This document shows positions 1 to 57,962 of a DNA stretch of 57,962 nt, piece by piece; the first letter of the stretch is position 1; every line of letters begins with the position of its first letter. The position numbers were made by a program, and so were the translations under genes. The notes beneath the pieces are model-generated. The model was not told the origin of the DNA. It saw only the letters and a list, made by a program, of their open reading frames with translations, and made no database searches. Source of the DNA: Clostridia bacterium (GTDB lineage Bacteria > Bacillota > Clostridia > Oscillospirales > Acutalibacteraceae); contig JAFWYB010000063.1 of assembly GCA_017517865.1 (NCBI GenBank), positions 1-57,962 of the forward strand, in the 5' to 3' direction.

Positions 1-163
1 CCAAAAATCCGCTCCGCAAAAAATCGCAGACCCAAAAGTGCGAATTTTTGCAGGATTTTTGGATATTGAGGGTGCCGACAGGCTGACGCCTTTCAAAACC
101 GAAATGCCGAAAAGCCGCGAAAATACACGCTTTTGGGCGGATTCGGATTATACTCGTCACCCT
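1..163. repeat. Left-end copy of terminal/dispersed repeat
   Basis: Bases 1-36 are identical, in the same orientation, to the last 36 bases of the window (57927-57962). Bases 142-163 are the reverse complement of 57816-57837 with one mismatch in 22, and both 22-mers have TA at their outer edge. If the two ends are joined they would form an element of about 274 bp with terminal inverted repeats. No gene is convincing in 1-175. Confidence 0.7.
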
Positions 164-175
164 ATGCAATTAAGT

Positions 176-208
176 CAAAAAATAGGCGGAGCAAGGACTC
201 CGCCTATC
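176..208 (-). terminator. Intrinsic terminator of the BMP lipoprotein gene
   Basis: A 10-bp perfect stem (ATAGGCGGAG with CTCCGCCTAT, loop of 6) lies just past the stop codon at 223. On the minus strand it is followed by a T-run (A-run at 176-181). The plus-strand side also has T-rich sequence, so it could work in both directions. Confidence 0.8.
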
Positions 209-222
209 AAAAATTTTTTAAA

Positions 223-1512
223 TTAATACTTCTCGTTGAGAAGAGTGATGCCGTCGATTCTTGCATCGAAGTAAGGAGCTGAACGGAATTCTGATTCGTG
301 GAAATAACCGTCTGCAACAGCCTCTGTATCCTTAGCAAAATCTGCATCTGTATCAACGTCAGCCATATATGATGTTACAGCTTCACCGTTGAGTGTGAAG
401 TTTTCTGTAGCAAATACGTTGAGAGTGCCTGCCTTAAAGCCTGCAATTGCAGTGTTGATAGCTTCAAGAGTGCCTTCAGCAGCAACGTCACCGTTGATTT
501 CTGTAAGAACTACTGAGCCTTCTGCGATACCGCCGCACCAGTCAGCAGCAATAGCTTCACCTGTGTTTTCACACTTGATGATATATGCGAAGTAGGGAGC
601 CCAGTCGATTCTTGATGAAACGATGAAGGTTTCGGGGCATGCTTCGTATGTGCTGCCGTTGTATGAAACGTTGGGAACGCCTGCAGCCTCACATGCTGAG
701 GGAGCGCCCATTGAGTCAGCGTGCTGGCTGATAAGAACGCACTTGTTAGCGATGAGAGCTTCAGCTGCATTCTTTTCTTCGATTGCATCATACCATGAGC
801 CTGTGAACTGAACGTCCATTGTTACTGAGGGACATACGCTCTTTGCGCCAAGATAGAATGATGTGTAGCCTGACATAACTTCTGCGTAAGTGAAAGCACC
901 TACGTAACCGATCTTAGCTTCTTCAGCCTTGATCTTGCCTGCAGCGATCATTTCGTTGAGCTTGAGACCTGCAGCGATACCTGCAAGGTAACGGCCCTGA
1001 TAGATTGATGCGAAAGCGTTGTGGTAGTTATCAAGCTTTTCTGTGTGAGCCTTTGTACCTGTTGCGTGGCAGAATTCTACATCTGTGAATTCCTTTGCAG
1101 CCTTGATCATGAAATCCTCGTGACCGAAGGAGTTAGCAAAGATGATGTCACAGCCCTGCTCAACAAGGTCCTTAGCTGCTTCGTAGCATTCGTTACCTTC
1201 AGGAATGTTCTTCTTGATGATAACCTGCTCCTCTGTAAGGCCGAGAGCCTCTATAGCAGCGTTTGCACCGTTGATGAAGTTAAGGTCATATGTTGACTTC
1301 TCATCGTGTAAGCAGATGAAGCCGATTTTGAAATCTTCAGCGATTTCGAAATCCTTTTCAATTGTTGCTGCTGCGAGAGGAGAGGCGATAAGACCCTTTG
1401 CCTCTGAACCTGCGTCTGTGTTTGTGTTTGCATCTGTGTTTGTCTTTCCGCCGCAAGCTGCAAATGCAAAGAGCATTATTACTGCAAGGGCGAGTGCAAG
1501 AATTTTTTTCAT
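223..1512 (-). CDS. BMP family ABC transporter substrate-binding lipoprotein
   Basis: A 429-residue BMP/PnrA/Med-type binding protein, a family that captures nucleosides outside the membrane for an ABC importer. The N-terminus is a lipoprotein signal with the lipobox FAAC (Cys20) followed by a Thr/Asn/Asp-rich linker. The start at 1512 is preferred because GGAGGT sits about 7 nt upstream; an upstream in-frame ATG would place that ribosome site inside the gene. It follows xpt by 58 bp, which fits purine nucleoside uptake and salvage. No permease or ATPase is visible before the window edge, so the rest of the transporter lies elsewhere. The signal-linker DNA is nearly identical to that of the amino acid binding protein at 20624-21457. 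Confidence 0.88.
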   Translation of the reverse strand: MKKILALALAVIMLFAFAACGGKTNTDANTNTDAGSEAKGLIASPLAAATIEKDFEIAEDFKIGFICLHDEKSTYDLNFINGANAAIEALGLTEEQVIIKKNIPEGNECYEAAKDLVEQGCDIIFANSFGHEDFMIKAAKEFTDVEFCHATGTKAHTEKLDNYHNAFASIYQGRYLAGIAAGLKLNEMIAAGKIKAEEAKIGYVGAFTYAEVMSGYTSFYLGAKSVCPSVTMDVQFTGSWYDAIEEKNAAEALIANKCVLISQHADSMGAPSACEAAGVPNVSYNGSTYEACPETFIVSSRIDWAPYFAYIIKCENTGEAIAADWCGGIAEGSVVLTEINGDVAAEGTLEAINTAIAGFKAGTLNVFATENFTLNGEAVTSYMADVDTDADFAKDTEAVADGYFHESEFRSAPYFDARIDGITLLNEKY

Positions 1513-1570
1513 AATTCTTACCTCCATAGTTTTTGTTTTTTATATTTTCCGGCACCTGCCGGTGGGTTAC

Positions 1571-2146
1571 TTATCTTTGTGTAAAGGTGATTACTCCGTC
1601 GCTCATTGACTCAACAATTGCAAGAGATTCAACCCTTACACCCTTTGCCATAATCTTTTCGGCACCCTTCTGAAAGCCCTTTTCAACGGCAATCGCACAG
1701 CCTGCAACCTCTGCGCCTGCCTGCTCGCAAAGATCAATAAGGCCTAAAAGAGCATTTCCTTCTGCAAGGAAGTCATCTATGAGAAGAACCTTGTCCCCTT
1801 TATTGAGAAAGTTTTTTGAAACGATAACCTCATAGTCAACGCCGTGTGTAAATGAGGGCACTATTGTTTTATAAACATCAGCGGCAATATTTTTGGTTTT
1901 GGTCTTTTTCGCAAAAAGCACCGGGCAGTCAAAATACTGTGCAACAACACATGCTATACCTATGCCCGAAGCCTCAATGGTGAGAATTTTATTTATTTGT
2001 GTATCGGCATAAAGGCGCTTGACTTCTTCACCCATTTTGTTGAGCAGGCCAACATCTATCTGATGATTGAGAAAAGAATCCACCTTAAGAATGTTGCCCG
2101 GAAAAACCTGTCCGTCTTTTAAGATTTTTTCCTCAAGAAGCTTCAT
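1571..2146 (-). CDS. xpt: Xanthine phosphoribosyltransferase
   Basis: Converts xanthine and PRPP to XMP in purine salvage. The 191-residue length matches Bacillus-type Xpt. The PRPP-binding loop [14 protein letters not shown] lies at residues 120-133, and the N-terminal MKLLEEKI is typical of the family. The start at 2146 has GGAGGGG just upstream; longer in-frame starts would add a 46-residue low-quality tail. It is transcribed toward the BMP nucleoside-binding protein. Many xpt genes carry a purine riboswitch, but I see no such aptamer in the upstream 150 bp. That gap instead holds the terminator of the preceding aldolase gene. Confidence 0.92.
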
Positions 2147-2275
2147 ACCAATTCCCCTCCGATGCACATTCATCATAAAACTAATTTTAACAAAATGCGC
2201 GCTTTTTTTCAAGAGAAGCATAGATGAAAGTTGATAGAAAATATTCCGTTTTCTTTGGTGGTTTTTCACAAATAA

Positions 2276-2303
2276 AAAGAGCACCCTAAGGTACTCTTTT
2301 CGC
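2276..2303 (-). terminator. Terminator after the aldolase gene
   Basis: The stem AAAGAGTACC / GGTGCTCTTT (one G-T pair, loop TTAG) is followed by a T-rich tract on the minus strand. It begins 2 bp past the aldolase stop, so xpt and the BMP gene probably have their own promoter or depend on read-through. Confidence 0.75.
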
Positions 2304-2304
2304 T

Positions 2305-3528
2305 TTATTTCTGCTTTGAATATTTAAGTCTGTAAACAACGTTCATAAGCACGCTGTCGAATTTTCCGATGGGCTTTGAGCCACCGAAAAGCTCGCCTGC
2401 AAGAATCGCCTTGCAGTTCTTATCCATAACCATCTCAGCGGCCTGAGCCTCGTCCTTATTGGGACCTACGCAAACTGCACCGTTGTCCTTGAGAAGAAGA
2501 GCATTCTTACCCTTGCCGCCAAGCTTTTTGGCTGTCTTCTTTGCCGATTTAACGGTATAGTTGGGGTCAAACTGAGCACAGTTAACGGTAACGCCTACGA
2601 TCTGAGCAAAGTCATCAAGAAGAGGCTTGAGAGTCTTGCCGATTTTTGATGCGGCAACGATTGCATCCTTTTCGGAATGTACTATAGCGTTAACATCTTC
2701 ACGTCTGTTGTAAATAGCCTTGTGAAGGTCAGCCTCTGAGGGGTACTTATCGCCTGTGATAAGCTCGTCATGGCAGGGGCAAAGACCTACGGTTGCAACA
2801 ACGTTACCTTCCTTATCGGAAAGAACTGCAACGTCGTCAATCTTAACGCTGTCATAAGCGGTAAGCTTGGGAGCGGGCATATCGGCTCTCTTTTTGAGGC
2901 TTACAATATAATCATAAACATCGGAGAATGTGTTTGTTGCCTTATCGGTAAGTGCTTCATACTTTTTATAAATATAGTCAGCGCAGATTTTTTCAACCTC
3001 GTTTGCTACCTTGAAGGCATCGTCATAGTCTGTACCGAGACAAACTGCGCCGTGGCTCTTCATAATAACAGCCTTTGAATCCGAGCGCTTGAGAGCGGCA
3101 ACAACGCCCTCGCGAAGCTTGCCTGTGCCGGGAAGACCGTAGGAGCTTACGGGAATGTTATCGCCTACGATTTCCTTGCTTTCACCTTCAATGCCGTTGA
3201 TATCACAGCCCATAGCGGAAACGATTGAAGCGTTTGCCTGATGAGTGTGGATAACAAAGTTAACTTCGGGGCGGAGAATGTAACACTGAGCGTGAAGACC
3301 CTTTTCGCTTGAGGGCTTGATGTCGCCCTCGTAAGCAAGGTCATAAAGGTTAACTGTTACGATATCGTCGGGTGTAAGGGAGATATAGTCTCTGCCTGAG
3401 GGAGTAATAACAAACTGTGTATCGCTGATACGGCAGCTTACGTTACCCCATGTACGTGCGATAAGACCTGTTTCAACAAGCTTTTTACCTGCTTCAACAA
3501 CTATTTTTTTAGCTTCTAAAATATCCAT
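2305..3528 (-). CDS. Tandem class II aldolase/adducin-type protein
   Basis: A 407-residue protein made of two class II aldolase/adducin modules (about 1-215 and 220-407). Module 1 has the full active-site set: GNVS (29-32), TPSG (42-45), a SSEKGLH segment with the candidate catalytic Glu75, the zinc pair HTH (94-96) and a third His160 in KSHGAVCLG. Module 2 keeps the fold signature ([15 protein letters not shown]) but has lost the third zinc His, so it is probably non-catalytic. The family cleaves sugar phosphates such as fuculose-1-phosphate; the substrate here is unknown. The start at 3528 (ATG) has GAGGTG upstream; an upstream GTG would sit in that site. It lies 67 bp downstream of the class III aminotransferase. 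Confidence 0.82.
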
Positions 3529-3595
3529 CTGTATCACCTCTGATTAAAGTTGACACAAGGCAGGCAAGAAGCCTGCCCTGCGGGTTATGTTTTAA

Positions 3596-5074
3596 TTATT
3601 CAACAACAGCGATGTTTGCGAATACCTTGTCAAAGCGTGCAAGAGCATCGTCGATCATTTCTTCATTATAAGCTGCTGATGTGTAAAGTCTTGAGCCTGC
3701 AAGAGTTACAAGACCCTCTGCCATATAAGCGGCACCCATATGGGTCATTTCAGCCTTACGCTTGCTTGTTTCCTTGATGATGCCGGGGATTTCCCAAGGC
3801 TTCATCCAGTCAAGTGCAAAGTGCATTGTAGCAACAGTTTCCATATGGCAGATTGAGCCCTGGTTGAATGCTACGAAGGGAAGGTTGTATTTGTCGATAA
3901 TCTGGTTAAGACCTGCTGTAAGTCTGTCACCCATAAGACCTGCCTTCTGGCAAGCGTTCTGCTTATCGATTTCTTCAAGAGTATAGTAACCTGCTACGCA
4001 TGAAATGGGAGTAGCTGCAAGAGTACCGCCGCAGAATGCCTTCTTGATCTTCATACCGCTTGCATCAAGACCTGCACCCATATACTGCATATATTCTCTC
4101 TTACCGCCGATACCGCCTGCACCGGGATAACCGCCGGCGATAACCTTACCGAAGATTGTAAGGTCGGGTTCAACACCGTAGTAGCCCTGAGCACCTGCCA
4201 TACCTACACGGAAGCCTGTAACAACCTCATCGAAGATAAGGAGTGCGCCGTACTTACGGCAAAGTCTTTCAACGCCCTTGTTGAATTCGAAATCAAGGGG
4301 ACGTGTACCGCTTTCGGGACCAACGGGTTCAATGAATACTGCTGCAGTACCGCCGTTGAGCTGGTTTCTGCGAAGCTTCTTTTCAAGGTCATTGAGGTCG
4401 TTGGGGAAGAATTCCTGTGTATCTCTCATAAGACGCATGGGAACACCGCTTGCCTGAGTGAACTTTGAGCCGGGAACACGGATACCGTAGCCGAGCTGAT
4501 CTGACCAACCGTGGTAAGCGCCGCCCATCTTAAGGATGTGCTTTTTCTTTGTAGCAAGTCTTGCAACACGGCAAGCTACCATACAAGCCTCAGTACCTGA
4601 ACCGAGCATACGGAACATATCTACTGTGGGAACTGAATCTGAAATCTTCTTAGCGAGCTTATATTCAAACTCGTGGAAAAGACCTGTTGAAGGACCGCAG
4701 GTCTTGAGAAGGTCGATAACCTGGTCACGAACCTCAGGAGGATTTGAACCGAGAACTGTGGGGCCGCCTGCCTGGAGGAAGTCGTAGTATTCGTTGCCGT
4801 CGATATCATAGAGCTTTGCGCCCTCCGCCTTTGTGAAAACGAGGGGGAACGGATAGTTGAAGGCAAGGTTGTGCTGAACGCCGCCGGGGATGATCTGCTT
4901 AGCTTCTGAGATCATTTCCTTTGACTTTGCACACTTCTTCTCAAAGTATTCTTCTTCATACTGCTTAAGAACATCGGGTGCGATTGAGTGCATGGGGAGC
5001 TTGATAAGCTTGTCGAGCTTTTCGGTAACTGCCTTGCAATCAGGATAATTTGTAATAGCAAATCTTGTGTCCAT
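3596..5074 (-). CDS. Class III PLP-dependent aminotransferase (GSA-aminomutase-like)
   Basis: A 492-residue fold-type I PLP enzyme of aminotransferase class III. Visible motifs in order are GSGTEA (phosphate cup), GAYHGW, DEVVTGFR (the Asp that contacts the PLP nitrogen) and GKVIAGGYPGAG, whose Lys is the expected Schiff base. Closest in style to glutamate-1-semialdehyde 2,1-aminomutase, but at about 490 residues it is longer than HemL (about 430), and no other haem or tetrapyrrole genes are near. The start at 5074 has AGGAG 9 nt upstream. It is followed by the tandem aldolase in what looks like a two-gene unit, suggesting a catabolic amino-sugar or amino-alcohol route; the substrate cannot be named. 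Confidence 0.85.
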   Translation of the reverse strand: MDTRFAITNYPDCKAVTEKLDKLIKLPMHSIAPDVLKQYEEEYFEKKCAKSKEMISEAKQIIPGGVQHNLAFNYPFPLVFTKAEGAKLYDIDGNEYYDFLQAGGPTVLGSNPPEVRDQVIDLLKTCGPSTGLFHEFEYKLAKKISDSVPTVDMFRMLGSGTEACMVACRVARLATKKKHILKMGGAYHGWSDQLGYGIRVPGSKFTQASGVPMRLMRDTQEFFPNDLNDLEKKLRRNQLNGGTAAVFIEPVGPESGTRPLDFEFNKGVERLCRKYGALLIFDEVVTGFRVGMAGAQGYYGVEPDLTIFGKVIAGGYPGAGGIGGKREYMQYMGAGLDASGMKIKKAFCGGTLAATPISCVAGYYTLEEIDKQNACQKAGLMGDRLTAGLNQIIDKYNLPFVAFNQGSICHMETVATMHFALDWMKPWEIPGIIKETSKRKAEMTHMGAAYMAEGLVTLAGSRLYTSAAYNEEMIDDALARFDKVFANIAVVE

Positions 5075-5134
5075 CTTTAACATCTCCTGTATAAAATATT
5101 TCGGTGAGCCGTCACTCACTCGTTGTTCCCTATA

Positions 5135-5164
5135 ATTATACAATATTTAGCAATTGCTTGTCAA
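5135..5164 (-). promoter_or_regulatory. Sigma-A-type promoter of the aminotransferase operon
   Basis: Reading the minus strand, TTGACA (5164-5159) and TATAAT (5140-5135) are separated by 18 bp. The start codon lies about 60 bp downstream. Confidence 0.75.
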
Positions 5165-5477
5165 CCGTGGCGGGTGTAGAAAAAAATTAAGTTTTTTTAT
5201 ATATGTTTACATATTTTTCAATTTTTCTGACAGAATGACCGTTTCTGCGGCATATAATTTATTAAATCCGAATCTGCAGGCTGCAATGCAACACCCGAAC
5301 AATGCTTTTTTCTCTCTGCGTACCTATAAAGGGACTGCGGTCCGCTCACCCTTTTGACGCTTTTGTTTTTACCGGTTAAAATTATAAGTAAAGATGTCAC
5401 AGAGCATTTCTCTATGGCTTCTTTTTTCATCTGTGCCGTCCCGAGAAACCGCAAATTCATTCAAAGGAAGGTAAAAA
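5165..5477. other. Intergenic, 313 bp
   Basis: This AT-rich gap lies between the divergent aminotransferase and lysis-cassette genes. Apart from the minus-strand promoter at its left edge I see no gene, no clear riboswitch and no strong plus-strand promoter. Short reading frames here have no ribosome site and no recognisable product. Confidence 0.5.
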
Positions 5478-6302
5478 TTGAGTAAAAATTATCTTATTTA
5501 TCCCTGCAGGGTTATGAGAATAACACAAAGCTGTTCGGGAACAACCTCTCACCTGCCCCACGTTAAGGGCTATCCCTCCGATTACCCCATAGACGAGGGC
5601 GGTGAGGATACTGAACGCAGCTATATGTACTGCCCCTGCGACGAAATGAAAATAGTACGCATTTACGGTGTAGGCACCAAGGGCACAAACACCCTATGGC
5701 TCGAAAGCACGTCACCCGTACTTTTCGCCGACGGCACCGAGGACTTTTTTACCCTTATGGTTATTCACCCCGACGATGACGACCTTAAAGGGCTCTGCGT
5801 GGGTCAGGTGTTTAAAAGAAAGGAAAAAATCTGTCGCGAGGGCAAGGACGGCGCGACTGCAAACCACTTTCACTTCAGCGCAGGCAAGGGCAGGATAAAG
5901 AGCAACGGCTGGATAAAAAACAGCCGCGGCAAATGGGTGCTTACCGTTACGGGAAGAGCCTGCCGTCCCGAAGCGCTTTTCTTCATTGACCCGGATTTCA
6001 CACGTGTTATTGACAGAAAGGGCATCAGCTTCCGCACTCTGCCCGCAAAGGCTTATTCCGTCGGCAATTACCGTGTCAGCGCCGATCTGCTCAACGTGAG
6101 AAAATCTCCCTCACTGAAAGGGAAAAAGCTTACCTTTGAAAGCCTTACAAGTGACGCACAAAGAAAAATCCTTGCTCTTTCGGACAAGAAAAAGAACGGC
6201 TACGTAAAAGGGCTTTGCTTTACAGCACTTGAAATAAAAAGCAACTGGGGCAGAACCCCCTCGGGCTGGGTTTGCCTCGACTACTGCGAGGCGATTGAAT
6301 GA
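5478..6302 (+). CDS. Phage-type cell wall hydrolase-like protein with SH3-like tail
   Basis: A 274-residue protein. The first half resembles LytM/M23 peptidases in layout: SHLPHVKGYPSDYPIDEGGE near residues 24-43 and HFHFS at 130-134, the HxH zinc motif. The last 80 residues (from YRVSADLLNVRKSP to GWVCLDYCE) look like an SH3b wall-binding domain. No signal peptide is seen, as expected if export is through a holin. The start is TTG with AAGGAAGG 7 nt upstream. It overlaps the next gene by 4 nt (ATGA). This order of hydrolase then small membrane proteins is that of a phage lysis cassette, but no other phage genes are present. The enzymatic class is inferred from motifs only. Confidence 0.55.
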   Translation: MSKNYLIYPCRVMRITQSCSGTTSHLPHVKGYPSDYPIDEGGEDTERSYMYCPCDEMKIVRIYGVGTKGTNTLWLESTSPVLFADGTEDFFTLMVIHPDDDDLKGLCVGQVFKRKEKICREGKDGATANHFHFSAGKGRIKSNGWIKNSRGKWVLTVTGRACRPEALFFIDPDFTRVIDRKGISFRTLPAKAYSVGNYRVSADLLNVRKSPSLKGKKLTFESLTSDAQRKILALSDKKKNGYVKGLCFTALEIKSNWGRTPSGWVCLDYCEAIE

Positions 6303-6547
6303 GCGAGGAAACAACAGTAGCTCTCCTGAGCCTTATCGGCACTCTCGCAGGCTCCTTCACGGGCATTCTCACCTCAGGCAGACTCACCGCCTACCGCATT
6401 GAGCAGCTTGAAAAGCGTGTTGAAAAGCACAACTGCCTTGTGGAAAGAACGTATCAGCTTGAAGAGGATATGGAAATTGAAAAAGAAAAAATCAAGGTCA
6501 TAAACAACCGTCTTCGTGACCTTGAGGAATTTCACAAGCCGAAGTGA
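6299..6547 (+). CDS. Small holin/XhlA-like membrane protein
   Basis: An 82-residue protein with one hydrophobic segment at residues 8-26 and a charged coiled-coil-like tail (residues 33-78, rich in Glu and Lys with heptad Leu/Val/Ile). This is the layout of phage holin accessory proteins of the haemolysin XhlA type found beside endolysins. It is translationally coupled to the wall hydrolase (overlap ATGA) and followed by a repeat-filled gap and a second holin. It probably helps the hydrolase cross or reach the wall; this is inference from size, topology and position. Confidence 0.6.
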   Translation: MSEETTVALLSLIGTLAGSFTGILTSGRLTAYRIEQLEKRVEKHNCLVERTYQLEEDMEIEKEKIKVINNRLRDLEEFHKPK

Positions 6548-6622
6548 GTAGTCAGTAGCCGGTAGTCAGTAGTCACGCGCGTAAGCGTATGAAAACCGAA
6601 GGGTACTGCCCGCGGAAATAAA
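6547..6622. repeat. GTAGTCAGTAG-type intergenic repeat with CCGCGG core
   Basis: Starts with tandem GTAGTCAGTAG words and TCACGCGCG, then AACCGAAGGGTACTGCCCGC. The segment 6594-6622 recurs in inverted orientation at 7583-7611 with about two mismatches, and the CAGTAG words recur at 14866-14945, 16433-16460 and 24083-24116. It splits the lysis cassette. Confidence 0.7.
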
Positions 6623-6645
6623 CCGCATTAAGAAAGGAGAATTAT

Positions 6646-6945
6646 ATGAAAAATATTGATATAACACCAATCATTGAGGCGCTCATCGGTCTTGTCAGCC
6701 TCATTATAACGGGATTTCTTATCCCGTTTTTAAAGCAGAAACTCAGCAATGAAAAGCGTGAAAAGCTCAGAAGCTGGGTAAGCATTGCTGTCACCGCTGC
6801 CGAGCAGCTTATGAAAGGTAAAACAGGCCTTGAGAAAAAGGAATACGTTGTTGCCTTCCTTCTCTCAAAGGGACTCGTCTTTGACGTTGACGAGGTTACG
6901 GCTATGATTGAGAGTGAAGTATATAAGTTAGGTACCAGGGAATAA
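6646..6945 (+). CDS. Phage holin, LLH family
   Basis: A 99-residue protein with an N-terminal membrane segment (about residues 8-28, ALIGLVSLIITGFLIPFL) and an amphipathic Lys/Glu-rich remainder ending in a helix typical of LLH holins (EKKEYVVAFLLSKGL). Holins form membrane lesions that release endolysin. A good ribosome site (AAAGGAG) is 8 nt upstream. With the hydrolase and XhlA-like gene it completes a lysis module. A terminator follows 45 bp later. No capsid, terminase or integrase genes are nearby, so this is a remnant or a domesticated release module. Confidence 0.72.
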   Translation: MKNIDITPIIEALIGLVSLIITGFLIPFLKQKLSNEKREKLRSWVSIAVTAAEQLMKGKTGLEKKEYVVAFLLSKGLVFDVDEVTAMIESEVYKLGTRE

Positions 6946-6989
6946 GTATAGCAGAACCGTTGGGATTCCACAGTCTCCCTGAAAAGTTA

Positions 6990-7031
6990 AACAGCACCCC
7001 TTCGGACTGAACCGTGGGGGTGCTGTTATTT
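6990..7031 (+). terminator. Terminator between the lysis cassette and the flavodoxin-like gene
   Basis: ACAGCACCCC pairs with GGGGTGCTGT around a 15-nt interior, followed by TATTTTAG. It sits between convergent genes and may serve both. Confidence 0.75.
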
Positions 7032-7519
7032 TAGTTTTCAAGCCACGAGAGAATACCCTCAAGGTTTTCTTCACTGACACACTCCACACCTGTTTCAAAG
7101 GCGGCGAGCACCTTGTCGGCATCGGGCTGAGGGTTTTCCTTGAGCTTACTTTTGAGCATCTTTATCATCATGCTCATCATCATTTTATACATACCCTTAA
7201 GGCGGTCAACGCTGAAATTGCCCTGAAGCGCAAAGAGAGCTTCGGTTACGGCATTCTTTTCTCTGAGCTCCTTTTCTGCCTTTTCGCCCTTGAAAAGTCC
7301 TACACCGCAGACTGCCCTGATATTTGAAAATACCTCTTTTGCCTCCTTGTACCCCTGAAGAGTACCTGCCATTACCCAGCCCATAAAGATGATTTCTTCG
7401 TCGGCTGAAAAGCTCTTTACCGCTTCGGAAAATTCAGCAGCCTCAAAACCTGTTTTTTCACTGAGCATTTCGGCATACTGCTTTGTTGAGCCTGTGTTTG
7501 TTACATATACTATTTTCAT
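7031..7519 (-). CDS. Flavodoxin-like domain protein
   Basis: A 162-residue protein that opens with MKIVYVTNTGSTKQYAEML, the FMN phosphate-binding loop pattern of flavodoxin and HemG-like folds. The middle (EEIIFMGWVMAGTLQGYKE) matches the second flavin-contact loop of this group. Such proteins carry electrons or act as protoporphyrinogen-type oxidases; no partner is nearby to decide. The start has an AAAGGA ribosome site. It lies downstream of the PIG-L gene, separated by a CCGCGG-type repeat. Confidence 0.72.
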   Translation of the reverse strand: MKIVYVTNTGSTKQYAEMLSEKTGFEAAEFSEAVKSFSADEEIIFMGWVMAGTLQGYKEAKEVFSNIRAVCGVGLFKGEKAEKELREKNAVTEALFALQGNFSVDRLKGMYKMMMSMMIKMLKSKLKENPQPDADKVLAAFETGVECVSEENLEGILSWLEN

Positions 7520-7582
7520 TTTAAATATCCTTTTTCTTTCTCGCTTTTTTCAGACACGCCAAACCGTGCCCATACAATAACA

Positions 7583-7614
7583 ACCTATTTCCGCGGGTAG
7601 TACCTTTCGGTTTC
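7583..7614. repeat. Inverted partner of the CCGCGG repeat
   Basis: ATTTCCGCGGGTAGTACC and following bases match the reverse complement of 6594-6622 with about two differences. The pair brackets the LLH holin and flavodoxin-like genes. Confidence 0.6.
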
Positions 7615-7646
7615 CTCCCATGTCAGCGCGTTGCCGCTTACTGCTC

Positions 7647-8471
7647 TTATTCCACGGGAAGATTGAAGCAGTGCATCTGAAGGTTTGTAAGAAGCCTCAG
7701 AGGCTCAGCAGCCTTGAAGGCAGTACCCTCAGCATACATCTGATGCTGTAAGAGCATAGCCGCAAGAAGTGTGGGCTCAGCCTGAGATTTGTGACACTTG
7801 ATGCTTTCCATTTTAAGCTCTTCAAAATCTGTTATATCAACGAGGGTGTTGGGTCTGTCGGTATAGTAAAAGCCTATGCCCTTGACCTTCCAGGCATCGT
7901 CGCGTAAGCCGCCGTCCTTGAATTCGGGGTAGAAATCGCAAAGAGCATCCATACAGGCAAATTTTACGGCATTACCTACCTTGATATGGTCGCTGTGGCA
8001 CTCTGTTGCAAGGTTGGGGTCAACGGTAAGCACGTAATCGGGCTGAAGCTTTCTTATAACCTCGACGATTTTAAGAGAAATCTCTCTTTCGGTGTTATCG
8101 TTTTTATCTGCAAAGCCGAGGAAGCCCGCATTTTTCATTCCGAGCATAGCCTGTGCCGCGAGCGCCTCTCTCTGTCTGAGAGTCTGGATTGCATTTTCTT
8201 TACCGATATATTCGGGTACGGCATATCTGTCGTCTGTTACGGTAAGCTCGTAAACCTCAACGCCCAGTGAGCGCAGCCAGGCAATGGTGCCGCCTGCACC
8301 TATCTGGTTATCGTCGGGATGCGGCTGAACGAAAAGTACTCTTTCAGCCTTGCTCAGATCCGGTGGTGCACAAAGCATATCAGCCGCCGAGGTCGCAGCC
8401 GAAGCAACGCCTCTTACCGCTGCAAATTTTATCGTGTGGTTGCGTTTTCTCATTATCTCTTTAATCTTCAT
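7647..8471 (-). CDS. PIG-L/LmbE family deacetylase
   Basis: A 274-residue zinc-dependent N-deacetylase of the PIG-L family, which act on N-acetylglucosamine-type groups. The hallmark HPDD is at residues 51-54 within VLFVQPHPDDNQIG, and the second metal motif HSDH is at 159-162. There is no signal peptide, so it is probably cytoplasmic. It lies 39 bp after the S1-domain gene and probably shares its transcript. The substrate is unknown; no mycothiol- or bacillithiol-type pathway genes are nearby. Confidence 0.85.
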   Translation of the reverse strand: MKIKEIMRKRNHTIKFAAVRGVASAATSAADMLCAPPDLSKAERVLFVQPHPDDNQIGAGGTIAWLRSLGVEVYELTVTDDRYAVPEYIGKENAIQTLRQREALAAQAMLGMKNAGFLGFADKNDNTEREISLKIVEVIRKLQPDYVLTVDPNLATECHSDHIKVGNAVKFACMDALCDFYPEFKDGGLRDDAWKVKGIGFYYTDRPNTLVDITDFEELKMESIKCHKSQAEPTLLAAMLLQHQMYAEGTAFKAAEPLRLLTNLQMHCFNLPVE

Positions 8472-8510
8472 ATTTTCGCCGTCCTTTTAACATGATATTA
8501 CTATTGTATA

Positions 8511-9464
8511 TCAAATTGCGGTCTTAGTCAACTCACCCTCCGAAAAAACAGTTTCAATTTTTCTTTCGCAGCCCTCGGGGGAATATACCCAACGGTCAAT
8601 GAAATCGCTGTCGTTATAATAGGTTACCTCCTCGTTGGGGTACTCGGCGTCAAAGGAGTCAACTATGATGAGCTTTATTTTCATTCTTTCCGGGATGAGA
8701 TTTTTAATGTATACGCTGGCGTGCTGACCCGGCACAACCCCCGGCACGTATTCGGCAAGACCTGCAAGGTTGGGCTTGAGCTCAACAAAAATACCGTACC
8801 GCTCAACGGAGCGCACTATACCGGGCACTGTTTCACCCGCTCTGAAAAGAGCCGCGTTTTCCTCCCACGTGCCGAGAAGCTCTTTGTAGCTGAGAGTTAT
8901 TCTGCCGTTTTCGTCTATGCTCTTCACAACCGCTTTAATCTTCTGCCCCGGAGTAAATCTTGCGCTCGGGTGAGGAATTCTTGAAACGGAAATTGAATCG
9001 ATAGGCATAAGTGCTGATATTCCCGCACCGATGTCTGCAAAGACACCGAAGGCCTCCATATGTGTCACAACCGCGTCTATAACACAGCCGGGAGTAAGCC
9101 TTGAAATATACTCCCTCATACAATCAAGCTGAACGCTTTTTCTTGAAAGCACCGCTATCGTTTCGCCTCTCTCATCAGTGGTGAAATCGGTAATACGGCA
9201 CATAACGGGCTTGTTTACGCGGGATATGATTGCAATATCACGTACGGAGCCGTCGTCAATACCTATTGCCCCCTCGTCACGGGGAATAATGCCCTTCATC
9301 ACTCCCAGATCTACGTGAAGGTTGTGATCCTTGTCGCAGACCGTTGCTCTGACCTCTACGATTTTTCCGCTGTAGCAGGCTTCTTTCACCGACGCCACCG
9401 ACGAAAGTATGCTTTTGTTTTCATTGGTGGCAATCAGATAATTTTCAGGAAAATACTTTTTCAT
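8511..9464 (-). CDS. S1-domain RNA-binding protein
   Basis: A 317-residue protein with three S1/OB-fold RNA-binding modules. One is near residues 30-105 (GKIVEVRATVCDK...). The second is near 125-195 (PGCVIDAVVTHMEAFGVFADIG...), a classic S1 signature ending in ITLSYKELLGTWEE. The third is near 205-265 (GETVPGIVRSVERYGIFVELKPNLAGLAE). It resembles the clostridial 30S S1-like family rather than full ribosomal protein S1 (which has four to six modules). The start at 9464 has GAAAGGG about 9 nt upstream; an earlier in-frame ATG lies before that site. The target RNA is unknown. Confidence 0.82.
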   Translation of the reverse strand: MKKYFPENYLIATNENKSILSSVASVKEACYSGKIVEVRATVCDKDHNLHVDLGVMKGIIPRDEGAIGIDDGSVRDIAIISRVNKPVMCRITDFTTDERGETIAVLSRKSVQLDCMREYISRLTPGCVIDAVVTHMEAFGVFADIGAGISALMPIDSISVSRIPHPSARFTPGQKIKAVVKSIDENGRITLSYKELLGTWEENAALFRAGETVPGIVRSVERYGIFVELKPNLAGLAEYVPGVVPGQHASVYIKNLIPERMKIKLIIVDSFDAEYPNEEVTYYNDSDFIDRWVYSPEGCERKIETVFSEGELTKTAI

Positions 9465-9610
9465 TTTTAAAACCCTTTCTGTCATACGATTATATTTTTA
9501 TCTATATGCTTATTTTTTCCTATTTATTTATAATTTTTGTCTTATGTGATTGATATTATGCGCCGTTATATGGTATAATTTTATAATATACGGTGCCGTT
9601 GCAACCGCAA

Positions 9611-9652
9611 TTATTCATTATTCACTATTCATTCTTCATTATTCATTAAACG
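9611..9652. repeat. ATTCATTATTCACTATTC word repeat
   Basis: Tandem degenerate copies of a 7-9 nt word (ATTCATT, TTCACTA, TTCTTCA) fill the gap before the DUF951 gene. Related words recur at 29586-29610 and 32031-32050. Confidence 0.55.
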
Positions 9653-9674
9653 CAGAAAACGGAGGCTCAGCTTT

Positions 9675-9866
9675 ATGGATATACAGGTCAAGGACATTCT
9701 TATTATGAAAAAGAATCACCCGTGCGGCTGCAACACCTTTGAGGTCATACGCTCGGGTATGGACTTCAAGCTGCGCTGCACAAAATGCGACCGTGTTGTT
9801 ATGACTCCCCGACTGAAAGCAGAAAAGAACATAAAAAAGGTTATCCGCGAGGGGAAAGAGCTTTAA
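9675..9866 (+). CDS. DUF951 family protein
   Basis: A 63-residue protein matching the small Firmicutes family DUF951. It has a VKDILIMKKNHPCGC opening and four cysteines in two pairs (C17, C19 and C35, C38), suggesting a zinc or iron knuckle. CGGAGG lies 11 nt upstream of the start. The molecular function is unknown. It precedes prfA by 225 bp, most of it an inverted-repeat element, so co-transcription is uncertain. Confidence 0.85.
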   Translation: MDIQVKDILIMKKNHPCGCNTFEVIRSGMDFKLRCTKCDRVVMTPRLKAEKNIKKVIREGKEL

Positions 9867-10077
9867 GCAATGCGCAATTCGCAATGCGCAATCGCGGGGA
9901 ACAGTTCGGTAATGGCAAGGCTCTGCCCGCCAAATTTGTGTTGTCGAAGTGTTTTTTCAAATAAATTCTATTAACTCTTCAAATGTTTAGTAAAACCTAT
10001 CTTACGCAGGTACAATCCAAAAATCATATATACGTTCAGGTGCGACCACAATTGCGAATTGCGAATTGCGCATTGAA
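9867..10077. repeat. GCAATGCGCAA-armed intergenic element, copy A
   Basis: The left arm 9867-9893 is built from GCAATGCGCAATTCGCAA words and the right arm 10051-10075 from their reverse complement (ATTGCGAATTGCGCATTG). The interior starts AATCGCGGGGAACAGTTC, a string that recurs in inverted orientation at 54121-54143. No gene is seen in this 225-bp gap. Confidence 0.7.
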
Positions 10078-10091
10078 AAAGGAGATAAATT

Positions 10092-11165
10092 ATGCTTAAC
10101 AAGCTCACAAGCGTTGAGGAGCGCTATGAAGAGGTTAACGCCCTTCTTTACGATCCCGACGTTATTTCAGATATGAAGCAGTACAGTGCCCTTATGAAGG
10201 AGCACAAAAACCTTACACCCATTGTTGAAAAATTCAGAGAATACAAAAAGGCCGAGGAGGATTTTTCCTCTGCGAAGGCTATGCTCGACGAGGGCGGACT
10301 TGACAAGGATTTCCGCGAGCTCGTACAGACGGAGTATGAAGAAAGTGCAGTGCTTAAGGAAAAGCTTTTTGAGGAGCTGAAAATACTTCTTCTGCCCAAG
10401 GACCCCAACGACGATAAAAACGTTATCGTTGAAATACGCGGCGGTGCAGGCGGCGAGGAATCGGCTCTTTTTGCGGGTGTGCTTTTCAGGATGTACACTA
10501 TGTACGCCGAAAGCAGACGCTGGAAATACGAAATACTTTCCTCCAATCCTACGGAGCTTGGCGGCTTTAAGGAAATTTCCTTTATGATAAGCGGCGAAGG
10601 CGCATATTCACGCTTCAAATACGAAAGCGGCGTTCACCGCGTGCAAAGAGTACCGGAAACAGAAACGCAGGGCAGAATTCACACCTCGACAGCTACGGTA
10701 GCTGTGCTCCCCGAGGCTCAGGAGGTTGACGTTGAAATCAACCCCGCAGACCTGCAGATTGACACCTACCGTTCGAGCGGTGCGGGCGGTCAGCACGTAA
10801 ACAAAACCGAATCCGCCATAAGGATCACCCATATCCCCACAGGTACGGTAGTCGAATGTCAGGATGAAAGAAGCCAGCACAAAAACAAGGATAAGGCTAT
10901 GAGAATTCTCCGCTCGAAGATTCTCGAGGCCGAGATGCAAAAGCAGATATCTTCAATAGCAGACGAAAGAAAGAGTCAGGTCGGCACGGGTGACAGAAGC
11001 GAAAGAATACGCACCTACAACTACCCTCAGGGCAGACTTTCCGACCACAGAATCGGTCTTACGGTTTACAGACTCGAGCAGATACTTAACGGTGACCTCG
11101 ATGAGATAATCGATTCGCTCATCACCTTCTTCACAGCAGAAAAACTCAAAAGCAGTAACGAATAA
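10092..11165 (+). CDS. prfA: Peptide chain release factor 1
   Basis: Recognises UAA/UAG stop codons and triggers peptide release on the ribosome. The 357-residue length is standard. The catalytic GGQ is at residues 232-234 ([13 protein letters not shown]) and the stop-codon reading PxT motif is PET at 188-190, which identifies RF1 rather than RF2. AAAGGAG precedes the ATG. In many Firmicutes prfA is followed by its methyltransferase gene prmC and then a Sua5 gene. Here Sua5 follows directly, so prmC is absent from this locus. Confidence 0.97.
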
Positions 11166-11184
11166 AAAAGCAGTGATAAATAAT

Positions 11185-12210
11185 ATGGAAACTAAAATAT
11201 TTAAGGTTGACTCTGCCGAAAGTCCTCTCATCAGAGAAGCCGCTGACATATTGAAAAGCGGCGGCATTGTCGCAATTCCCACAGAAACGGTTTACGGTCT
11301 TGCGGGAAACGCTCTCGACAGCAGTGTTACACAAAAAATCTATAAAGCAAAGGGCAGGCCCTCAGACAACCCTCTGATTGTTCACATAAGTGAATTTTCA
11401 CAGTGGGCGCCGCTGGTAAAGAGTATCCCCGAAACAGCAAAGGCTCTCGCAGATAAATTCTGGCCCGGACCTCTGACGGTTATTCTTCCCAAATCTGATA
11501 TTATCCCCGATGAGGTGAGCGGCGGACTTGATACGGTAGCGGTGAGAATGCCCTCTGATGAAATTGCAAGAAAAATTATCACTGAGGCAGGTGTGCCTCT
11601 CGCGGCACCCTCGGCAAACACCTCAGGCAGACCGAGTCCCACCTCGGCAAGGCACGTTATCGAAGACCTTTCGGGAAGAATTGACGCTGTTGTTGACGGC
11701 GGTGACTGTGACGTAGGTGTAGAGTCCACCGTAATTTCACTTGCCGTTTCTCCCCCGAGACTCTTAAGGCCCGGAGGAATCACACCCGGAATGCTCACTG
11801 AGGTCCTCGGTGAAATCGAAATCGACGATGCGGTTTACAACAGGCTCGCTGAGGGTCAGCAGGCCGCCTCCCCCGGTATGAAATATAAGCACTATTCACC
11901 TAAGGCACAGATTGTTCTTATAAAATCCGACCTTGATACCTTCATCGCCTATGCAAAAGAGAATGCAACAGAAAGCTCTGCGGTGCTCTGCTTTGAGGGC
12001 GAGGAAAAGGATATGCCCCTGAGAACCGTTACCTACGGCAAAAAAGACGATGCTCTCAGTCAGGCAAAGCATATCTTTGATGCCCTGAGAAAGCTTGACG
12101 AAATAGGCGCCGATAAGGTTTTTGCACGGTACCCGAAAAGCGACGGAGTAGGTCTTGCTGTTTTTAACAGACTTATCCGCGCGGCAGGCTTTAACGAAAT
12201 TGAACTGTGA
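11185..12210 (+). CDS. ywlC: L-threonylcarbamoyladenylate synthase (Sua5/YwlC type)
   Basis: Makes threonylcarbamoyl-AMP from Thr, bicarbonate and ATP, the first step of t6A37 tRNA modification. The YrdC domain spans residues 1-195, with the signatures GGIVAIPTETVYGLAGNA and KGRPSDNPLIVHI, and the C-terminal Sua5 domain follows (SPGMKYKHYSPKAQIV onward), so it is the long two-domain form. The start is taken at ATG 11185; a GTG at 11173 is also in frame and neither has a strong ribosome site, perhaps because it is translationally coupled to prfA 19 bp upstream. The stop is 9 bp before coaE. Confidence 0.92.
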   Translation: METKIFKVDSAESPLIREAADILKSGGIVAIPTETVYGLAGNALDSSVTQKIYKAKGRPSDNPLIVHISEFSQWAPLVKSIPETAKALADKFWPGPLTVILPKSDIIPDEVSGGLDTVAVRMPSDEIARKIITEAGVPLAAPSANTSGRPSPTSARHVIEDLSGRIDAVVDGGDCDVGVESTVISLAVSPPRLLRPGGITPGMLTEVLGEIEIDDAVYNRLAEGQQAASPGMKYKHYSPKAQIVLIKSDLDTFIAYAKENATESSAVLCFEGEEKDMPLRTVTYGKKDDALSQAKHIFDALRKLDEIGADKVFARYPKSDGVGLAVFNRLIRAAGFNEIEL

Positions 12211-12219
12211 GGTGCCAAT

Positions 12220-12810
12220 ATGAAGGTTATAGGTCTTACAGGTAAAACAGGTGCAGGCAAAAGCACCGTTGCCGCTTTTCTTAAAGAAAAGGGCTGTTAT
12301 ATAATCGACGGTGATAAAATTGCAAGGGACATTCTTCTCCCGGGCGAGGCTGCAGTGAAAGAGCTTGCCGCTTTTTTCGGTGAAGATATAATTCTTGCCG
12401 ATGGCACAGTGGACAGAAAAAAGGTTGCCGCAAGAGCTTTCTCAAGTGCTGAAAGCACAGCGGCTCTGAATGCAATCACCCACCCTCATATAACCGCCCG
12501 TTTTATTGCCGATATAAATAAAGCTGAAAATGAGGGCTATGAAATTGCAGTAATTGACGCTGCGGCACTTCTTGAAAGCGACTGCAAAAAGCTTTGCTCA
12601 TACTTTGTTGTTGTCACCGCACCCGAGGAGACGCGCCTTAAAAGAATACTGAAGCGTGACGATATAACAAAGGAGCAGGCACAAACGAGAATAAACGCTC
12701 AGAAAAGCGACGAATACTATTTTTCACAGGCAGATTACATTGTGAAAAACTATGCTCCCTACAGTATTGACGAGGAGCTTGAAAAGCTCTCGGAAAAGCT
12801 TAAGCTGTAG
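12220..12810 (+). CDS. coaE: Dephospho-CoA kinase
   Basis: Phosphorylates the 3'-hydroxyl of dephospho-CoA, the last step of coenzyme A synthesis. The 196-residue length fits. Walker A is GKTGAGKST at residues 8-16, then IDGDKIARDILLPG with the substrate Asp, and the lid region RLKRILKRDDITKEQAQTR. It starts 9 bp after the Sua5 gene with GTGAGGTG as ribosome site, so the two are co-transcribed. Confidence 0.95.
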   Translation: MKVIGLTGKTGAGKSTVAAFLKEKGCYIIDGDKIARDILLPGEAAVKELAAFFGEDIILADGTVDRKKVAARAFSSAESTAALNAITHPHITARFIADINKAENEGYEIAVIDAAALLESDCKKLCSYFVVVTAPEETRLKRILKRDDITKEQAQTRINAQKSDEYYFSQADYIVKNYAPYSIDEELEKLSEKLKL

Positions 12811-12920
12811 TCCGGCGGTCAATACTTTCAGTATTATAAGTCCCCCGTATCAGCTAAGTTTGTCGAAATAACAATTATGCACACTTTAATTTACAAACTG
12901 ACCCGAAAGGATGAATTACA

Positions 12921-14327
12921 ATGGAAAAAGAAAGAAATGAAGCCGAAATCCTTATGGAAGAGCTCGGTTTTGAAAAAAAGCACTTCTCAAAAGCATACTC
13001 CGATGAGGAAATTGCAAAGGCCGACGCATTCTGCGAGGGCTACAAGGAATTTCTTCAGCAGGGTAAGACCGAAAGAGAGTGTGTTGACTTCGTGCTCGGC
13101 AGAGCTGTAAAAGAAGGCTTCACCGAATTTGACAGCAAGAAAAAATACGTCGCTGGTGACAAGGTTTATATGAACATCAAAGGCAAGTCGGTTATTCTTG
13201 CGGTTATAGGTAAAAAGGGCGTAAGCGAAGGCGCAAGAATCGTTGCCGCTCACATCGACTCTCCCCGCCTCGACCTCAAGCCCACACCTCTTTACGAGGA
13301 CAGTGAGCTTGCATATTTCAAGACCCACTACTACGGCGGCATCAAAAAATATCAGTGGGTTACCATCCCCCTTGCACTTCACGGCATCGTTTACACCGCT
13401 GATGGCACCGCAGTAAAGGTAAGCCTTGGCGAAAAGGAAAACGAGCCCAAATTCGTTATCAACGACATTCTTCCCCATCTGGGCGCAGAGCAGTCCAAGC
13501 GTACCCTCTCCGACGGTATAAGAGGCGAGGAGCTTAACGTGCTCGTAGGCTCACGTCCCTTTAAGAGCGACAAGGGCAGTAACCTTGTAAAGCTTAACGT
13601 GCTGAAGCTTCTCAACGAAAAATACGGAATAAAGGAAAAGGATTTCATTTCTGCCGAGCTTGAAATGGTACCCGCCCTTCCCGTTTCGGACATCGGCTTT
13701 GACAGAAGCCTTATCGGTGCCTACGGTCACGACGACAGAGTATGCGCTTACCCCGCAGTTGAAGCGATTATCAATTGCACCGCTCCCGAAAGAACGACGG
13801 TTACGGTGCTCGCTGACAAGGAAGAGGTAGGCAGTGACGGCAACACAGGTCTTCACTCTGCCTTCCTTGAATACTTCATTCACGACCTTGCAGAAATGGA
13901 AGGTCTCAAGGGCAGAGACGTTCTGAGAATGTCACAGTGTCTTTCAGCCGATGTTAATGCAGGCTTTGACCCTAACTTCCCCACGGTTCACGATAAATAC
14001 AACTGCTGTGCAGTAAACTACGGTGCGGTTATCACAAAATACACCGGCTCAAGAGGCAAGTCGGGCACTTCTGATGCTTCGGCAGAGTTTATGAGCACTA
14101 TCCGCCGTATTCTTGACAAGGCAAATGTTTCTTGGCAGATTGGTGAGCTCGGCAAGGTGGACGAGGGCGGCGGAGGAACCGTTGCAAAATATGTTGCAAA
14201 CCTGGGTGTTGACGTTGTTGACCTCGGCGTACCCGTGCTTTCAATGCACGCACCCTATGAAACCGTTTCAAAATTTGACGTATACAGCACTTACAGAGCT
14301 TGCTATGAGTTCTATTGTGCAGAATAA
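12921..14327 (+). CDS. M18 family aspartyl-type aminopeptidase
   Basis: A 468-residue zinc metallopeptidase of family M18, cytosolic, removing N-terminal (often acidic) residues from peptides. Metal and catalytic motifs in order: AAHIDSPRLDLK (His111, Asp113), GHDDRVCAYPA (bridging Asp), DKEEVGSDGNTG (Glu-Glu pair), and a C-terminal SMHAPYETVSKFD with the last His ligand. AAAGGATG lies upstream of the start. It has a 110-bp gap after coaE, so it may have its own promoter, and a strong terminator follows at once. Confidence 0.93.
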   Translation: MEKERNEAEILMEELGFEKKHFSKAYSDEEIAKADAFCEGYKEFLQQGKTERECVDFVLGRAVKEGFTEFDSKKKYVAGDKVYMNIKGKSVILAVIGKKGVSEGARIVAAHIDSPRLDLKPTPLYEDSELAYFKTHYYGGIKKYQWVTIPLALHGIVYTADGTAVKVSLGEKENEPKFVINDILPHLGAEQSKRTLSDGIRGEELNVLVGSRPFKSDKGSNLVKLNVLKLLNEKYGIKEKDFISAELEMVPALPVSDIGFDRSLIGAYGHDDRVCAYPAVEAIINCTAPERTTVTVLADKEEVGSDGNTGLHSAFLEYFIHDLAEMEGLKGRDVLRMSQCLSADVNAGFDPNFPTVHDKYNCCAVNYGAVITKYTGSRGKSGTSDASAEFMSTIRRILDKANVSWQIGELGKVDEGGGGTVAKYVANLGVDVVDLGVPVLSMHAPYETVSKFDVYSTYRACYEFYCAE

Positions 14328-14352
14328 AAAAGCTCCTTCGGGAGCTTTTTTT
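14326..14352 (+). terminator. Terminator of the M18 aminopeptidase gene
   Basis: The stem AAAAGCTCC/GGAGCTTTT with TTCG tetraloop and a T-run begins at the stop codon. Confidence 0.92.
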
Positions 14353-15114
14353 AATGCAGAATGCAAAATTAAAGCTCTGCTTTTTCATCTTTGTGCTGTA
14401 TGAAAAAACAACTCGTCATCCGCTCGAGCCGCGGGGGCTCTTCCTTTTGTCGGTTGTGACAAAAGGAAGCAAAAACACGCTTTGGTGCTATTAGTCCGAA
14501 AGTGCTAAGTGTCCCTCTTAAGCAGGCTTAATATAACCTTTTTTTCGTCAGACTCTTAAAAAGATTCTATCTTTATCTTCACTCACGCCGCGTTTCTGCT
14601 CGTCTGCTTTGCCGCGGCTCGGGAGTTTCACAGCTCAGCTTACTTGAAGGTTTAATAAAATCGCCCGCTTGGTTGTACTCTTCTGTCAAGCTGTTGAACT
14701 TGTCTAATACTCTCGTCTGCTGTTTAACTGCCGTGTATTCCGACATTCGCTGACCGCTACCGTGGTGATTTTAGTCAGAGAATGCCTCTTTACCTTCTGC
14801 AAGTTTCCCTACAACACATATTTCCGCGGGGAACACGTTATTTCTTCTTCTCACGGTGGCGCGTGACTACTGGCTACTGACTACTGACTACTAAGCGCAG
14901 CGACCGCGCGTGGCTACTGGCTACTGACTACTGATTACCGGCTACTGAGCGAAGCGAGCCTCAATTTTGCATTTTCTTACACTTTATCACTTTAAAACAT
15001 AGCTTTTATGCAAAATGTGATGTGTTTTATGCACAATTTCGCAGTAATATGCATTATTGCTATGTATATATTCAACAATTGTGTATATTTTTTCAAAAAA
15101 AGTGGTTTTTTCTA
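14353..15114. repeat. 762-bp non-coding region rich in repeats
   Basis: No gene is convincing. It contains a perfect 12-bp stem (CTTCCTTTTGTC at 14440-14451 with GACAAAAGGAAG at 14458-14469). From 14819 a CCGCGG-plus-GTGGCGCGTGACTACTG unit of the GTAGTCAGTAG family runs to 14945 in two part-copies joined by AAGCGCAGCGACCGCGCG. The stretch 14480-14800 resembles degenerate dispersed sequence and has no ribosome sites. From 14980 onward it is the argG control region. Confidence 0.6.
15007..15053. promoter_or_regulatory. Phased TATGCA motifs upstream of argG, possible ARG boxes
   Basis: TATGCA starts at 15007, 15028 and 15048, spacings of 21 and 20 bp, with a fourth at 15123 between the -35 and -10. 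ArgR/AhrC hexamers bind pairs of 18-bp boxes spaced by 3 bp, which gives a 21-bp period. The fit in spacing and gene context is suggestive; the match to the ARG box consensus is weak. Confidence 0.4.
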
Positions 15115-15142
15115 TTGACTTTTATGCAAAAGGGTGTATAAT
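15115..15142 (+). promoter_or_regulatory. argG promoter
   Basis: TTGACT (15115-15120) and TATAAT (15137-15142) with a 16-bp spacer, about 37 bp before the start codon. A TATGCA motif lies inside the spacer. Confidence 0.8.
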
Positions 15143-15178
15143 TGAGTGCATATTCTAAAAGAAACGGAGAAAACAACT

Positions 15179-16399
15179 ATGAAACAGATTAAAAAAATTG
15201 TACTCGCTTACTCAGGCGGTCTTGATACATCTATCATCATTCCCTGGCTCAAGGAAAACTATGAGGGCTGTGAGGTTATCGCAGTTTCAGGTGACGTAGG
15301 TCAGGGTACAGAGCTTGAGGGTCTTGAAGAAAAGGCAATCAAGACAGGTGCATCAAAGCTTTACATTGAGGATCTCAACAAGGAATTCGTTGAAGATTAC
15401 ATCTACCCCACCCTCAAGGCAGGCGCAGTTTACGAGGGTATGTACCTTCTCGGTACTTCCTTTGCACGTCCTCTCATCGCAAAGAGAATTGTTGAAATCG
15501 CTAAGGCTGAAGGCGCTGACGCTATCTGCCATGGCTGCACAGGTAAGGGTAACGACCAGGTACGCTTCGAGCTCGCTATCAAGGCATTCGCTCCCGAAAT
15601 GGAAATCATCGCTCCCTGGAGAACCTGGGAATTCAAGAGTCGTGAGGATGAAATCGAATACGCTATCAAGAAGAACATCCCCCTCAAGATTACAAGAGAA
15701 ACCAACTACTCAAAGGATAAGAACATCTGGCACCTTTCACACGAAGGCCTTGACCTTGAAGACCCTGCAAATGAGCCCAAGTACGATGAAATCCTTGAAA
15801 TGGGCGTAACACCCGAAAAGGCTCCCGATGCTCCCACATACATCACAATCGGCTTTGAAAAGGGCGTACCCACCACACTTAACGGCGAAAAGCTCGACGG
15901 CCCCGCAATGGTTAAGGCTCTTAACAAGGTTGGCGGCGAAAACGGTATCGGTATCGCAGATATGGTTGAAAACCGTCTTGTAGGTATGAAGAGCCGTGGC
16001 GTTTACGAAACACCGGGCGGAACAATCCTTTACAAGGCTCACGAAATGCTCGAGCAGCTCTGCCTTGACAGAGACACTCAGCACCTCAAGTCACAGCTTG
16101 CAGTTAAGTACGCTGAGCTCGTTTACTACGGCCAGTGGTTTACTCCCTGCCGTGAGGCTCTTGCTGCTTTCGTTGACAAGACTCAGGAAACAGTTACAGG
16201 TGAAGTTAAGCTCAAGCTCTATAAGGGCAACATCATGGGCGCAGGTATGACATCACCCTATTCACTTTACAGCGAAGATATGGCAACCTTCGACGAGGAC
16301 GACTGCTACAATCAGATGGATTCTCAGGGCTTCATCAACCTCTTCGGTCTTCCCCTCAAGGTTAAGGCAATGCTTTCAAAGGATTGGGACATTAAGTAA
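15179..16399 (+). CDS. argG: Argininosuccinate synthase
   Basis: Joins citrulline and aspartate with ATP to give argininosuccinate, the penultimate arginine step. It has 406 residues from the chosen start, normal for the family. The ATP-binding signature AYSGGLDTS is at residues 9-17 and [15 protein letters not shown] follows near 120. GGAG is about 10 nt upstream of 15179; the longer in-frame start lies inside the promoter-proximal leader. argH follows after a terminator and a 210-bp repeat-containing gap, so the two genes are probably separate units under common control. Confidence 0.97.
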
Positions 16400-16400
16400 T

Positions 16401-16432
16401 AAAAAATGGGTGTCTTACGACACCCATTTTTT
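16401..16432 (+). terminator. argG terminator
   Basis: The stem AAATGGGTGTC/GACACCCATTT with loop TTAC and a T-run starts immediately after the stop codon. Confidence 0.92.
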
Positions 16433-16600
16433 AAGTAGTCAGTAGTAAGCAGCAAGTAGTAAGGGAATGCCCTTCGGGCGTTTAAAATGCAAAGTGCAAA
16501 ATGATTTATACTATTGACAAATTAGTTGTTTTTTAGGATAATTAAATATAATCTTCACGGGTGCGGCGCTTAATTCCGCATTCCGAATTCCGAATTTAGG
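16433..16600. repeat. Mixed short-word repeats between argG and argH
   Basis: Contains AGTAGTCAGTAGTAAGCAGC words (16433-16462), AATGCAAAGTGCAAAATG (16486-16503) and CATTCCGAATTCCGAATT (16580-16597). Each is a locally self-similar word set of the type seen in other gaps of this window. Confidence 0.55.
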
Positions 16601-16610
16601 AGGAAACCCT

Positions 16611-17984
16611 ATGCCTTTATGGACAGGACGCTTTAAAAAAGCACTTGATAAAAAAACCAACGATTTCAATTCATCAATACCCTTTGACTGCCGTATGGCT
16701 CAGCAGGACATCAGAGGCTCCGTGGCTCACGCCACAATGCTCGGCAAGCAGAATATTATTGACAAAAGCGAAAGCGACAAAATTGTTGCTTCTCTCAAAG
16801 GAATTGCCGCAGACCTCGAAAGCGGTGCTCTCGAAATTGATATGACCGCCGAGGATATACACACCTTCGTTGAGGGCGAGCTCACAAAGCGCATCGGCGA
16901 CAGCGGTAAGAGACTTCACACCGCAAGAAGCCGTAACGACCAGGTTGCTCTCGACCTTCGTCTTTATCTGCTTGACCGCTGCGAAGAGCTTGAGGAGTCA
17001 ATCAAGGCTCTTATTGAGGTTATCGTCAACAAGGCAGAGGAAAACTACGATGCGGTTATGCCCGGCTATACCCACCTTCAGCGAGCTCAGCCCGTAACCT
17101 TCGGGCATCACCTTCTCGCTTACGGTAATATGCTTCTTCGTGACCTTGACCGTCTTTACGACTGCAAAAAAAGGATGGCTGTCTCACCCCTCGGCTCAGG
17201 TGCTCTCGCAGGTACAACCTACCCCCTCGACAGAGAGTACGTTGCAGAGCTTTTAGGTCTGAGCGGCGTTACTGATAACAGCCTTGACGGCGTTTCGGAC
17301 AGAGACTATGCTCTCGAGCTTCTTAGTGTGCTTTCTATCGTGATGGTACATCTTTCCCGCTTTGCTGAGGAGATTATCGCATGGTGCTCATGGGAATTCA
17401 AGTTCATTGAGCTTGACGATGCCTTCTCCACCGGCTCAAGCATTATGCCCCAGAAAAAGAATCCCGACATCGCAGAGCTTGTACGCGGAAAGGCTGGCAG
17501 AGTTTTCGGCGACCTGCAGACACTTCTTACCGTTATGAAGGGTATCCCCCTTGCATATAACAAGGATATGCAGGAGGATAAAGAAGCCGTATTTGACGCT
17601 CTCGACACCGTTATAATGTGCCTTGACACCTTTGCTCCCATGCTCGACACCGCAACGGTGCTTCGTGAAAATATGAGAAATGCCGCCGCTAAGGGCTTTA
17701 TCAACGCCACTGATGCCGCCGACTATCTCGTTTACAAGGGGCTCCCCTTCCGTGATGCATATAAGGCAACGGGTATGCTTGTTGCAACCTGCATTGACAA
17801 GGGACTCACCCTCGAAACACTCCCCATTGAGGAATACAAAGCCGTATGCGAGCTTTTCGACGAGGACGTTTACAAGGCAATAGACCTTGATGAATGTGTA
17901 AGCAAGCGCACCGTTAAAGGCGGTCCCTCACCCGAGTGTGTGCTCGCTGAGGTTAAGGCGATGAGAGCAAAGTTAGCGAAATAA
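16611..17984 (+). CDS. argH: Argininosuccinate lyase
   Basis: Splits argininosuccinate to arginine and fumarate. The 457-residue length fits. Fumarase/aspartase superfamily motifs are RLHTARSRNDQ (101-111), YTHLQRAQP (153-161) and the flexible signature loop GSSIMPQKKNP (275-285) with the catalytic Ser. AGGAGG is 7 nt before the ATG. The stop codon lies inside the left copy of a perfect 60-bp inverted repeat, so the repeat arrived or is maintained exactly at the gene end without changing the protein. Confidence 0.97.
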   Translation: MPLWTGRFKKALDKKTNDFNSSIPFDCRMAQQDIRGSVAHATMLGKQNIIDKSESDKIVASLKGIAADLESGALEIDMTAEDIHTFVEGELTKRIGDSGKRLHTARSRNDQVALDLRLYLLDRCEELEESIKALIEVIVNKAEENYDAVMPGYTHLQRAQPVTFGHHLLAYGNMLLRDLDRLYDCKKRMAVSPLGSGALAGTTYPLDREYVAELLGLSGVTDNSLDGVSDRDYALELLSVLSIVMVHLSRFAEEIIAWCSWEFKFIELDDAFSTGSSIMPQKKNPDIAELVRGKAGRVFGDLQTLLTVMKGIPLAYNKDMQEDKEAVFDALDTVIMCLDTFAPMLDTATVLRENMRNAAAKGFINATDAADYLVYKGLPFRDAYKATGMLVATCIDKGLTLETLPIEEYKAVCELFDEDVYKAIDLDECVSKRTVKGGPSPECVLAEVKAMRAKLAK

Positions 17985-18038
17985 GAAAAGTTCTTTGGTT
18001 ACTTTCTTTCAAGAAAGTAACGCCCGCACGGCGAGTGC
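17979..18038 (+). repeat. 60-bp inverted repeat, left copy
   Basis: Perfect reverse complement of 19011-19070. It includes an internal hairpin (TTACTTTCTT-TC-AAGAAAGTAA) and a GC-rich tail CGCCCGCACGGCGAGTGC. It starts in the last codons of argH. Confidence 0.95.
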
Positions 18039-18050
18039 TTATAAAAGAAG

Positions 18051-18082
18051 AAACAACCGTTGAGTAAAATCAACGGTTGTAA
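18051..18082 (-). terminator. Terminator of the cassette gene
   Basis: The stem ACAACCGTTGA/TCAACGGTTGT with a 6-nt loop directly follows the stop codon of the minus-strand gene at 18087. A T-run on the plus strand also allows termination of read-through from argH. Confidence 0.85.
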
Positions 18083-18086
18083 TTTT

Positions 18087-18938
18087 TTATCGTTCGATTG
18101 CCTCGTTTATCAGCTTTGATATTTCATCAAATGCACCATTGTTTTCAATAATCTTTATCTGCTTTTTGCCGTAGCTGACAAACAGAATTTCCTGCTTTAT
18201 GTAAAAGCTTCTTTCTTCATCGTTTTCCTTTTCAACAAACACTCCAGCAGCATAGGAATAATTCTCTTTCGGTCGGCTTTTAAAATCCTCTCCGTCAACA
18301 AAATAAGTGCAGGATGTATCAATCGTTTTTCCGGATAAAGAAGCCTTGCTTTCATATTGCTGTGCAATTCTATTCAGGCTCTCTCTCGCCCATTTTTCTT
18401 TTTCCTTTACCTCAGTCAGCTCATACTTGATTTTACCGCTTTCCTTATTTGAGAAGCGCTTTTTAAACCACGATAAAGAATTATCCTCTATTGTGCCCTC
18501 CCAATACTTTTCTATTATTCTTTTCGTCAGAAAGGTGCGGGATATTTCAGAAGAATGAAAAATGCTGTGATATTTTGAGCCTTTATATCTTTTTTCTTTA
18601 GTAGGAACTATTTCATATTCTCTCCACAGAAAGTCAAATATGATACTACGGCTATTGCTTTTTTTGATTTTAATTCTTTTAATATCGTTCCATTTAAAAT
18701 ATTCCTTCACAAACGGCAGATAATAAATCGAAAATCCTTCCTCATCGGCAATATAAAGCTTCGGAGCCGTAATCACACCAAAAACAAACATAAGCGTTAA
18801 CATTCCGCAAAACAAAGAGAACCCCTTTTCGCCGTCCTGCAAACTTATTACCGTCATCAAGCCTGCAAAGAGCAGACAAAGCACAAACAGAAACAGTCTA
18901 GAATCAAGTGCAAAGCTTTTCTTCAAATCAATCACCAC
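18087..18938 (-). CDS. Membrane-anchored protein of unknown function in an inverted-repeat cassette
   Basis: Not recognised. 283 residues: two membrane segments at about 14-34 and 41-60, then a short PH/YcxB-like beta-rich stretch (KLYIADEEGFSIYYLPFVKE, FKWNDIKRIKIKK) resembling bacterial PH domains, then a long Lys/Glu-rich cytoplasmic part. The start is uncertain: the listed start is GTG with no ribosome site, while a TTG at 18926 has GGTG upstream and follows the promoter by about 24 nt. AT-richer than its neighbours, with its own promoter and terminator, all between perfect 60-bp inverted repeats. This suggests an acquired cassette. Confidence 0.6.
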   Translation of the reverse strand: MVIDLKKSFALDSRLFLFVLCLLFAGLMTVISLQDGEKGFSLFCGMLTLMFVFGVITAPKLYIADEEGFSIYYLPFVKEYFKWNDIKRIKIKKSNSRSIIFDFLWREYEIVPTKEKRYKGSKYHSIFHSSEISRTFLTKRIIEKYWEGTIEDNSLSWFKKRFSNKESGKIKYELTEVKEKEKWARESLNRIAQQYESKASLSGKTIDTSCTYFVDGEDFKSRPKENYSYAAGVFVEKENDEERSFYIKQEILFVSYGKKQIKIIENNGAFDEISKLINEAIER

Positions 18939-18956
18939 ACAATTATTACTCGGACT

Positions 18957-18985
18957 ATTATATAAGAAAAAGCAGACATTTTCAA
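18957..18985 (-). promoter_or_regulatory. Promoter of the cassette gene
   Basis: On the minus strand TTGAAA (18985-18980) and TATAAT (18962-18957) have a 17-bp spacer. The -35 lies inside a 10-bp hairpin (AAAGCAGACA/TGTCTGCTTT), and the predicted leader is only 12-24 nt. Confidence 0.7.
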
Positions 18986-19010
18986 GTGTCTGCTTTCTTT
19001 ATTTGATTAC

Positions 19011-19070
19011 GCACTCGCCGTGCGGGCGTTACTTTCTTGAAAGAAAGTAACCAAAGAACTTTTCTTATTT
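19011..19070 (-). repeat. 60-bp inverted repeat, right copy
   Basis: Perfect partner of 17979-18038; its outer end touches the stop codon of the ABC ATPase gene. Both outer genes thus end exactly at the repeat. Confidence 0.95.
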
Positions 19071-19852
19071 TAATCTGAAATTTTGCTTAAAAAAGCCTGC
19101 AATCTTTCTGTCTTGGGATTGTTGATAACGTCCTCTGCCTTGCCTTCCTCGGCAATTACACCGTCATCCATGAATACGATATAATCGGAAACCTCTTTTG
19201 CAAAGGTCATTTCGTGAGTAACGATTACCATTGTCATCTTCTTTGCCGCAAGCTCACGAATAACTCTGAGAATTTCGCCCGTAAGCTCAGGGTCAAGTGC
19301 TGACGTAGGCTCGTCAAAGAAAAGTATCTTAGGCTCAAGCGCCATGGCTCTTGCTATTGAAACTCTCTGCTGCTGACCGCCGGAAAGCTCGCAGGGATAG
19401 TTGTTGATTTTCTCACTCAGACCCATATCATCAAGAATTCTGAGCGCCTTTTCGTCTATTTCCTTAAGTATCTGCTTTCTGTTCTGCTTGTAGTCGGGTC
19501 TGTCCTTGGCCTTGAGCTTGACTGCAAGAGTCACGTTGTCAAGCACGTTATATTGGGGAAAAAGATTGAACTGCTGAAAAACAAGACCGATTTTAAGCTG
19601 CTTTTCTCTTGTTTCCTTTGCCTTGCGCTTTTTCTTGTCGTTGCCGTCAAAAATCACGTCTCCGTCAACGGTAATGAGTCCGCTGTCTGCTGTTTCAAGA
19701 AAATTGATACAGCGAAGCAGTGTGGTTTTACCGCTGCCCGAAGAGCCGATAACAGACATTACCTGTCCCTCTTCAAGAGAAAGGGATATACCCTTGAGAA
19801 CCTCGGTTTTTCCGAAGCTTTTGGTTAAATCTTTAACTTCAAGAATTGCCAT
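19070..19852 (-). CDS. Polar amino acid ABC transporter, ATP-binding protein
   Basis: A 260-residue cytoplasmic ATPase of the GlnQ/HisP class that powers amino acid import. Walker A is GSSGSGKT (36-43), the ABC signature LSGGQQQRVSIARAM is in the second half, and Walker B is ILFFDEPTSALDPEL. A small insert around residues 70-85 (DGNDKKKRKAKETREKQ) is typical of clostridial members. AAGGAGG lies upstream of the start. Last gene of a binding protein-permease-ATPase operon; the permease stop is 12 bp upstream. Confidence 0.95.
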   Translation of the reverse strand: MAILEVKDLTKSFGKTEVLKGISLSLEEGQVMSVIGSSGSGKTTLLRCINFLETADSGLITVDGDVIFDGNDKKKRKAKETREKQLKIGLVFQQFNLFPQYNVLDNVTLAVKLKAKDRPDYKQNRKQILKEIDEKALRILDDMGLSEKINNYPCELSGGQQQRVSIARAMALEPKILFFDEPTSALDPELTGEILRVIRELAAKKMTMVIVTHEMTFAKEVSDYIVFMDDGVIAEEGKAEDVINNPKTERLQAFLSKISD

Positions 19853-19864
19853 ATTCCTTCCTCC

Positions 19865-20542
19865 TTATGATTTGAAGTAGCTGAGTTTCTTTTCAATTTT
19901 GTTGAAAATAATCGTAAGTGCTCCGCAGAAAATGAGGAAATAGAGACCCGTATAGAACAGCGGCCATATAATACCCTTTGCAGAGAAGCTTTCTGCAACC
20001 ATAATGATATCAACAACGGCAATAACCCTCGCAAGAGAGGTATCCTTGATAAGAGTCATAAACTCGTTGCTCATAGGTGCAACAATATTCTTTATAACCT
20101 GTAAAAGAACAACTCGGAAGAAGGTCTGGGCCTTTGTCATACCGAGCACCTGACCTGCCTCATACTGTCCCTTGGGTATGCTTTCGATACCGCCACGGTA
20201 AATTTCTGAAAAATAGCAGGCGTAGTTTATAATAAATGCAACTGCCGCCGCCTTCATTCTGCCCTCCGCACCCACAAACAACGGGGTACCGAAAACGAGT
20301 CCGGGGCCGTAGAAAACAATAAAGAGCTGCAGCATAAGCGGTGTTCCGCGGATAATCCACACTATTGACTTTGTAAAAAGCTTGAGAGGCTTAAACTTCG
20401 ACATAGAGCCGAAAGCAATTATAAGGCCTAAGGGTAATGCCGCAAGAAGTGTTACGGCAAAAAGCTCAATGTTATGAAGAAATCCGCCCTCCTGGCCTAT
20501 GCTTCCCTCAAACAGCATTTTATTTACAACACTGAAATCCAT
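19865..20542 (-). CDS. Polar amino acid ABC transporter, permease
   Basis: A 225-residue HisM/GlnP-family inner membrane permease. The EAA loop that docks the ATPase is visible as EAGQVLGMTKAQTFFRVVLLQ, and hydrophobic segments occur near residues 28-50, 65-85, 100-120 and 190-215. The N-terminal TIVAFGS-like start (LFAVTLLAALPLGLIIAFG) is normal for the family. It acts with the ATPase downstream and the binding lipoprotein upstream. The ribosome site (AGGTTGAG) is modest, and a hairpin in the 81-bp gap before it may lower its expression relative to the binding protein. Confidence 0.94.
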   Translation of the reverse strand: MDFSVVNKMLFEGSIGQEGGFLHNIELFAVTLLAALPLGLIIAFGSMSKFKPLKLFTKSIVWIIRGTPLMLQLFIVFYGPGLVFGTPLFVGAEGRMKAAAVAFIINYACYFSEIYRGGIESIPKGQYEAGQVLGMTKAQTFFRVVLLQVIKNIVAPMSNEFMTLIKDTSLARVIAVVDIIMVAESFSAKGIIWPLFYTGLYFLIFCGALTIIFNKIEKKLSYFKS

Positions 20543-20574
20543 TTTCTCAACCTACATTTCTTTATATACACACC

Positions 20575-20603
20575 GAAATGCCGCCCGGGAAAGACGGCAT
20601 TTC
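20575..20603 (-). terminator. Intra-operon hairpin between binding protein and permease
   Basis: The stem GAAATGCCG/CGGCATTTC with an 11-nt GC-rich loop lies between the two genes. It lacks a long T-run, so it is more likely a partial terminator or RNA-stabilising stem than a full stop. Confidence 0.6.
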
Positions 20604-20623
20604 TGAAAAACTGATCTCTCTTA

Positions 20624-21457
20624 TTATTTTGCGATGATCTGCTCTGTGAGCTTGTAATCTGCTGCAATTTCTGCAAGCTTACCGTTATTTACGAGAGTTG
20701 TGATTGCAGCGTTAACCTCTGCTGTGATGTCACTGCCCTTACGGAATGCGATACCGTACTGCTCGTCTGCGAATGAAAGTGAATCAACAACTACAAGGTC
20801 AGCGTAGTCTGTGCCTTCACCGAGCATACCGATTGATGTTACATAGTCAACAACGCAAGCCTCTGCTGTCTTAGCCTTAACTTCCTTAAGAGCTGTTGCC
20901 ATATCAACAACACCTGTGTAGCTTGCTTCTGCGAAGAATGCGTCTTTTGTAATTACGGTTTCACCTGCTGATTCCTGCTCTGCAACAACTGCAACGCCCT
21001 TCATAGCTTCTGCTGTTGTGTATTTGTCAGCATCCTCTGCTCTTACAACAAGAACCTGCTTATTAGCCATATAAGGAGTTGAAATTGAGAAAGCCTCAAA
21101 TCTGTCGTTGTCGATTGTCATACCGTTCCAGATACAGTCAATAGCCTTACTGTTAAGCTCTGTTTCCTTTGTGCTCCACTTGATGAGCTGGAATTCAGCT
21201 TCAACGCCGAGCTCTGCACAAACAGCCTTTGCGAAGTCTGTTTCAAAGCCGATGAAGTTGCCGTCTGCATCGTAGTAGTTCATGGGAGCGAACTCTGTGT
21301 AACCGATAACGAGCTTGCCCTTTGCCTTGATGTCAGCAAGGTCGGAAGCTGCGGGTGCGTCTGTGTTTGTGTTTGCATCTGTGTTTGTCTTACCGCCGCA
21401 AGCTGCAAATGAGAAGAGCATAAGAGCAGCGAGAAGAACTGCGAGTAATTTTTTCAT
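20624..21457 (-). CDS. Polar amino acid ABC transporter, substrate-binding lipoprotein
   Basis: A 277-residue periplasmic-binding-protein type 3 domain protein anchored by a lipobox (FSFAACGG, Cys19). The mature domain begins KGKLVIGYTEFAPMNYYDADGNFIGFETDFAKAV, the standard opening of this family, which binds polar amino acids such as Glu, Gln, Cys or His. The ligand cannot be told from sequence. The 55 bp encoding the signal end and linker are 54/55 identical to the BMP lipoprotein at 1412-1466. The ribosome site is AAAGGTAG. First gene of the operon. Confidence 0.94.
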   Translation of the reverse strand: MKKLLAVLLAALMLFSFAACGGKTNTDANTNTDAPAASDLADIKAKGKLVIGYTEFAPMNYYDADGNFIGFETDFAKAVCAELGVEAEFQLIKWSTKETELNSKAIDCIWNGMTIDNDRFEAFSISTPYMANKQVLVVRAEDADKYTTAEAMKGVAVVAEQESAGETVITKDAFFAEASYTGVVDMATALKEVKAKTAEACVVDYVTSIGMLGEGTDYADLVVVDSLSFADEQYGIAFRKGSDITAEVNAAITTLVNNGKLAEIAADYKLTEQIIAK

Positions 21458-21515
21458 AAATAATCTACCTTTCTTTTGTGTACTGCGATTTATTTCATCG
21501 CTTTAGCGTGGTAAC

Positions 21516-21544
21516 ATATTAACACAACAAAGAACCGTTGTCAA
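21516..21544 (-). promoter_or_regulatory. Promoter of the amino acid ABC operon
   Basis: On the minus strand TTGACA (21544-21539) and TAATAT (21521-21516) have a 17-bp spacer, about 60 bp before the binding-protein start. Confidence 0.8.
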
Positions 21545-21687
21545 TACCTTTTTATAAATATGTGCTCACTCAGAGAAAAATGCAGAGAGGCGGAAAAGCC
21601 TTTCAGAACCATGGCCGTGAGACTGTGCTTTTCTTCTTTGTGCTCAGCAAACAAGAACGTAAAGCTTCGGCAATGGATAAAGAAAAA

Positions 21688-21711
21688 TCACCCTGCCGTA
21701 AGACAGGGTGA
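21688..21711 (-). terminator. Terminator of the nucleobase permease gene
   Basis: The stem TCACCCTG/CAGGGTGA with an 8-nt loop is followed on the minus strand by ATTTTTCTTT, about 18 bp past the stop. Confidence 0.8.
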
Positions 21712-21728
21712 AGGTACGTTAAAAAATT

Positions 21729-23111
21729 TTACTGCTGTGCAGCCTTTTTCTTTGAAAGAATAATGTTTGTGATAATACCGAGAATAAGTGCACAGGCAAT
21801 ATTTGTGATGTAAACGCCCTTGATAGCCATTGCCATTCCGCCGATACCGGGGATAAGGATAGCGGCAATAGTAAAGAGATTTGCACTGCTTTCAAGGTCA
21901 ACCTTCTGAATCATCTTAAGACCTGATACAGCGATAAAGCCGTAAAGAGTGATACATACGCCGCCCATTACGCAGCCGGGAATTGAATCAAGGAAGGCCA
22001 CGAAGGGTGAAAGGAATGAAATAACAACTGCAATAACAGCAGTAGTTACAATTGTGATAACAGAAGCGTTTTTGGTAATAGCAACGCAACCGACAGATTC
22101 ACCGTAGGTGGTATTGGGGCAGCCGCCGAAGATTGCACCGAAGATTGAACCGATACCGTCACCTAAAAGAGTTCTGTGAAGACCGGGATCCTCAAGAAGG
22201 TCAGCTTCGATGATTGATGAAAGGTTCTTGTGGTCTGCAATATGCTCTGCAAAAACAACAAATGCAACGGGAATATATGCAACTGCAACTGTTGCAACAT
22301 AGGAAGCGTCGGCTTCCTTTATACCCTCAATAGCCTTGAGGAAGCTGAAATCAGGCACAGAAAGGAAGGTTTTAAGGGTAACACCGTCGGCGACAAGAGC
22401 CTTGAAGGGTGAAAAATCGATAACCTGAAGAGCTGCATTGTCTGTTGTCATACCGATAACCGTAAATATAACGGCGACTGCATAGCCTGCAAGAATACCG
22501 ATAATAAAGGGAATGAGCTTTGTCATCTTCTTTCCGTAAACGGAGCAAAGGATAACAACGGCAAAAGTAACGATAGCGCAGATTAAGGATGCCCAGATAT
22601 TCGTGGACATTACAAAATAGCTGGAAACACCGTAAGTGATCTTTTCACCGTATGAAAATACATCATTTATTGCGGCACCTGCAAGGGAAAGACCGATAAG
22701 AGCAACGGTGGGGCCGATAACAACGGTGGGCATAAGCTTATTTATCCAGCCGACGCCTACAAGCTTGACAACGATTGCGATAACAACATAAACAAGACCA
22801 GCAAAAGCCGCACCGATAAGAAGACCGAGATAACCTAACTGCATAGATGTCGCACCTGCAAAGGCGGCAACCATTGAGCCGATAAAAGCAAAGGATGAGC
22901 CTAAGAATACAGGACTTCTGAACTTTGTGCAGAGCTGATATATGAGTGTACCCACACCTGCACCGAAAAGAGCAGCGGAAGCGGTCATTCCGTTACCCAC
23001 GATAGCGGGTACTGCGATTGTTGCAGCCATAATTGCAAGAAGCTGCTGGAATGCAAAGACGATAAGCTGCGGGAACTTGGGCTTGTCCTTGACGTTGTAA
23101 ACCATTTTCAT
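21729..23111 (-). CDS. Uracil/xanthine permease (NCS2 family)
   Basis: A 460-residue membrane protein of the nucleobase:cation symporter-2 family, with about 12-14 hydrophobic segments. Family signatures are the opening FPQLIVFAFQQLLAIMAATI, the substrate-site stretch NTTYGESVGCVAITKNASV and the paired half-repeat near VIGPTVALIGLSLAG. It most resembles uracil permeases (UraA/PyrP) but uracil and xanthine types are hard to separate by eye. AAGGAG lies 9 nt before the chosen ATG; an earlier in-frame start would lie in the leader. The leader carries a terminator with a competing antiterminator stem. Confidence 0.9.
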   Translation of the reverse strand: MKMVYNVKDKPKFPQLIVFAFQQLLAIMAATIAVPAIVGNGMTASAALFGAGVGTLIYQLCTKFRSPVFLGSSFAFIGSMVAAFAGATSMQLGYLGLLIGAAFAGLVYVVIAIVVKLVGVGWINKLMPTVVIGPTVALIGLSLAGAAINDVFSYGEKITYGVSSYFVMSTNIWASLICAIVTFAVVILCSVYGKKMTKLIPFIIGILAGYAVAVIFTVIGMTTDNAALQVIDFSPFKALVADGVTLKTFLSVPDFSFLKAIEGIKEADASYVATVAVAYIPVAFVVFAEHIADHKNLSSIIEADLLEDPGLHRTLLGDGIGSIFGAIFGGCPNTTYGESVGCVAITKNASVITIVTTAVIAVVISFLSPFVAFLDSIPGCVMGGVCITLYGFIAVSGLKMIQKVDLESSANLFTIAAILIPGIGGMAMAIKGVYITNIACALILGIITNIILSKKKAAQQ

Positions 23112-23145
23112 TTTGTTTTTCTCCTTTTTTGTCCTTTTTACAGAA

Positions 23146-23205
23146 AAAAAGCCCTGCAAAGCAGGACTTAAACCACAATATTTTCATCCTGCCGATGACC
23201 TTTTA
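23146..23205 (-). promoter_or_regulatory. Leader attenuator of the nucleobase permease gene
   Basis: Read on the minus strand, GTCCTGC (23167-23161) pairs with GCAGGGC (23157-23151) and is followed by a seven-T run, an intrinsic terminator just upstream of the ribosome site. The upstream GCAGGA (23192-23187) can pair with the same TCCTGC to form a competing antiterminator. Which ligand or protein (for example PyrR) chooses between them is not evident. Confidence 0.65.
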
Positions 23206-23329
23206 TCTATCTTTTGTATTTTAGCACAGAGATTTTTAAAAGTAAATAGGCAGAAAAAATTTAATAATTACTTTTCTTCGCACTGCCGGAATCACGGGCG
23301 GATATTCCCGCATACCAAGCAACATATTT

Positions 23330-23989
23330 TTATACAACCGTCTGGTCGTTTATCACTAATCTAAAGGCAAGCCCCAGCTTTTCAGCCGCCTTGCGGCACA
23401 TTATCATTCTGCCGAGGAAAATCTCGAAATAGTCCATAACCGAGCCGTACTCGGTATCAACAGTGAGTCTGAGAGTCACCGTCTTGCTTTCCTTGTTTAT
23501 CTTAAGTGTAGATTTCTCAACCGAATAGTTTACTCTGTCGTGGATATCGAAGGTGGTTTTGTCGGTGTTTCTCACTCTGCTTCGGCGTACGTCGGATTTG
23601 TCAGCAATTATAAGTGCCGCCGCTACGGGTGAAATCGCTACTCCCGTACCCTCGTCGTGGTTACCGATTGCCGCAACGATATCGCAAAGCTCGTCGGTTT
23701 TCATACCCATATCACGAAGAAGCTCGAAAGCCATTACTGCCCCCGACTGTGAGTGTCCGATACGGTTGACCATATTGCCGATATCGTGAATATAGCCTGC
23801 AATACGCGCAAGCTCAATCTCTCTTTCGCTGTAACCCAGCTCAGAAAGTATGTTTCCCGCTATATCGGAAACACGCAGTACATGAGGAAAGCTGTGTTCG
23901 GTAAAGCCGAGAGCCGCAAGAGACTCGTCAGCCTTTTTTATATAGGTTTTGATTTTTTCATCTTTTCTTATCTGTTCAAATGTGGGCAT
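23330..23989 (-). CDS. HD-domain phosphohydrolase
   Basis: A 219-residue protein with the HD metal set H36, HD (68-69, GYIHDIGN) and H79, as in phosphohydrolases acting on nucleotides. The last 90 residues form a beta-rich tail (KSTLKINKESKTVTLRLTVDTEYG). The substrate is unknown; relatives annotated as phosphohydrolases include RelA/SpoT-like and YpgQ-type enzymes. It stands alone between the permease leader and the serine dehydratase. Confidence 0.8.
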   Translation of the reverse strand: MPTFEQIRKDEKIKTYIKKADESLAALGFTEHSFPHVLRVSDIAGNILSELGYSEREIELARIAGYIHDIGNMVNRIGHSQSGAVMAFELLRDMGMKTDELCDIVAAIGNHDEGTGVAISPVAAALIIADKSDVRRSRVRNTDKTTFDIHDRVNYSVEKSTLKINKESKTVTLRLTVDTEYGSVMDYFEIFLGRMIMCRKAAEKLGLAFRLVINDQTVV

Positions 23990-24032
23990 TATATTCTCCT
24001 TATATATAGTATTACGTATTATGCATATAACA

Positions 24033-24121
24033 TCAATCTCTTTCCCGCGGGTTACACCTTGCCGTTTTCGTCCACGATGGCGCGTGACTACCGACTACTA
24101 ACTACTGACTACTTATACGGG
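24033..24121. repeat. GTAGTCAGTAG-family repeat with CCGCGG head
   Basis: CCCGCGGGTTACACC, a spacer, then GATGGCGCGTGACTACCGAC and further CTACTGACTAC words. The same order (CCGCGG, GTGGCGCGTGACTACTG, CTACTGACTACTG) is seen at 14819-14945. It abuts the serine dehydratase stop codon. Confidence 0.7.
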
Positions 24122-24122
24122 T

Positions 24123-25328
24123 TCAGCAGCCCTGATGGAAGGTGGCGGCAAGACCGCCCTGAGCCGTTTCACGGTACATCGCATTCAGGTCCTTGCCCGT
24201 CTGATACATAGTTTCAACAACCGTATCAAAGCTTATCTTTCTTGTGGTGGAAAGAAAGTTTGCAAGAGAAAGAGCGTTGATAGCTCTCATAGCCGCAACA
24301 GCGTTTCTCTCTATGCAGGGAATCTGCACAAGGCCGCAGACCGGGTCACAGGTAAGACCCAGCATATGCTCCATAGCAACCTCTGCGGCATATTCAATCT
24401 GACCGATGCCCATACGGAAAAGCTCGCAAAGAGCTGCTGCCGCCATTGAGCAGGCAGTGCCTATTTCAGCCTGACAGCCGCATTCAGCACCGCTTATTGA
24501 TGCGTTGGTCTTGACAAGGTTGCCCACAAGACCGCCTACTGCAAGTGCACGGCATATCTGCTCATCAGAAAAGCCTTTTTTATCCTGCATATATTTCAGC
24601 ACGCTGGGAAGCACTGCACAGGCACCGCAGGTAGGTGCGGTAACAATTACTCCGCCGCCCGCATTGTGCTCGCTGACTGCAAAGGCGTAAGCGCACACAA
24701 GACGGTTTTCTCTTGTTATATCGCTTTCGTCTATGTGGGTCTGATTGTAAAGGTACTGTGCCTTTCTCTCAACACCAAGGCCGCCGTCAAGCACTCCCCT
24801 TGTTGAAAGTCCCTGATGTATGGCGCTTTTCATAGTCTTCCATATCTCGTGAAGGTAATCCCATATTTCCTCACCCTCGTACTTTTCAACATACTCCCAC
24901 AGTCTGATGTTGTGAGTGTTGCAGTATTCGGCAATCTGACCGAAGGTGCGAAGAGGGTATATGTCCTCCTCATCAAGCTCAGGCCTGCCCTCAACTACAA
25001 TCTGCCCTCCGCCGACGGACATTATTCTCTGTCTTGCAATTTCTTTTCCGTTTTTATATGCAAAAAACTCCATTGTGTTTTCATGGGGAAGCCCCTCTGT
25101 TTCAACAGGGCCGAAAACCACCTCTGCTTCACCGTCAAAAGCATCAAGTATAGCCTCATCGGTCTTGTGCCCTTTGCCCGTGCCCGAAAGAGAGCCGTAA
25201 AGGATTACCTTATAGCTTTCGGCATCGGGGTAGGCCACCTTGAAATATCTTGCCGCCTTATCGGGTCCCATCGTATGCGAGGATGAAGGACCTCTGCCGA
25301 TTTTATATAAATATCTCAGTGATTTCAT
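24123..25328 (-). CDS. sdaA: L-serine dehydratase, single-chain Fe-S type
   Basis: Deaminates L-serine to pyruvate and ammonia using a [4Fe-4S] cluster. The 401-residue single chain has the beta domain first (GPSSSHTMGP at 13-22) and then the alpha domain with cysteine motifs TAPTCGACAVLPSV, ECGCQAEIGTACSMAA and GLTCDPVCGLVQIPC that bind the cluster. The ribosome site GAGGATATT lies in the 10-bp gap after a small DUF6472 gene, so the two are co-transcribed. It feeds serine carbon into the pyruvate pool used by pyruvate formate-lyase elsewhere in this window. Confidence 0.93.
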   Translation of the reverse strand: MKSLRYLYKIGRGPSSSHTMGPDKAARYFKVAYPDAESYKVILYGSLSGTGKGHKTDEAILDAFDGEAEVVFGPVETEGLPHENTMEFFAYKNGKEIARQRIMSVGGGQIVVEGRPELDEEDIYPLRTFGQIAEYCNTHNIRLWEYVEKYEGEEIWDYLHEIWKTMKSAIHQGLSTRGVLDGGLGVERKAQYLYNQTHIDESDITRENRLVCAYAFAVSEHNAGGGVIVTAPTCGACAVLPSVLKYMQDKKGFSDEQICRALAVGGLVGNLVKTNASISGAECGCQAEIGTACSMAAAALCELFRMGIGQIEYAAEVAMEHMLGLTCDPVCGLVQIPCIERNAVAAMRAINALSLANFLSTTRKISFDTVVETMYQTGKDLNAMYRETAQGGLAATFHQGC

Positions 25329-25338
25329 TTTAATATCC

Positions 25339-25518
25339 TCAATTCTGCTTCCTTACAATTTTATATTCATCGTAGGCACTGTAATAATGACAGGAATCCA
25401 TACTGCCCGACATATATTTTTCCATTTCATCCTCGTCAAGATTGACAGAGCAGTAGTATTCGTCATACTCCTCATCGTAGCAATAGTATGAACAGCTTTC
25501 GCACTGCACCGTATTCAT
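25339..25518 (-). CDS. DUF6472 family small protein
   Basis: A 59-residue gene that is easily missed: it starts MNTVQCESCSYYCYDEEYDE and ends EYKIVRKQN. It is very acidic and Tyr-rich with five cysteines, and matches my memory of the clostridial family DUF6472 (CESCxYYxYDEEYDxYxC pattern). GGAGTG lies 8 nt upstream, and a near-perfect promoter lies upstream of that. It precedes the serine dehydratase by 10 bp. The role is unknown; metal or Fe-S handling for the dehydratase is only a guess from position. Confidence 0.82.
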   Translation of the reverse strand: MNTVQCESCSYYCYDEEYDEYYCSVNLDEDEMEKYMSGSMDSCHYYSAYDEYKIVRKQN

Positions 25519-25542
25519 AAGAGCATCACTCCTTTTAATGGT

Positions 25543-25571
25543 ATTATACCCTTTTCCGACGGAATTTTCAA
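25543..25571 (-). promoter_or_regulatory. Promoter of the DUF6472-sdaA operon
   Basis: On the minus strand TTGAAA (25571-25566) and TATAAT (25548-25543) have a 17-bp spacer. Confidence 0.82.
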
Positions 25572-25610
25572 TAGTGTTTGCTCAGCAGATATATCAGAGA
25601 AGTGCGTGAA

Positions 25611-25734
25611 GACGGGGGCGGCTCCCTGAAGCGGAGCGGGCCCTTGGCCGCTCCGCTTCTTTTGCGGAAGCTGCGCTTGCGCAAAAGTCCCGCGGGCGCG
25701 AAAGCGCGCCCGCGGGCAGGGAGCCGCCCCCGTC
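25611..25734. repeat. GC-rich cloverleaf palindrome (candidate structured RNA or mobile palindrome)
   Basis: A perfect 18-bp outer stem (25611-25628 with 25717-25734) encloses three adjacent hairpins. These are 25629-25658 (11-bp stem), 25659-25687 (8 bp plus 4 bp around one mismatch) and 25689-25716 (12-bp stem, loop AAAG). Only one base (25688) is unpaired at the junction. GC content is far above that of the flanks. No coding signature is present. Confidence 0.9.
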
Positions 25735-26323
25735 CTCAACCCTGCGGAAAACCTGCCCCCTTCCCTTAGAGAGAGGTGTCACGCAGTGACGGAGATGAAA
25801 CTTACCGGATACATTATTTCAGCGGTTTACAGCTGCGGGAAAAAGCTGATAAACGGCACACGCGATCATCAGAAAAGGAAGCGCCTGAGCGGTTAGAGCA
25901 AAGAAAGAGCTTTCTTTTCACACGGCATAAAACAAAAAAGCACCCTCACGGGTGCAAAAAGCTTTGTAAAAGGTAAAAACACTCGGGGAGAAACCGAGTG
26001 CTTTTAAAAAGGAGAAAATATGAAGAAAACATTATAGAGGAGTAAGTTAGTTTAAGTCGAGCTCCTAAGAGCTCTGTGTCACTCTCTCAAGTGCAAGGTA
26101 ATAATACAACAAAAAAACGAGAAAATCAATAGTTTTTCTCACATTTTTTCGGTTTCTACCTTTTGGTTAATATATGAAAACTTCAGCTGTATTTTTTGTT
26201 TGGTTTGCACAAACAATTTTAATTGAATTTTTAGTCTGCGTTTACATAAAGTTCATATAACACCGCTTTCAAGCCGTTTATTTTCTCTATCGGACTTAAA
26301 ACTGTGCTTTTGTAATAATTTAT
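25735..26323. other. Non-coding region downstream of the cloverleaf
   Basis: Contains GTGTCACGCAGTGACGGAG (25777-25795) with a GTCACGCAGTGAC palindrome, and a hairpin GCACCC-TCAC-GGGTGC (25940-25955). Then comes AAAAGCACTCGG/CCGAGTG-type pairing (25975-26006), then AAAAAGGAG with ATG at 26020, a five-codon frame (MKKTL, stop at 26037). The rest to 26323 is AT-rich with no gene I can support. Confidence 0.5.
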
Positions 26324-26352
26324 TTGACATTACCGTTTTGAAGTGATAAAAT
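26324..26352 (+). promoter_or_regulatory. Promoter of the lipid kinase gene
   Basis: TTGACA (26324-26329) and TAAAAT (26347-26352) have a 17-bp spacer, about 40 bp before the start codon. Confidence 0.8.
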
Positions 26353-26393
26353 TTTCTAAAAACAATTTAAGCATATTCCAGAGGTAAACAATT

Positions 26394-27473
26394 ATGTCTA
26401 AAAAGAAGAAAGCATTACTGATAGTCAACCCCTGCTCAGGTAAAACAAAATCAAGAGCAGGAACCTTTGATATCGTTGATAAGTTTTCAAAAAGCGAATA
26501 TGAATTTTCAATTCACTCAACAAAATGCCAAGGCGACGCCACAAACATCGTAAAAAACGAGCTTGAGGGTCACGACCTTGTTGTCTGCTGTGGCGGTGAC
26601 GGCACTCTCAACGAGACCATTAACGGTGTTATTGATATGCCGAAGCGCGTACCTATAGGCTATCTGCCTGCCGGCACAACAAACGACCTTGCAAACTCAC
26701 TCGGACTTCCCACATCTATAAAAGAGGCGGCAGATATCATCATCGACGGTCACACAAACGATTACGATATCGGTCTTTTCAACAACCGCTGTTTCTGTTA
26801 CGTTGCCTCCTTCGGTGCCTTTGCAAGAAGCTCCTATTCCACACCGCAGTCGCTCAAAAACAAATTCGGTCATGCCGCATATGTTGCCGCAGCCGTACCT
26901 CAGGTTTTCGAAATTCACCCCACAAAAATGCGAATTGAATACGACGGCGGAGTAATAGAAGATGAGTTTATGTTCGGTGCAATATCAAACTCTCTCTCTG
27001 TCGGCGGCTTCTTCAAGCTTCCCAAGGACAAGGTTAAATTCAACGACGGACAGTTTGAGGTGCTTCTTGTAAGAAAAGTTCATATGACCTCTCTTTTCTC
27101 CATCCTCAGCAAGGTCAGAAAGCAGCATTATGACGGCAAGCAGATTATCATGTTCCAGACAAGAAAGCTTAAAATAACCTCCCCCGACGAGGCCGTTGCG
27201 TGGACTCTTGACGGTGAATTCGGCGGCAACCATCACAATGTTATGGTTAACGTGCTTGAAAAGGCAGTTGAAATATACTCACCCGAAAACCCGATGTTTC
27301 TTCCCCGTCCCGAGCCGGTACCCGTTTCTGACAAGGATGAGAATGAAGGCAAGCAGGAAAACAGATTTTTCAGAAGAAGAAGCAAGGCAGAAGCAACCGA
27401 TATTCCCGACATTGCCGATATTGAAGAATCTGCGGCTTCTGCTGATGATGCAGCTGCAATTTCAACAGACTGA
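26394..27473 (+). CDS. Diacylglycerol kinase family lipid kinase (YegS/BmrU-like)
   Basis: A 359-residue protein of the DAGK catalytic superfamily. The nucleotide-binding motif is VVCCGGDGTLNETINGV near residues 62-78, preceded by ALLIVNPCSGK at 7-17, and later GDGQF-like FNDGQFEVLLV and AVAWTLDGE. These kinases phosphorylate diacylglycerol or related lipids at the membrane surface. The last 50 residues are an acidic, low-complexity tail (DENEGKQENRFFRRRSK..., ending DDAAAIS) not part of the kinase fold. AGAGGTAA precedes the ATG. It is a single-gene unit with its own promoter and terminator. Confidence 0.9.
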   Translation: MSKKKKALLIVNPCSGKTKSRAGTFDIVDKFSKSEYEFSIHSTKCQGDATNIVKNELEGHDLVVCCGGDGTLNETINGVIDMPKRVPIGYLPAGTTNDLANSLGLPTSIKEAADIIIDGHTNDYDIGLFNNRCFCYVASFGAFARSSYSTPQSLKNKFGHAAYVAAAVPQVFEIHPTKMRIEYDGGVIEDEFMFGAISNSLSVGGFFKLPKDKVKFNDGQFEVLLVRKVHMTSLFSILSKVRKQHYDGKQIIMFQTRKLKITSPDEAVAWTLDGEFGGNHHNVMVNVLEKAVEIYSPENPMFLPRPEPVPVSDKDENEGKQENRFFRRRSKAEATDIPDIADIEESAASADDAAAISTD

Positions 27474-27504
27474 GCTTTCAGATAAAACAACACAACAAAA
27501 GAAT

Positions 27505-27536
27505 AAACGGTCAGGCAACCTGACCGTTTTGTTTTT
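27505..27536. terminator. Terminator between the lipid kinase and the small ORF
   Basis: The perfect stem AAACGGTCAGG/CCTGACCGTTT with loop CAA and a T-run on the plus strand. An A-rich left side makes it usable for the converging small gene as well. Confidence 0.88.
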
Positions 27537-27537
27537 C

Positions 27538-27675
27538 TTATTCAACAGGCTCTATAACCTCGGGCTCTGCCGTGAGCTTGGCAATGATGGCTTCAATAAA
27601 GCTTTTTAAAGCCTCAATAAAAGCCTTGATATCATCTGCATAAGCTTCTACGAATGCTGAAAATTTGTTATCCAT
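27538..27675 (-). CDS. 45-residue amphipathic small protein
   Basis: Not recognised by family. Reads MDNKFSAFVEAYADDIKAFI and continues with EALKSFIEAIIAKL to a proline-containing acidic end. A strong ribosome site (GGAGGTAATTAT then ATG) and a terminator next to the stop support expression. The body is a continuous amphipathic helix with Phe/Ile every three to four residues and acidic partners. There is no signal peptide. Similar aromatic helices end the proteins at 50758-51114 and 29874-31616. It could bind membranes or a protein groove; function unknown. Confidence 0.65.
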   Translation of the reverse strand: MDNKFSAFVEAYADDIKAFIEALKSFIEAIIAKLTAEPEVIEPVE

Positions 27676-27755
27676 TATAATTACCTCCGTATAAATAATA
27701 GGTTTTCTTCAACCACAACCATTTTATACCAAACGTAATGCTTTGTCAATAAAGA

Positions 27756-29135
27756 TTAACAAATACTTTGTTTACGGCTTACAGCCCCGTCTTCAAAAGC
27801 AAGTTTTTTAAAGCGAATATGCTTAGTAATATAGATAATAATCAAAGGTATATCAGCAAGAAGCCAGGCGGCGGGACCCGCATAGCAGACAGCGTCAAAG
27901 CCTAAAAGCGGAGTAAAAATGAAAGCTACGGAAAGTCTGCCGAAAAGCTCACCTATACCGGCAACGGAGTTTGCATAGGTAAAGCCGAGACCCTGCAGGG
28001 TATTTCTCATAACAAAAAGCACCGCAACAAGGCTGTAGCACTGTGCAATAGCAAGAATATATCTTTTTGCAGCTGCCATAATTCCGGGGTTAAGCTCTGT
28101 CATAAACAGCGAAACCATCGGCTCGCCTATCATATAAAGGGTGATGCTCATAATAAACGAAACGGCAACATCAAGCACAAATATCTTTTTTACCGATTTT
28201 ACGATTCTGCCGTAATTTTTCGCACCGTAGTTCTGACCGACGAAGGTCTGTGTTGCTACCCCCAGACCCGACATAGGTATATTTGTAAGACCCTCTACTC
28301 TGCCTGCGGCGGTAAAGCCTGCAATTACATCCGTACCGAAGGAATTAACCACGCTCTGCAGGCTCATTGAGCCGATTGAGGTAATGGTAAACTGCAGCGA
28401 TACGGGAACCCCGAGCTTTATCTGCTTCAGAGAGGTGCTTACGTCAAGGCGCAGATTGCTGCGTCTGATATCAACCTCTTTATTGAATTTTATTACGTAA
28501 AGTCCGTTAAGTACGGCCGCACATATATGAGAAAGAAGGGTAGCCGCGGCGGCACCCTCTACTCCCCAGCCGAAGCCCTTTACGAAAAGCATATCAAGAA
28601 GGAAGTTCACCACAACGGTAACCGAAAAGAAATACAGAGGCTTTCTGCTCTCTCCCACACTTCTTGAAATGGCGGTAAAGTTATTTGAAAGCATCTGGAA
28701 GGGTATGCCGTAATAAAGTATATTGATATATGAGGAAGCAAGACCCTTTATCTCATCGGGGGTACCGATAAGTTCAAGCAACGGACCCGAAAGAATATGG
28801 GCAACCAAAGAAATCACCGTTCCCACGGCAGCGGCAAGCACAATGCTGTTGCCTGCATAATGGGCTACCTTTTTTCTGTCACCGGCACCGAAAGCATGGG
28901 CAACCGGTATGGAAAATCCGCTTGTGAGTCCAAGGGCGGTACCGACAAGAAAGGAACCGATAGAGCCCACCGAGCCCACAGCAGCAAGAGCCTGATCGCT
29001 TACATATCTGCCAACGATAATATTATCCACAAGGGAGTAATTATACTGAAGCATCGACGAGGCCATAATGGGCAAAGCAAATAGAATAATGCTTTTTATG
29101 GGACTGCCCTCAAGCATTGAACGTTGCTTTTTCAT
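27756..29135 (-). CDS. MATE family efflux transporter
   Basis: A 459-residue, 12-segment membrane protein of the MATE/MOP superfamily, exporting drugs or metabolites with Na+ or H+. Family hallmarks are the opening LEGSPIKSIILFALPIMASSMLQ, YSLVDNIIVGRYVSDQALAAVG, and the half-repeat GLGVATQTFVGQNYGAKNYGRI. The start at 29135 is chosen for AAAGGAG 7 nt upstream; an upstream in-frame ATG would put the site inside the gene. It stands alone, with its promoter at 29168-29195. Confidence 0.92.
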   Translation of the reverse strand: MKKQRSMLEGSPIKSIILFALPIMASSMLQYNYSLVDNIIVGRYVSDQALAAVGSVGSIGSFLVGTALGLTSGFSIPVAHAFGAGDRKKVAHYAGNSIVLAAAVGTVISLVAHILSGPLLELIGTPDEIKGLASSYINILYYGIPFQMLSNNFTAISRSVGESRKPLYFFSVTVVVNFLLDMLFVKGFGWGVEGAAAATLLSHICAAVLNGLYVIKFNKEVDIRRSNLRLDVSTSLKQIKLGVPVSLQFTITSIGSMSLQSVVNSFGTDVIAGFTAAGRVEGLTNIPMSGLGVATQTFVGQNYGAKNYGRIVKSVKKIFVLDVAVSFIMSITLYMIGEPMVSLFMTELNPGIMAAAKRYILAIAQCYSLVAVLFVMRNTLQGLGFTYANSVAGIGELFGRLSVAFIFTPLLGFDAVCYAGPAAWLLADIPLIIIYITKHIRFKKLAFEDGAVSRKQSIC

Positions 29136-29167
29136 AGCCTTTCTCCTTTCATCAACAGTCGAAAACA

Positions 29168-29195
29168 ATTATACTCCCTAAAGATTTTTTTTCAA
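29168..29195 (-). promoter_or_regulatory. Promoter of the MATE gene
   Basis: On the minus strand TTGAAA (29195-29190) and TATAAT (29173-29168) have a 16-bp spacer. Confidence 0.72.
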
Positions 29196-29309
29196 TTAGC
29201 ACTTTTAACATTATAGATTTTAATATTCACCCGTTTTTATAAATTTTTACAGTATCAAAGCCGCTAATCAAAAAGCGACATTTTTTTGAAAGTTTTTTTA
29301 AAAAAGGTA

Positions 29310-29338
29310 TTGACTAATCATAAATGATATGATATTAT
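29310..29338 (+). promoter_or_regulatory. Promoter of the tRNA-Thr/tRNA-Tyr operon
   Basis: TTGACT (29310-29315) and TATTAT (29333-29338) with a 17-bp spacer, 44 bp before tRNA-Thr. Confidence 0.82.
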
Positions 29339-29382
29339 AGTCAAGCATTCCGCGAGGGGAAGCCTCGCAAGCACAAAAATGT

Positions 29383-29458
29383 GCTGGTGTAGCTCAGTTG
29401 GTAGAGCAGCTGATTTGTAATCAGCAGGTCGGGGGTTCGAGTCCGTCCACCAGCTCCA
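29383..29458 (+). tRNA. tRNA-Thr (anticodon TGT)
   Basis: The acceptor GCTGGTG pairs with CACCAGC, the anticodon loop is TTTGTAA with TGT, and CCA is encoded at 29456-29458. The T stem has one G-G mismatch (GGGGG with CCGTC), which is unusual but the rest of the cloverleaf is intact. Confidence 0.95.
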
Positions 29459-29464
29459 GAATGT

Positions 29465-29549
<85 letters not shown>

Positions 29550-29550
29550 G

Positions 29551-29586
29551 AAATCCTCGTACGAAAGTACGGGGATTTACTTTTTA
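29551..29586 (+). terminator. Terminator of the tRNA operon
   Basis: The stem AAATCCTCGTAC/GTACGGGGATTT with GAAA loop and a T-run. The same hairpin is repeated exactly at 32826-32853 and in variant form near 32002-32029. Confidence 0.88.
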
Positions 29587-29690
29587 CCTATTACTTCTTC
29601 ACTCTTCACTTTCAGCTCTCCGACTCGGAGTTCCGGAGGTAAAAAGTAATAAGTAATAGTGAAGAAGTGAATTTTTAAATCCGTTATAAT
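29580..29690. repeat. TATTACTTCTTCACTC self-complementary repeat, copy 1
   Basis: TTTACCTATTACTTCTTCAC and following bases are partly complementary to GGTAAAAAGTAATAAGTAAT downstream, giving a long imperfect hairpin around GGAG/CTCC. A related unit lies at 32000-32110 in the same orientation. Together the copies flank the LCAT-like gene. Confidence 0.65.
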
Positions 29691-29873
29691 CATTCATACC
29701 AGAAACAAACAATCCGAAACTATTGCCAATCGGCGATTGCTTCGGATTTTTTGTTTATATATGTTATTATAATTTCGGCAGCGGCTTCGCCGTGAGAGTG
29801 GATCTCTGACAACAAAGAAAGAACCAAGGTTAGAAATAGCCTTGGTTCTTTTATTCGGTATTATTTTTTGTGA
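29691..29873 (-). terminator. Terminator of the LCAT-like gene and remaining gap
   Basis: The stem AAAGAACCAAGG/CCTTGGTTCTTT at 29818-29851 has T-rich sequence on both sides and lies 22 bp past the stop. The rest of this gap holds no gene I can support. Confidence 0.8.
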
Positions 29874-31616
29874 TTATCCGTTGACGGCATTGTCAAGTGA
29901 GCCGGGATTTTCGTTTGTAAGATTAACAAGGAACTTGAGCATTGCTGTGAGCCAGCGGAAGAAAGCCATAAGCTTTGTAACTACTGAAGGCTTCTGTGTT
30001 TTTGTGTCTTCTGAGGTGTCGTTCCAGTTGCTTACGTTTGCGTTTTCTTCGGTCATCTTTTCAACTCTTGACGTTTCGGCATCTTCACGGCCTGTGTCGG
30101 GATCAATTTCACCTGTGCCGGGGATACGGACAACGAACCTGGGAAGGTCGGGGTCTGAATTTACAGTGAAGTTGTCGTTAGCGGCAAAAGCCTCAAGAAC
30201 CTTATAGTCATAAGCCCATGCGTTGTGAGGCATATTCTTTTCGTACCATACGGAATCCTTGAAAAGACTTGTTGAAGCATCAATCTGCTTGTCGGGTGAG
30301 ATGTATTTGTCGGTTCCGTTTGCAACGGCAGCCTGAATGTAAGAATCGGGAAGCACGTCGTATACACTCTTGGCAACTGTTGCACCGAAGGAAGCGTGCT
30401 CAAGATCTGCCATTTCGTCGGAAAGCTGATCCTGACTTTTTACAAAGGGATACATCTGAACTCCGTATTTGGCTGTTGCACCGAAGTGTATGCCCTTTTC
30501 CTGACAAGCCTTGATGATATCTTCCTTGCAATTACCCGTCTGATTAAAGTAGTCCTCGATCTTTGCGATAACGCCTGCATATTTTGTGCGGTATTCACTG
30601 CCCTCGGAACCGAATACAAAGTTGATTGCTTCGTTAAGACGTTCGGGCTGAATTATTGTCCAGTAGCCGGGCATTGTGCCGTAGAAGGCGATGACGAGCA
30701 TGGGAACAAGAACCTCATATACCTTCTGGTAAATATCGTCAATTGTCTGACCGAGCATATCAACAATACCGAGCTGTACAAAAAGATCAAGTGTTGTAAC
30801 AATTACCTCATTGATAACGGGAGAAGCATCAATCATACCGGCAATGGTATCTGCATCGGCGTCGATATATTCGTCTGCGAATCTCTGGAGACTCTTTGCA
30901 TCAATTTCGATGTCACCGCAGAAAACGTCAGTAAGAATAGCGGCGCTGTTACCGACTGTTGAGTTGAAAAATACGTTTTTGACATAACCCTCATCTCCGT
31001 ATTCTTCAAGGTAAGCGAGAACATATGAGCCGCCGAGACAGTTGCCTGCAAGAGTAACCTTTCTGCCGCCGTTAACCTTGCTTACGTTTTTGATATATGT
31101 GTGAAGAAGGTCAACAATTCTTACGGTTTCACCGTAGGGAATATCGTAGGGCGAAAGACGCCAGTCGTAATAGAAGGTGTAATCGGTAGCACCGTATTTA
31201 GCCTGGTATCTGCGGTCGGCATTACAGCTTGTTCTGTTTGAATTCAAGCTTGAAGAGCTGATGCCTGAGCTGTTGCGGGGAGAACCGTTTTCGTCAAGAA
31301 CAACGTCTGCCATAATGGGTGAAAGCTCTTCATAACAAACCTTGTAGTAGTTATCCCATTTATCAAAAAGAAGACCCTCTGTAAGAAACGGAATAAGAAT
31401 GTTCTTTGCGGTTTCACCGATTTTTCCGTCGAAATCACTTGCACCTATGGGCCAGATTTCTGTTTCGTTGCCGTTTTCGTCTCTGTTGACCAGTTCAACA
31501 CCGTCACCTCTGAGAATAACGATAGGTGTGTCGTTTACATCTACCGCACAGGCAGCAGGTGCCATAATTGAAAGAGAGAGAATTACAGTAAGAATAAGCG
31601 CAATAAACTTTTTCAT
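29874..31616 (-). CDS. Secreted LCAT-like alpha/beta hydrolase with Cys nucleophile
   Basis: A 580-residue exported protein: signal peptide 1-24 (MKKFIALILTVILSLSIMAP, then AACA), then an alpha/beta-hydrolase of the lecithin:cholesterol acyltransferase type, identified by FYYDWRLSPYD (148-158) and the nucleophile elbow LAGNCLGGSYVLAYL. The elbow residue is Cys193 (GNCLG) where lipases have Ser. The C-terminus is a Ser/Thr-rich linker and an amphipathic aromatic helix (KLMAFFRWLTAMLKFLVNL). GGAGGT supports the start at 31616. The substrate is probably a lipid or ester, but the Cys leaves catalysis open. Flanked by related intergenic repeats. Confidence 0.75.
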   Translation of the reverse strand: MKKFIALILTVILSLSIMAPAACAVDVNDTPIVILRGDGVELVNRDENGNETEIWPIGASDFDGKIGETAKNILIPFLTEGLLFDKWDNYYKVCYEELSPIMADVVLDENGSPRNSSGISSSSLNSNRTSCNADRRYQAKYGATDYTFYYDWRLSPYDIPYGETVRIVDLLHTYIKNVSKVNGGRKVTLAGNCLGGSYVLAYLEEYGDEGYVKNVFFNSTVGNSAAILTDVFCGDIEIDAKSLQRFADEYIDADADTIAGMIDASPVINEVIVTTLDLFVQLGIVDMLGQTIDDIYQKVYEVLVPMLVIAFYGTMPGYWTIIQPERLNEAINFVFGSEGSEYRTKYAGVIAKIEDYFNQTGNCKEDIIKACQEKGIHFGATAKYGVQMYPFVKSQDQLSDEMADLEHASFGATVAKSVYDVLPDSYIQAAVANGTDKYISPDKQIDASTSLFKDSVWYEKNMPHNAWAYDYKVLEAFAANDNFTVNSDPDLPRFVVRIPGTGEIDPDTGREDAETSRVEKMTEENANVSNWNDTSEDTKTQKPSVVTKLMAFFRWLTAMLKFLVNLTNENPGSLDNAVNG

Positions 31617-31631
31617 TATATCTACCTCCAC

Positions 31632-32184
31632 TTTTTAATCAATTAATTATATCATAGGTTTATACATTATTTCAATAATACCGTTAAAAAATATTAAAAA
31701 ATATTAAGAACGCATTAACAGCATTATCTATAAAAAAACAGACCTCCTTTTCAAACGGCGAATACAATTCTCCTTTTTTCGTGATGAACGGCACAGGTAA
31801 ATATTGTTTTTTGCCCGACGTAAGATTTTTGTTGATAAAGCGGCTGAAAAACAATATAATCAAAAGTAAGAAAACATAAACGAAGGAAAAATTATGGCTT
31901 TCTGCATCAGCAGAAAATCTCACAATCCGTCAGGATTATTTCATATTTTCCCAAGGAAAATATTTCGTTGAAATCAAATCCGTTATAAACACTCGCACCG
32001 GAAATCCCCGTAACGAAAGTTGCGAGGATTTCTTCATTCTTCACTCTTCAATCTCTCCAACTCGGATTTCTGAAAGTAAAAGGTAATAAGTAATAGCGAA
32101 GAGTTCTCGGTGCTTTTCTACGCAAAGCGTTGATTGTAAATATGTTTTTTGGTATAATCTAACCGACAAATAAAATTTGCAGGG
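31632..32184. other. 553-bp gap with repeat copy 2
   Basis: The first part holds a probable promoter for the LCAT-like gene (minus-strand TTGAAA and TATAAT, 18-bp spacer, in 31645-31685). A frame at 31684-31923 has no ribosome site and no recognisable product. 32002-32110 is the second copy of the hairpin-plus-TTCTTCACTC repeat (GGAAATCCCCGTAACGAAAG, then AGTAATAAGTAATAGCGAAG). Confidence 0.55.
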
Positions 32185-32193
32185 ATGAAAATA

Positions 32194-32709
32194 ATGATTG
32201 TTTTAATTACAGGTGCATCACACACGGGCAAGACGACGCTTGCACAAAAACTGCTCGAAAAATATAAATATCCGTACTTGTCCGTTGACCATTTGAAAAT
32301 GGGACTAATCCGCAGCGGAAATACGAACCTTACTCCGATGAGTGATGATAAAGCTTTGACCGCGTACTTGTGGCCTATTGTCCGTGAAATCATTAAAACA
32401 GCAATTGAAAACAAACAGAACTTAGTTGTTGAAGGCTGCTATATTCCGTTCGATTGGCAAGAGGATTTTGAGCAGCTATATCTTGAGCATATTAAATACT
32501 ATTGCTTGGTGATGAGTGAGAATTATATAAGAAATCATTATGCAGACATAAAGGGATACGCAAATACTATTGAGAGCCGTTTGAACGATGAATGGTGCAC
32601 GATGGAAAGTGTTTTGAAAGACAATGCCGAAATCTTAAAACTTGCACAGATACATAATGTGAATTATATTTTTATAGATAATAAATACGAAATCAATATC
32701 AATCTATAA
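32194..32709 (+). CDS. Small P-loop kinase (zeta-toxin/adenylate-kinase-like)
   Basis: A 171-residue AAA-type P-loop NTPase. Walker A is GASHTGKTTL (6-15), an Asp-His pair YLSVDHLKMGLIRSG follows as in nucleoside or small-molecule kinases, and NLVVEGCYIPFDW may hold the acceptor-binding acid. Size and layout fit the zeta-toxin-like/AAA_33 group of small kinases. No antitoxin-like partner is beside it, so it is more likely a metabolic kinase. The start at 32194 leaves GCAGGGA as ribosome site. It is AT-richer than neighbours and sits between repeats, suggesting acquisition. Confidence 0.65.
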   Translation: MIVLITGASHTGKTTLAQKLLEKYKYPYLSVDHLKMGLIRSGNTNLTPMSDDKALTAYLWPIVREIIKTAIENKQNLVVEGCYIPFDWQEDFEQLYLEHIKYYCLVMSENYIRNHYADIKGYANTIESRLNDEWCTMESVLKDNAEILKLAQIHNVNYIFIDNKYEININL

Positions 32710-32821
32710 TAACGAAACCGCAATTTACCGAATTGACAATATTTTTCGAAAGAATAATAAAAGCTGCCGGTTCAAGCTCTTTTTTCAAACAGAAAGTGGC
32801 ATCTAAACGGTTCGTAACAGC

Positions 32822-32856
32822 CGTAAATCCTCGTACGAAAGTACGGGGATTTACAT
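32822..32856 (+). terminator. Repeat of the tRNA-type terminator hairpin
   Basis: AAATCCTCGTAC/GTACGGGGATTT with GAAA loop and T-rich tail, identical in stem and loop to the tRNA-Tyr terminator 3.3 kb upstream. Probably ends the small kinase transcript. Confidence 0.75.
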
Positions 32857-32885
32857 TTTCACCGTTACGCCCTCACAAAAACAAA

Positions 32886-32917
32886 CAAGACGGCGGGAAG
32901 CTTTTCCCGCCGTCTTG
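32886..32917 (-). terminator. Terminator of the alpha-galactosidase gene
   Basis: The perfect 14-bp stem CAAGACGGCGGGAA/TTCCCGCCGTCTTG with loop GCTT; TTTGTTTTTG follows on the minus strand. Confidence 0.9.
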
Positions 32918-32957
32918 CCATATACAGTTTTTACTCATTGATGCCCGTTTTTCCGGT

Positions 32958-34661
32958 TCAGAGCACCTCACGGACATTGCTTTTGCCCGAATCAAGGTTG
33001 AGCGTAAGGGTCTTGTCAACACCGTCTTCCGTGAAATCAAGGCGGATGTCATTCTTGCCCACAAATTCAGCAAAATTAACCTTGTAATCCTTGTCCTTGA
33101 AGAAATCCTTTAAATATCCGATTCTCTCACCGTCAAAATCGCCTGCATTGTCTGAAACGAAAAGAACGTTGCCGCAAATTGAATTAACCTTTCCGTGAAG
33201 GAGCTTTTGTTCCATATTATAACCTATGTTAATGTCACGCAGGAAAAATACGTCGGGGTCATTGCAGAAGGCTCTTCCGTCAAGATGATTACGGAAAATT
33301 GTGTTTGTAATGGCATTCTGCGATGAGGGCATTTCAGCGTTTGTTCTCACACAGGTAACAATAGAATTGATATTAAGGCTCTTTCTGAGCTCGAATTTCC
33401 AGTTCTTGTTAACGTCGCAGGAAATACGGCAAGCATCAAAAATACCCATACAGGTACCGAGAGGCACGCCACAGCCGAGAATCCATTTGTCGCCGCAGAC
33501 CTCACGAAGAAAATCTACGCCGTCGCACATAATTTCACCGCGGGTTTTGCCGTTTCTCGGCTCGATACACTGACTGTAAAGGAAATCAAGCTTAACCATA
33601 TCAAAGCCCCATACATTGAGAATCGTATCGAAAACCTTTCTTAAATATTCGCGCACCTCGGGATTATAAATATCGAGGGTATATGCGCCGCCCCAGCCCT
33701 GACAGCCAAGCATCTTTTTGCCGTTGCGGTTGTGTCTTAAAAGCCAATCCGGATGTTCCTTTACGACGGTTGAGGATAACTGTGCAGAGAAGGGTGCAAG
33801 CCAGATACCTGCTTTATATCCTTTTTCGTGGATTTTATCTGCAATATATTTCATTCCGTTAGGGAACTTCTTCTCATCTGTAACAAGCCAGTCACCGACT
33901 GCCGCCTGATAGCCGTCGTCAACCTGGAAGATGTTAACCTCGTCACTTGCTCTGTCAAGTCCGTTAAGGTCACGAAGGATAATATCTTCATTGATATTCT
34001 GGAAATAATTATACCAGGAGGTGTAGCCCGAAAGGTGGTCGATAGCAGGCTTTTTACAGCCGACAAAGTCAAAGAAATATTTATCCATTACCTCATCCAT
34101 TCCGCCTCTGATGACAGCAATATCAAACATTTCATATTCCTGACCCGCCTTGAGGGCAAGACCTTCAACATCTTTCTTGATGTTAAAATCATCGTCCTTC
34201 ATATCAACCTCAAAGATTGTGTAGCCGTTTCTTTCACTCTTTGAGCCGTAAAGTGTGATTTCTTTTTTGCCCTTTTTGCGGAAATAGCAGTATGTATAGC
34301 CGTGGAACTTGCCTTCTTCACCGTACTTTTCAAAATGATAATCACCTGAAAGGCCTACAAAATGAGCCGTGAATTTTGAAATTTTTGCAGCCTTCATAAG
34401 GCCGTCAAATTTGTCGTGTTTCGAGAATTCTCTTGATGTTGTCCATGCCTGATAGCCGTTTGCATAGAATAAATCGTCACTGTCAAAATCTCTTTCGCCC
34501 TTAAGAATAAATTTTGACATTGTCATATCCTTTTTTGCGGTCAAAACACCCTTTATGCTCTCTTCTGTTTCTTCAAGTCTGAAAGAAAAGCTCTCGTTGT
34601 CAAAGCTCTTATACTCTGCCTTTGAGCCGCCTGCGGTTATTTCTGAATAGAGTCTGAACAT
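32958..34661 (-). CDS. Alpha-galactosidase-like glycoside hydrolase, GH36 family
   Basis: A 567-residue retaining glycosidase with an N-terminal beta-sandwich and a TIM barrel. The barrel motifs are FQVDDGYQAAVGDW, GIWLAPFSAQ, LRHNRNGK and FDMVKLDFLYSQC, whose Asp is the expected nucleophile. The acid/base Asp is likely in DACRISCDVNKNWK. Cytoplasmic (no signal), so substrates such as melibiose or raffinose would be imported, possibly by the GPH symporter at 39774. The start at 34661 has AGGAGG 8 nt upstream. The promoter is at 34703-34731. Confidence 0.87.
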   Translation of the reverse strand: MFRLYSEITAGGSKAEYKSFDNESFSFRLEETEESIKGVLTAKKDMTMSKFILKGERDFDSDDLFYANGYQAWTTSREFSKHDKFDGLMKAAKISKFTAHFVGLSGDYHFEKYGEEGKFHGYTYCYFRKKGKKEITLYGSKSERNGYTIFEVDMKDDDFNIKKDVEGLALKAGQEYEMFDIAVIRGGMDEVMDKYFFDFVGCKKPAIDHLSGYTSWYNYFQNINEDIILRDLNGLDRASDEVNIFQVDDGYQAAVGDWLVTDEKKFPNGMKYIADKIHEKGYKAGIWLAPFSAQLSSTVVKEHPDWLLRHNRNGKKMLGCQGWGGAYTLDIYNPEVREYLRKVFDTILNVWGFDMVKLDFLYSQCIEPRNGKTRGEIMCDGVDFLREVCGDKWILGCGVPLGTCMGIFDACRISCDVNKNWKFELRKSLNINSIVTCVRTNAEMPSSQNAITNTIFRNHLDGRAFCNDPDVFFLRDINIGYNMEQKLLHGKVNSICGNVLFVSDNAGDFDGERIGYLKDFFKDKDYKVNFAEFVGKNDIRLDFTEDGVDKTLTLNLDSGKSNVREVL

Positions 34662-34702
34662 TATAAAATCCTCCTGATTACACAATTTTACCTACGAAAT
34701 AA

Positions 34703-34731
34703 ATTTTATCATAGGGAGCTCATAAAATCAA
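34703..34731 (-). promoter_or_regulatory. Promoter of the GH36 gene
   Basis: On the minus strand TTGATT (34731-34726) and TAAAAT (34708-34703) have a 17-bp spacer. Confidence 0.65.
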
Positions 34732-34812
34732 TAACAATGTGTATACAATTACCGTAAAATATATTTCGGCAAGTCCGTTACTGACATTCGCACAGCAAAC
34801 GGCCTTACCGCT

Positions 34813-35556
34813 TCATAAAATGCATTGAACATAACCTATGATAAACAGATGCAGAGGGTAGTATATATAAAAAAGCCATTTCATAATTTTATTCATTTCA
34901 GGGTTATGTCCTCTCTGCCCGTTATACATCATAATAACGGGTATTGAAAAGATTACTCCCGTTTGTATAATTCCGTAGAGTCTGTCAAGTGCAAAGAAGT
35001 ATACAACAGAATAAACGGCTACATAAAAAAGCATCCACAGCATCTGTTTTTTGAAATTTCCTCTGTTTGTGCCGATTGCCGTAATGCAAAGGCTTGCAAT
35101 ACAGCTCCAGTCGCTCGGGAAGGTAATAATGCAAATCAGCAATACAATAATAATCTTTATGCCCGGCTTTATTTTTTCGCTGTTTACCGCACGGAGCATT
35201 ACCAAACCCCAGGCAAGAGGCCACATAACGCTCGTCTGATTGAAAATATCACCGTAATAAAACGGGATAAAGGATTTCCAATCAATGAAGTCTGAAGAAG
35301 CGAACATATAGGCAAAATGCGATATAATTGCAAACGCAAACAACCGTAAAGTGTATTTATTTATATTTTTTGTGTAGCAGTAACCCTCCGCTATGAAATA
35401 ACACATAATAGGGCAAGTGAGCCTGCCGATTATATGTAACACAACCGGGATAATACCGTCATCGTAGCCAGGAAAAACCAACCAGGCAATATGGTCAACC
35501 GTCATTGCAGCAATTGCAATAAATTTTATTGTGTTTGAGTTTAAAACCTTTTTCAT
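34813..35556 (-). CDS. TraX family membrane protein
   Basis: A 247-residue integral membrane protein with about eight hydrophobic segments. It matches the TraX family by its opening NSNTIKFIAIAAMTVDHIAW and IGRLTCPIMCYFIAEGYCYTKN. TraX of F plasmid acetylates pilin, but chromosomal clostridial members are widespread and uncharacterised and may modify other surface molecules. The start at 35556 has GAGGG upstream. It is separated from the EamA gene by that gene's terminator. No conjugation genes are nearby. Confidence 0.85.
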   Translation of the reverse strand: MKKVLNSNTIKFIAIAAMTVDHIAWLVFPGYDDGIIPVVLHIIGRLTCPIMCYFIAEGYCYTKNINKYTLRLFAFAIISHFAYMFASSDFIDWKSFIPFYYGDIFNQTSVMWPLAWGLVMLRAVNSEKIKPGIKIIIVLLICIITFPSDWSCIASLCITAIGTNRGNFKKQMLWMLFYVAVYSVVYFFALDRLYGIIQTGVIFSIPVIMMYNGQRGHNPEMNKIMKWLFYIYYPLHLFIIGYVQCIL

Positions 35557-35591
35557 AGTTGCCCTCGCAAGGTATGAATTTTTTCTATACA

Positions 35592-35624
35592 AAAAGGCTG
35601 CCGCAGCCCTTGTGCAACAGCCTT
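35592..35624 (-). terminator. Terminator of the pflBA-eamA unit
   Basis: On the minus strand AAGGCTGTTGC and GCGGCAGCCTT pair around a short loop, followed by TTTTTG, 5 bp past the EamA stop codon. Confidence 0.78.
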
Positions 35625-35628
35625 CAGT

Positions 35629-36492
35629 TTATTCTGAAACCGCTTTTTTTCTGAAGCTTACCTCACCTACAAAGGCCGCACCTATTATCAGCACTGCTCC
35701 AACAGCCTCATAGAGGGTCGGTGTCTGTGAAAGGAAAAGTGCCGAAAGAAGTATTGCCGAGGCGGGGTCTATGTAACTCAGAATCGCTACCGTCTGCCCC
35801 TTAAGCTTACTGACTGCACCGAAATACATCGTATAAGCAAAGCCCGTATGAAATACACCTACAACAAAAAGAAGAGCAAGAGAAACCGGATTAAAGACTA
35901 CGTCCCCCATTGTGATAAGTGCATAGGGAAGCACGGTAAAGCCCGCAACGCCCAACTGGAACGCTGTTCTTTCAAGGGAGGGCACGTCAGCAAGAAACTT
36001 GTTCATAATAACAACCGAGGCGTAAAGCACCGCTGCACCCAGGCCCATAAATATACCGGCAAGCTTTGAGGTATCTGCCTGAAGCACGCCTGAAACAGCC
36101 ACGGCTCCCACAAGAGCAACCGCAACGCAGATTATCTTTTTAAGCCCCAGCTTTTCTTTGAAAAAGAGAGGCGAAAATGCTATGACTATTATCGGTGCCA
36201 TATAATAGCAGACCGTTGCTACGGGCACTCCCGTATGACGGTAGGCCTCAAAAAGCAATATCCAGTTGAAGCCTATTGCAGCTCCCGAAAAAATGATTAC
36301 CCAAAGCCTTTTCTTTATTACCGCCTTATCGGGCTTTCTTTTAGTCACAGCCATTGTTATAAGCAGCACCGCCATACCTACTATACCGCGGAAAGCCGCA
36401 ATAAGACCCGAGGGCATTGAAATAAATTCAACGAAAATTCCTATGGTTCCGAAAATTACCATCGAAGCTATCATCGAAAGTCTGGAATTCAC
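35629..36492 (-). CDS. EamA/DMT family transporter
   Basis: A 287-residue, ten-segment transporter of the drug/metabolite transporter superfamily, made of two EamA repeats (about 5-135 and 148-280). Signatures are FGTIGIFVEFISMPSG and AAFRGIVGM near the start, and GAVSKLKGQTVAILSYIDPASAILLSALFL in the second half. The substrate is unknown. It begins 1 bp after pflA ends, so it is co-transcribed with pflBA under the ZTP riboswitch. That position suggests export or import of a metabolite tied to formate or one-carbon metabolism, but this is inference. Confidence 0.87.
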   Translation of the reverse strand: MNSRLSMIASMVIFGTIGIFVEFISMPSGLIAAFRGIVGMAVLLITMAVTKRKPDKAVIKKRLWVIIFSGAAIGFNWILLFEAYRHTGVPVATVCYYMAPIIVIAFSPLFFKEKLGLKKIICVAVALVGAVAVSGVLQADTSKLAGIFMGLGAAVLYASVVIMNKFLADVPSLERTAFQLGVAGFTVLPYALITMGDVVFNPVSLALLFVVGVFHTGFAYTMYFGAVSKLKGQTVAILSYIDPASAILLSALFLSQTPTLYEAVGAVLIIGAAFVGEVSFRKKAVSE

Positions 36493-36493
36493 C

Positions 36494-37207
36494 TTATCGC
36501 TCCTTTATTATATCGTTGAGTTTTTGCATAAGCTCTCTGTCAGGGGTACCGTAATCCGCAAAGGGAAACTCTATTCCCATTTTATCGTACTTGACCTGAC
36601 AGATTTTTTTAAAGGGTAAAAGCTCTGTTTTATCAACATTCTCATACTTTTCTGCAACTGCTCTGAGTTTTTTCGCGTTTTCACTGTCACCGTTAAGTGC
36701 GGGTATTATAACCTGCCTTAAGGTTACGGGAATCCTTTTTCCGTTAAGATAAGAAAGAAACTCAATAGGCTTTTCAAGGTCGCAGCCGACGTATTTACGG
36801 TACTTTTCACCGTCGGTATATTTGATATCAAGAAGAACCCTGTCAGTTTCGTCAAGAAGCGCTCTGACCTTATCATTCATAACACTGCCCGAGGTATCAA
36901 GGCAAGTGTTTATCCCCTCTTTGTGGCAGAGGGTGAATATCTCACGGGCAAAATCAGCCTGCAGAAGAGGCTCGCCTCCGGAAAGGGTTATTCCCCCCTC
37001 TTTACCGAAATATTCCTTGAAGCGTGACGCTCTTTTCACTATCTCCTCAGCTGTATATTCCGTGCCGCCCTGCATTTCCCAGGTATCGGGATTATGACAG
37101 CAGCCGCATCTGAGATTGCAGCCCTGCAAAAATACCACAAACCTTACGCCCGGGCCGTCAAGGGTACCCATGCTTTGTATGGAGTGTACTCTTCCGCTTA
37201 CACTCAT
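36494..37207 (-). CDS. pflA: Pyruvate formate-lyase activating enzyme
   Basis: A 237-residue radical SAM enzyme that abstracts a hydrogen from the glycine of PflB to create the glycyl radical. The cluster motif is CNLRCGCC at about residues 30-37 (CxxxCxxC) within [18 protein letters not shown], followed by [13 protein letters not shown], the SAM-binding segment. It overlaps the pflB stop by 4 nt (ATGA) and is translationally coupled. Requires anoxic conditions. Confidence 0.96.
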
Positions 37208-39435
37208 ATTGCTTCGTGGAAGGTACGGCTGATAACCTCACGCTGCTGCTCGCGGGAGAGCTTGTTGAAGTTAACTGCGTAGCCCGATACTCTGATAGTG
37301 AGGTTGGGATATGCTTCGGGGTTTTCGTAAGCCTTTTTGAGTGTTTCGCGATTGAGCACGTTAATGTTGATGTGGTGTGCCTTCTTTTTGAAGTAACCGT
37401 CAAGGATTGTTACAAGGTTATTTACTCTTTCTTCCTCGTCTCTGCCGAGTGCCTCGGGAGTGATTGTAAAGGTGTTTGATATACCGTCGCGGCAATCGTC
37501 ATAGCTGATTTTTGCAACTGAGTTAAGTGATGCAAGTGCGCCGTTTTCTTCTCTGTTGTGCATGGGGTTTGCACCGGGTGCAAAGGGTGCAGACGCCTTT
37601 CTGCCGTCGGGAGTTGCTCCTGTATTCTTACCGTACATTACGTTTGAAGTAATTGTGAGCACCGAAAGGGTGTGTACTGCATGACGGTAGGTGTCATTCT
37701 TGCGAAGCTCGGTGATTACACGGTGTGTCATATCCTTAGCGATAAGGTCAACACGGTCGTCGTCGTTACCGAATTTCGGGAATTCACCTGTGGTTTCAAA
37801 CTCTGTGATAAAGCCGTTTGAATCCTTGAGAGGTTTAACGTTAGCGTACTTGATTGCGCTGAGTGAGTCTGCAACAACGGAAAGGCCTGCGATACCGAAA
37901 GCCATAAAGCGTTCAACGTCTGTATCGTGAAGAGCCATCTGAGTCTTTTCGTAAGCGTACTTGTCGTGCATATAATGGATAATATTCATTGTGTTTACAT
38001 AGAGGTGGCTGAGCCATTCAATGTAAATCTGATATCTTTCCATAACCTCATCAAAGTCAAGCTTTTCTGTATCCATAACGGACATCTGAGGTCCGATGTG
38101 AATACCGCTTGTTGTATCATAGCCGCCGTTGATAGCGATAAGAAGAAGCTTTGCAAGGTTACATCTTGCGCCGAAGAACTGCATCTGCTTACCTACCTTC
38201 ATTGCGGAAACACAGCAGGCAATAGCATAATCGTCGCCGTAAATGGGACGCATAAGATCATCATTTTCATACTGGATTGAATCTGTATCTGCTGAAACTT
38301 TAGCACAGAACTTCTTGAAGTTTTCCGGTAACGCATTTGACCAAAGCACCGTAAGATTAGGCTCGGGAGATGAGCCGAGGGTATAAAGAGTGTTGAGCAC
38401 ACGGAAGCTGTTCTTTGTTACAAGTGTTCTTCCGTCTTCACCCATACCACCGACTGCTTCGGTAATCCACATGGGGTCACCGCCGAAAAGCTCATTATAT
38501 TCGGGAGTGCGAAGGTGACGGGCAATACGAAGCTTCATAACAAAATCGTCCATAAGCTCCTGAGCACCTTCTTCGGTAAGAATACCGTTTTCGATATCTC
38601 TCTGAATATAAATATCAAAGAATGTGCTTACTCTGCCGAGCGACATAGCGGCACCGTTCTGCTCCTTGATAGCGCCCAGATATGCAAAATAGGTCCACTG
38701 AATTGCTTCACGGGCACTGCCTGCGGGCTCACTGATGTCAAAGCCGTACATCTGGGCCATTTCCTTCATATAGCCGAGGAAAGCAATCTGCTGATAAAGC
38801 TCCTCATCAAGGCGGATACGCTCTGTGTTGAAGGCTTCACTGGCAAGAAGAGCCTTATCCTTTTTCTTTTCGGCGATAAGCTTATCAACACCGTAAAGAG
38901 CCACACGGCGGTAGTCACCGATAATTCTGCCTCTGCCGTAAGCATCGGGCAGACCAGTTATAACGTGGCACTTTCTTGCCTGACGCATTTCGTCTGTATA
39001 AGCTCTGAAAACGCCGTCGTTATGGGTAGTACGGAAGCGGAATTCCTCTTCAACCTTTTTACTCAGCTTATAGCCGTAGGCCTCGCAGGCCTGACGCACC
39101 ATTCTCATTCCGCCAAAGGGATTTACACCTCTTTTAAGGGGTCGGTTAGTCTGCATACCAACGATGAGCTCGTTTTCCTTATCTATATAGCCGGGCGAAT
39201 AGCTTGTAAGTGACGATACGGTTGCGGTGTCAATATCAAGCACACCGCCATACTGTCTTTCGAGCAAAAACAGCGACTCAAGCTTTTTCATCATATTCTT
39301 GGTTCTGGGGGTGGCTTCTGCAAGGAAATCCGCATCGCCGCAGTATTCCTTATAGTTCTGCTGAATGAAATCGCGCACATTGATTTCATCCTTCCATACA
39401 CCGGCTTTAAAGCCGTTCCAGTTCTTGTGTTCCAT
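37204..39435 (-). CDS. pflB: Formate C-acetyltransferase (pyruvate formate-lyase)
   Basis: Converts pyruvate and CoA to acetyl-CoA and formate through a glycyl radical, the main anaerobic pyruvate exit. The 743-residue length fits. The active-site Cys pair is in [11 protein letters not shown] and the glycyl radical loop is [14 protein letters not shown] near the C-terminus. AGGAGG precedes the ATG. Expression is controlled by a ZTP riboswitch with a terminator in the leader and a consensus promoter, and pflA and an EamA transporter follow in the same unit. Confidence 0.97.
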
Positions 39436-39461
39436 ATATTAACCTCCTGGTAGAAATTTAC

Positions 39462-39502
39462 AAAATAAAAAAGGACGACACAGTTTCAAATAAACTGAAT
39501 CG
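39462..39502 (-). terminator. Riboswitch-controlled terminator in the pflB leader
   Basis: On the minus strand CGATTCAGTTT pairs with AAACTGTGTCG and is followed by CCTTTTTTTA. Its 5' arm adjoins the 3' conserved strand of the ZTP aptamer, the usual expression platform. Confidence 0.82.
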
Positions 39503-39572
39503 CCCAGACGGTCGGCATTAAAAATTTACATTCCCCTGCGGTTGACCGCTGATCCGTCAGTCATGTAAATTA
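39500..39572 (-). promoter_or_regulatory. ZTP (pfl motif) riboswitch
   Basis: On the minus strand: P1 AATTTACAT/ATGTAAATT enclosing GACTGACGG and GCGGTCAACCGCAGGGGAA, then a short linker and the conserved 3' strand CCGACCGTCTGGGCG. These match the pfl RNA motif, which senses ZMP/ZTP (folate stress) and typically turns on pfl and one-carbon genes by preventing termination. Confidence 0.92.
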
Positions 39573-39579
39573 CGGTTTA

Positions 39580-39608
39580 ATTATACATAAAAACCTTTCA
39601 GTTGTCAA
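39580..39608 (-). promoter_or_regulatory. pflB promoter
   Basis: Consensus on the minus strand: TTGACA (39608-39603), 17-bp spacer, TATAAT (39585-39580). Transcription would begin just before the riboswitch. Confidence 0.92.
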
Positions 39609-39686
39609 CAATCGTACAGCTTTTACAAGAATTTTCCGTTTTTCACAAATCTGATTTATATTCTGTGTTTTTTTGTGTATTTTTCC

Positions 39687-39715
39687 TTGAACAATGCTTG
39701 TTTTTGTGATATAAT
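39687..39715 (+). promoter_or_regulatory. Promoter of the GPH symporter operon
   Basis: TTGAAC (39687-39692) and TATAAT (39710-39715) with a 17-bp spacer; start codon at 39774. Confidence 0.82.
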
Positions 39716-39773
39716 CCGGTATAAAATATTCTTCTTTAAGCTGTAAACCCAAGAAGAAAGATTGGAGAAATTT

Positions 39774-41246
39774 ATGTCTGATAAAACAACACAAAAGTAC
39801 ATGAAAAAATCAGAGATCATCACCTTTGGTATCGGCCTTTTCGGTGTTGCACTTCTGACAGGCTGGATGCCTGATTACACAGCAACCTTCTTTGCCGACT
39901 TTGCCTTCAAGGGCAAGGGCTTCGACACGGACACAATGTCAAGCGTTATCTCAACGGTATTCTTCGTTGCAGGTATCGTCGGTGCCGTGTGTGAGCTTGT
40001 TATCGGCTATCTGGTTGACAACACAAAAACAAAATTCGGCAAGGTAAAGCCTTGGGTCGGCTTCGGCGTTGTTCCCCTTGCTCTTATTTCAATGCTGGTT
40101 TTCGTCGCTCCCAACACGGATAATCAGACCGTTGCTATCGTCTGGATGTTTGTAATTTACTCACTTTATACAGCTTTCTGCTGTGCAGTTGAGAGCCCCG
40201 CAAACTGCTTCGGCTCCCTCTGCTCACCTAATCCCTCTGAGCGTTCAAGTGCTATTTCAATCGCCTCCTTCCTTCGCTCGGTAGGTCAGTCAGGCGGTAT
40301 GGTTGTTATTCTTGTTGTAGGTCTTGTTATGAAGGCCGTTATGGGTCAGCAGCAGTTCAAAAATGCTGAGGCTCAGGGCCTTGACCTCATCATTTCAACA
40401 GCAGTCTGCGCTCTGGGTATCATTCTTTTCACAATGATTTTCTTTGTCAACAACAAGGAAAGAGTTCCCTTTACCCAGGAAAAGGTAAGCCTTAAGGATG
40501 CCGTAAAGGTTGTTTTCACAAACAAAAATCTTCTCATGGTATCCCTTACAAAGCTTACAGGCTGCGGCCGCGGCGTTTACGGTACGGTTTCTCTTTACAT
40601 AGCAGTTTTCCTTTTAGGCTCAAAGGACCTGAAGCTTGCACTCCTTTTACCTATGGGTATAGGTACTGCAGTAGGTACACTGCTTGTAAACTTTGTTCTT
40701 AAGAAGTTCAGCACAAAGCAGACCTTCATTCTTTTCTGCGTTTACGGTGCATCCTCACTTGCAATTCTTTTCCTCGTTTCCCGCGGAATAGGCTTTAACG
40801 ACGGTCTTATCATACCCTTCCTCATTCTCAACTTCTTCTGCGGTCTTCAGCACGGCAACACAAACGTTACACCCAACATTATGATTGCCGACTGCGTTGA
40901 CGAAATAGAGTATAAAACAGGCAAGCGTCAGGAGGGCCTTGCTTATGCAGGCTACGGTCTTTTCTCAAAGGTTGCCTCTGCGCTTACAAAAGGTCTCGGT
41001 CCCTGGCTTCTTTACACATGGTCGGGCTATGTTGTTTCAACAAACGCAAGCGTTGCTTACGCTGAGCAGACCGACGGTACTCTCAATAAGCTTCTTATGA
41101 TTTACACAATCATCCCCGCAGTATTCGTTATTTTCCAGGCAGTTCCCATTTTCTTCTATGATATGGTTGGCGAAAAGAAGGACCGCATAACAAAAGAGCT
41201 TATGGCCCGCCGTGAGGCTAACAAGAGCTCAGAAGCTGAAGGCTAA
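39774..41246 (+). CDS. GPH family sugar:cation symporter (MelB-like)
   Basis: A 490-residue, 12-segment major facilitator of the glycoside-pentoside-hexuronide:cation symporter family. Typical features are the opening KSEIITFGIGLFGVALLTGWMPDY, the loop VDNTKTKFGKVKPWVGFG (cytoplasmic loop 2-3 signature) and a late segment MIADCVDEIEYKTGKRQEGLAYAG. It imports a glycoside, possibly substrates of the GH36 enzyme 5 kb away. TTGGAG lies upstream of the ATG at 39774; a TTG at 39762 is in frame but contains the ribosome site. A membrane-anchored partner gene begins 13 bp after the stop. Confidence 0.88.
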   Translation: MSDKTTQKYMKKSEIITFGIGLFGVALLTGWMPDYTATFFADFAFKGKGFDTDTMSSVISTVFFVAGIVGAVCELVIGYLVDNTKTKFGKVKPWVGFGVVPLALISMLVFVAPNTDNQTVAIVWMFVIYSLYTAFCCAVESPANCFGSLCSPNPSERSSAISIASFLRSVGQSGGMVVILVVGLVMKAVMGQQQFKNAEAQGLDLIISTAVCALGIILFTMIFFVNNKERVPFTQEKVSLKDAVKVVFTNKNLLMVSLTKLTGCGRGVYGTVSLYIAVFLLGSKDLKLALLLPMGIGTAVGTLLVNFVLKKFSTKQTFILFCVYGASSLAILFLVSRGIGFNDGLIIPFLILNFFCGLQHGNTNVTPNIMIADCVDEIEYKTGKRQEGLAYAGYGLFSKVASALTKGLGPWLLYTWSGYVVSTNASVAYAEQTDGTLNKLLMIYTIIPAVFVIFQAVPIFFYDMVGEKKDRITKELMARREANKSSEAEG

Positions 41247-41259
41247 GGAGGTTACTGAA

Positions 41260-42213
41260 ATGGCTAAGAAAAGCACCAATAAGGAGTTTAATTTCAAGCT
41301 CTATGCAATAGTTGTGTTCTTCGCTGTTGCGGCGGCACTCGTTGCTATCACATACTCGACCTATGTTTCAAGATACATAGCTCTCAGCCCTGAAAAGGTT
41401 GCAACAAACTTCGTTGATACCGTTGCACAGACCGGTGACGGCTACAACGCTTACAAAAACACCGTCGCAAGTAAAAATATGAAATACGGCGACTTTATAC
41501 GCAAGTATTATATGAACCCCCTTATTTTCAGAGACGGTGACTATTCACCCAACAGCCCCACCGATGCACTCAAGGGTTATAACGACGACAGCTTCAAGGG
41601 CGAAAAGACCCTTAACGATGACGGTACTCTTCAGGGTCAGCTTATCGACAGAATGTACCCCTTATATGAGGACCTCGTAAGTGAAAACGGCTGGGACAAC
41701 TATGATAAAATCTATACCGAATACTTCAACGAGTTTATAAAGGTACGCAAGGAGGTTTTCGGTGACGATTACCTTTCCGACGAGATTATGTTTACCGCTC
41801 TCGAGGCTAACGTACTCACCTACGGTCAGAAGCTCACCGGCACCGAAGACACCTTTGACGAAAATACCGGCGCTCAGCTGACCAAGAAGCAGGAGGGTGT
41901 TTATCAGAAGCTTTACGGTGAGGATTATAAGTTGACAACCTTTGTCTCAACAAGACACGACAATGCAAATAAAGATCTTCTCAAGGAGTATCTTGCCAAC
42001 CTTGATGAAGAAACCTTCAAGACATACGGTATTGAAAAGGACGATATTTCGGACATCAAGATATGTACTGTTTATGTTTCACCCGAAGGAATAAATGCAG
42101 ATGTAACAATTGCCGAAATAGATGTTACTGTTGTAAAAATCAAGAGCTCATGGTATGTTGACAACACCGTTACTGACACATCGGCTCTTTATGAGTTTTA
42201 TGAAATAGGCTGA
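41260..42213 (+). CDS. Membrane-anchored protein of unknown function, partner of the GPH symporter
   Basis: Not recognised. 317 residues from the start at 41260 (AGGAGG 8 nt upstream). One membrane segment at about 13-36 (LYAIVVFFAVAAALVAITYS) is followed by a 280-residue extracytoplasmic domain, acidic and Tyr/Asp-rich, with no lipobox or catalytic motif that I can see. It starts 13 bp after the symporter gene and shares its promoter and terminator, so a role in sugar capture or transporter assembly is possible. An orphan extracellular sensor is another option. Confidence 0.75.
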   Translation: MAKKSTNKEFNFKLYAIVVFFAVAAALVAITYSTYVSRYIALSPEKVATNFVDTVAQTGDGYNAYKNTVASKNMKYGDFIRKYYMNPLIFRDGDYSPNSPTDALKGYNDDSFKGEKTLNDDGTLQGQLIDRMYPLYEDLVSENGWDNYDKIYTEYFNEFIKVRKEVFGDDYLSDEIMFTALEANVLTYGQKLTGTEDTFDENTGAQLTKKQEGVYQKLYGEDYKLTTFVSTRHDNANKDLLKEYLANLDEETFKTYGIEKDDISDIKICTVYVSPEGINADVTIAEIDVTVVKIKSSWYVDNTVTDTSALYEFYEIG

Positions 42214-42226
42214 GAACAGATACATT

Positions 42227-42262
42227 AAAAAAGCACCTTCACAGAATGAAGGTGCTTTTTTT
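42227..42262 (+). terminator. Terminator of the GPH symporter operon
   Basis: The stem AAAAGCACCTTCA/TGAAGGTGCTTTT with a 5-nt loop and a T-run, 14 bp past the stop. Confidence 0.92.
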
Positions 42263-42318
42263 GATGAAAAAGGCAGAAATCTGCCGAAAATCGGTCTATG
42301 CAAGCCTTACTTGACATC

Positions 42319-42363
42319 TGCAAGCAGCCTGTGCTTGCAATTTTTGTCAGGATAAGCTATTAT
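42319..42363 (+). promoter_or_regulatory. Promoter and palindromic operator of the XRE gene
   Basis: TTGCAA (42335-42340) and TATTAT (42358-42363) have a 17-bp spacer. The -35 overlaps a perfect inverted repeat TGCAAGCA-GCCTG-TGCTTGCA (42319-42339), placed as a repressor operator. A half site TATGCAAGCC lies 20 bp upstream. Confidence 0.68.
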
Positions 42364-42393
42364 TAGACAGAAAAAGAAAGGAGTGCTGACATT

Positions 42394-43860
42394 ATGACAC
42401 TCGGAGAAAGATTACAGCAATTAAGAAAAGAAAAACAGATGTCACAGGAAGAGCTGGGCAATCTGCTTTTAGTCAGCAGACAAACCGTAAGTCTGTGGGA
42501 AAACAATCAGACAGTTCCCACCGTTGATAACCTTATAAGACTCAGGGAAATTTTCGGTGTAAGTATAGATTCTATTTTAACGGGAGAGGAGCCTGTTGTT
42601 CCCGTTGCGGCGCCCGATATTCAGCCCGCTGTGGCAGAAGTGCCGCCTGCAGATTATTATTACACGGCTCCTGTTGAGAAATACTTCTTTTCCTTATATA
42701 AGAAAGATTTGAAATATATCTATAAAATATCCACTATGCATTTGCTGAAAAAACTGGTTATATGGATATTTCTTGTTTTCTTCTCAATATTCGTCACCTT
42801 TACTGATAGCTCTGAGGAGAAAAATTCTTATTTTGTTTTTTTCCTTGCTATAATTTTCTTCTGTTTGATTCTTGTAAGATATATTCTCGGTTTGGTGGCA
42901 ACCAAAAAGAACACCGAGCTTTTATTAAACCGAAATTACACCTATGAAATGTTCAGAGACTATATGCTTGTAAGGATTTTTAATGCAGAAGATGAAATTA
43001 AAACTTATAAAGTATATTTCAATGAATTTACAAAATGCTGGGAAACACCCTACTGTTATTTTCTCGAGTTGAAAGACAGAACCACTTTTACAATAAAAAA
43101 AACCGTTCTTTCGGAGTATTCTCCGCTTCGCTATTTCTGTCAGCAAATGAAAACAGATAAAACCGATTTCAGCAGCGAAAAAATCACTTTTCTGAAAACC
43201 GCAGGCAAAGCCTTATTTATCTGCTGTTTTTTAAGCTTATTTACGGCAATATCAATGATTCTGGATTCAATGCCCGAATCTGCCGAGAGCAGCATAATGG
43301 AAGCGCTTGACAACCTTCGTATATTCCACTATTTTCTTCCCGTTCCGATATTATCAATTATAGTAGGAATCCTTCTCAATAAAAACAAAATCCGCAACAG
43401 AAAAAACATTGTTGTCGGTATCATAATCGGCTTATATATGCTTATTTTTGGCTTTGTTCCCGCTATCTTCGGAAACGTCGAGAATAATTTCAGCTACGTT
43501 GAGGCTACATTGGGCTTCGATTTTCCCGAATGCATAAGTTTTCGGCGCTCTACAAGCTTTTCAGACAATGCGCAAACTGTAACCTCAATGAGCTTTACCG
43601 AATCCGCCTCTAACGAATTTGAAACCACCATAAAAAAGGACAGCAGATGGTCAAGCACAGGCAGGAAGGATTTTTACGAAATTCTGCCCGAGAGTATTGG
43701 CAACATACCCTGCGACCTGTTCCTGATTTACAACGTCACCACCGATGAGTTCGGGAAGCTACCTGACAGCAACGGTGAATATGAATTTATATATATATCC
43801 TATGATACAGAAATGAATACCGCTTATATATTTGAATACACCGCAGATTACCAAAAGTAA
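42394..43860 (+). CDS. XRE-family regulator with C-terminal membrane domain
   Basis: A 488-residue protein with an N-terminal helix-turn-helix of the Cro/XRE type (residues 1-66, TLGERLQQLRKEKQMSQEEL and SRQTVSLWENNQTVPTVDNL). A linker follows, then about five membrane segments (near 118-137, 146-170, 268-290, 308-325, 335-358) and an extracytoplasmic C-terminal domain of about 120 residues. A DNA-binding head tied to the membrane suggests a one-component sensor of an external or membrane signal. The palindrome overlapping its own promoter suggests autoregulation. AAAGGAG precedes the ATG. The target genes are unknown; the convergent operon downstream is not obviously one. Confidence 0.82.
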   Translation: MTLGERLQQLRKEKQMSQEELGNLLLVSRQTVSLWENNQTVPTVDNLIRLREIFGVSIDSILTGEEPVVPVAAPDIQPAVAEVPPADYYYTAPVEKYFFSLYKKDLKYIYKISTMHLLKKLVIWIFLVFFSIFVTFTDSSEEKNSYFVFFLAIIFFCLILVRYILGLVATKKNTELLLNRNYTYEMFRDYMLVRIFNAEDEIKTYKVYFNEFTKCWETPYCYFLELKDRTTFTIKKTVLSEYSPLRYFCQQMKTDKTDFSSEKITFLKTAGKALFICCFLSLFTAISMILDSMPESAESSIMEALDNLRIFHYFLPVPILSIIVGILLNKNKIRNRKNIVVGIIIGLYMLIFGFVPAIFGNVENNFSYVEATLGFDFPECISFRRSTSFSDNAQTVTSMSFTESASNEFETTIKKDSRWSSTGRKDFYEILPESIGNIPCDLFLIYNVTTDEFGKLPDSNGEYEFIYISYDTEMNTAYIFEYTADYQK

Positions 43861-43892
43861 AAGAACAGTGCCGAGGCACTGTTCTTTTTTAT
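43861..43892. terminator. Bidirectional terminator between XRE gene and zinc-ribbon gene
   Basis: The stem AAGAACAGTGCC/GGCACTGTTCTT around a tight loop with TTTTTTA on the plus strand, set between two converging stop codons. Confidence 0.88.
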
Positions 43893-43893
43893 T

Positions 43894-44421
43894 TCATTCA
43901 ACCTTTTTACCGCAGACAGCACAGAACTTTGAATCCTGAGTGAGAGCTGAGCCGCAGTCAGTACAGAAAGCTGCTCTGTCTGAATGAGCCTGAGCGTTGC
44001 CGCTCAGAGGCATCTGCGAAGGCTGTGGCGGCTGATAAGGATTCTGCATTACGGGCTGTTGATACATTCCCGGGAATGCAGGGCGGCCGCCGTATTGCAT
44101 TATAAGGTTTTCTATGTAATTCATTCTTGCCTTCAAAGGGCCCTTCACTGCAATTCCTACAAAGGAACCGACATCAACTTCGCCCGCATAAACACCGGGC
44201 AGAATTGCCATTTTCTGCCAGCCCTCCAAACGGGCACCGCCGTTCATAACGGTAAATTTTATAAATGTGGGTCCCATCATAAGTCCCGAGCCCTTCTGAT
44301 ATACTGTCTCGCCATTTTTCTGCTTGCATTTACAGCCCTCAGAAAGAAGATAGGCATGAACCTGCTCAGCTAAACCGTAGGGTTCTGACATAAACTGAAA
44401 ATCTTTTACTGTTCTTCCCAT
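43894..44421 (-). CDS. Zinc-ribbon protein of unknown function
   Basis: 175 residues. A small alpha/beta domain (1-100) contains an SMT- or PH-like segment (GPTFIKFTVMNGGARLEGWQ), then comes a Pro/Gln-rich linker (QQPVMQNPYQPPQPSQMP). The C-terminal zinc ribbon is CTDCGSALTQDSKFCAVCGK with four Cys. Proteins of this layout are common in Clostridia and poorly understood. It is the last gene of the hydrogenase-like operon, 1 bp after the C_GCAxxG gene, with AAAGGAG upstream. Confidence 0.75.
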   Translation of the reverse strand: MGRTVKDFQFMSEPYGLAEQVHAYLLSEGCKCKQKNGETVYQKGSGLMMGPTFIKFTVMNGGARLEGWQKMAILPGVYAGEVDVGSFVGIAVKGPLKARMNYIENLIMQYGGRPAFPGMYQQPVMQNPYQPPQPSQMPLSGNAQAHSDRAAFCTDCGSALTQDSKFCAVCGKKVE

Positions 44422-44422
44422 T

Positions 44423-44869
44423 TTAATTCTCCTTTAACATCTGCATAAGTATTTCCGCCGCATCCTCGACCGCTTTAAGGCAAGGGCGGTTTTTGTAATA
44501 CTCCGCCGTTCTCTCATCGGGTAAGGCACCTTTATTTTTTGCCTTTCCCTCAAGTATCTCCCGACAGACAATGCTGCCGTGAAGCTCTCTGAAACGGTCG
44601 CAGAATTCTCTGACAAGCTCATAATTTTTCTTTTTGCTTTCGCTGTCACTTCCGTCAACAGCTGCAGTAACAGAGCCTAAAACCATAGCCGCACCCGATA
44701 CCGCACCGCATACCTCGCGCTGTCTGCCTACACCGCCGCCGAGACCCGCGCTGATTTTCTTTGCCGTTTCTTCGTCAATGCCGAAGCGGTCACAGAAGGC
44801 AGTAAAAACCGACTGTGAGCAGTTGAAGCCCTCAAGAAAGAGCTGCCTTGCCTTTTCTTTTTCCGTCAT
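44423..44869 (-). CDS. C_GCAxxG_C_C family redox protein
   Basis: A 148-residue protein of the family named for its cysteine pattern: FNCSQSVFTAFCDRFG near residues 15-30, the glycine-rich KISAGLGGGVGRQREVCGAVSGAAMVLG, and later Cys in SIVCREIL and RPCLKAVEDA. The family is proposed to bind Fe-S or other redox cofactors and is common in anaerobes. Its start overlaps the stop of the upstream PHP gene by one base, so it is part of the hydrogenase-like sensor operon. Confidence 0.85.
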   Translation of the reverse strand: MTEKEKARQLFLEGFNCSQSVFTAFCDRFGIDEETAKKISAGLGGGVGRQREVCGAVSGAAMVLGSVTAAVDGSDSESKKKNYELVREFCDRFRELHGSIVCREILEGKAKNKGALPDERTAEYYKNRPCLKAVEDAAEILMQMLKEN

Positions 44870-45585
44870 TATATATCACCCTTTAAATAAGCTATAAGTG
44901 CCTCGGCTGAGTTTTCGGGAAGATTAACCGTAAACTCGGGCTCTCTCATATTTTCAAGATAATGAGCGTCTGACGAGCGCAGTATTATCTTACCCTGTGT
45001 ACCCTTGTATCTTTGCAGGTACTCTTTTTCGTCGGCATCGGGAGTTAGCTCAAAGGCGCCTACCCTGAGGTACTCACTGAAGTCACCGAGAGCCGATATT
45101 ATACTGTAAGAACTTCTGTTTATGTGCGCAGGAAAGCATACTCCGCCGTAGCTCTCAACGGTGTCGGGCAGATAGTCTATGCTTATATCTGCCGCAGTTG
45201 TCAGAAGAATCTCCTCCTTGCCGAGTATTCCGTCCTCACAGTCCATAATAAGCTGTTCGCCGAAAATGTGCTCCTTATTCTTTATCGGCGGCATAAGGGT
45301 ACGCACGTAATCACTGAACTCCATAGCCCTTTTCACATCGGGAAACAAACACACGCAGTGTATTTCCTCAGAGGTGCATAATTCCATACCGGGCACCACC
45401 GTTATGCCTGTTTTTTCACCGATTCTTATTGCGCTTTCACAGTTGAGACAGCTGTTATGGTCAGTCAGCGCGATAATGTCATAGCCGAAAATCTTAGCCA
45501 TATTGACAAGATTATAGGGTGTCATCTCATTATCACCGCAGGGTGAAAGGCAGGAATGTATATGTAAATCGTAATAGAGCTTCAT
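44869..45585 (-). CDS. PHP-domain phosphoesterase (operon copy 2)
   Basis: A 238-residue PHP-family metallo-phosphoesterase: YYDLHIHSCLSPCGDNEMTP (first metal motif HxH), IALTDHNSC (second), and a late SSDAHYLENMREPEF with the DxH ligand. It is smaller than DNA polymerase PHP modules and resembles free-standing nucleotide phosphatases. It overlaps the preceding DRTGG gene by 4 nt. In a regulatory operon it might remove a phosphorylated signal; that is inference. Confidence 0.85.
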   Translation of the reverse strand: MKLYYDLHIHSCLSPCGDNEMTPYNLVNMAKIFGYDIIALTDHNSCLNCESAIRIGEKTGITVVPGMELCTSEEIHCVCLFPDVKRAMEFSDYVRTLMPPIKNKEHIFGEQLIMDCEDGILGKEEILLTTAADISIDYLPDTVESYGGVCFPAHINRSSYSIISALGDFSEYLRVGAFELTPDADEKEYLQRYKGTQGKIILRSSDAHYLENMREPEFTVNLPENSAEALIAYLKGDI

Positions 45586-45908
45586 ATCAGCTTTGAGATT
45601 TCCACGCTTAATTCATAGGCGGTCTTTTCGCTTCTGAGAACGGTTACACCCTGAATTTTAGCCTTGGCTTTTGCTTCTTCGTCAAGAGCCGCCTTATCGG
45701 TAAGGATTATGCAGGCGCAGTCGCAGAGCACTGCAACGGCTATCGCGTTGATATTGCCCATTACCGTCAGCCATACGTCTCCCTCTTTCGCCTTTGACAT
45801 TACCCAGGAAAGCAGGTCGCCGCTGTAGCAGCCCGATATTTCTTTATCAGCATCACCCTCGCAGAGCACCTCGAGGGAGAGCTTTTCAATAAGTTCATTA
45901 ACCTTCAT
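45582..45908 (-). CDS. DRTGG-domain protein (copy 2)
   Basis: 108 residues forming one DRTGG module, the ligand-binding-like domain found beside CBS domains and in HPr-kinase relatives. The characteristic stretch is CYSGDLLSWVMSKAKEGDVWLTVMGNINAIAVAVL. It has no catalytic domain, so it is a stand-alone sensor or adaptor. It overlaps the hydrogenase-like gene by 11 bp and the next PHP gene by 4 bp. Confidence 0.82.
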   Translation of the reverse strand: MKVNELIEKLSLEVLCEGDADKEISGCYSGDLLSWVMSKAKEGDVWLTVMGNINAIAVAVLCDCACIILTDKAALDEEAKAKAKIQGVTVLRSEKTAYELSVEISKLI

Positions 45909-47226
45909 TTATCTTTTCCTCACTGTTTTCACCGTTTATAACCTTGTTTCTGAAGGGTATGGGCAGTGACTCGTCCTCCTCTGTGCTGTAATCAACCTTG
46001 TGGAAAATACAGTAATCCTCCGTGGCGTAGCCTCTTACTATATCGTCGGCAAGAGCACGGCAAGAGGGCGCACCGCATATACCGCAGTCAAGACCGGGCA
46101 GAGATGCCTCTATTTCACGAAGTCTTGTCATCATTTTCATAGCCTTTATAACGTTATCTGCAAGCTTCATTGCCGGTGAGGGTGTAAGTTCCTTTGACCA
46201 GCTGAGCTCTGAAACGTCATATTCCGCAGGCAGACTGTTGCAGGAAACGGGCATAAACTTACGAAGGCGCTGAATTCTCGCCTTGGCAACATAGGGGTTT
46301 TCAACGGTGAGCACACCGCCCACACAGCCGCCCGTACAGCAGTTGAGCTCAATAAACTCAAGGTCGTTAAGCTTTTCGTCCTCGAGCTCCTCAAGCACAT
46401 TTATTACGTTTTCAATGCCGTCAGCTGCAAGATATCTCTCTTTGAGAAGGCCTGCCGCTTCACCGCCGCTGCTTGCCCAGCCGACGCCTATAATGCCCGA
46501 ATTATTCAGCGGCTCAACCTCTTCCGGTGAAAGCTTATCCATAGTCTGAAAAAGTATGGGGTAAACATCCTTCATTGCAAAGGCACCGTTTATTCCGCTT
46601 GAATCAAGACATATCGGCGCCTTGATTGCGGTTCTTTTTGCAGGGCAGGGCGAAATGAAAAATACGCCTATATCCTCATCGGGAAGCCCGGTTTTTTTCT
46701 TTGCCTCTTCTCTTGCAATTTTTGCCGCCATATTTATAGGTGCAACAAGGGGTATAAGGTTACCTATAAGGTTGGGAAATCTCGTTCTTATCAGCCTTAC
46801 TACGGCAGGGCAGGCCGATGAGATAACGGGCTTTTTAAGGTCCTTATCCATCATTCTCGTTGCAGAGCTTATAAGCTCGGCACCCTTTGAGACCTCAACA
46901 ACATCGTCGAAGCCCATTTTCTTAAGCCCCGTAAGCACGTAATCAACGTTTTCAAGATTGTTGAACTGACCGTAAAGTGCGGGAGCAGGCAGAGCAATTC
47001 TGTATTTATAGTTTATAAGCTCATTGAAATGCTCGCTTACGGCATACTTTGCGTGATGGGGACATACCCTTATACACTCACCGCAATCTATACATCTGTC
47101 TGAAATTATGTATGCCTTCTTATTTCTTACTCTTATTGCCTGTGTCGGACAACGCTTTATACAGTTGGTACAGCCCTGACATTTATCCGGATCCAGACGC
47201 ACGGAATGAAACAACTGCTGCTCCAT
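45898..47226 (-). CDS. [FeFe]-hydrogenase-like iron-sulfur sensor protein
   Basis: 442 residues: an N-terminal two-[4Fe-4S] ferredoxin domain (CQGCTNCIKRCP at 16-27, CIDCGECIRVCP at 45-56), an H-cluster domain, and a C-terminal [4Fe-4S] motif (CGICGAPSC 381-389, then C406). The four H-cluster Cys are kept: C139 (SSACPAVV), C194 (SPCPAKR), C297 and C301 (ELNCCTGGC). The proton-relay Cys of catalytic enzymes is Ala at 138, and the usual Glu after the second motif is missing. That fits the sensory (HydS/group C-D) class rather than a working hydrogenase. Neighbours are an RsbW-like ATPase, two DRTGG modules and two PHP proteins. Confidence 0.82.
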   Translation of the reverse strand: MEQQLFHSVRLDPDKCQGCTNCIKRCPTQAIRVRNKKAYIISDRCIDCGECIRVCPHHAKYAVSEHFNELINYKYRIALPAPALYGQFNNLENVDYVLTGLKKMGFDDVVEVSKGAELISSATRMMDKDLKKPVISSACPAVVRLIRTRFPNLIGNLIPLVAPINMAAKIAREEAKKKTGLPDEDIGVFFISPCPAKRTAIKAPICLDSSGINGAFAMKDVYPILFQTMDKLSPEEVEPLNNSGIIGVGWASSGGEAAGLLKERYLAADGIENVINVLEELEDEKLNDLEFIELNCCTGGCVGGVLTVENPYVAKARIQRLRKFMPVSCNSLPAEYDVSELSWSKELTPSPAMKLADNVIKAMKMMTRLREIEASLPGLDCGICGAPSCRALADDIVRGYATEDYCIFHKVDYSTEEDESLPIPFRNKVINGENSEEKINEG

Positions 47227-47242
47227 AGCCGTCCTCCTTTCA

Positions 47243-47665
47243 CTATTCGAGATTAACCTTCAGATAAAGGGTGGTACCCTTGCCTACCTCGGTTTCTATT
47301 TTAAAATCATCGGTATATTTTTTTATGTTAGGAAGGCCCATACCCGCACCGAAGCCCAGACAGCGGATATTATCGGGCGCCGTTGAGTAGCCCTCCTTCA
47401 TAGCAAGCTCAAGGTTTGCTATACCGGGGCCCTCGTCGGCCAGAATCATAATAATCTCTTCCTCAGTGATTTCAACGTCGATATTTCCTCCTCCGGCGTG
47501 AATCACCATATTGATTTCGCCCTCATACATAGCAATTGATACATTTCTTATAACAGAGGGAGAAACGCCCAATTGCTTGAGGTTGCGCTTAACGTCGCTT
47601 GAAGCCGCGCCCGCTCTTGTGAAATCGTCACCGGGTACGTCGTAATGAAGCTTGATGCTGTCCAT
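47243..47665 (-). CDS. RsbW-like ATP-binding (anti-sigma/serine kinase type) protein
   Basis: A 140-residue GHKL ATPase. The N box is IAMYEGEINMVIHAGGG, G1 is ILADEGPGI and G2 is GFGAGMGLPNIKKY. There is no sensor or dimerisation domain, so it is of the RsbW/SpoIIAB size class, which bind sigma factors or phosphorylate an antagonist. It overlaps the upstream DRTGG gene by one base and lies 16 bp before the hydrogenase-like gene. No STAS-domain partner is nearby; the DRTGG proteins may take that place. Confidence 0.87.
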   Translation of the reverse strand: MDSIKLHYDVPGDDFTRAGAASSDVKRNLKQLGVSPSVIRNVSIAMYEGEINMVIHAGGGNIDVEITEEEIIMILADEGPGIANLELAMKEGYSTAPDNIRCLGFGAGMGLPNIKKYTDDFKIETEVGKGTTLYLKVNLE

Positions 47666-48015
47666 TATTTTCCGCTGCCCCCCTTCAGACCTGCCGCATA
47701 AAGCTTACCGCAGGCGGTAAACATCTCGAGGTCTGTGCAGAGCATAACCATATCTCTGTCCTCAGCCATTTCAATCATATCAAGGTGAGGGCGCTTTCCT
47801 CTTACGAATATTATACAGTGCATATCCATCATTTCGGCCGTTCTTACTACCTGAGGGTTCACAAGGCCCGTAAGAAGCGCTGCCTGCTCCTTTACAAAAG
47901 CAAGCACATCGCTCATCATATCACTGCCGCAGGCTGTGTAAACCTCTCTTTCAAGTCCTTCCTCATTACAGATAATTTCCGCACCGAGAATTTCCTTAAT
48001 GTCTTTGATTTTCAT
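47665..48015 (-). CDS. DRTGG-domain protein (copy 1)
   Basis: A 116-residue DRTGG module (CGSDMMSDVLAFVKEQAALLTGLVNPQVVRTAEM). AGGAGG lies 7 nt before the start at 48015; an upstream in-frame start would lie in the terminator-like leader. It shares the fold with the second DRTGG gene 1.8 kb downstream but is clearly diverged, so the pair is not a recent duplication. First gene after the double hairpin in the operon. Confidence 0.8.
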   Translation of the reverse strand: MKIKDIKEILGAEIICNEEGLEREVYTACGSDMMSDVLAFVKEQAALLTGLVNPQVVRTAEMMDMHCIIFVRGKRPHLDMIEMAEDRDMVMLCTDLEMFTACGKLYAAGLKGGSGK

Positions 48016-48036
48016 AATATTTCCTCCTAATACAAA

Positions 48037-48080
48037 AGGGCTGTATAAGACAGCCCTCAAAAACCCGGCTTTTTCGGGTC
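48037..48080 (-). terminator. Double hairpin before the sensor operon
   Basis: On the minus strand ACCCG-AAAAAGC-CGGGT-TTTT is followed by AGGGCTGT-CTTAT-ACAGCCCT-TTTG, so two terminator-like stems lie between the stop of the unknown protein and the ribosome site of DRTGG copy 1. Could end the first transcript or attenuate the second. Confidence 0.75.
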
Positions 48081-48654
48081 AGAATCCTATAAAATTTGTT
48101 TTCTCAATTTCTTTTTCGATAATATCTACCGCAAGGTTCCATACGGTTTTACCCGCTTTGACGAAGCCCTCTTTGTTTTTTACGCTGCAAAGCATTGCAA
48201 AGGCCTCACCGATATTATCCGAAAGCTCGCCTTCCTTCTGAATTGCAAGATAATAGAAGGTAAATGCGGCTCCGTTTGCTATATTACTGTAAAAGCCCTG
48301 AGAGTTGAGCCTTATGCTTTCATACATTGACGAAATTGCCGTTGTTGAAACAACCGATTCGGGAATCTCTATCTGAAGCAGGGTTTCGCAGGCAAAAACA
48401 AGCAGCACCTTTATCTGATAAAGAATATCGGGCGCAAAATATCTGGGCGCAAGATGATCCTTAAGGTCAACTATTATTCCGTCTCCGTTACCCGTAGGCG
48501 TTATTGTTGCAAGAATTTCGCCCAATTTACGTGCCTTGTCAATGTTTCCGTTTGTTCTGTGGGCAATAACCGCATCAAAGGCTACGGTAAGGTCATTGCC
48601 GCATTTGTTAAGCTCACTTTTGCTGTGATAAATTTTTACGTCGCTGTCGCTCAT
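48079..48654 (-). CDS. Protein of unknown function upstream of the sensor operon
   Basis: Not recognised. 191 residues, mostly helical, no signal or membrane segment. It opens MSDSDVKIYHSKSELNKCGN and has only a few cysteines. The middle (PDILYQIKVLLVFACETLLQ) and end (GKTVWNLAVDIIEKEIEK) look like helical bundles. It sits 25 bp after a PHP gene and before two hairpins that separate it from the hydrogenase-like sensor genes. Confidence 0.7.
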   Translation of the reverse strand: MSDSDVKIYHSKSELNKCGNDLTVAFDAVIAHRTNGNIDKARKLGEILATITPTGNGDGIIVDLKDHLAPRYFAPDILYQIKVLLVFACETLLQIEIPESVVSTTAISSMYESIRLNSQGFYSNIANGAAFTFYYLAIQKEGELSDNIGEAFAMLCSVKNKEGFVKAGKTVWNLAVDIIEKEIEKTNFIGF

Positions 48655-48679
48655 CGGTTATCTCCCTTCTTTTTTTTAT

Positions 48680-49558
48680 TTATGCCTCAGCAGCTGCTGC
48701 AGCCTCAAGCTTTTTCTGCTTTCTTCTTTTTTTAGCCTTGTAGCTGAGAAGCTGATTGAGATGCTCCTCATCGGGGCCGTAATCGCCAAGCCTTATGGGG
48801 TACATATTGTATGCACCGTGGAAGTCGCTGCCGCCCGTCATAACAAGACCGTGCTTTTTAGCGGTTGCAATAAGCATTTCCTGCTGCTCGGGGGTGTTTT
48901 CGGGATGCCATACCTCCACGCCGTCAAGACCTGCGGGAATAAGCTCCTCTAAAAGCTCAAAGTTATTATAGAAGCCCGGATGGGCAAGTACGGCAATACC
49001 GCCCGCCTCATGAATTGCATCGATTATTTCTGTGGGCTCAGGGTATTTGGTTTCCATAAGCACATTCATTCTCGACTCTTTTGTGAAGAGCATCTTGTAA
49101 AGGTCACCGAATATTGTGGTGGTATAGCCGCATTCCATAAGAGCCTGCATAATATGCTGCTTATATATATTTGTTGAGCCCTGACAGCACTTAGTGATAA
49201 ATTCCGGAGTTACGGGGAATTTCTTTGCCGTTTTGAGTACCATCATCTGACTTGCTCTTTTTCTTATAAGAGAATTGCTCTTGCAAAGGCCCTCAAGTCT
49301 GTCCGGCTTATCGGGAAGATAGCAGAGAATGTGTGCCCTTGAATTTCTTTTTGAATCTGTAGCGGAAAACTCAACTGCAGGTATTACGTTAACGCCGTGA
49401 CGCTGACCGATGAGCTCTGCTCTTACTATACCTGCAAGGCAGTCATGGTCAGTTATGGCAAGTGTTGTAACACCGCTGTTTTTGGCAAGAATGATAATAT
49501 CGTCAATGCCTAATGTGCCGTCTGAAAGTTTGGTGTGACAATGTAAATCTGCTTTCAA
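48680..49558 (-). CDS. PHP-domain phosphoesterase (copy 1, YciV/RNase AM-like)
   Basis: A 292-residue PHP protein: ADLHCHTKLSDGTL (first metal motif), TLAITDHDCLAGI (second), VIPAVEFSA, GIAVLAHPGFY and MTGGSDFHGAYN (late His/Asp ligands). The size and motifs match nucleoside 3',5'-bisphosphate phosphatases of the YciV group, which clear pAp or trim RNA 5' ends. It ends in a Lys/Ala-rich tail (KAKKRRKQKKLEAAAAAEA). It is first in the minus-strand series, with a promoter at 49671-49699. Confidence 0.87.
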   Translation of the reverse strand: MKADLHCHTKLSDGTLGIDDIIILAKNSGVTTLAITDHDCLAGIVRAELIGQRHGVNVIPAVEFSATDSKRNSRAHILCYLPDKPDRLEGLCKSNSLIRKRASQMMVLKTAKKFPVTPEFITKCCQGSTNIYKQHIMQALMECGYTTTIFGDLYKMLFTKESRMNVLMETKYPEPTEIIDAIHEAGGIAVLAHPGFYNNFELLEELIPAGLDGVEVWHPENTPEQQEMLIATAKKHGLVMTGGSDFHGAYNMYPIRLGDYGPDEEHLNQLLSYKAKKRRKQKKLEAAAAAEA

Positions 49559-49670
49559 AATAATCCCCGCTTCCTGTGGTCTTTGCCTTTTTTATCCTTT
49601 CAAATAAACATCTGCCCGGACAATTACCCAAAAAAGGGCATAGTTAGGCTATGTTACTATTATGTATTTT

Positions 49671-49699
49671 ATTATACTACCTTGAAAGGCATTTTTCAA
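49671..49699 (-). promoter_or_regulatory. Promoter upstream of PHP copy 1
   Basis: On the minus strand TTGAAA (49699-49694), 17-bp spacer, TATAAT (49676-49671). Confidence 0.8.
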
Positions 49700-49748
49700 G
49701 TATCAGAAGAGATTTTTCTGAATAATTTTTAATATTTTTGTATAAATA

Positions 49749-50465
49749 TCAGAAATTATCCGGGTCTCTGAGATATCTCATAAGTATATTTTCCACAAGC
49801 TCCGTAAGGCAAGCCTCCTGCCTTTCATTCATCTCGCGGTAGGCGTCACAAGCCGTATCACCCGCATCATCACTGATTTTTCTGACAGAAAGCATAGGCA
49901 CGCCGCTCTTGTCACAGACAGCCGCAACAGCACCTGTTTCCATATCAAAGCTTTCTATTGAAAATGTATTTTTATAAAATTCTTTTTTTACGGGGTCGGC
50001 AAGAAAGATGTCGCCCGTGCCGCACTTGGCCTTTTTTATGCCCGCACTTTCAAGCGCATAGGAAAGAAGCCTTCCGTCAGCCTCATAAAGATATCTCTGA
50101 CCGTCAGCCTTTACACCTAAAGGATTACCGACAGCAGTAAGGTCAAAATCACACTCTATATAAGTCGTTCCTGCAACCATATCCTCTCTGCGAAGGCCCT
50201 GAATTGCACCCGAAAGGCCTGCATTCAGAATAAAATCCGCCTTATCGTCTGCAATAAGAAAGGCTGTTGCCGAAGCAGCATTAACCTTACCTATTCCGCA
50301 CTTTACGGCTATTACCCTGAGCGCATTGTCGCCTTCGGTAAGAGTGAGCTCAACGCTTTCATTGCCGTGTCTGATGCTTTCTTTACCTCCCTTTTCCCCG
50401 GCCCATAAAAGAAAGGGTCCGTATTCCATTGAATCTGCAAATACAAGTCCTGCAACTTTTGTCAT
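49749..50465 (-). CDS. 5'-methylthioadenosine/S-adenosylhomocysteine nucleosidase-like
   Basis: A 238-residue purine nucleoside phosphorylase-fold protein. Features are CGIGKVNAASATAFLI (ribose and nucleophile-water region), SIESFDMETGAVAAVC with the purine and ribose contact residues Met-Glu, and VRKISDDAGDTA whose Asp protonates the base. It hydrolyses MTA/SAH to adenine in the methyl cycle. The N-terminal third is more divergent than usual, so a related nucleosidase is possible. It is monocistronic by spacing. Confidence 0.85.
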   Translation of the reverse strand: MTKVAGLVFADSMEYGPFLLWAGEKGGKESIRHGNESVELTLTEGDNALRVIAVKCGIGKVNAASATAFLIADDKADFILNAGLSGAIQGLRREDMVAGTTYIECDFDLTAVGNPLGVKADGQRYLYEADGRLLSYALESAGIKKAKCGTGDIFLADPVKKEFYKNTFSIESFDMETGAVAAVCDKSGVPMLSVRKISDDAGDTACDAYREMNERQEACLTELVENILMRYLRDPDNF

Positions 50466-50535
50466 TTTTATTCATCCTTCTGTGTGTTTTTTGTTTTATT
50501 ATATTCCATTTCACCGCTTTATGTCAACGCCTTAA

Positions 50536-50694
50536 CTTGTGCATAAAATGAAAAAGGGAGCCATATAAGCGGTGAACGTTATCGGTGACAAAAATGTCCG
50601 CGAACAGCCGATGTAGCTTTATGCCTTCTCCGCATAATATAATGGACAACCGTAGAAGACTTACGGTTGTCCATAACAAAAATCGTAAATACTA
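50536..50694. other. Intergenic with a 13-bp hairpin
   Basis: The perfect stem ATGGACAACCGTA/TACGGTTGTCCAT (about 50642-50674, 7-nt loop) has only a short A-rich tail, so it is not a clear terminator. No gene is seen. Confidence 0.55.
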
Positions 50695-50723
50695 TTGCAA
50701 GTTGCTCCTTTATTTGGTATAAT
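50695..50723 (+). promoter_or_regulatory. Promoter of the small secreted protein gene
   Basis: TTGCAA (50695-50700) and TATAAT (50718-50723), 17-bp spacer, 34 bp before the ATG. Confidence 0.82.
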
Positions 50724-50757
50724 GCTTTTACAGTAATTATGAAAAGGAGTATGCAAA

Positions 50758-51114
50758 ATGAAAATCAGAAATAAATTTATCATCCCCCTCATAGCAATAA
50801 TCATTGCTATGCTTATGGTTGGCGGCTCTGTTTCGGGTACTGCCGCAGACACCTCGGCACCCGAGGATACCTCAACAACACATCCTCTTACATACGTACC
50901 CACCACGCTGCCCCCCACCTCAAGCCTCGACGAGGAAATTGACGCTCTCGTTTCAAACCTCGTTTCAGAGTACGTCAGCGACCCGGATCAGGTAGGCGAG
51001 GACATAAGAGAATCAAGCAGTATTATTGATAAGTTCCTTACCGCTATTACGAATTTTATTGATATGATCATCAACTTCGTAAAGCAGATAGGCGATAAGC
51101 TTGGCGGCATATAA
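50758..51114 (+). CDS. Small secreted protein with C-terminal amphipathic helix
   Basis: 118 residues. N-terminal signal (MKIRNKFIIPLIAIIIAMLM, then VGGSVSGTAA as likely cleavage region), a Thr/Pro-rich linker typical of surface proteins (residues 30-57), an acidic helical segment, and a C-terminal amphipathic aromatic helix FLTAITNFIDMIINFVKQIG. No known family recognised. It has its own promoter, AAAAGGAG ribosome site and terminator, so it is a solo expressed gene. Possible roles include a membrane-active peptide or surface adaptor; unknown. Confidence 0.75.
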   Translation: MKIRNKFIIPLIAIIIAMLMVGGSVSGTAADTSAPEDTSTTHPLTYVPTTLPPTSSLDEEIDALVSNLVSEYVSDPDQVGEDIRESSSIIDKFLTAITNFIDMIINFVKQIGDKLGGI

Positions 51115-51121
51115 AAGAATT

Positions 51122-51157
51122 TCTCCTGAGCCTTAGGGTGCTCAGGAGATTTTTGTT
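51122..51157 (+). terminator. Terminator of the small secreted protein gene
   Basis: The stem TCTCCTGAG/CTCAGGAGA and TTTTTG, 8 bp past the stop; its T-run overlaps the tail of the converging FliB-like gene region. Confidence 0.88.
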
Positions 51158-51164
51158 TGTATTT

Positions 51165-52175
51165 TCAGCTTTTACGGATAACCCCGAGAAGCGATGCCAC
51201 GCAAAGGCAATCCTTTTCGTAGGTATAGTCGTAAAACCTCTCCCGGTTTTCGTCGCTGTATTCCATTTGCTTGGAGTACAGCTTACTTTTTTCTATCCAA
51301 CCCTTGAGAGAATAGTCTCCCTTTGTCATACACTTTATAAAAAGCACGGAAACAACGGCAAGCTTCACCTTTGAAAGTATTTCCTCGTCAAAAACACCCT
51401 TGAGAAAGTATCGCCATATAAAATAACGGCATAGGTTGAGCATATATTTTTCTTCCTCGGCAGTTGGTGCAGAAAGTGCTCCGTCACCTGAGATAAGCGA
51501 GGAAAGCTCCTTTTCCCATTCGCTGTCGATTGGCTCAAAGTCGGAATAAAGTGATATTATATCACTGATGTCTGCTTCTTTGATACCGTCAGAAGGTATA
51601 TACTCCTCGCCCGTTTCTCTGTTGTCGGTATAAAACTGAAGCTCATCGGCAAATAAAAGCACACTGCAAAGCTTTTCTTTCAGCGTACCCTCACCGTCAA
51701 GCAAAAAGAATATCTCATCACGGGCCTTGGTCAGAAAGGTGAAAAGGTCTCTGTCAACAGGCTCCTCCTCTTCGTCGGTCAGACTCTCGGCAACGGTATG
51801 TGTATCATCCGTAAGAATAAGCCTTGCCCCCTCCTCGCAGGAAAGTCCTATCCCGCCCTCTTTTATATCACCGTACCACTCAAAATAACGCGGATGATCG
51901 CGGCATATCTGACAAAGATGCTCTTCACCGCAGTTTATTATGATATCGCAAAGGTTACCGCCGTTAAGAAAGGGGCATCTTTCGTTTCTCAGAATAAAGC
52001 TGTTTTCGTGGCTGATATTATCTTTAAGCCTCTCCCCGAAAGCACCGCCGACAGAAGCGTAATACTCAGCAGTTTCCGCGTCAATATCAATTTCCCAGCC
52101 TATACAGCAGTTATCGGTGCATTTATCTGCAATACATCTGAATCGGTTATAATAGGCAGGAACGCGTAAAATCAT
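51165..52175 (-). CDS. FliB-like (flagellin lysine-N-methylase family) protein
   Basis: 336 residues from the start at 52175 (GGGGTGA upstream). The N-terminal cysteine-rich part (FRCIADKCTDNCCIGWEIDI, later RNERCPFLNGGNLCDII and HLCQICRDHPRYFEW) is the FliB hallmark and probably binds a metal or Fe-S cluster. In Salmonella FliB methylates flagellin lysines. No flagellar genes are in this window and such homologues are common in non-motile Clostridia, so the substrate here is likely another protein. It is divergent from tRNA-Arg, whose promoter lies in the gap. Confidence 0.84.
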   Translation of the reverse strand: MILRVPAYYNRFRCIADKCTDNCCIGWEIDIDAETAEYYASVGGAFGERLKDNISHENSFILRNERCPFLNGGNLCDIIINCGEEHLCQICRDHPRYFEWYGDIKEGGIGLSCEEGARLILTDDTHTVAESLTDEEEEPVDRDLFTFLTKARDEIFFLLDGEGTLKEKLCSVLLFADELQFYTDNRETGEEYIPSDGIKEADISDIISLYSDFEPIDSEWEKELSSLISGDGALSAPTAEEEKYMLNLCRYFIWRYFLKGVFDEEILSKVKLAVVSVLFIKCMTKGDYSLKGWIEKSKLYSKQMEYSDENRERFYDYTYEKDCLCVASLLGVIRKS

Positions 52176-52284
52176 AGTGTCACCCCGATATAAAAGCTTT
52201 ATATAAAATATATTCGCAGAAAAAATTTTTGTCAAGGCAAACAAAGCAAAAGAGCAAATAATATCAAGTTTTTCAAAAAAACTA

Positions 52285-52313
52285 TTGACAATACTTATTG
52301 ATTGTGATAATAT
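52285..52313 (+). promoter_or_regulatory. tRNA-Arg promoter
   Basis: TTGACA (52285-52290), 17-bp spacer, TAATAT (52308-52313), 22 bp before the tRNA. Confidence 0.88.
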
Positions 52314-52335
52314 ACTTTGGCAGTTGAAAAGCAAT

Positions 52336-52412
52336 GCGCTGTTAGCTCAGCTGGATAGAGTGTCTGGCTACGGACCAGAAGGTCAGGGGTTCGAATCCCT
52401 TACAGCGCGCCA
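52336..52412 (+). tRNA. tRNA-Arg (anticodon ACG)
   Basis: The acceptor GCGCTGT pairs with ACAGCGC, the anticodon stem TCTGG/CCAGA has loop CTACGGA, T stem AGGGG/CCCTT, and CCA is encoded at 52410-52412. ACG is edited to ICG to read CGN codons. Its last 19 bases and terminator are duplicated 295 bp downstream. Confidence 0.96.
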
Positions 52413-52459
52413 TAAGGAAAACGAGGTTCTACGAGAGTAGAACCCTTTTTCTTTTTTAT
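52394..52459 (+). repeat. 66-bp direct repeat, copy 1 (tRNA-Arg 3' end plus terminator)
   Basis: Exact copy of 52689-52754. It spans the T-loop end, acceptor and CCA of tRNA-Arg and the terminator stem GGTTCTAC-GAGA-GTAGAACC with T-run. Confidence 0.97.
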
Positions 52460-52688
52460 GAAGTTCAGGAGGGATTCGAACAAGGAGGGAGCGCAGCGGA
52501 AGAAAAGGCTCCGGGGGAGCCTTTTCGCCGACGGGGCATCGTCACCGAAGCGCTCCCGGTGGGAGAAGAAGCGAGGTGAGGATGGCGTAGCGGTCGAAAG
52601 TTTTCGGCGCTCCAAGCCGAAAAAACTTTCGGGCACCGCAAGAGGAAGAGCCGTAGGCGAGGCGATAGGTGCGGCAGCACCGGGACAA
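52460..52688. other. 229-bp GC-rich structured insert between tRNA 3'-end repeats
   Basis: Contains AGGGATTCGAAC near 52473-52484, the reverse complement of the tRNA T arm. Hairpins follow: AAAAGGCTCC/GGAGCCTTTT (52503-52525), CTCCC/GGGAG (52553-52565), and a long stem CGAAAGTT-TTCGGC with GCCGAA-AA-AACTTTCG (52595-52631). It ends GGGACAAAATCCCTT, rejoining the tRNA 3' sequence. A frame through it overlaps the tRNA and looks spurious. Confidence 0.8.
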
Positions 52689-52754
52689 AATCCCTTACAG
52701 CGCGCCATAAGGAAAACGAGGTTCTACGAGAGTAGAACCCTTTTTCTTTTTTAT
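52689..52754 (+). repeat. 66-bp direct repeat, copy 2
   Basis: Exact second copy of the tRNA-Arg 3' end and terminator; it overlaps the stop codon of the GNAT gene (52751-52753). Confidence 0.97.
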
Positions 52755-53221
52755 CTTACAGTAAACTCAAGAACGGTTTCTGTCTCGTTCAGGTGATGCA
52801 ACCTCGGATTATACGACGCAGTTACTGCTGTCCACAGAGCTTTTGCCGCCTTATTTTTCTCATTGTACTTGAGCTCCCAATTTCCTTTGTTTTCAGAAAA
52901 GATAAGCCTTGCCGTCTCGGCGGCATAGCCGTTTCTTCTGTAGGTCGGGAATATTGTAAACTCCGCCATTGTGAAGTCAGGCTCACCACCTATTACGGAA
53001 TAGGGATTTATCATCACAAAGCCAACCATTGTTTCATCGTTATAAATAAAATATGCCTTTCTTTTCGGATCAACGAAATATTCATCGAAATATCCGTAGC
53101 CGTAATTACCATCTTCATCCATTACATCAGGGTAAAAGCTTGTCATTTCATAAAGATACTTCTGATTGATGTTACGGAACCTTTCCTTTTCTTCTGCCTT
53201 AACAGATACTAATTTTATCAT
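52751..53221 (-). CDS. GNAT family N-acetyltransferase
   Basis: 156 residues with the GNAT fold. The acetyl-CoA loop is seen as AEFTIFPTYRRNGYAAETARLI (motif A, R/Q-x-x-G-x-A form) and later NEKNKAAKALWTAV (motif B). The N-terminal part (MIKLVSVKAEEKERFRNINQ) is typical. The substrate is unknown. Its last codon and stop fall inside copy 2 of the tRNA-derived repeat, so the repeat event left the gene intact. Converges with tRNA-Arg. Confidence 0.85.
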   Translation of the reverse strand: MIKLVSVKAEEKERFRNINQKYLYEMTSFYPDVMDEDGNYGYGYFDEYFVDPKRKAYFIYNDETMVGFVMINPYSVIGGEPDFTMAEFTIFPTYRRNGYAAETARLIFSENKGNWELKYNEKNKAAKALWTAVTASYNPRLHHLNETETVLEFTVR

Positions 53222-53346
53222 AAGAGCCTCCCTAACGCAGCAAGGCTGTCGCCTTGCGAGGCTTTTGGCAAAAATACGGGGAATTTTGTTTGAGAAACAA
53301 ATACTGCCTTATGGGGTGTCGGCGAAAGCTTTTTCCCGGATTTCTG

Positions 53347-53375
53347 TTGCCATTTTCTTTTCTTTATGTTATCAT
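53347..53375 (+). promoter_or_regulatory. Promoter of the pyrophosphatase gene
   Basis: TTGCCA (53347-53352), 17-bp spacer, TATCAT (53370-53375). Confidence 0.7.
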
Positions 53376-53407
53376 ATTTTCAGTAAAAAAATCAAGGAGG
53401 ACTTAAT

Positions 53408-53941
53408 ATGAACATCTGGCACGACATAAATCCCCAGCGTATCGGAGTCGATTGCTTCGACGCGGTTATTGAAATCAGTAAAAACTCAAAAATGAAATAC
53501 GAGCTCGACAAGCAGACGGGTATGCTTCGTCTTGACAGAGTGCTCCATACCTCAACCCACTATCCCGCCAACTACGGCTTTATTCCCCGCACCTATGCTC
53601 TCGACAACGACCCCCTTGACGTACTCGTTCTCTGCTCAGAGATGATTGAGCCTATGGCTCTTGTTGAGTGCTATCCCATCGGCGTTATTTCAATGCTTGA
53701 TAATAATGACCCCGACGATAAAATTATCGCCATCCACACAGGTGACCCCACTTATAACGGCTATACCGACATAAATCAGCTTCCGAAGCACATTTTCGAA
53801 GAAATGATTCACTTTTTCTCGGTTTACAAAATGCTCGAAAATAAAAGCACCGTAATCGACGAAGCAAAAGGTCCCGAGGAAGCAAGAAAAATTATCCAGG
53901 AATCAATAGACAGATACAACGAGATTTTTGAGAACAAGTAA
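53408..53941 (+). CDS. ppa: Inorganic pyrophosphatase, family I
   Basis: 177 residues, the usual size of family I soluble pyrophosphatase, which hydrolyses PPi and drives biosynthetic reactions. Visible motifs are KYELDKQTGMLRLDRVL, HYPANYGFIPRT and the Mg-binding signature DNDPLDVLVL; further Asp ligands lie in DDKIIAIHTGDP. AGGAGG precedes the ATG. Many Clostridia use family II or membrane enzymes, so the family I type is a modest distinction. A terminator inside a repeat element follows. Confidence 0.93.
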   Translation: MNIWHDINPQRIGVDCFDAVIEISKNSKMKYELDKQTGMLRLDRVLHTSTHYPANYGFIPRTYALDNDPLDVLVLCSEMIEPMALVECYPIGVISMLDNNDPDDKIIAIHTGDPTYNGYTDINQLPKHIFEEMIHFFSVYKMLENKSTVIDEAKGPEEARKIIQESIDRYNEIFENK

Positions 53942-53943
53942 AA

Positions 53944-54167
53944 GCAATGCGCAATGCACAATTCGCAATGCGCAATCGCGGGATAGCATTGTAAAAGCTT
54001 TCAGCGTTATTCCGCCGCTTTTATGTAGTTTATACTAAATAAAAAAGTCGTCTGTTTTTCAGACGACTTAATTTTTTTACACAGATTAAGCACACGCTTA
54101 CTTGGCGGGGCAAACCTATATTGATTGAACTGTTCTCCGCGATTGCGCATTGCGAATTGCGCATTGA
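53944..54167. repeat. GCAATGCGCAA-armed intergenic element, copy B
   Basis: Arms 53944-53982 (GCAATGCGCAATGCACAATT and onward) and 54137-54166 (reverse-complement words CGCGATTGCGCATTGCGAAT). Bases 54121-54143 are the reverse complement of the AATCGCGG-GAACAGTTC string of copy A. The interior holds the ppa terminator. It ends 1 bp before the rubredoxin-fusion stop codon. Confidence 0.72.
54044..54080 (+). terminator. Terminator of the pyrophosphatase gene
   Basis: The stem AAGTCGTCT/AGACGACTT with a 7-nt loop and TTTTTTT, inside the repeat element. Confidence 0.88.
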
Positions 54168-54776
54168 TTAAACCGGCTCGAAATCGCTTGCAGGGTGCTT
54201 GCAAATAGGACAGATGAAATCTTCGGGGAGCTCATCGCCCTCATATACATAGCCGCAGATTTTGCACACATAGCCCTTTTTCTTCTGCGGCTGCGGCTTA
54301 GGCTTGACATTATCCTGATAATAGGTATAGGTCATCGTTCTTTCTTCGCTCAGCTCATCCATCTGAGTTACAAAGCAGATGAAAAGCGTGTGAGTATCAA
54401 GGTCAACCGTGCTTTCAACCCACAGTGACATATACGCGTTCACATTATCATTGAGTACGGCAAGACCGTTATTGCTTCTTTCAAAGGCGACACCCTCAAA
54501 TTTATCCGTATCTCTGCCGCTTCTGAAGCCGAAATTCTGAAAAAGGTTGAAGGGAGCACTCTCTGCGATACAGTTTATATTAAGCTTATTCGTCTTAAGC
54601 ACAACGTCGTGGGTATAATTCTGCTTATTGATTGCAACGGCGACCTTGTTGGGCGTATTTGTAACCTGCATAACAGAATTAAGTATACAACCGTTATCCC
54701 TTTCACCGTCATTTGTTGTAATCACGTAAAGACCGTATCCCAGCTTGAAAAGTGCTGCATTTTCATTTTTTACCAT
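54168..54776 (-). CDS. Flavin reductase-rubredoxin fusion (Hrb-like)
   Basis: 202 residues. The first 155 form a flavin reductase-type FMN-binding domain ([32 protein letters not shown]). A Pro/Lys hinge follows ([10 protein letters not shown]), then a rubredoxin domain [19 protein letters not shown] ending [12 protein letters not shown] with two CxxC iron ligands. This is the layout of high-molecular-weight rubredoxins that pass electrons to oxygen- or NO-reducing flavodiiron proteins in anaerobes. The start at 54776 has GGCGGA upstream. It lies 22 bp after the DUF6483 gene. Confidence 0.88.
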
Positions 54777-54798
54777 TGTATTTCCGCCTTTCATAATC

Positions 54799-55179
54799 TC
54801 AGTTAAAATATTCATCGGTAAAATCAAGCCCGAAAAGGGAGGTTATGTTTACCATTCCTTCTTTGATTTCCTCGCGGGAAAAATCGGCTTTTTCCAGCTC
54901 ATCATCGGAAAGCATGTTCAGCCTTGAATAAAACTCAAGTGCAACAGCAAGATGATATTTGCTTTTTACGTCCACACTGTCGAAAAGATGGTTTTCCGCT
55001 CTGCATATTTCGCCCTCTGCGAGCATACACAAAAGCTCCTTAAACAGTATGTCCGCACCCGAAGCGCTTTTTTCAATTATTTGTGTAAATTCGTCAGTAT
55101 CCTTTTTGAAAACAGCCTTACCGATAAAGCGTACCAGCATCTGTATCTGCTTCATCAGCCAATCCTGCTCGTAAAACAT
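54799..55179 (-). CDS. DUF6483 family protein
   Basis: 126 residues, all helical: [20 protein letters not shown] opening, an acidic middle, and [17 protein letters not shown] near the end. It matches my memory of the clostridial family DUF6483, which has no assigned function. No signal or cysteine motif. It lies between an esterase (48 bp) and the rubredoxin fusion (22 bp), in one minus-strand run. Confidence 0.75.
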
Positions 55180-55227
55180 AAGTAATTCTCCCTATGGCTG
55201 TATAAAGGCGCCGTAAAACACTCTTTA

Positions 55228-56118
55228 TCAGTTAAGATATTTGCTGCAGTATTCCTCTAACAGAGTGTCGGCGAGCCTTATATTGGACTTGTCGTCTCCT
55301 AAATCGTGGTCTGAGTTGGGATATGAGTTGAAATAGTGCTCAACACCGTATTCGGTAAGCTTTGCATCAAGGCTCACCGCGTTGCTGTAAGGCACAACCG
55401 AATCCTTCATTCCGTGGTTTATAACGGTAGGCACCGTATTCTCATTCACAAGATACAACGGAGAAATCTTCTGCAGATCCTCTTTGACCGAGGCTCTGTC
55501 CTCATATGTATATTCCTTGCCGCAGGCCCATGAGAAAAGGTCGATTATAATATCACCGTCGCTCAGAAGGCTGTCGGTATAATATCCTTCATCGGTAAGG
55601 TCGGTCGGGCCGCAATAGCTTACAACCGCAGCAGGCTTTACGGGCGCAGTATCCGCTCTCATATATGCGTAAAGAAGTGAAAGGTGTCCGCCCGCTGAGC
55701 TGCCCGTAAGAAGCACCTTGTTTATATTGACACCGTGCTCTCTTCCCTTTTCCTTTATACACGCAAGAGCCGCGTCAATATCGTCAAGAATGTCGTACAT
55801 ATCAACATCCTCGCTGAGATATCTGTAATTGATTGCCGCAGCTGCATAACCCTTCTTCTCAGAAGCGTATTCAACAGCCGATTCATAGCCGTTCTTGTCG
55901 CCTCCGACCCATCCGCCGCCGTGAATGGAAAGAATCAGACCTATCTCACCGTCATTTTCCTTAGGAATGTTGAGGTCAAGCAGATTCCTCTCACCGTAAG
56001 CGCCGTAGGATAAATCTCTGTATTCATAGCACTTCTTTTCAAAAAGGTTATCAATACCGAAAAAGCCCGCAAAAAAGGCTACTATACTCATTAAAAATGC
56101 AATTATTCTGTCCCACAT
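55228..56118 (-). CDS. Membrane-anchored alpha/beta hydrolase (carboxylesterase type)
   Basis: 296 residues. An N-terminal hydrophobic anchor (IIAFLMSIVAFFAGFFG) precedes a hydrolase of the hormone-sensitive lipase/BD-FAE type. The oxyanion motif is SIHGGGWVGG, the nucleophile elbow LTGSSAGGHLSL (Ser), and the late Asp and His are in NHGMKDSVVPY and NSDHDLGD. Likely cleaves esters outside the membrane, such as acetylated sugars. The ribosome site is GGTGATAT. It is 9 bp after a small lipoprotein gene. Confidence 0.87.
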   Translation of the reverse strand: MWDRIIAFLMSIVAFFAGFFGIDNLFEKKCYEYRDLSYGAYGERNLLDLNIPKENDGEIGLILSIHGGGWVGGDKNGYESAVEYASEKKGYAAAAINYRYLSEDVDMYDILDDIDAALACIKEKGREHGVNINKVLLTGSSAGGHLSLLYAYMRADTAPVKPAAVVSYCGPTDLTDEGYYTDSLLSDGDIIIDLFSWACGKEYTYEDRASVKEDLQKISPLYLVNENTVPTVINHGMKDSVVPYSNAVSLDAKLTEYGVEHYFNSYPNSDHDLGDDKSNIRLADTLLEEYCSKYLN

Positions 56119-56127
56119 AATATCACC

Positions 56128-56472
56128 TTATTCTGCTGCCTTAACGTAAACCACGCCCTCACTGACGGTAAGCTTACCTGTCTCAAGAGTATAGTTGAAG
56201 GTCTGAGTGGTTTTGTTGTCGTATGAAATAAAAAGAACCGAGCCGTCGTCTGTGTAGGTAAATGCGTTTACCTCTGTTCTTCCGTTTCTTACGGTTGTTC
56301 TTTCACCGGTCAAATCCTCGTTGAAAACGAGCACTGTCTTAGGTGCGGTTGAGCCCTCGTCATAAAGCTCCCATCTGCCTGCAAGTGTTTCCTTTCCGCC
56401 GCTTGCACCGCCGCAGGCCGCAAAAGAAAAGAGAACACACAATACCAATAAAATTGCTGATAGTTTTTTCAT
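56128..56472 (-). CDS. Small lipoprotein with beta-rich domain
   Basis: 114 residues. Lipobox FSFAACGG (Cys20), a Gly/Ser linker, then a beta-rich domain beginning LAGRWELYDEGSTAPKTVLV, of the small lipocalin-like type often seen in clostridial lipoproteins (DUF5640-like). No enzymatic motif. The start has AAGGAGG upstream. First of a four-gene run (lipoprotein, esterase, DUF6483, rubredoxin fusion). Confidence 0.75.
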   Translation of the reverse strand: MKKLSAILLVLCVLFSFAACGGASGGKETLAGRWELYDEGSTAPKTVLVFNEDLTGERTTVRNGRTEVNAFTYTDDGSVLFISYDNKTTQTFNYTLETGKLTVSEGVVYVKAAE

Positions 56473-56712
56473 CAGAAATACCTCCTTTTCATAATTTTAC
56501 CATTGATTGATTGCCCTTGTCAATAACACTTTGCGTTTACGGCTAAAATTTAAATTACAAGTGCAAAATGCAAAATTGCGCTCGCTCCTGACCGCATATC
56601 TTTAAGTCTCGCGGGCAGTGCTTTTATACTGTATCTTTTTTAAGCGGATTTTTTCCGGAGCGAAGCGTCCCGTAATTTTGCTTTCTGCATTTTCCGCCGT
56701 TTTGCTGCAGAT
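56473..56712. other. Intergenic with AAGTGCAAAATGC words
   Basis: About 240 bp. 56557-56575 carries AGTGCAAAATGCAAAATTG, a word set also seen at 14352-14372 and 16486-16503. No gene is supported; a short frame at 56618 is opposite-strand background. Confidence 0.5.
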
Positions 56713-56744
56713 AAAAAGTCCTCCGTTTTTTCGGAGGACTTTTA
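56713..56744 (-). terminator. Terminator of the fructose-bisphosphate aldolase gene
   Basis: The stem AAAAGTCCTCCG/CGGAGGACTTTT with a 6-nt loop; T-rich on the minus side. Confidence 0.92.
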
Positions 56745-56757
56745 CTTTCAGTTTAAC

Positions 56758-57693
56758 TTATGCCTTGTCTGCACAGCCGAGAACTGTTTCAATCTTGTGT
56801 GAAACAACGCCTTCAATAGCATCTCTTGCGGGAGTGAGATACTGTCTGGGGTCAAAGTGCTTGGGATTCTCGCTGAAGTGCTTACGAACTGCAGCTGTCA
56901 TAGCGATACGGATATCGGAGTCAACATTGATCTTACAAACAGCCATTGATGCAGCCTCACGAAGCATTTCCTCGGGGATACCGATAGCGTCGGGCATTTC
57001 ACCGCCGTAAGCGTTGATCGTCTTGACATCCTCCTGGTTAACTGATGAAGCACCGTGAAGAACGATGGGGAAGCCGGGAAGCTTTTCTTCAACTGCCTTA
57101 AGAATATCGAAACGGAGCTGAGGCTTCTGACCGGGCTTGAACTTGTAAGCACCGTGGCTTGTGCCGATAGCAATAGCAAGTGAGTCAACGCCTGTTCTTG
57201 TAACGAAATCGTAAACCTGATCGGGATCTGTGAAGTTTGCATCCTCATCGCTTACGTTAACATCGTCTTCAATACCTGCAAGCTGGCCGAGCTCACCCTC
57301 AACAACAACGCCGTGTGCGTGAGCATAGTCAACAACCTTCTTTGTAAGAGCAACGTTCTCTTCGTAATCAAGATGTGAGCCGTCGATCATAACTGATGTG
57401 AAGCCGCCGTCGATGCAGGACTTACAGGTTTCAAAATCGGGGCCGTGGTCAAGATGAAGAGCGATGGGAAGACCTGTTTCCTCAGCAGCAGCCTTAACCA
57501 TTGCTACAAGGTAGCCGTGTGAAGCATACTTTCTTGCGCCTGCTGAAACCTGAAGGATAACGGGAGCGTTGTGCTTCTTTGCAGCTCTTGTGATACCCTG
57601 AATGATTTCCATGTTGTTAACGTTGAATGCACCGATAGCGTAGCCGCCCTTGTATGCATCTTCAAACATTTTCTTTGTTGTTACTAATGCCAT
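56758..57693 (-). CDS. fba: Class II fructose-1,6-bisphosphate aldolase
   Basis: 311 residues, zinc-dependent class II aldolase of glycolysis (FBP to DHAP plus GAP). Motifs: AFNVNNMEI start, ALHLDHG (first zinc and catalytic Asp), VMIDGSHLDYEENV, VEGELGQLAGIEDD, GTSHGAYK and VLHGASSVNQEDV with zinc and phosphate ligands, then KINVDSD. The length and GQLAG segment fit the gatY/fba class common in Clostridia. AAAGGAG precedes the ATG. Solo gene with its own promoter and terminator. Confidence 0.95.
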   Translation of the reverse strand: MALVTTKKMFEDAYKGGYAIGAFNVNNMEIIQGITRAAKKHNAPVILQVSAGARKYASHGYLVAMVKAAAEETGLPIALHLDHGPDFETCKSCIDGGFTSVMIDGSHLDYEENVALTKKVVDYAHAHGVVVEGELGQLAGIEDDVNVSDEDANFTDPDQVYDFVTRTGVDSLAIAIGTSHGAYKFKPGQKPQLRFDILKAVEEKLPGFPIVLHGASSVNQEDVKTINAYGGEMPDAIGIPEEMLREAASMAVCKINVDSDIRIAMTAAVRKHFSENPKHFDPRQYLTPARDAIEGVVSHKIETVLGCADKA

Positions 57694-57736
57694 GATAAAA
57701 ACTCCTTTATTTTTAATGTTTTATTATCCAACGAAA

Positions 57737-57765
57737 AGTATAACCCAATTGCTTTTTGTTGTCAA
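57737..57765 (-). promoter_or_regulatory. fba promoter
   Basis: On the minus strand TTGACA (57765-57760), 17-bp spacer, TATACT (57742-57737). Confidence 0.88.
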
Positions 57766-57815
57766 GTGAATACCTATTTATAATATGTATATCACTATCT
57801 TATTATGATATGGTT

Positions 57816-57962
57816 AGGGTGACGAGCATAATCCGAACCCCGTTTTTTACGGGCGGATTTCCGCCAATACTTCGTTAAAATACTCGTAAATCCGATAGGA
57901 TTTACTGCGTTTTGTGTCTTGTCTTGCCAAAAATCCGCTCCGCAAAAAATCGCAGACCCAAA
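57816..57962. repeat. Right-end copy of terminal/dispersed repeat
   Basis: The inverted 22-mer (57816-57837) matches 142-163, and the last 36 bases equal the first 36. Between them is AT-rich sequence with a CCGTTTTTTACGGGCGGATT stretch (CCGT/ACGG stem) and no gene. Confidence 0.7.

Follow-up and report, generated by a model that had tools for sequence, protein, structure and literature searches.

A cloverleaf element upstream of sdaA

The window, as we call the whole 57,962-nucleotide stretch analysed here, carries a GC-rich palindrome (74% GC vs 44.5% for the window) about 40 bp upstream of promoter-like sequence, judged by eye, of the small ORF that precedes sdaA, in the position and with the composition first described for it. 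Folding reproduced the architecture proposed in the initial annotation, an 18-bp outer stem (25611–25628 paired with 25717–25734) enclosing three hairpins and a single unpaired base at 25688. The minimum free energy of 25611–25734 is −112 kcal/mol, compared with −65.2 ± 5.0 kcal/mol for shuffled sequences (z = −9.4), and none of 200 shuffles was as stable. The opposite strand, folded as DNA, adopts the same four-way junction (z = −13.1). ORFs crossing the element resemble chance frames of GC-rich DNA when judged by eye, in agreement with the earlier view that it encodes nothing recognisable.

While this fold stood, the limits of 25611–25734 did not hold for the repeated unit: other copies place it at 25617–25728 (112 bp, no strand assigned), bounded by the 12-bp outer stem that they share. 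On the + strand, the 5′ side of this stem, GGCGGCTCCCTG (25617–25628), is identical over all 12 letters throughout the first set of 14 copies and over its first 10 letters in all 19 copies of the final family, and the 3′ side, CAGGGAGCCGCC (25717–25728), has one letter altered in one of the 14 (copy L013). Between them, folding assigns on the same strand arm 1, a 30-nt hairpin of 11 + 2 bp (25629–25658); arm 2, a 29-nt hairpin of 8 + 4 bp, CTTTTGCG...CGCAAAAG (25659–25687); the unpaired junction base, a T (25688); and arm 3, a 28-nt hairpin of 12 bp (25689–25716). Outside the unit, the + strand continues the outer stem on the left as a copy-specific extension (25611–25616), which pairs with 25729–25734 and forms part of a purine-rich left flank; the right flank (25729–25738) is pyrimidine-rich by composition. 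When 14 copies were compared, pairing beyond the unit edges amounted to 6 bp in L001 alone and to 0–3 bp in the others; the extra 6 bp of outer stem in the window copy are largely private to that copy.

A structure scanner that recognises an outer stem around adjacent hairpins picked out the element as the sole such object in the window; it picked out five others in 322 kb of this genome and nothing in 966 kb of sequence shuffled locally. At that setting the scanner was incomplete, missing one copy (L036) within the stretches that it read. Rfam gave no gathering-level match on the element, and the eight matches in 25500–25850 all scored far below gathering. Elsewhere in the window, a ZMP/ZTP riboswitch reaches the Rfam gathering level (39495–39574, − strand), and a second palindromic element, whose 30-bp inverted ends consist of AATGC-like units, is present twice, at 9868–10075 and 53952–54166; similar AATGCA-type arrays occur between genes in relatives, for instance at locus L290.

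Sequence drift and pairing across 19 copies

The element is not a single structure confined to this locus, for there are 18 further copies elsewhere in the assembly (2.69 Mb in 70 contigs, 95.6% complete). BLAST of the region returned 17 matches that resolve to 14 places. A covariance model, built from the nine of these 14 copies that were in register (arm 2 was out of register in the MAFFT alignment of all 14), added four copies. The pattern GGCGGCTCCC-N84–112-GGGAGCCGCC matched 18 times in the assembly, yielding one new copy (L036), and L013, one letter outside the pattern, brings the family to 19. The copy-number check set beforehand thus gave 19 dispersed copies, and because these lie on many contigs, an assembly chimera is unlikely. 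In every one of the 19, folding gives an outer stem, three arms and zero or one unpaired junction base. The unit spans 110–127 bp, 56 of the 57 arms measure 26–32 nt, and the outer 10 bp are identical throughout save the one letter in L013. The family thereby shows three features by which MITEs are recognised: inverted ends, here the 12-bp outer stem, no coding capacity, and dispersed copies.

Between these constant ends lie the arms, each of about 13 bp closed by a short loop, and here the letters drift. Pairwise identity among the first 14 copies is 0.71–0.96, and identity over the three arms across all 19 has a median of 0.68 and a minimum of 0.51. To count pairing, copies were turned to a common orientation (L030–L033 and L036 were placed by reading arm similarity) and nine basal pairs per arm were scored, giving 27 pairs in 19 copies, or 513 cells, which count copies and not events. 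Standard pairs occupy 498 cells, compared with 336 on average and 358 at most when the 3′ letters were dealt anew in 500 shuffles; eight cells are G-U and 15 are broken. Cells changed on both sides number 132 (shuffle mean 30), and at least one such cell occurs in 26 of the 27 basal pairs; compensatory change was one of the tests proposed in the initial annotation.

Since RNAfold chose the structure of each copy, which favours pairing, refolding of chimeric arms is the fairer control. Arms that join the 5′ half of one copy to the 3′ half of another refold at −11.0 kcal/mol, vs −21.9 kcal/mol for real arms, and 3.3% of them reach the stability of the median real arm. After neutral change of 15% in simulation, 78% of pairs survive; the real copies retain a mean of 98%, and never less than 94%, of the pairs that their arm lengths permit. 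Such near-perfect pairing argues that the fold matters, whether for movement or in place.

How the pairs changed bears on what maintains them. Relative to the commonest pair, the 131 two-sided Watson-Crick changes comprise 55 flips (XY to YX), with double transitions and all other kinds at 38 each; stepwise change via G-U would favour double transitions. Paired indels in arm 3, seen by eye, set apart L001, L002 and L004, and loops are present in both senses (CGAAAG and CTTTCG). Flips, paired indels and both-sense loops look like the products of template switching at hairpins, a process proposed to create and maintain the hairpins of RNA genes (PMC8794818). Passive palindromes without function, their stems kept perfect by hairpin template switching during replication and by nothing else, would account for these changes, of which flips are the commonest two-sided class. 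This explanation is unlikely, for it leaves unaccounted the near-fixed outer 10 bp, the narrow range of arm sizes and the presence of 19 dispersed copies. Template switching is a likely helper in the upkeep of pairing.

Genomic context and related genomes

We looked for traces of insertion at the edges of the copies. None of the 19 has a direct repeat of at least 3 nt within 2 nt of its edges (0.54 for re-paired flanks); a 2-nt edge repeat occurs in three of the 19, and with 4 nt of slack a 3-nt repeat appears in one of 14 (L003). The flanks share a composition: purines make up 146 of the 190 letters in the 10 nt before the 19 elements and pyrimidines 145 of the 190 in the 10 nt after, and each copy scores 13–18 of 20 on this measure, compared with 10.0 ± 2.6 nearby. 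No fixed letters accompany this bias in the 19 copies, and flank complementarity beyond the stem does not exceed that of re-paired flanks (p about 0.11–0.20 by length; p 0.63 for duplex energy). The bias may be a target preference or the remnant of a longer stem. It is not clear in other species, where element limits were those chosen by the scanner and stem limits are uncertain, and this counts against its generality. BLAST of flanks within the portion of the genome DNA covered gave no pair of filled and empty sites; L001 and L004 have 63 nt of right flank in common, beginning at unequal distances from the element, and in L013 a repeat lies 48 nt away.

Thirty neighbouring ORFs were scanned against Pfam; 26 matched families of varied functions, four had no match, and none was a transposase. 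With gene positions taken from mechanical ORFs of at least 80 aa, a facing gene 3′ end lies within 190 nt of 17 of the 19 copies, eight of the 19 sit between convergent genes, and at L011 a clpC-like gene ends inside the element. Thirteen of the 17 run in the same direction as the nearest facing gene (P 0.05), as do seven of the nine not between convergent genes, which hints at a transcript role or at strand-biased insertion. These observations speak for copies that act as RNA at mRNA 3′ ends, where a stable cloverleaf would block exonucleases or aid termination and each copy would be under selection. The enrichment at 3′ ends is weak, however, with P values of 0.11 and 0.08 against simple expectations of 0.75 (17 of 19) and 0.25 (8 of 19), and two copies, L033 and that of the window, sit between divergent genes. 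Runs of at least four T within 14 nt, on either strand, accompany six of the 19 copies, so that as a set they do not qualify as intrinsic terminators, and GNRA or CUUG loops make up 7/51 in the sense strand and 5/51 in the antisense strand, as counted with L031, L032, L033 and L036 in the other orientation.

Orthologous gaps bear on the same alternative. Downstream of nifU, read in 30 of 34 genomes, our genome carries an element about 22 nt after the stop codon, standing by eye in place of the terminator-like hairpin and T run that are visible in G005 and other relatives; this favours a role at 3′ ends. The corresponding gap of G002 holds another cloverleaf, and a scanner flag in the nifU gap at L297 was an A/T-rich false match. 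The orthologous gaps read are mostly without a cloverleaf, which tells against selection of each copy as RNA, and overall we regard a primary function at mRNA 3′ ends as doubtful.

For the gap upstream of sdaA, 27 of 34 genomes gave a match and 25 loci were read, two weak matches being omitted. Of the 24 other loci, all run through the scanner and 13 also viewed as folds, 22 gave no cloverleaf upstream of sdaA (11 of the 22 negatives were scanned only). The two positives, G175 (by the scanner) and G010 (by viewing of folds, the scanner having missed it), share an outer stem, GGGGAGCCAAGC, in opposite orientations, and belong to a family other than that of the window. With 18 copies beside other genes and no cloverleaf found at sdaA in 22 of 24 relatives, a single regulatory RNA of the DUF6472–sdaA unit was rejected as the main reading. 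In G003 the next gene beyond the sdaA gap is kept and the gap is shorter; gene order beyond the compared gaps is most clearly the same in this genome and may differ in most relatives. In G175, 29 and 15 nt of flank surround an 82-bp element between shared marks that are 46 nt apart in G013, the spacing that a clean insertion would give, in letters too diverged for proof. The SpoIVB–TmcAL gap offered no comparison, SpoIVB adjoining TmcAL in none of 29 relatives read.

Cloverleafs of the same build in other letters occur in seven genomes of the genus (G002, G018, G175, G010, G240, G243 and G004) and in one of another genus (G067), counts that are no frequencies, as the relatives' genomes were read in part and with differing scanner settings. 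G018 and G004 share a family with paired changes, seen by eye, in the outer stem and arm 3, and the cloverleafs of G240 begin with GGCGGCTCC, as the window family does. Three-arm structures numbered none in 329 kb (20 stretches from ten genus genomes) and two in 348 kb (20 stretches from genomes of the family and order), both in G067. The window family itself was not found in 38 relatives searched with the model, in 199 family genomes searched with the pattern or in 149 searched with the model under strict filters (the sets overlap); two weak model matches among the 38 were cloverleafs of other letters. Viral contigs (searched with the 12-letter ends), plasmids and phages gave no match. By eye, the cloverleafs of G002 and G018 (flanks of L304, L034, L035 and L175) are themselves flanked by further hairpins, and their repeated unit may be larger.

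A scan of species genomes with the outer stem returned at least 111 stretches, and most of the 80 matches listed are from Verrucomicrobiota. When 118 outer-stem matches were folded, long paired arms occurred, among the roughly 45 listed, in L036 alone, which belongs to this genome; several others, L041, L045, L055 and L076 among them, have weak three-branch folds and were judged by eye not to be cloverleafs of the window kind. On the contigs of outer-stem matches (786 kb), the scanner gave three three-arm matches at a looser setting and one, weak, at a stricter one. The 10 letters shared with other phyla look coincidental. Verrucomicrobiota loci L037–L116 include many stretches of about 105–120 bp with GGCGGCTCCC/GGGAGCCGCC ends, perhaps another repeat family; those whose folds were listed contain no clean cloverleaf.

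This distribution also weighs on the proposal that the copies are cruciform or four-way-junction sites for a host DNA protein, acting in the nucleoid, in repair or in chromosome segregation, and were spread by selection. In its favour, both strands fold alike. Host proteins that bind DNA junctions are usually conserved, while searches of other genomes did not turn up the family, and the shared direction of 13 of 17 copies with the nearest facing gene is a further objection; we consider this explanation very unlikely.

Proposed mobility and relation to known repeats

No obvious mover accompanies the family. A search for PF01797 (Y1) over the assembly, 95.6% complete, returned one match, at a locus which we take to be IS200-like and near which no cloverleaf lies; no RAYT or TnpA-REP gene was found in the assembly, and no autonomous relative with matching ends in 382 kb of its 2.69 Mb. 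Y1 matches occur in eight of nine cloverleaf genomes and are lacking in G010 (82% complete). A Y1 (IS200/RAYT) transposase as the mover is therefore not supported, the lone Y1 locus being without a cloverleaf and G010 without Y1. G175 encodes a Y1 protein of 255 aa (L342, 1120–1887, − strand), presumably RAYT-like, whose 3.3-kb locus gave no strong hairpin.

The scatter of copies next to unrelated genes, their absence from the orthologous gaps read and the occurrence of families with other letters in relatives together point to a mobile, non-autonomous element, and mobility is supported. Among the possibilities raised in the initial annotation (a structured RNA, a cruciform site or a mobile palindrome), the last is favoured by the copy number and the compensatory changes, and a single dedicated RNA at this locus is unlikely. 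With moderate confidence, we interpret the family as a palindromic element that is MITE-like and non-autonomous, measures about 112 bp and multiplies within the genome of a bacterium which, judged by its genes, resembles Clostridia; the folded form of the element is constrained, and probably recognised, for movement. We envisage that an enzyme acting in trans would recognise the G-rich ends together with either the folded single strand or an extruded four-way junction, and that joining of the folded form would take place between genes, at purine/pyrimidine boundaries, and leave the target unduplicated. Selection for mobility would then keep the fold, with help from template switching at hairpins during replication, a process that can change the two sides of a stem together and invert loops. 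Effects on the ends of neighbouring mRNAs would be secondary.

Several observations count against this mobile reading. Besides the missing mobilising gene, no half-elements or longer version were found in the 382 kb checked of the 2.69 Mb, and target duplications are absent, unlike in most MITEs. The orientation bias (13/17) is a further difficulty, as a symmetric element that acts only as DNA need not show one. Inert old copies should decay, yet all 19 are near-perfectly paired, so each copy could be used in place. More speculatively, and with lower confidence, the element may represent a class of mobile DNA, in a bacterial family, that moves through a folded four-way junction, a look-alike of the Holliday junction, with short fixed ends and arms of almost any sequence that pairs; single species or small species groups would each have their own families, alike in build and mostly unlike in letters, and the mover would be a structure-specific recombinase or a host junction-processing factor.

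We compared the family with known small repeats. REP and REPIN sequences with their RAYTs offer a likeness, being short, intergenic, multi-copy palindromes that fold as single strands, and REPs are regarded as non-autonomous mobile DNA (PMC3116915, PMC8266576). REPs measure 20–50 nt, have a GTAG-type tetranucleotide ahead of the palindrome and undergo processing on a single strand, whereas the units here are 110–127 bp, form a four-way junction and have no tag. The earlier suggestion of a REP/BIME-like element is accordingly not supported, given the missing fixed adjacent tag, the different size and layout, and the failure to find a REP-type tyrosine transposase in the assembly, 95.6% complete. 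Correia/NEMIS, ERIC, RUP, YPAL and CIR elements resemble the family as small units with inverted ends, stable folded transcripts and intergenic dispersal (PMC2229807). Most of these MITE-like repeats are A+T-rich, end in TA, duplicate their target and form long stem-loops. The window family is instead GC-rich and three-armed, lacks duplications, and keeps its fold while the arms drift. YPAL, neither A+T-rich nor ending in TA, comes closest, though its target is duplicated, and CIR has two arms with a linker, unlike the three arms here.

Mitochondrial GC clusters are likewise GC-rich mobile palindromes; they are 42-nt organellar units of yeast with short target repeats, and a section heading of PMC4478555 places GC42 under functional constraint. 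Double-hairpin and sponge hairpin elements are grouped with them here. The ends of IS200/IS605 elements are recognised as folded single strands (PMC8266576), a likeness to the mode of recognition proposed above. The window element differs in carrying no transposase gene, and the IS200-like locus of this genome has no such fold. IS200/IS605 insertion is not known to duplicate the target, a further likeness. The element works like a MITE or a REPIN and is a member of neither by the criteria tested.

Within the open literature searched, no title or opening of an abstract that was listed describes a three-armed bacterial repeat of this sort. Neither "cloverleaf" nor "four-way" occurs in an inverted-repeat survey of 118,019 genomes, and neither "cloverleaf" nor "branched" in a survey of stem-loop families. 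Short palindromic repeats of bacteria are mostly recognised through their conserved sequence. Here, the interior sequence is nearly free, 19 copies maintain the fold, and the same build recurs with other letters in other species, which makes the family a rare test bed for separating selection on the fold (as DNA or RNA), template switching and structure-guided movement. If movement is indeed guided by the four-way junction, this would be a new mode of recognition for a non-autonomous element.
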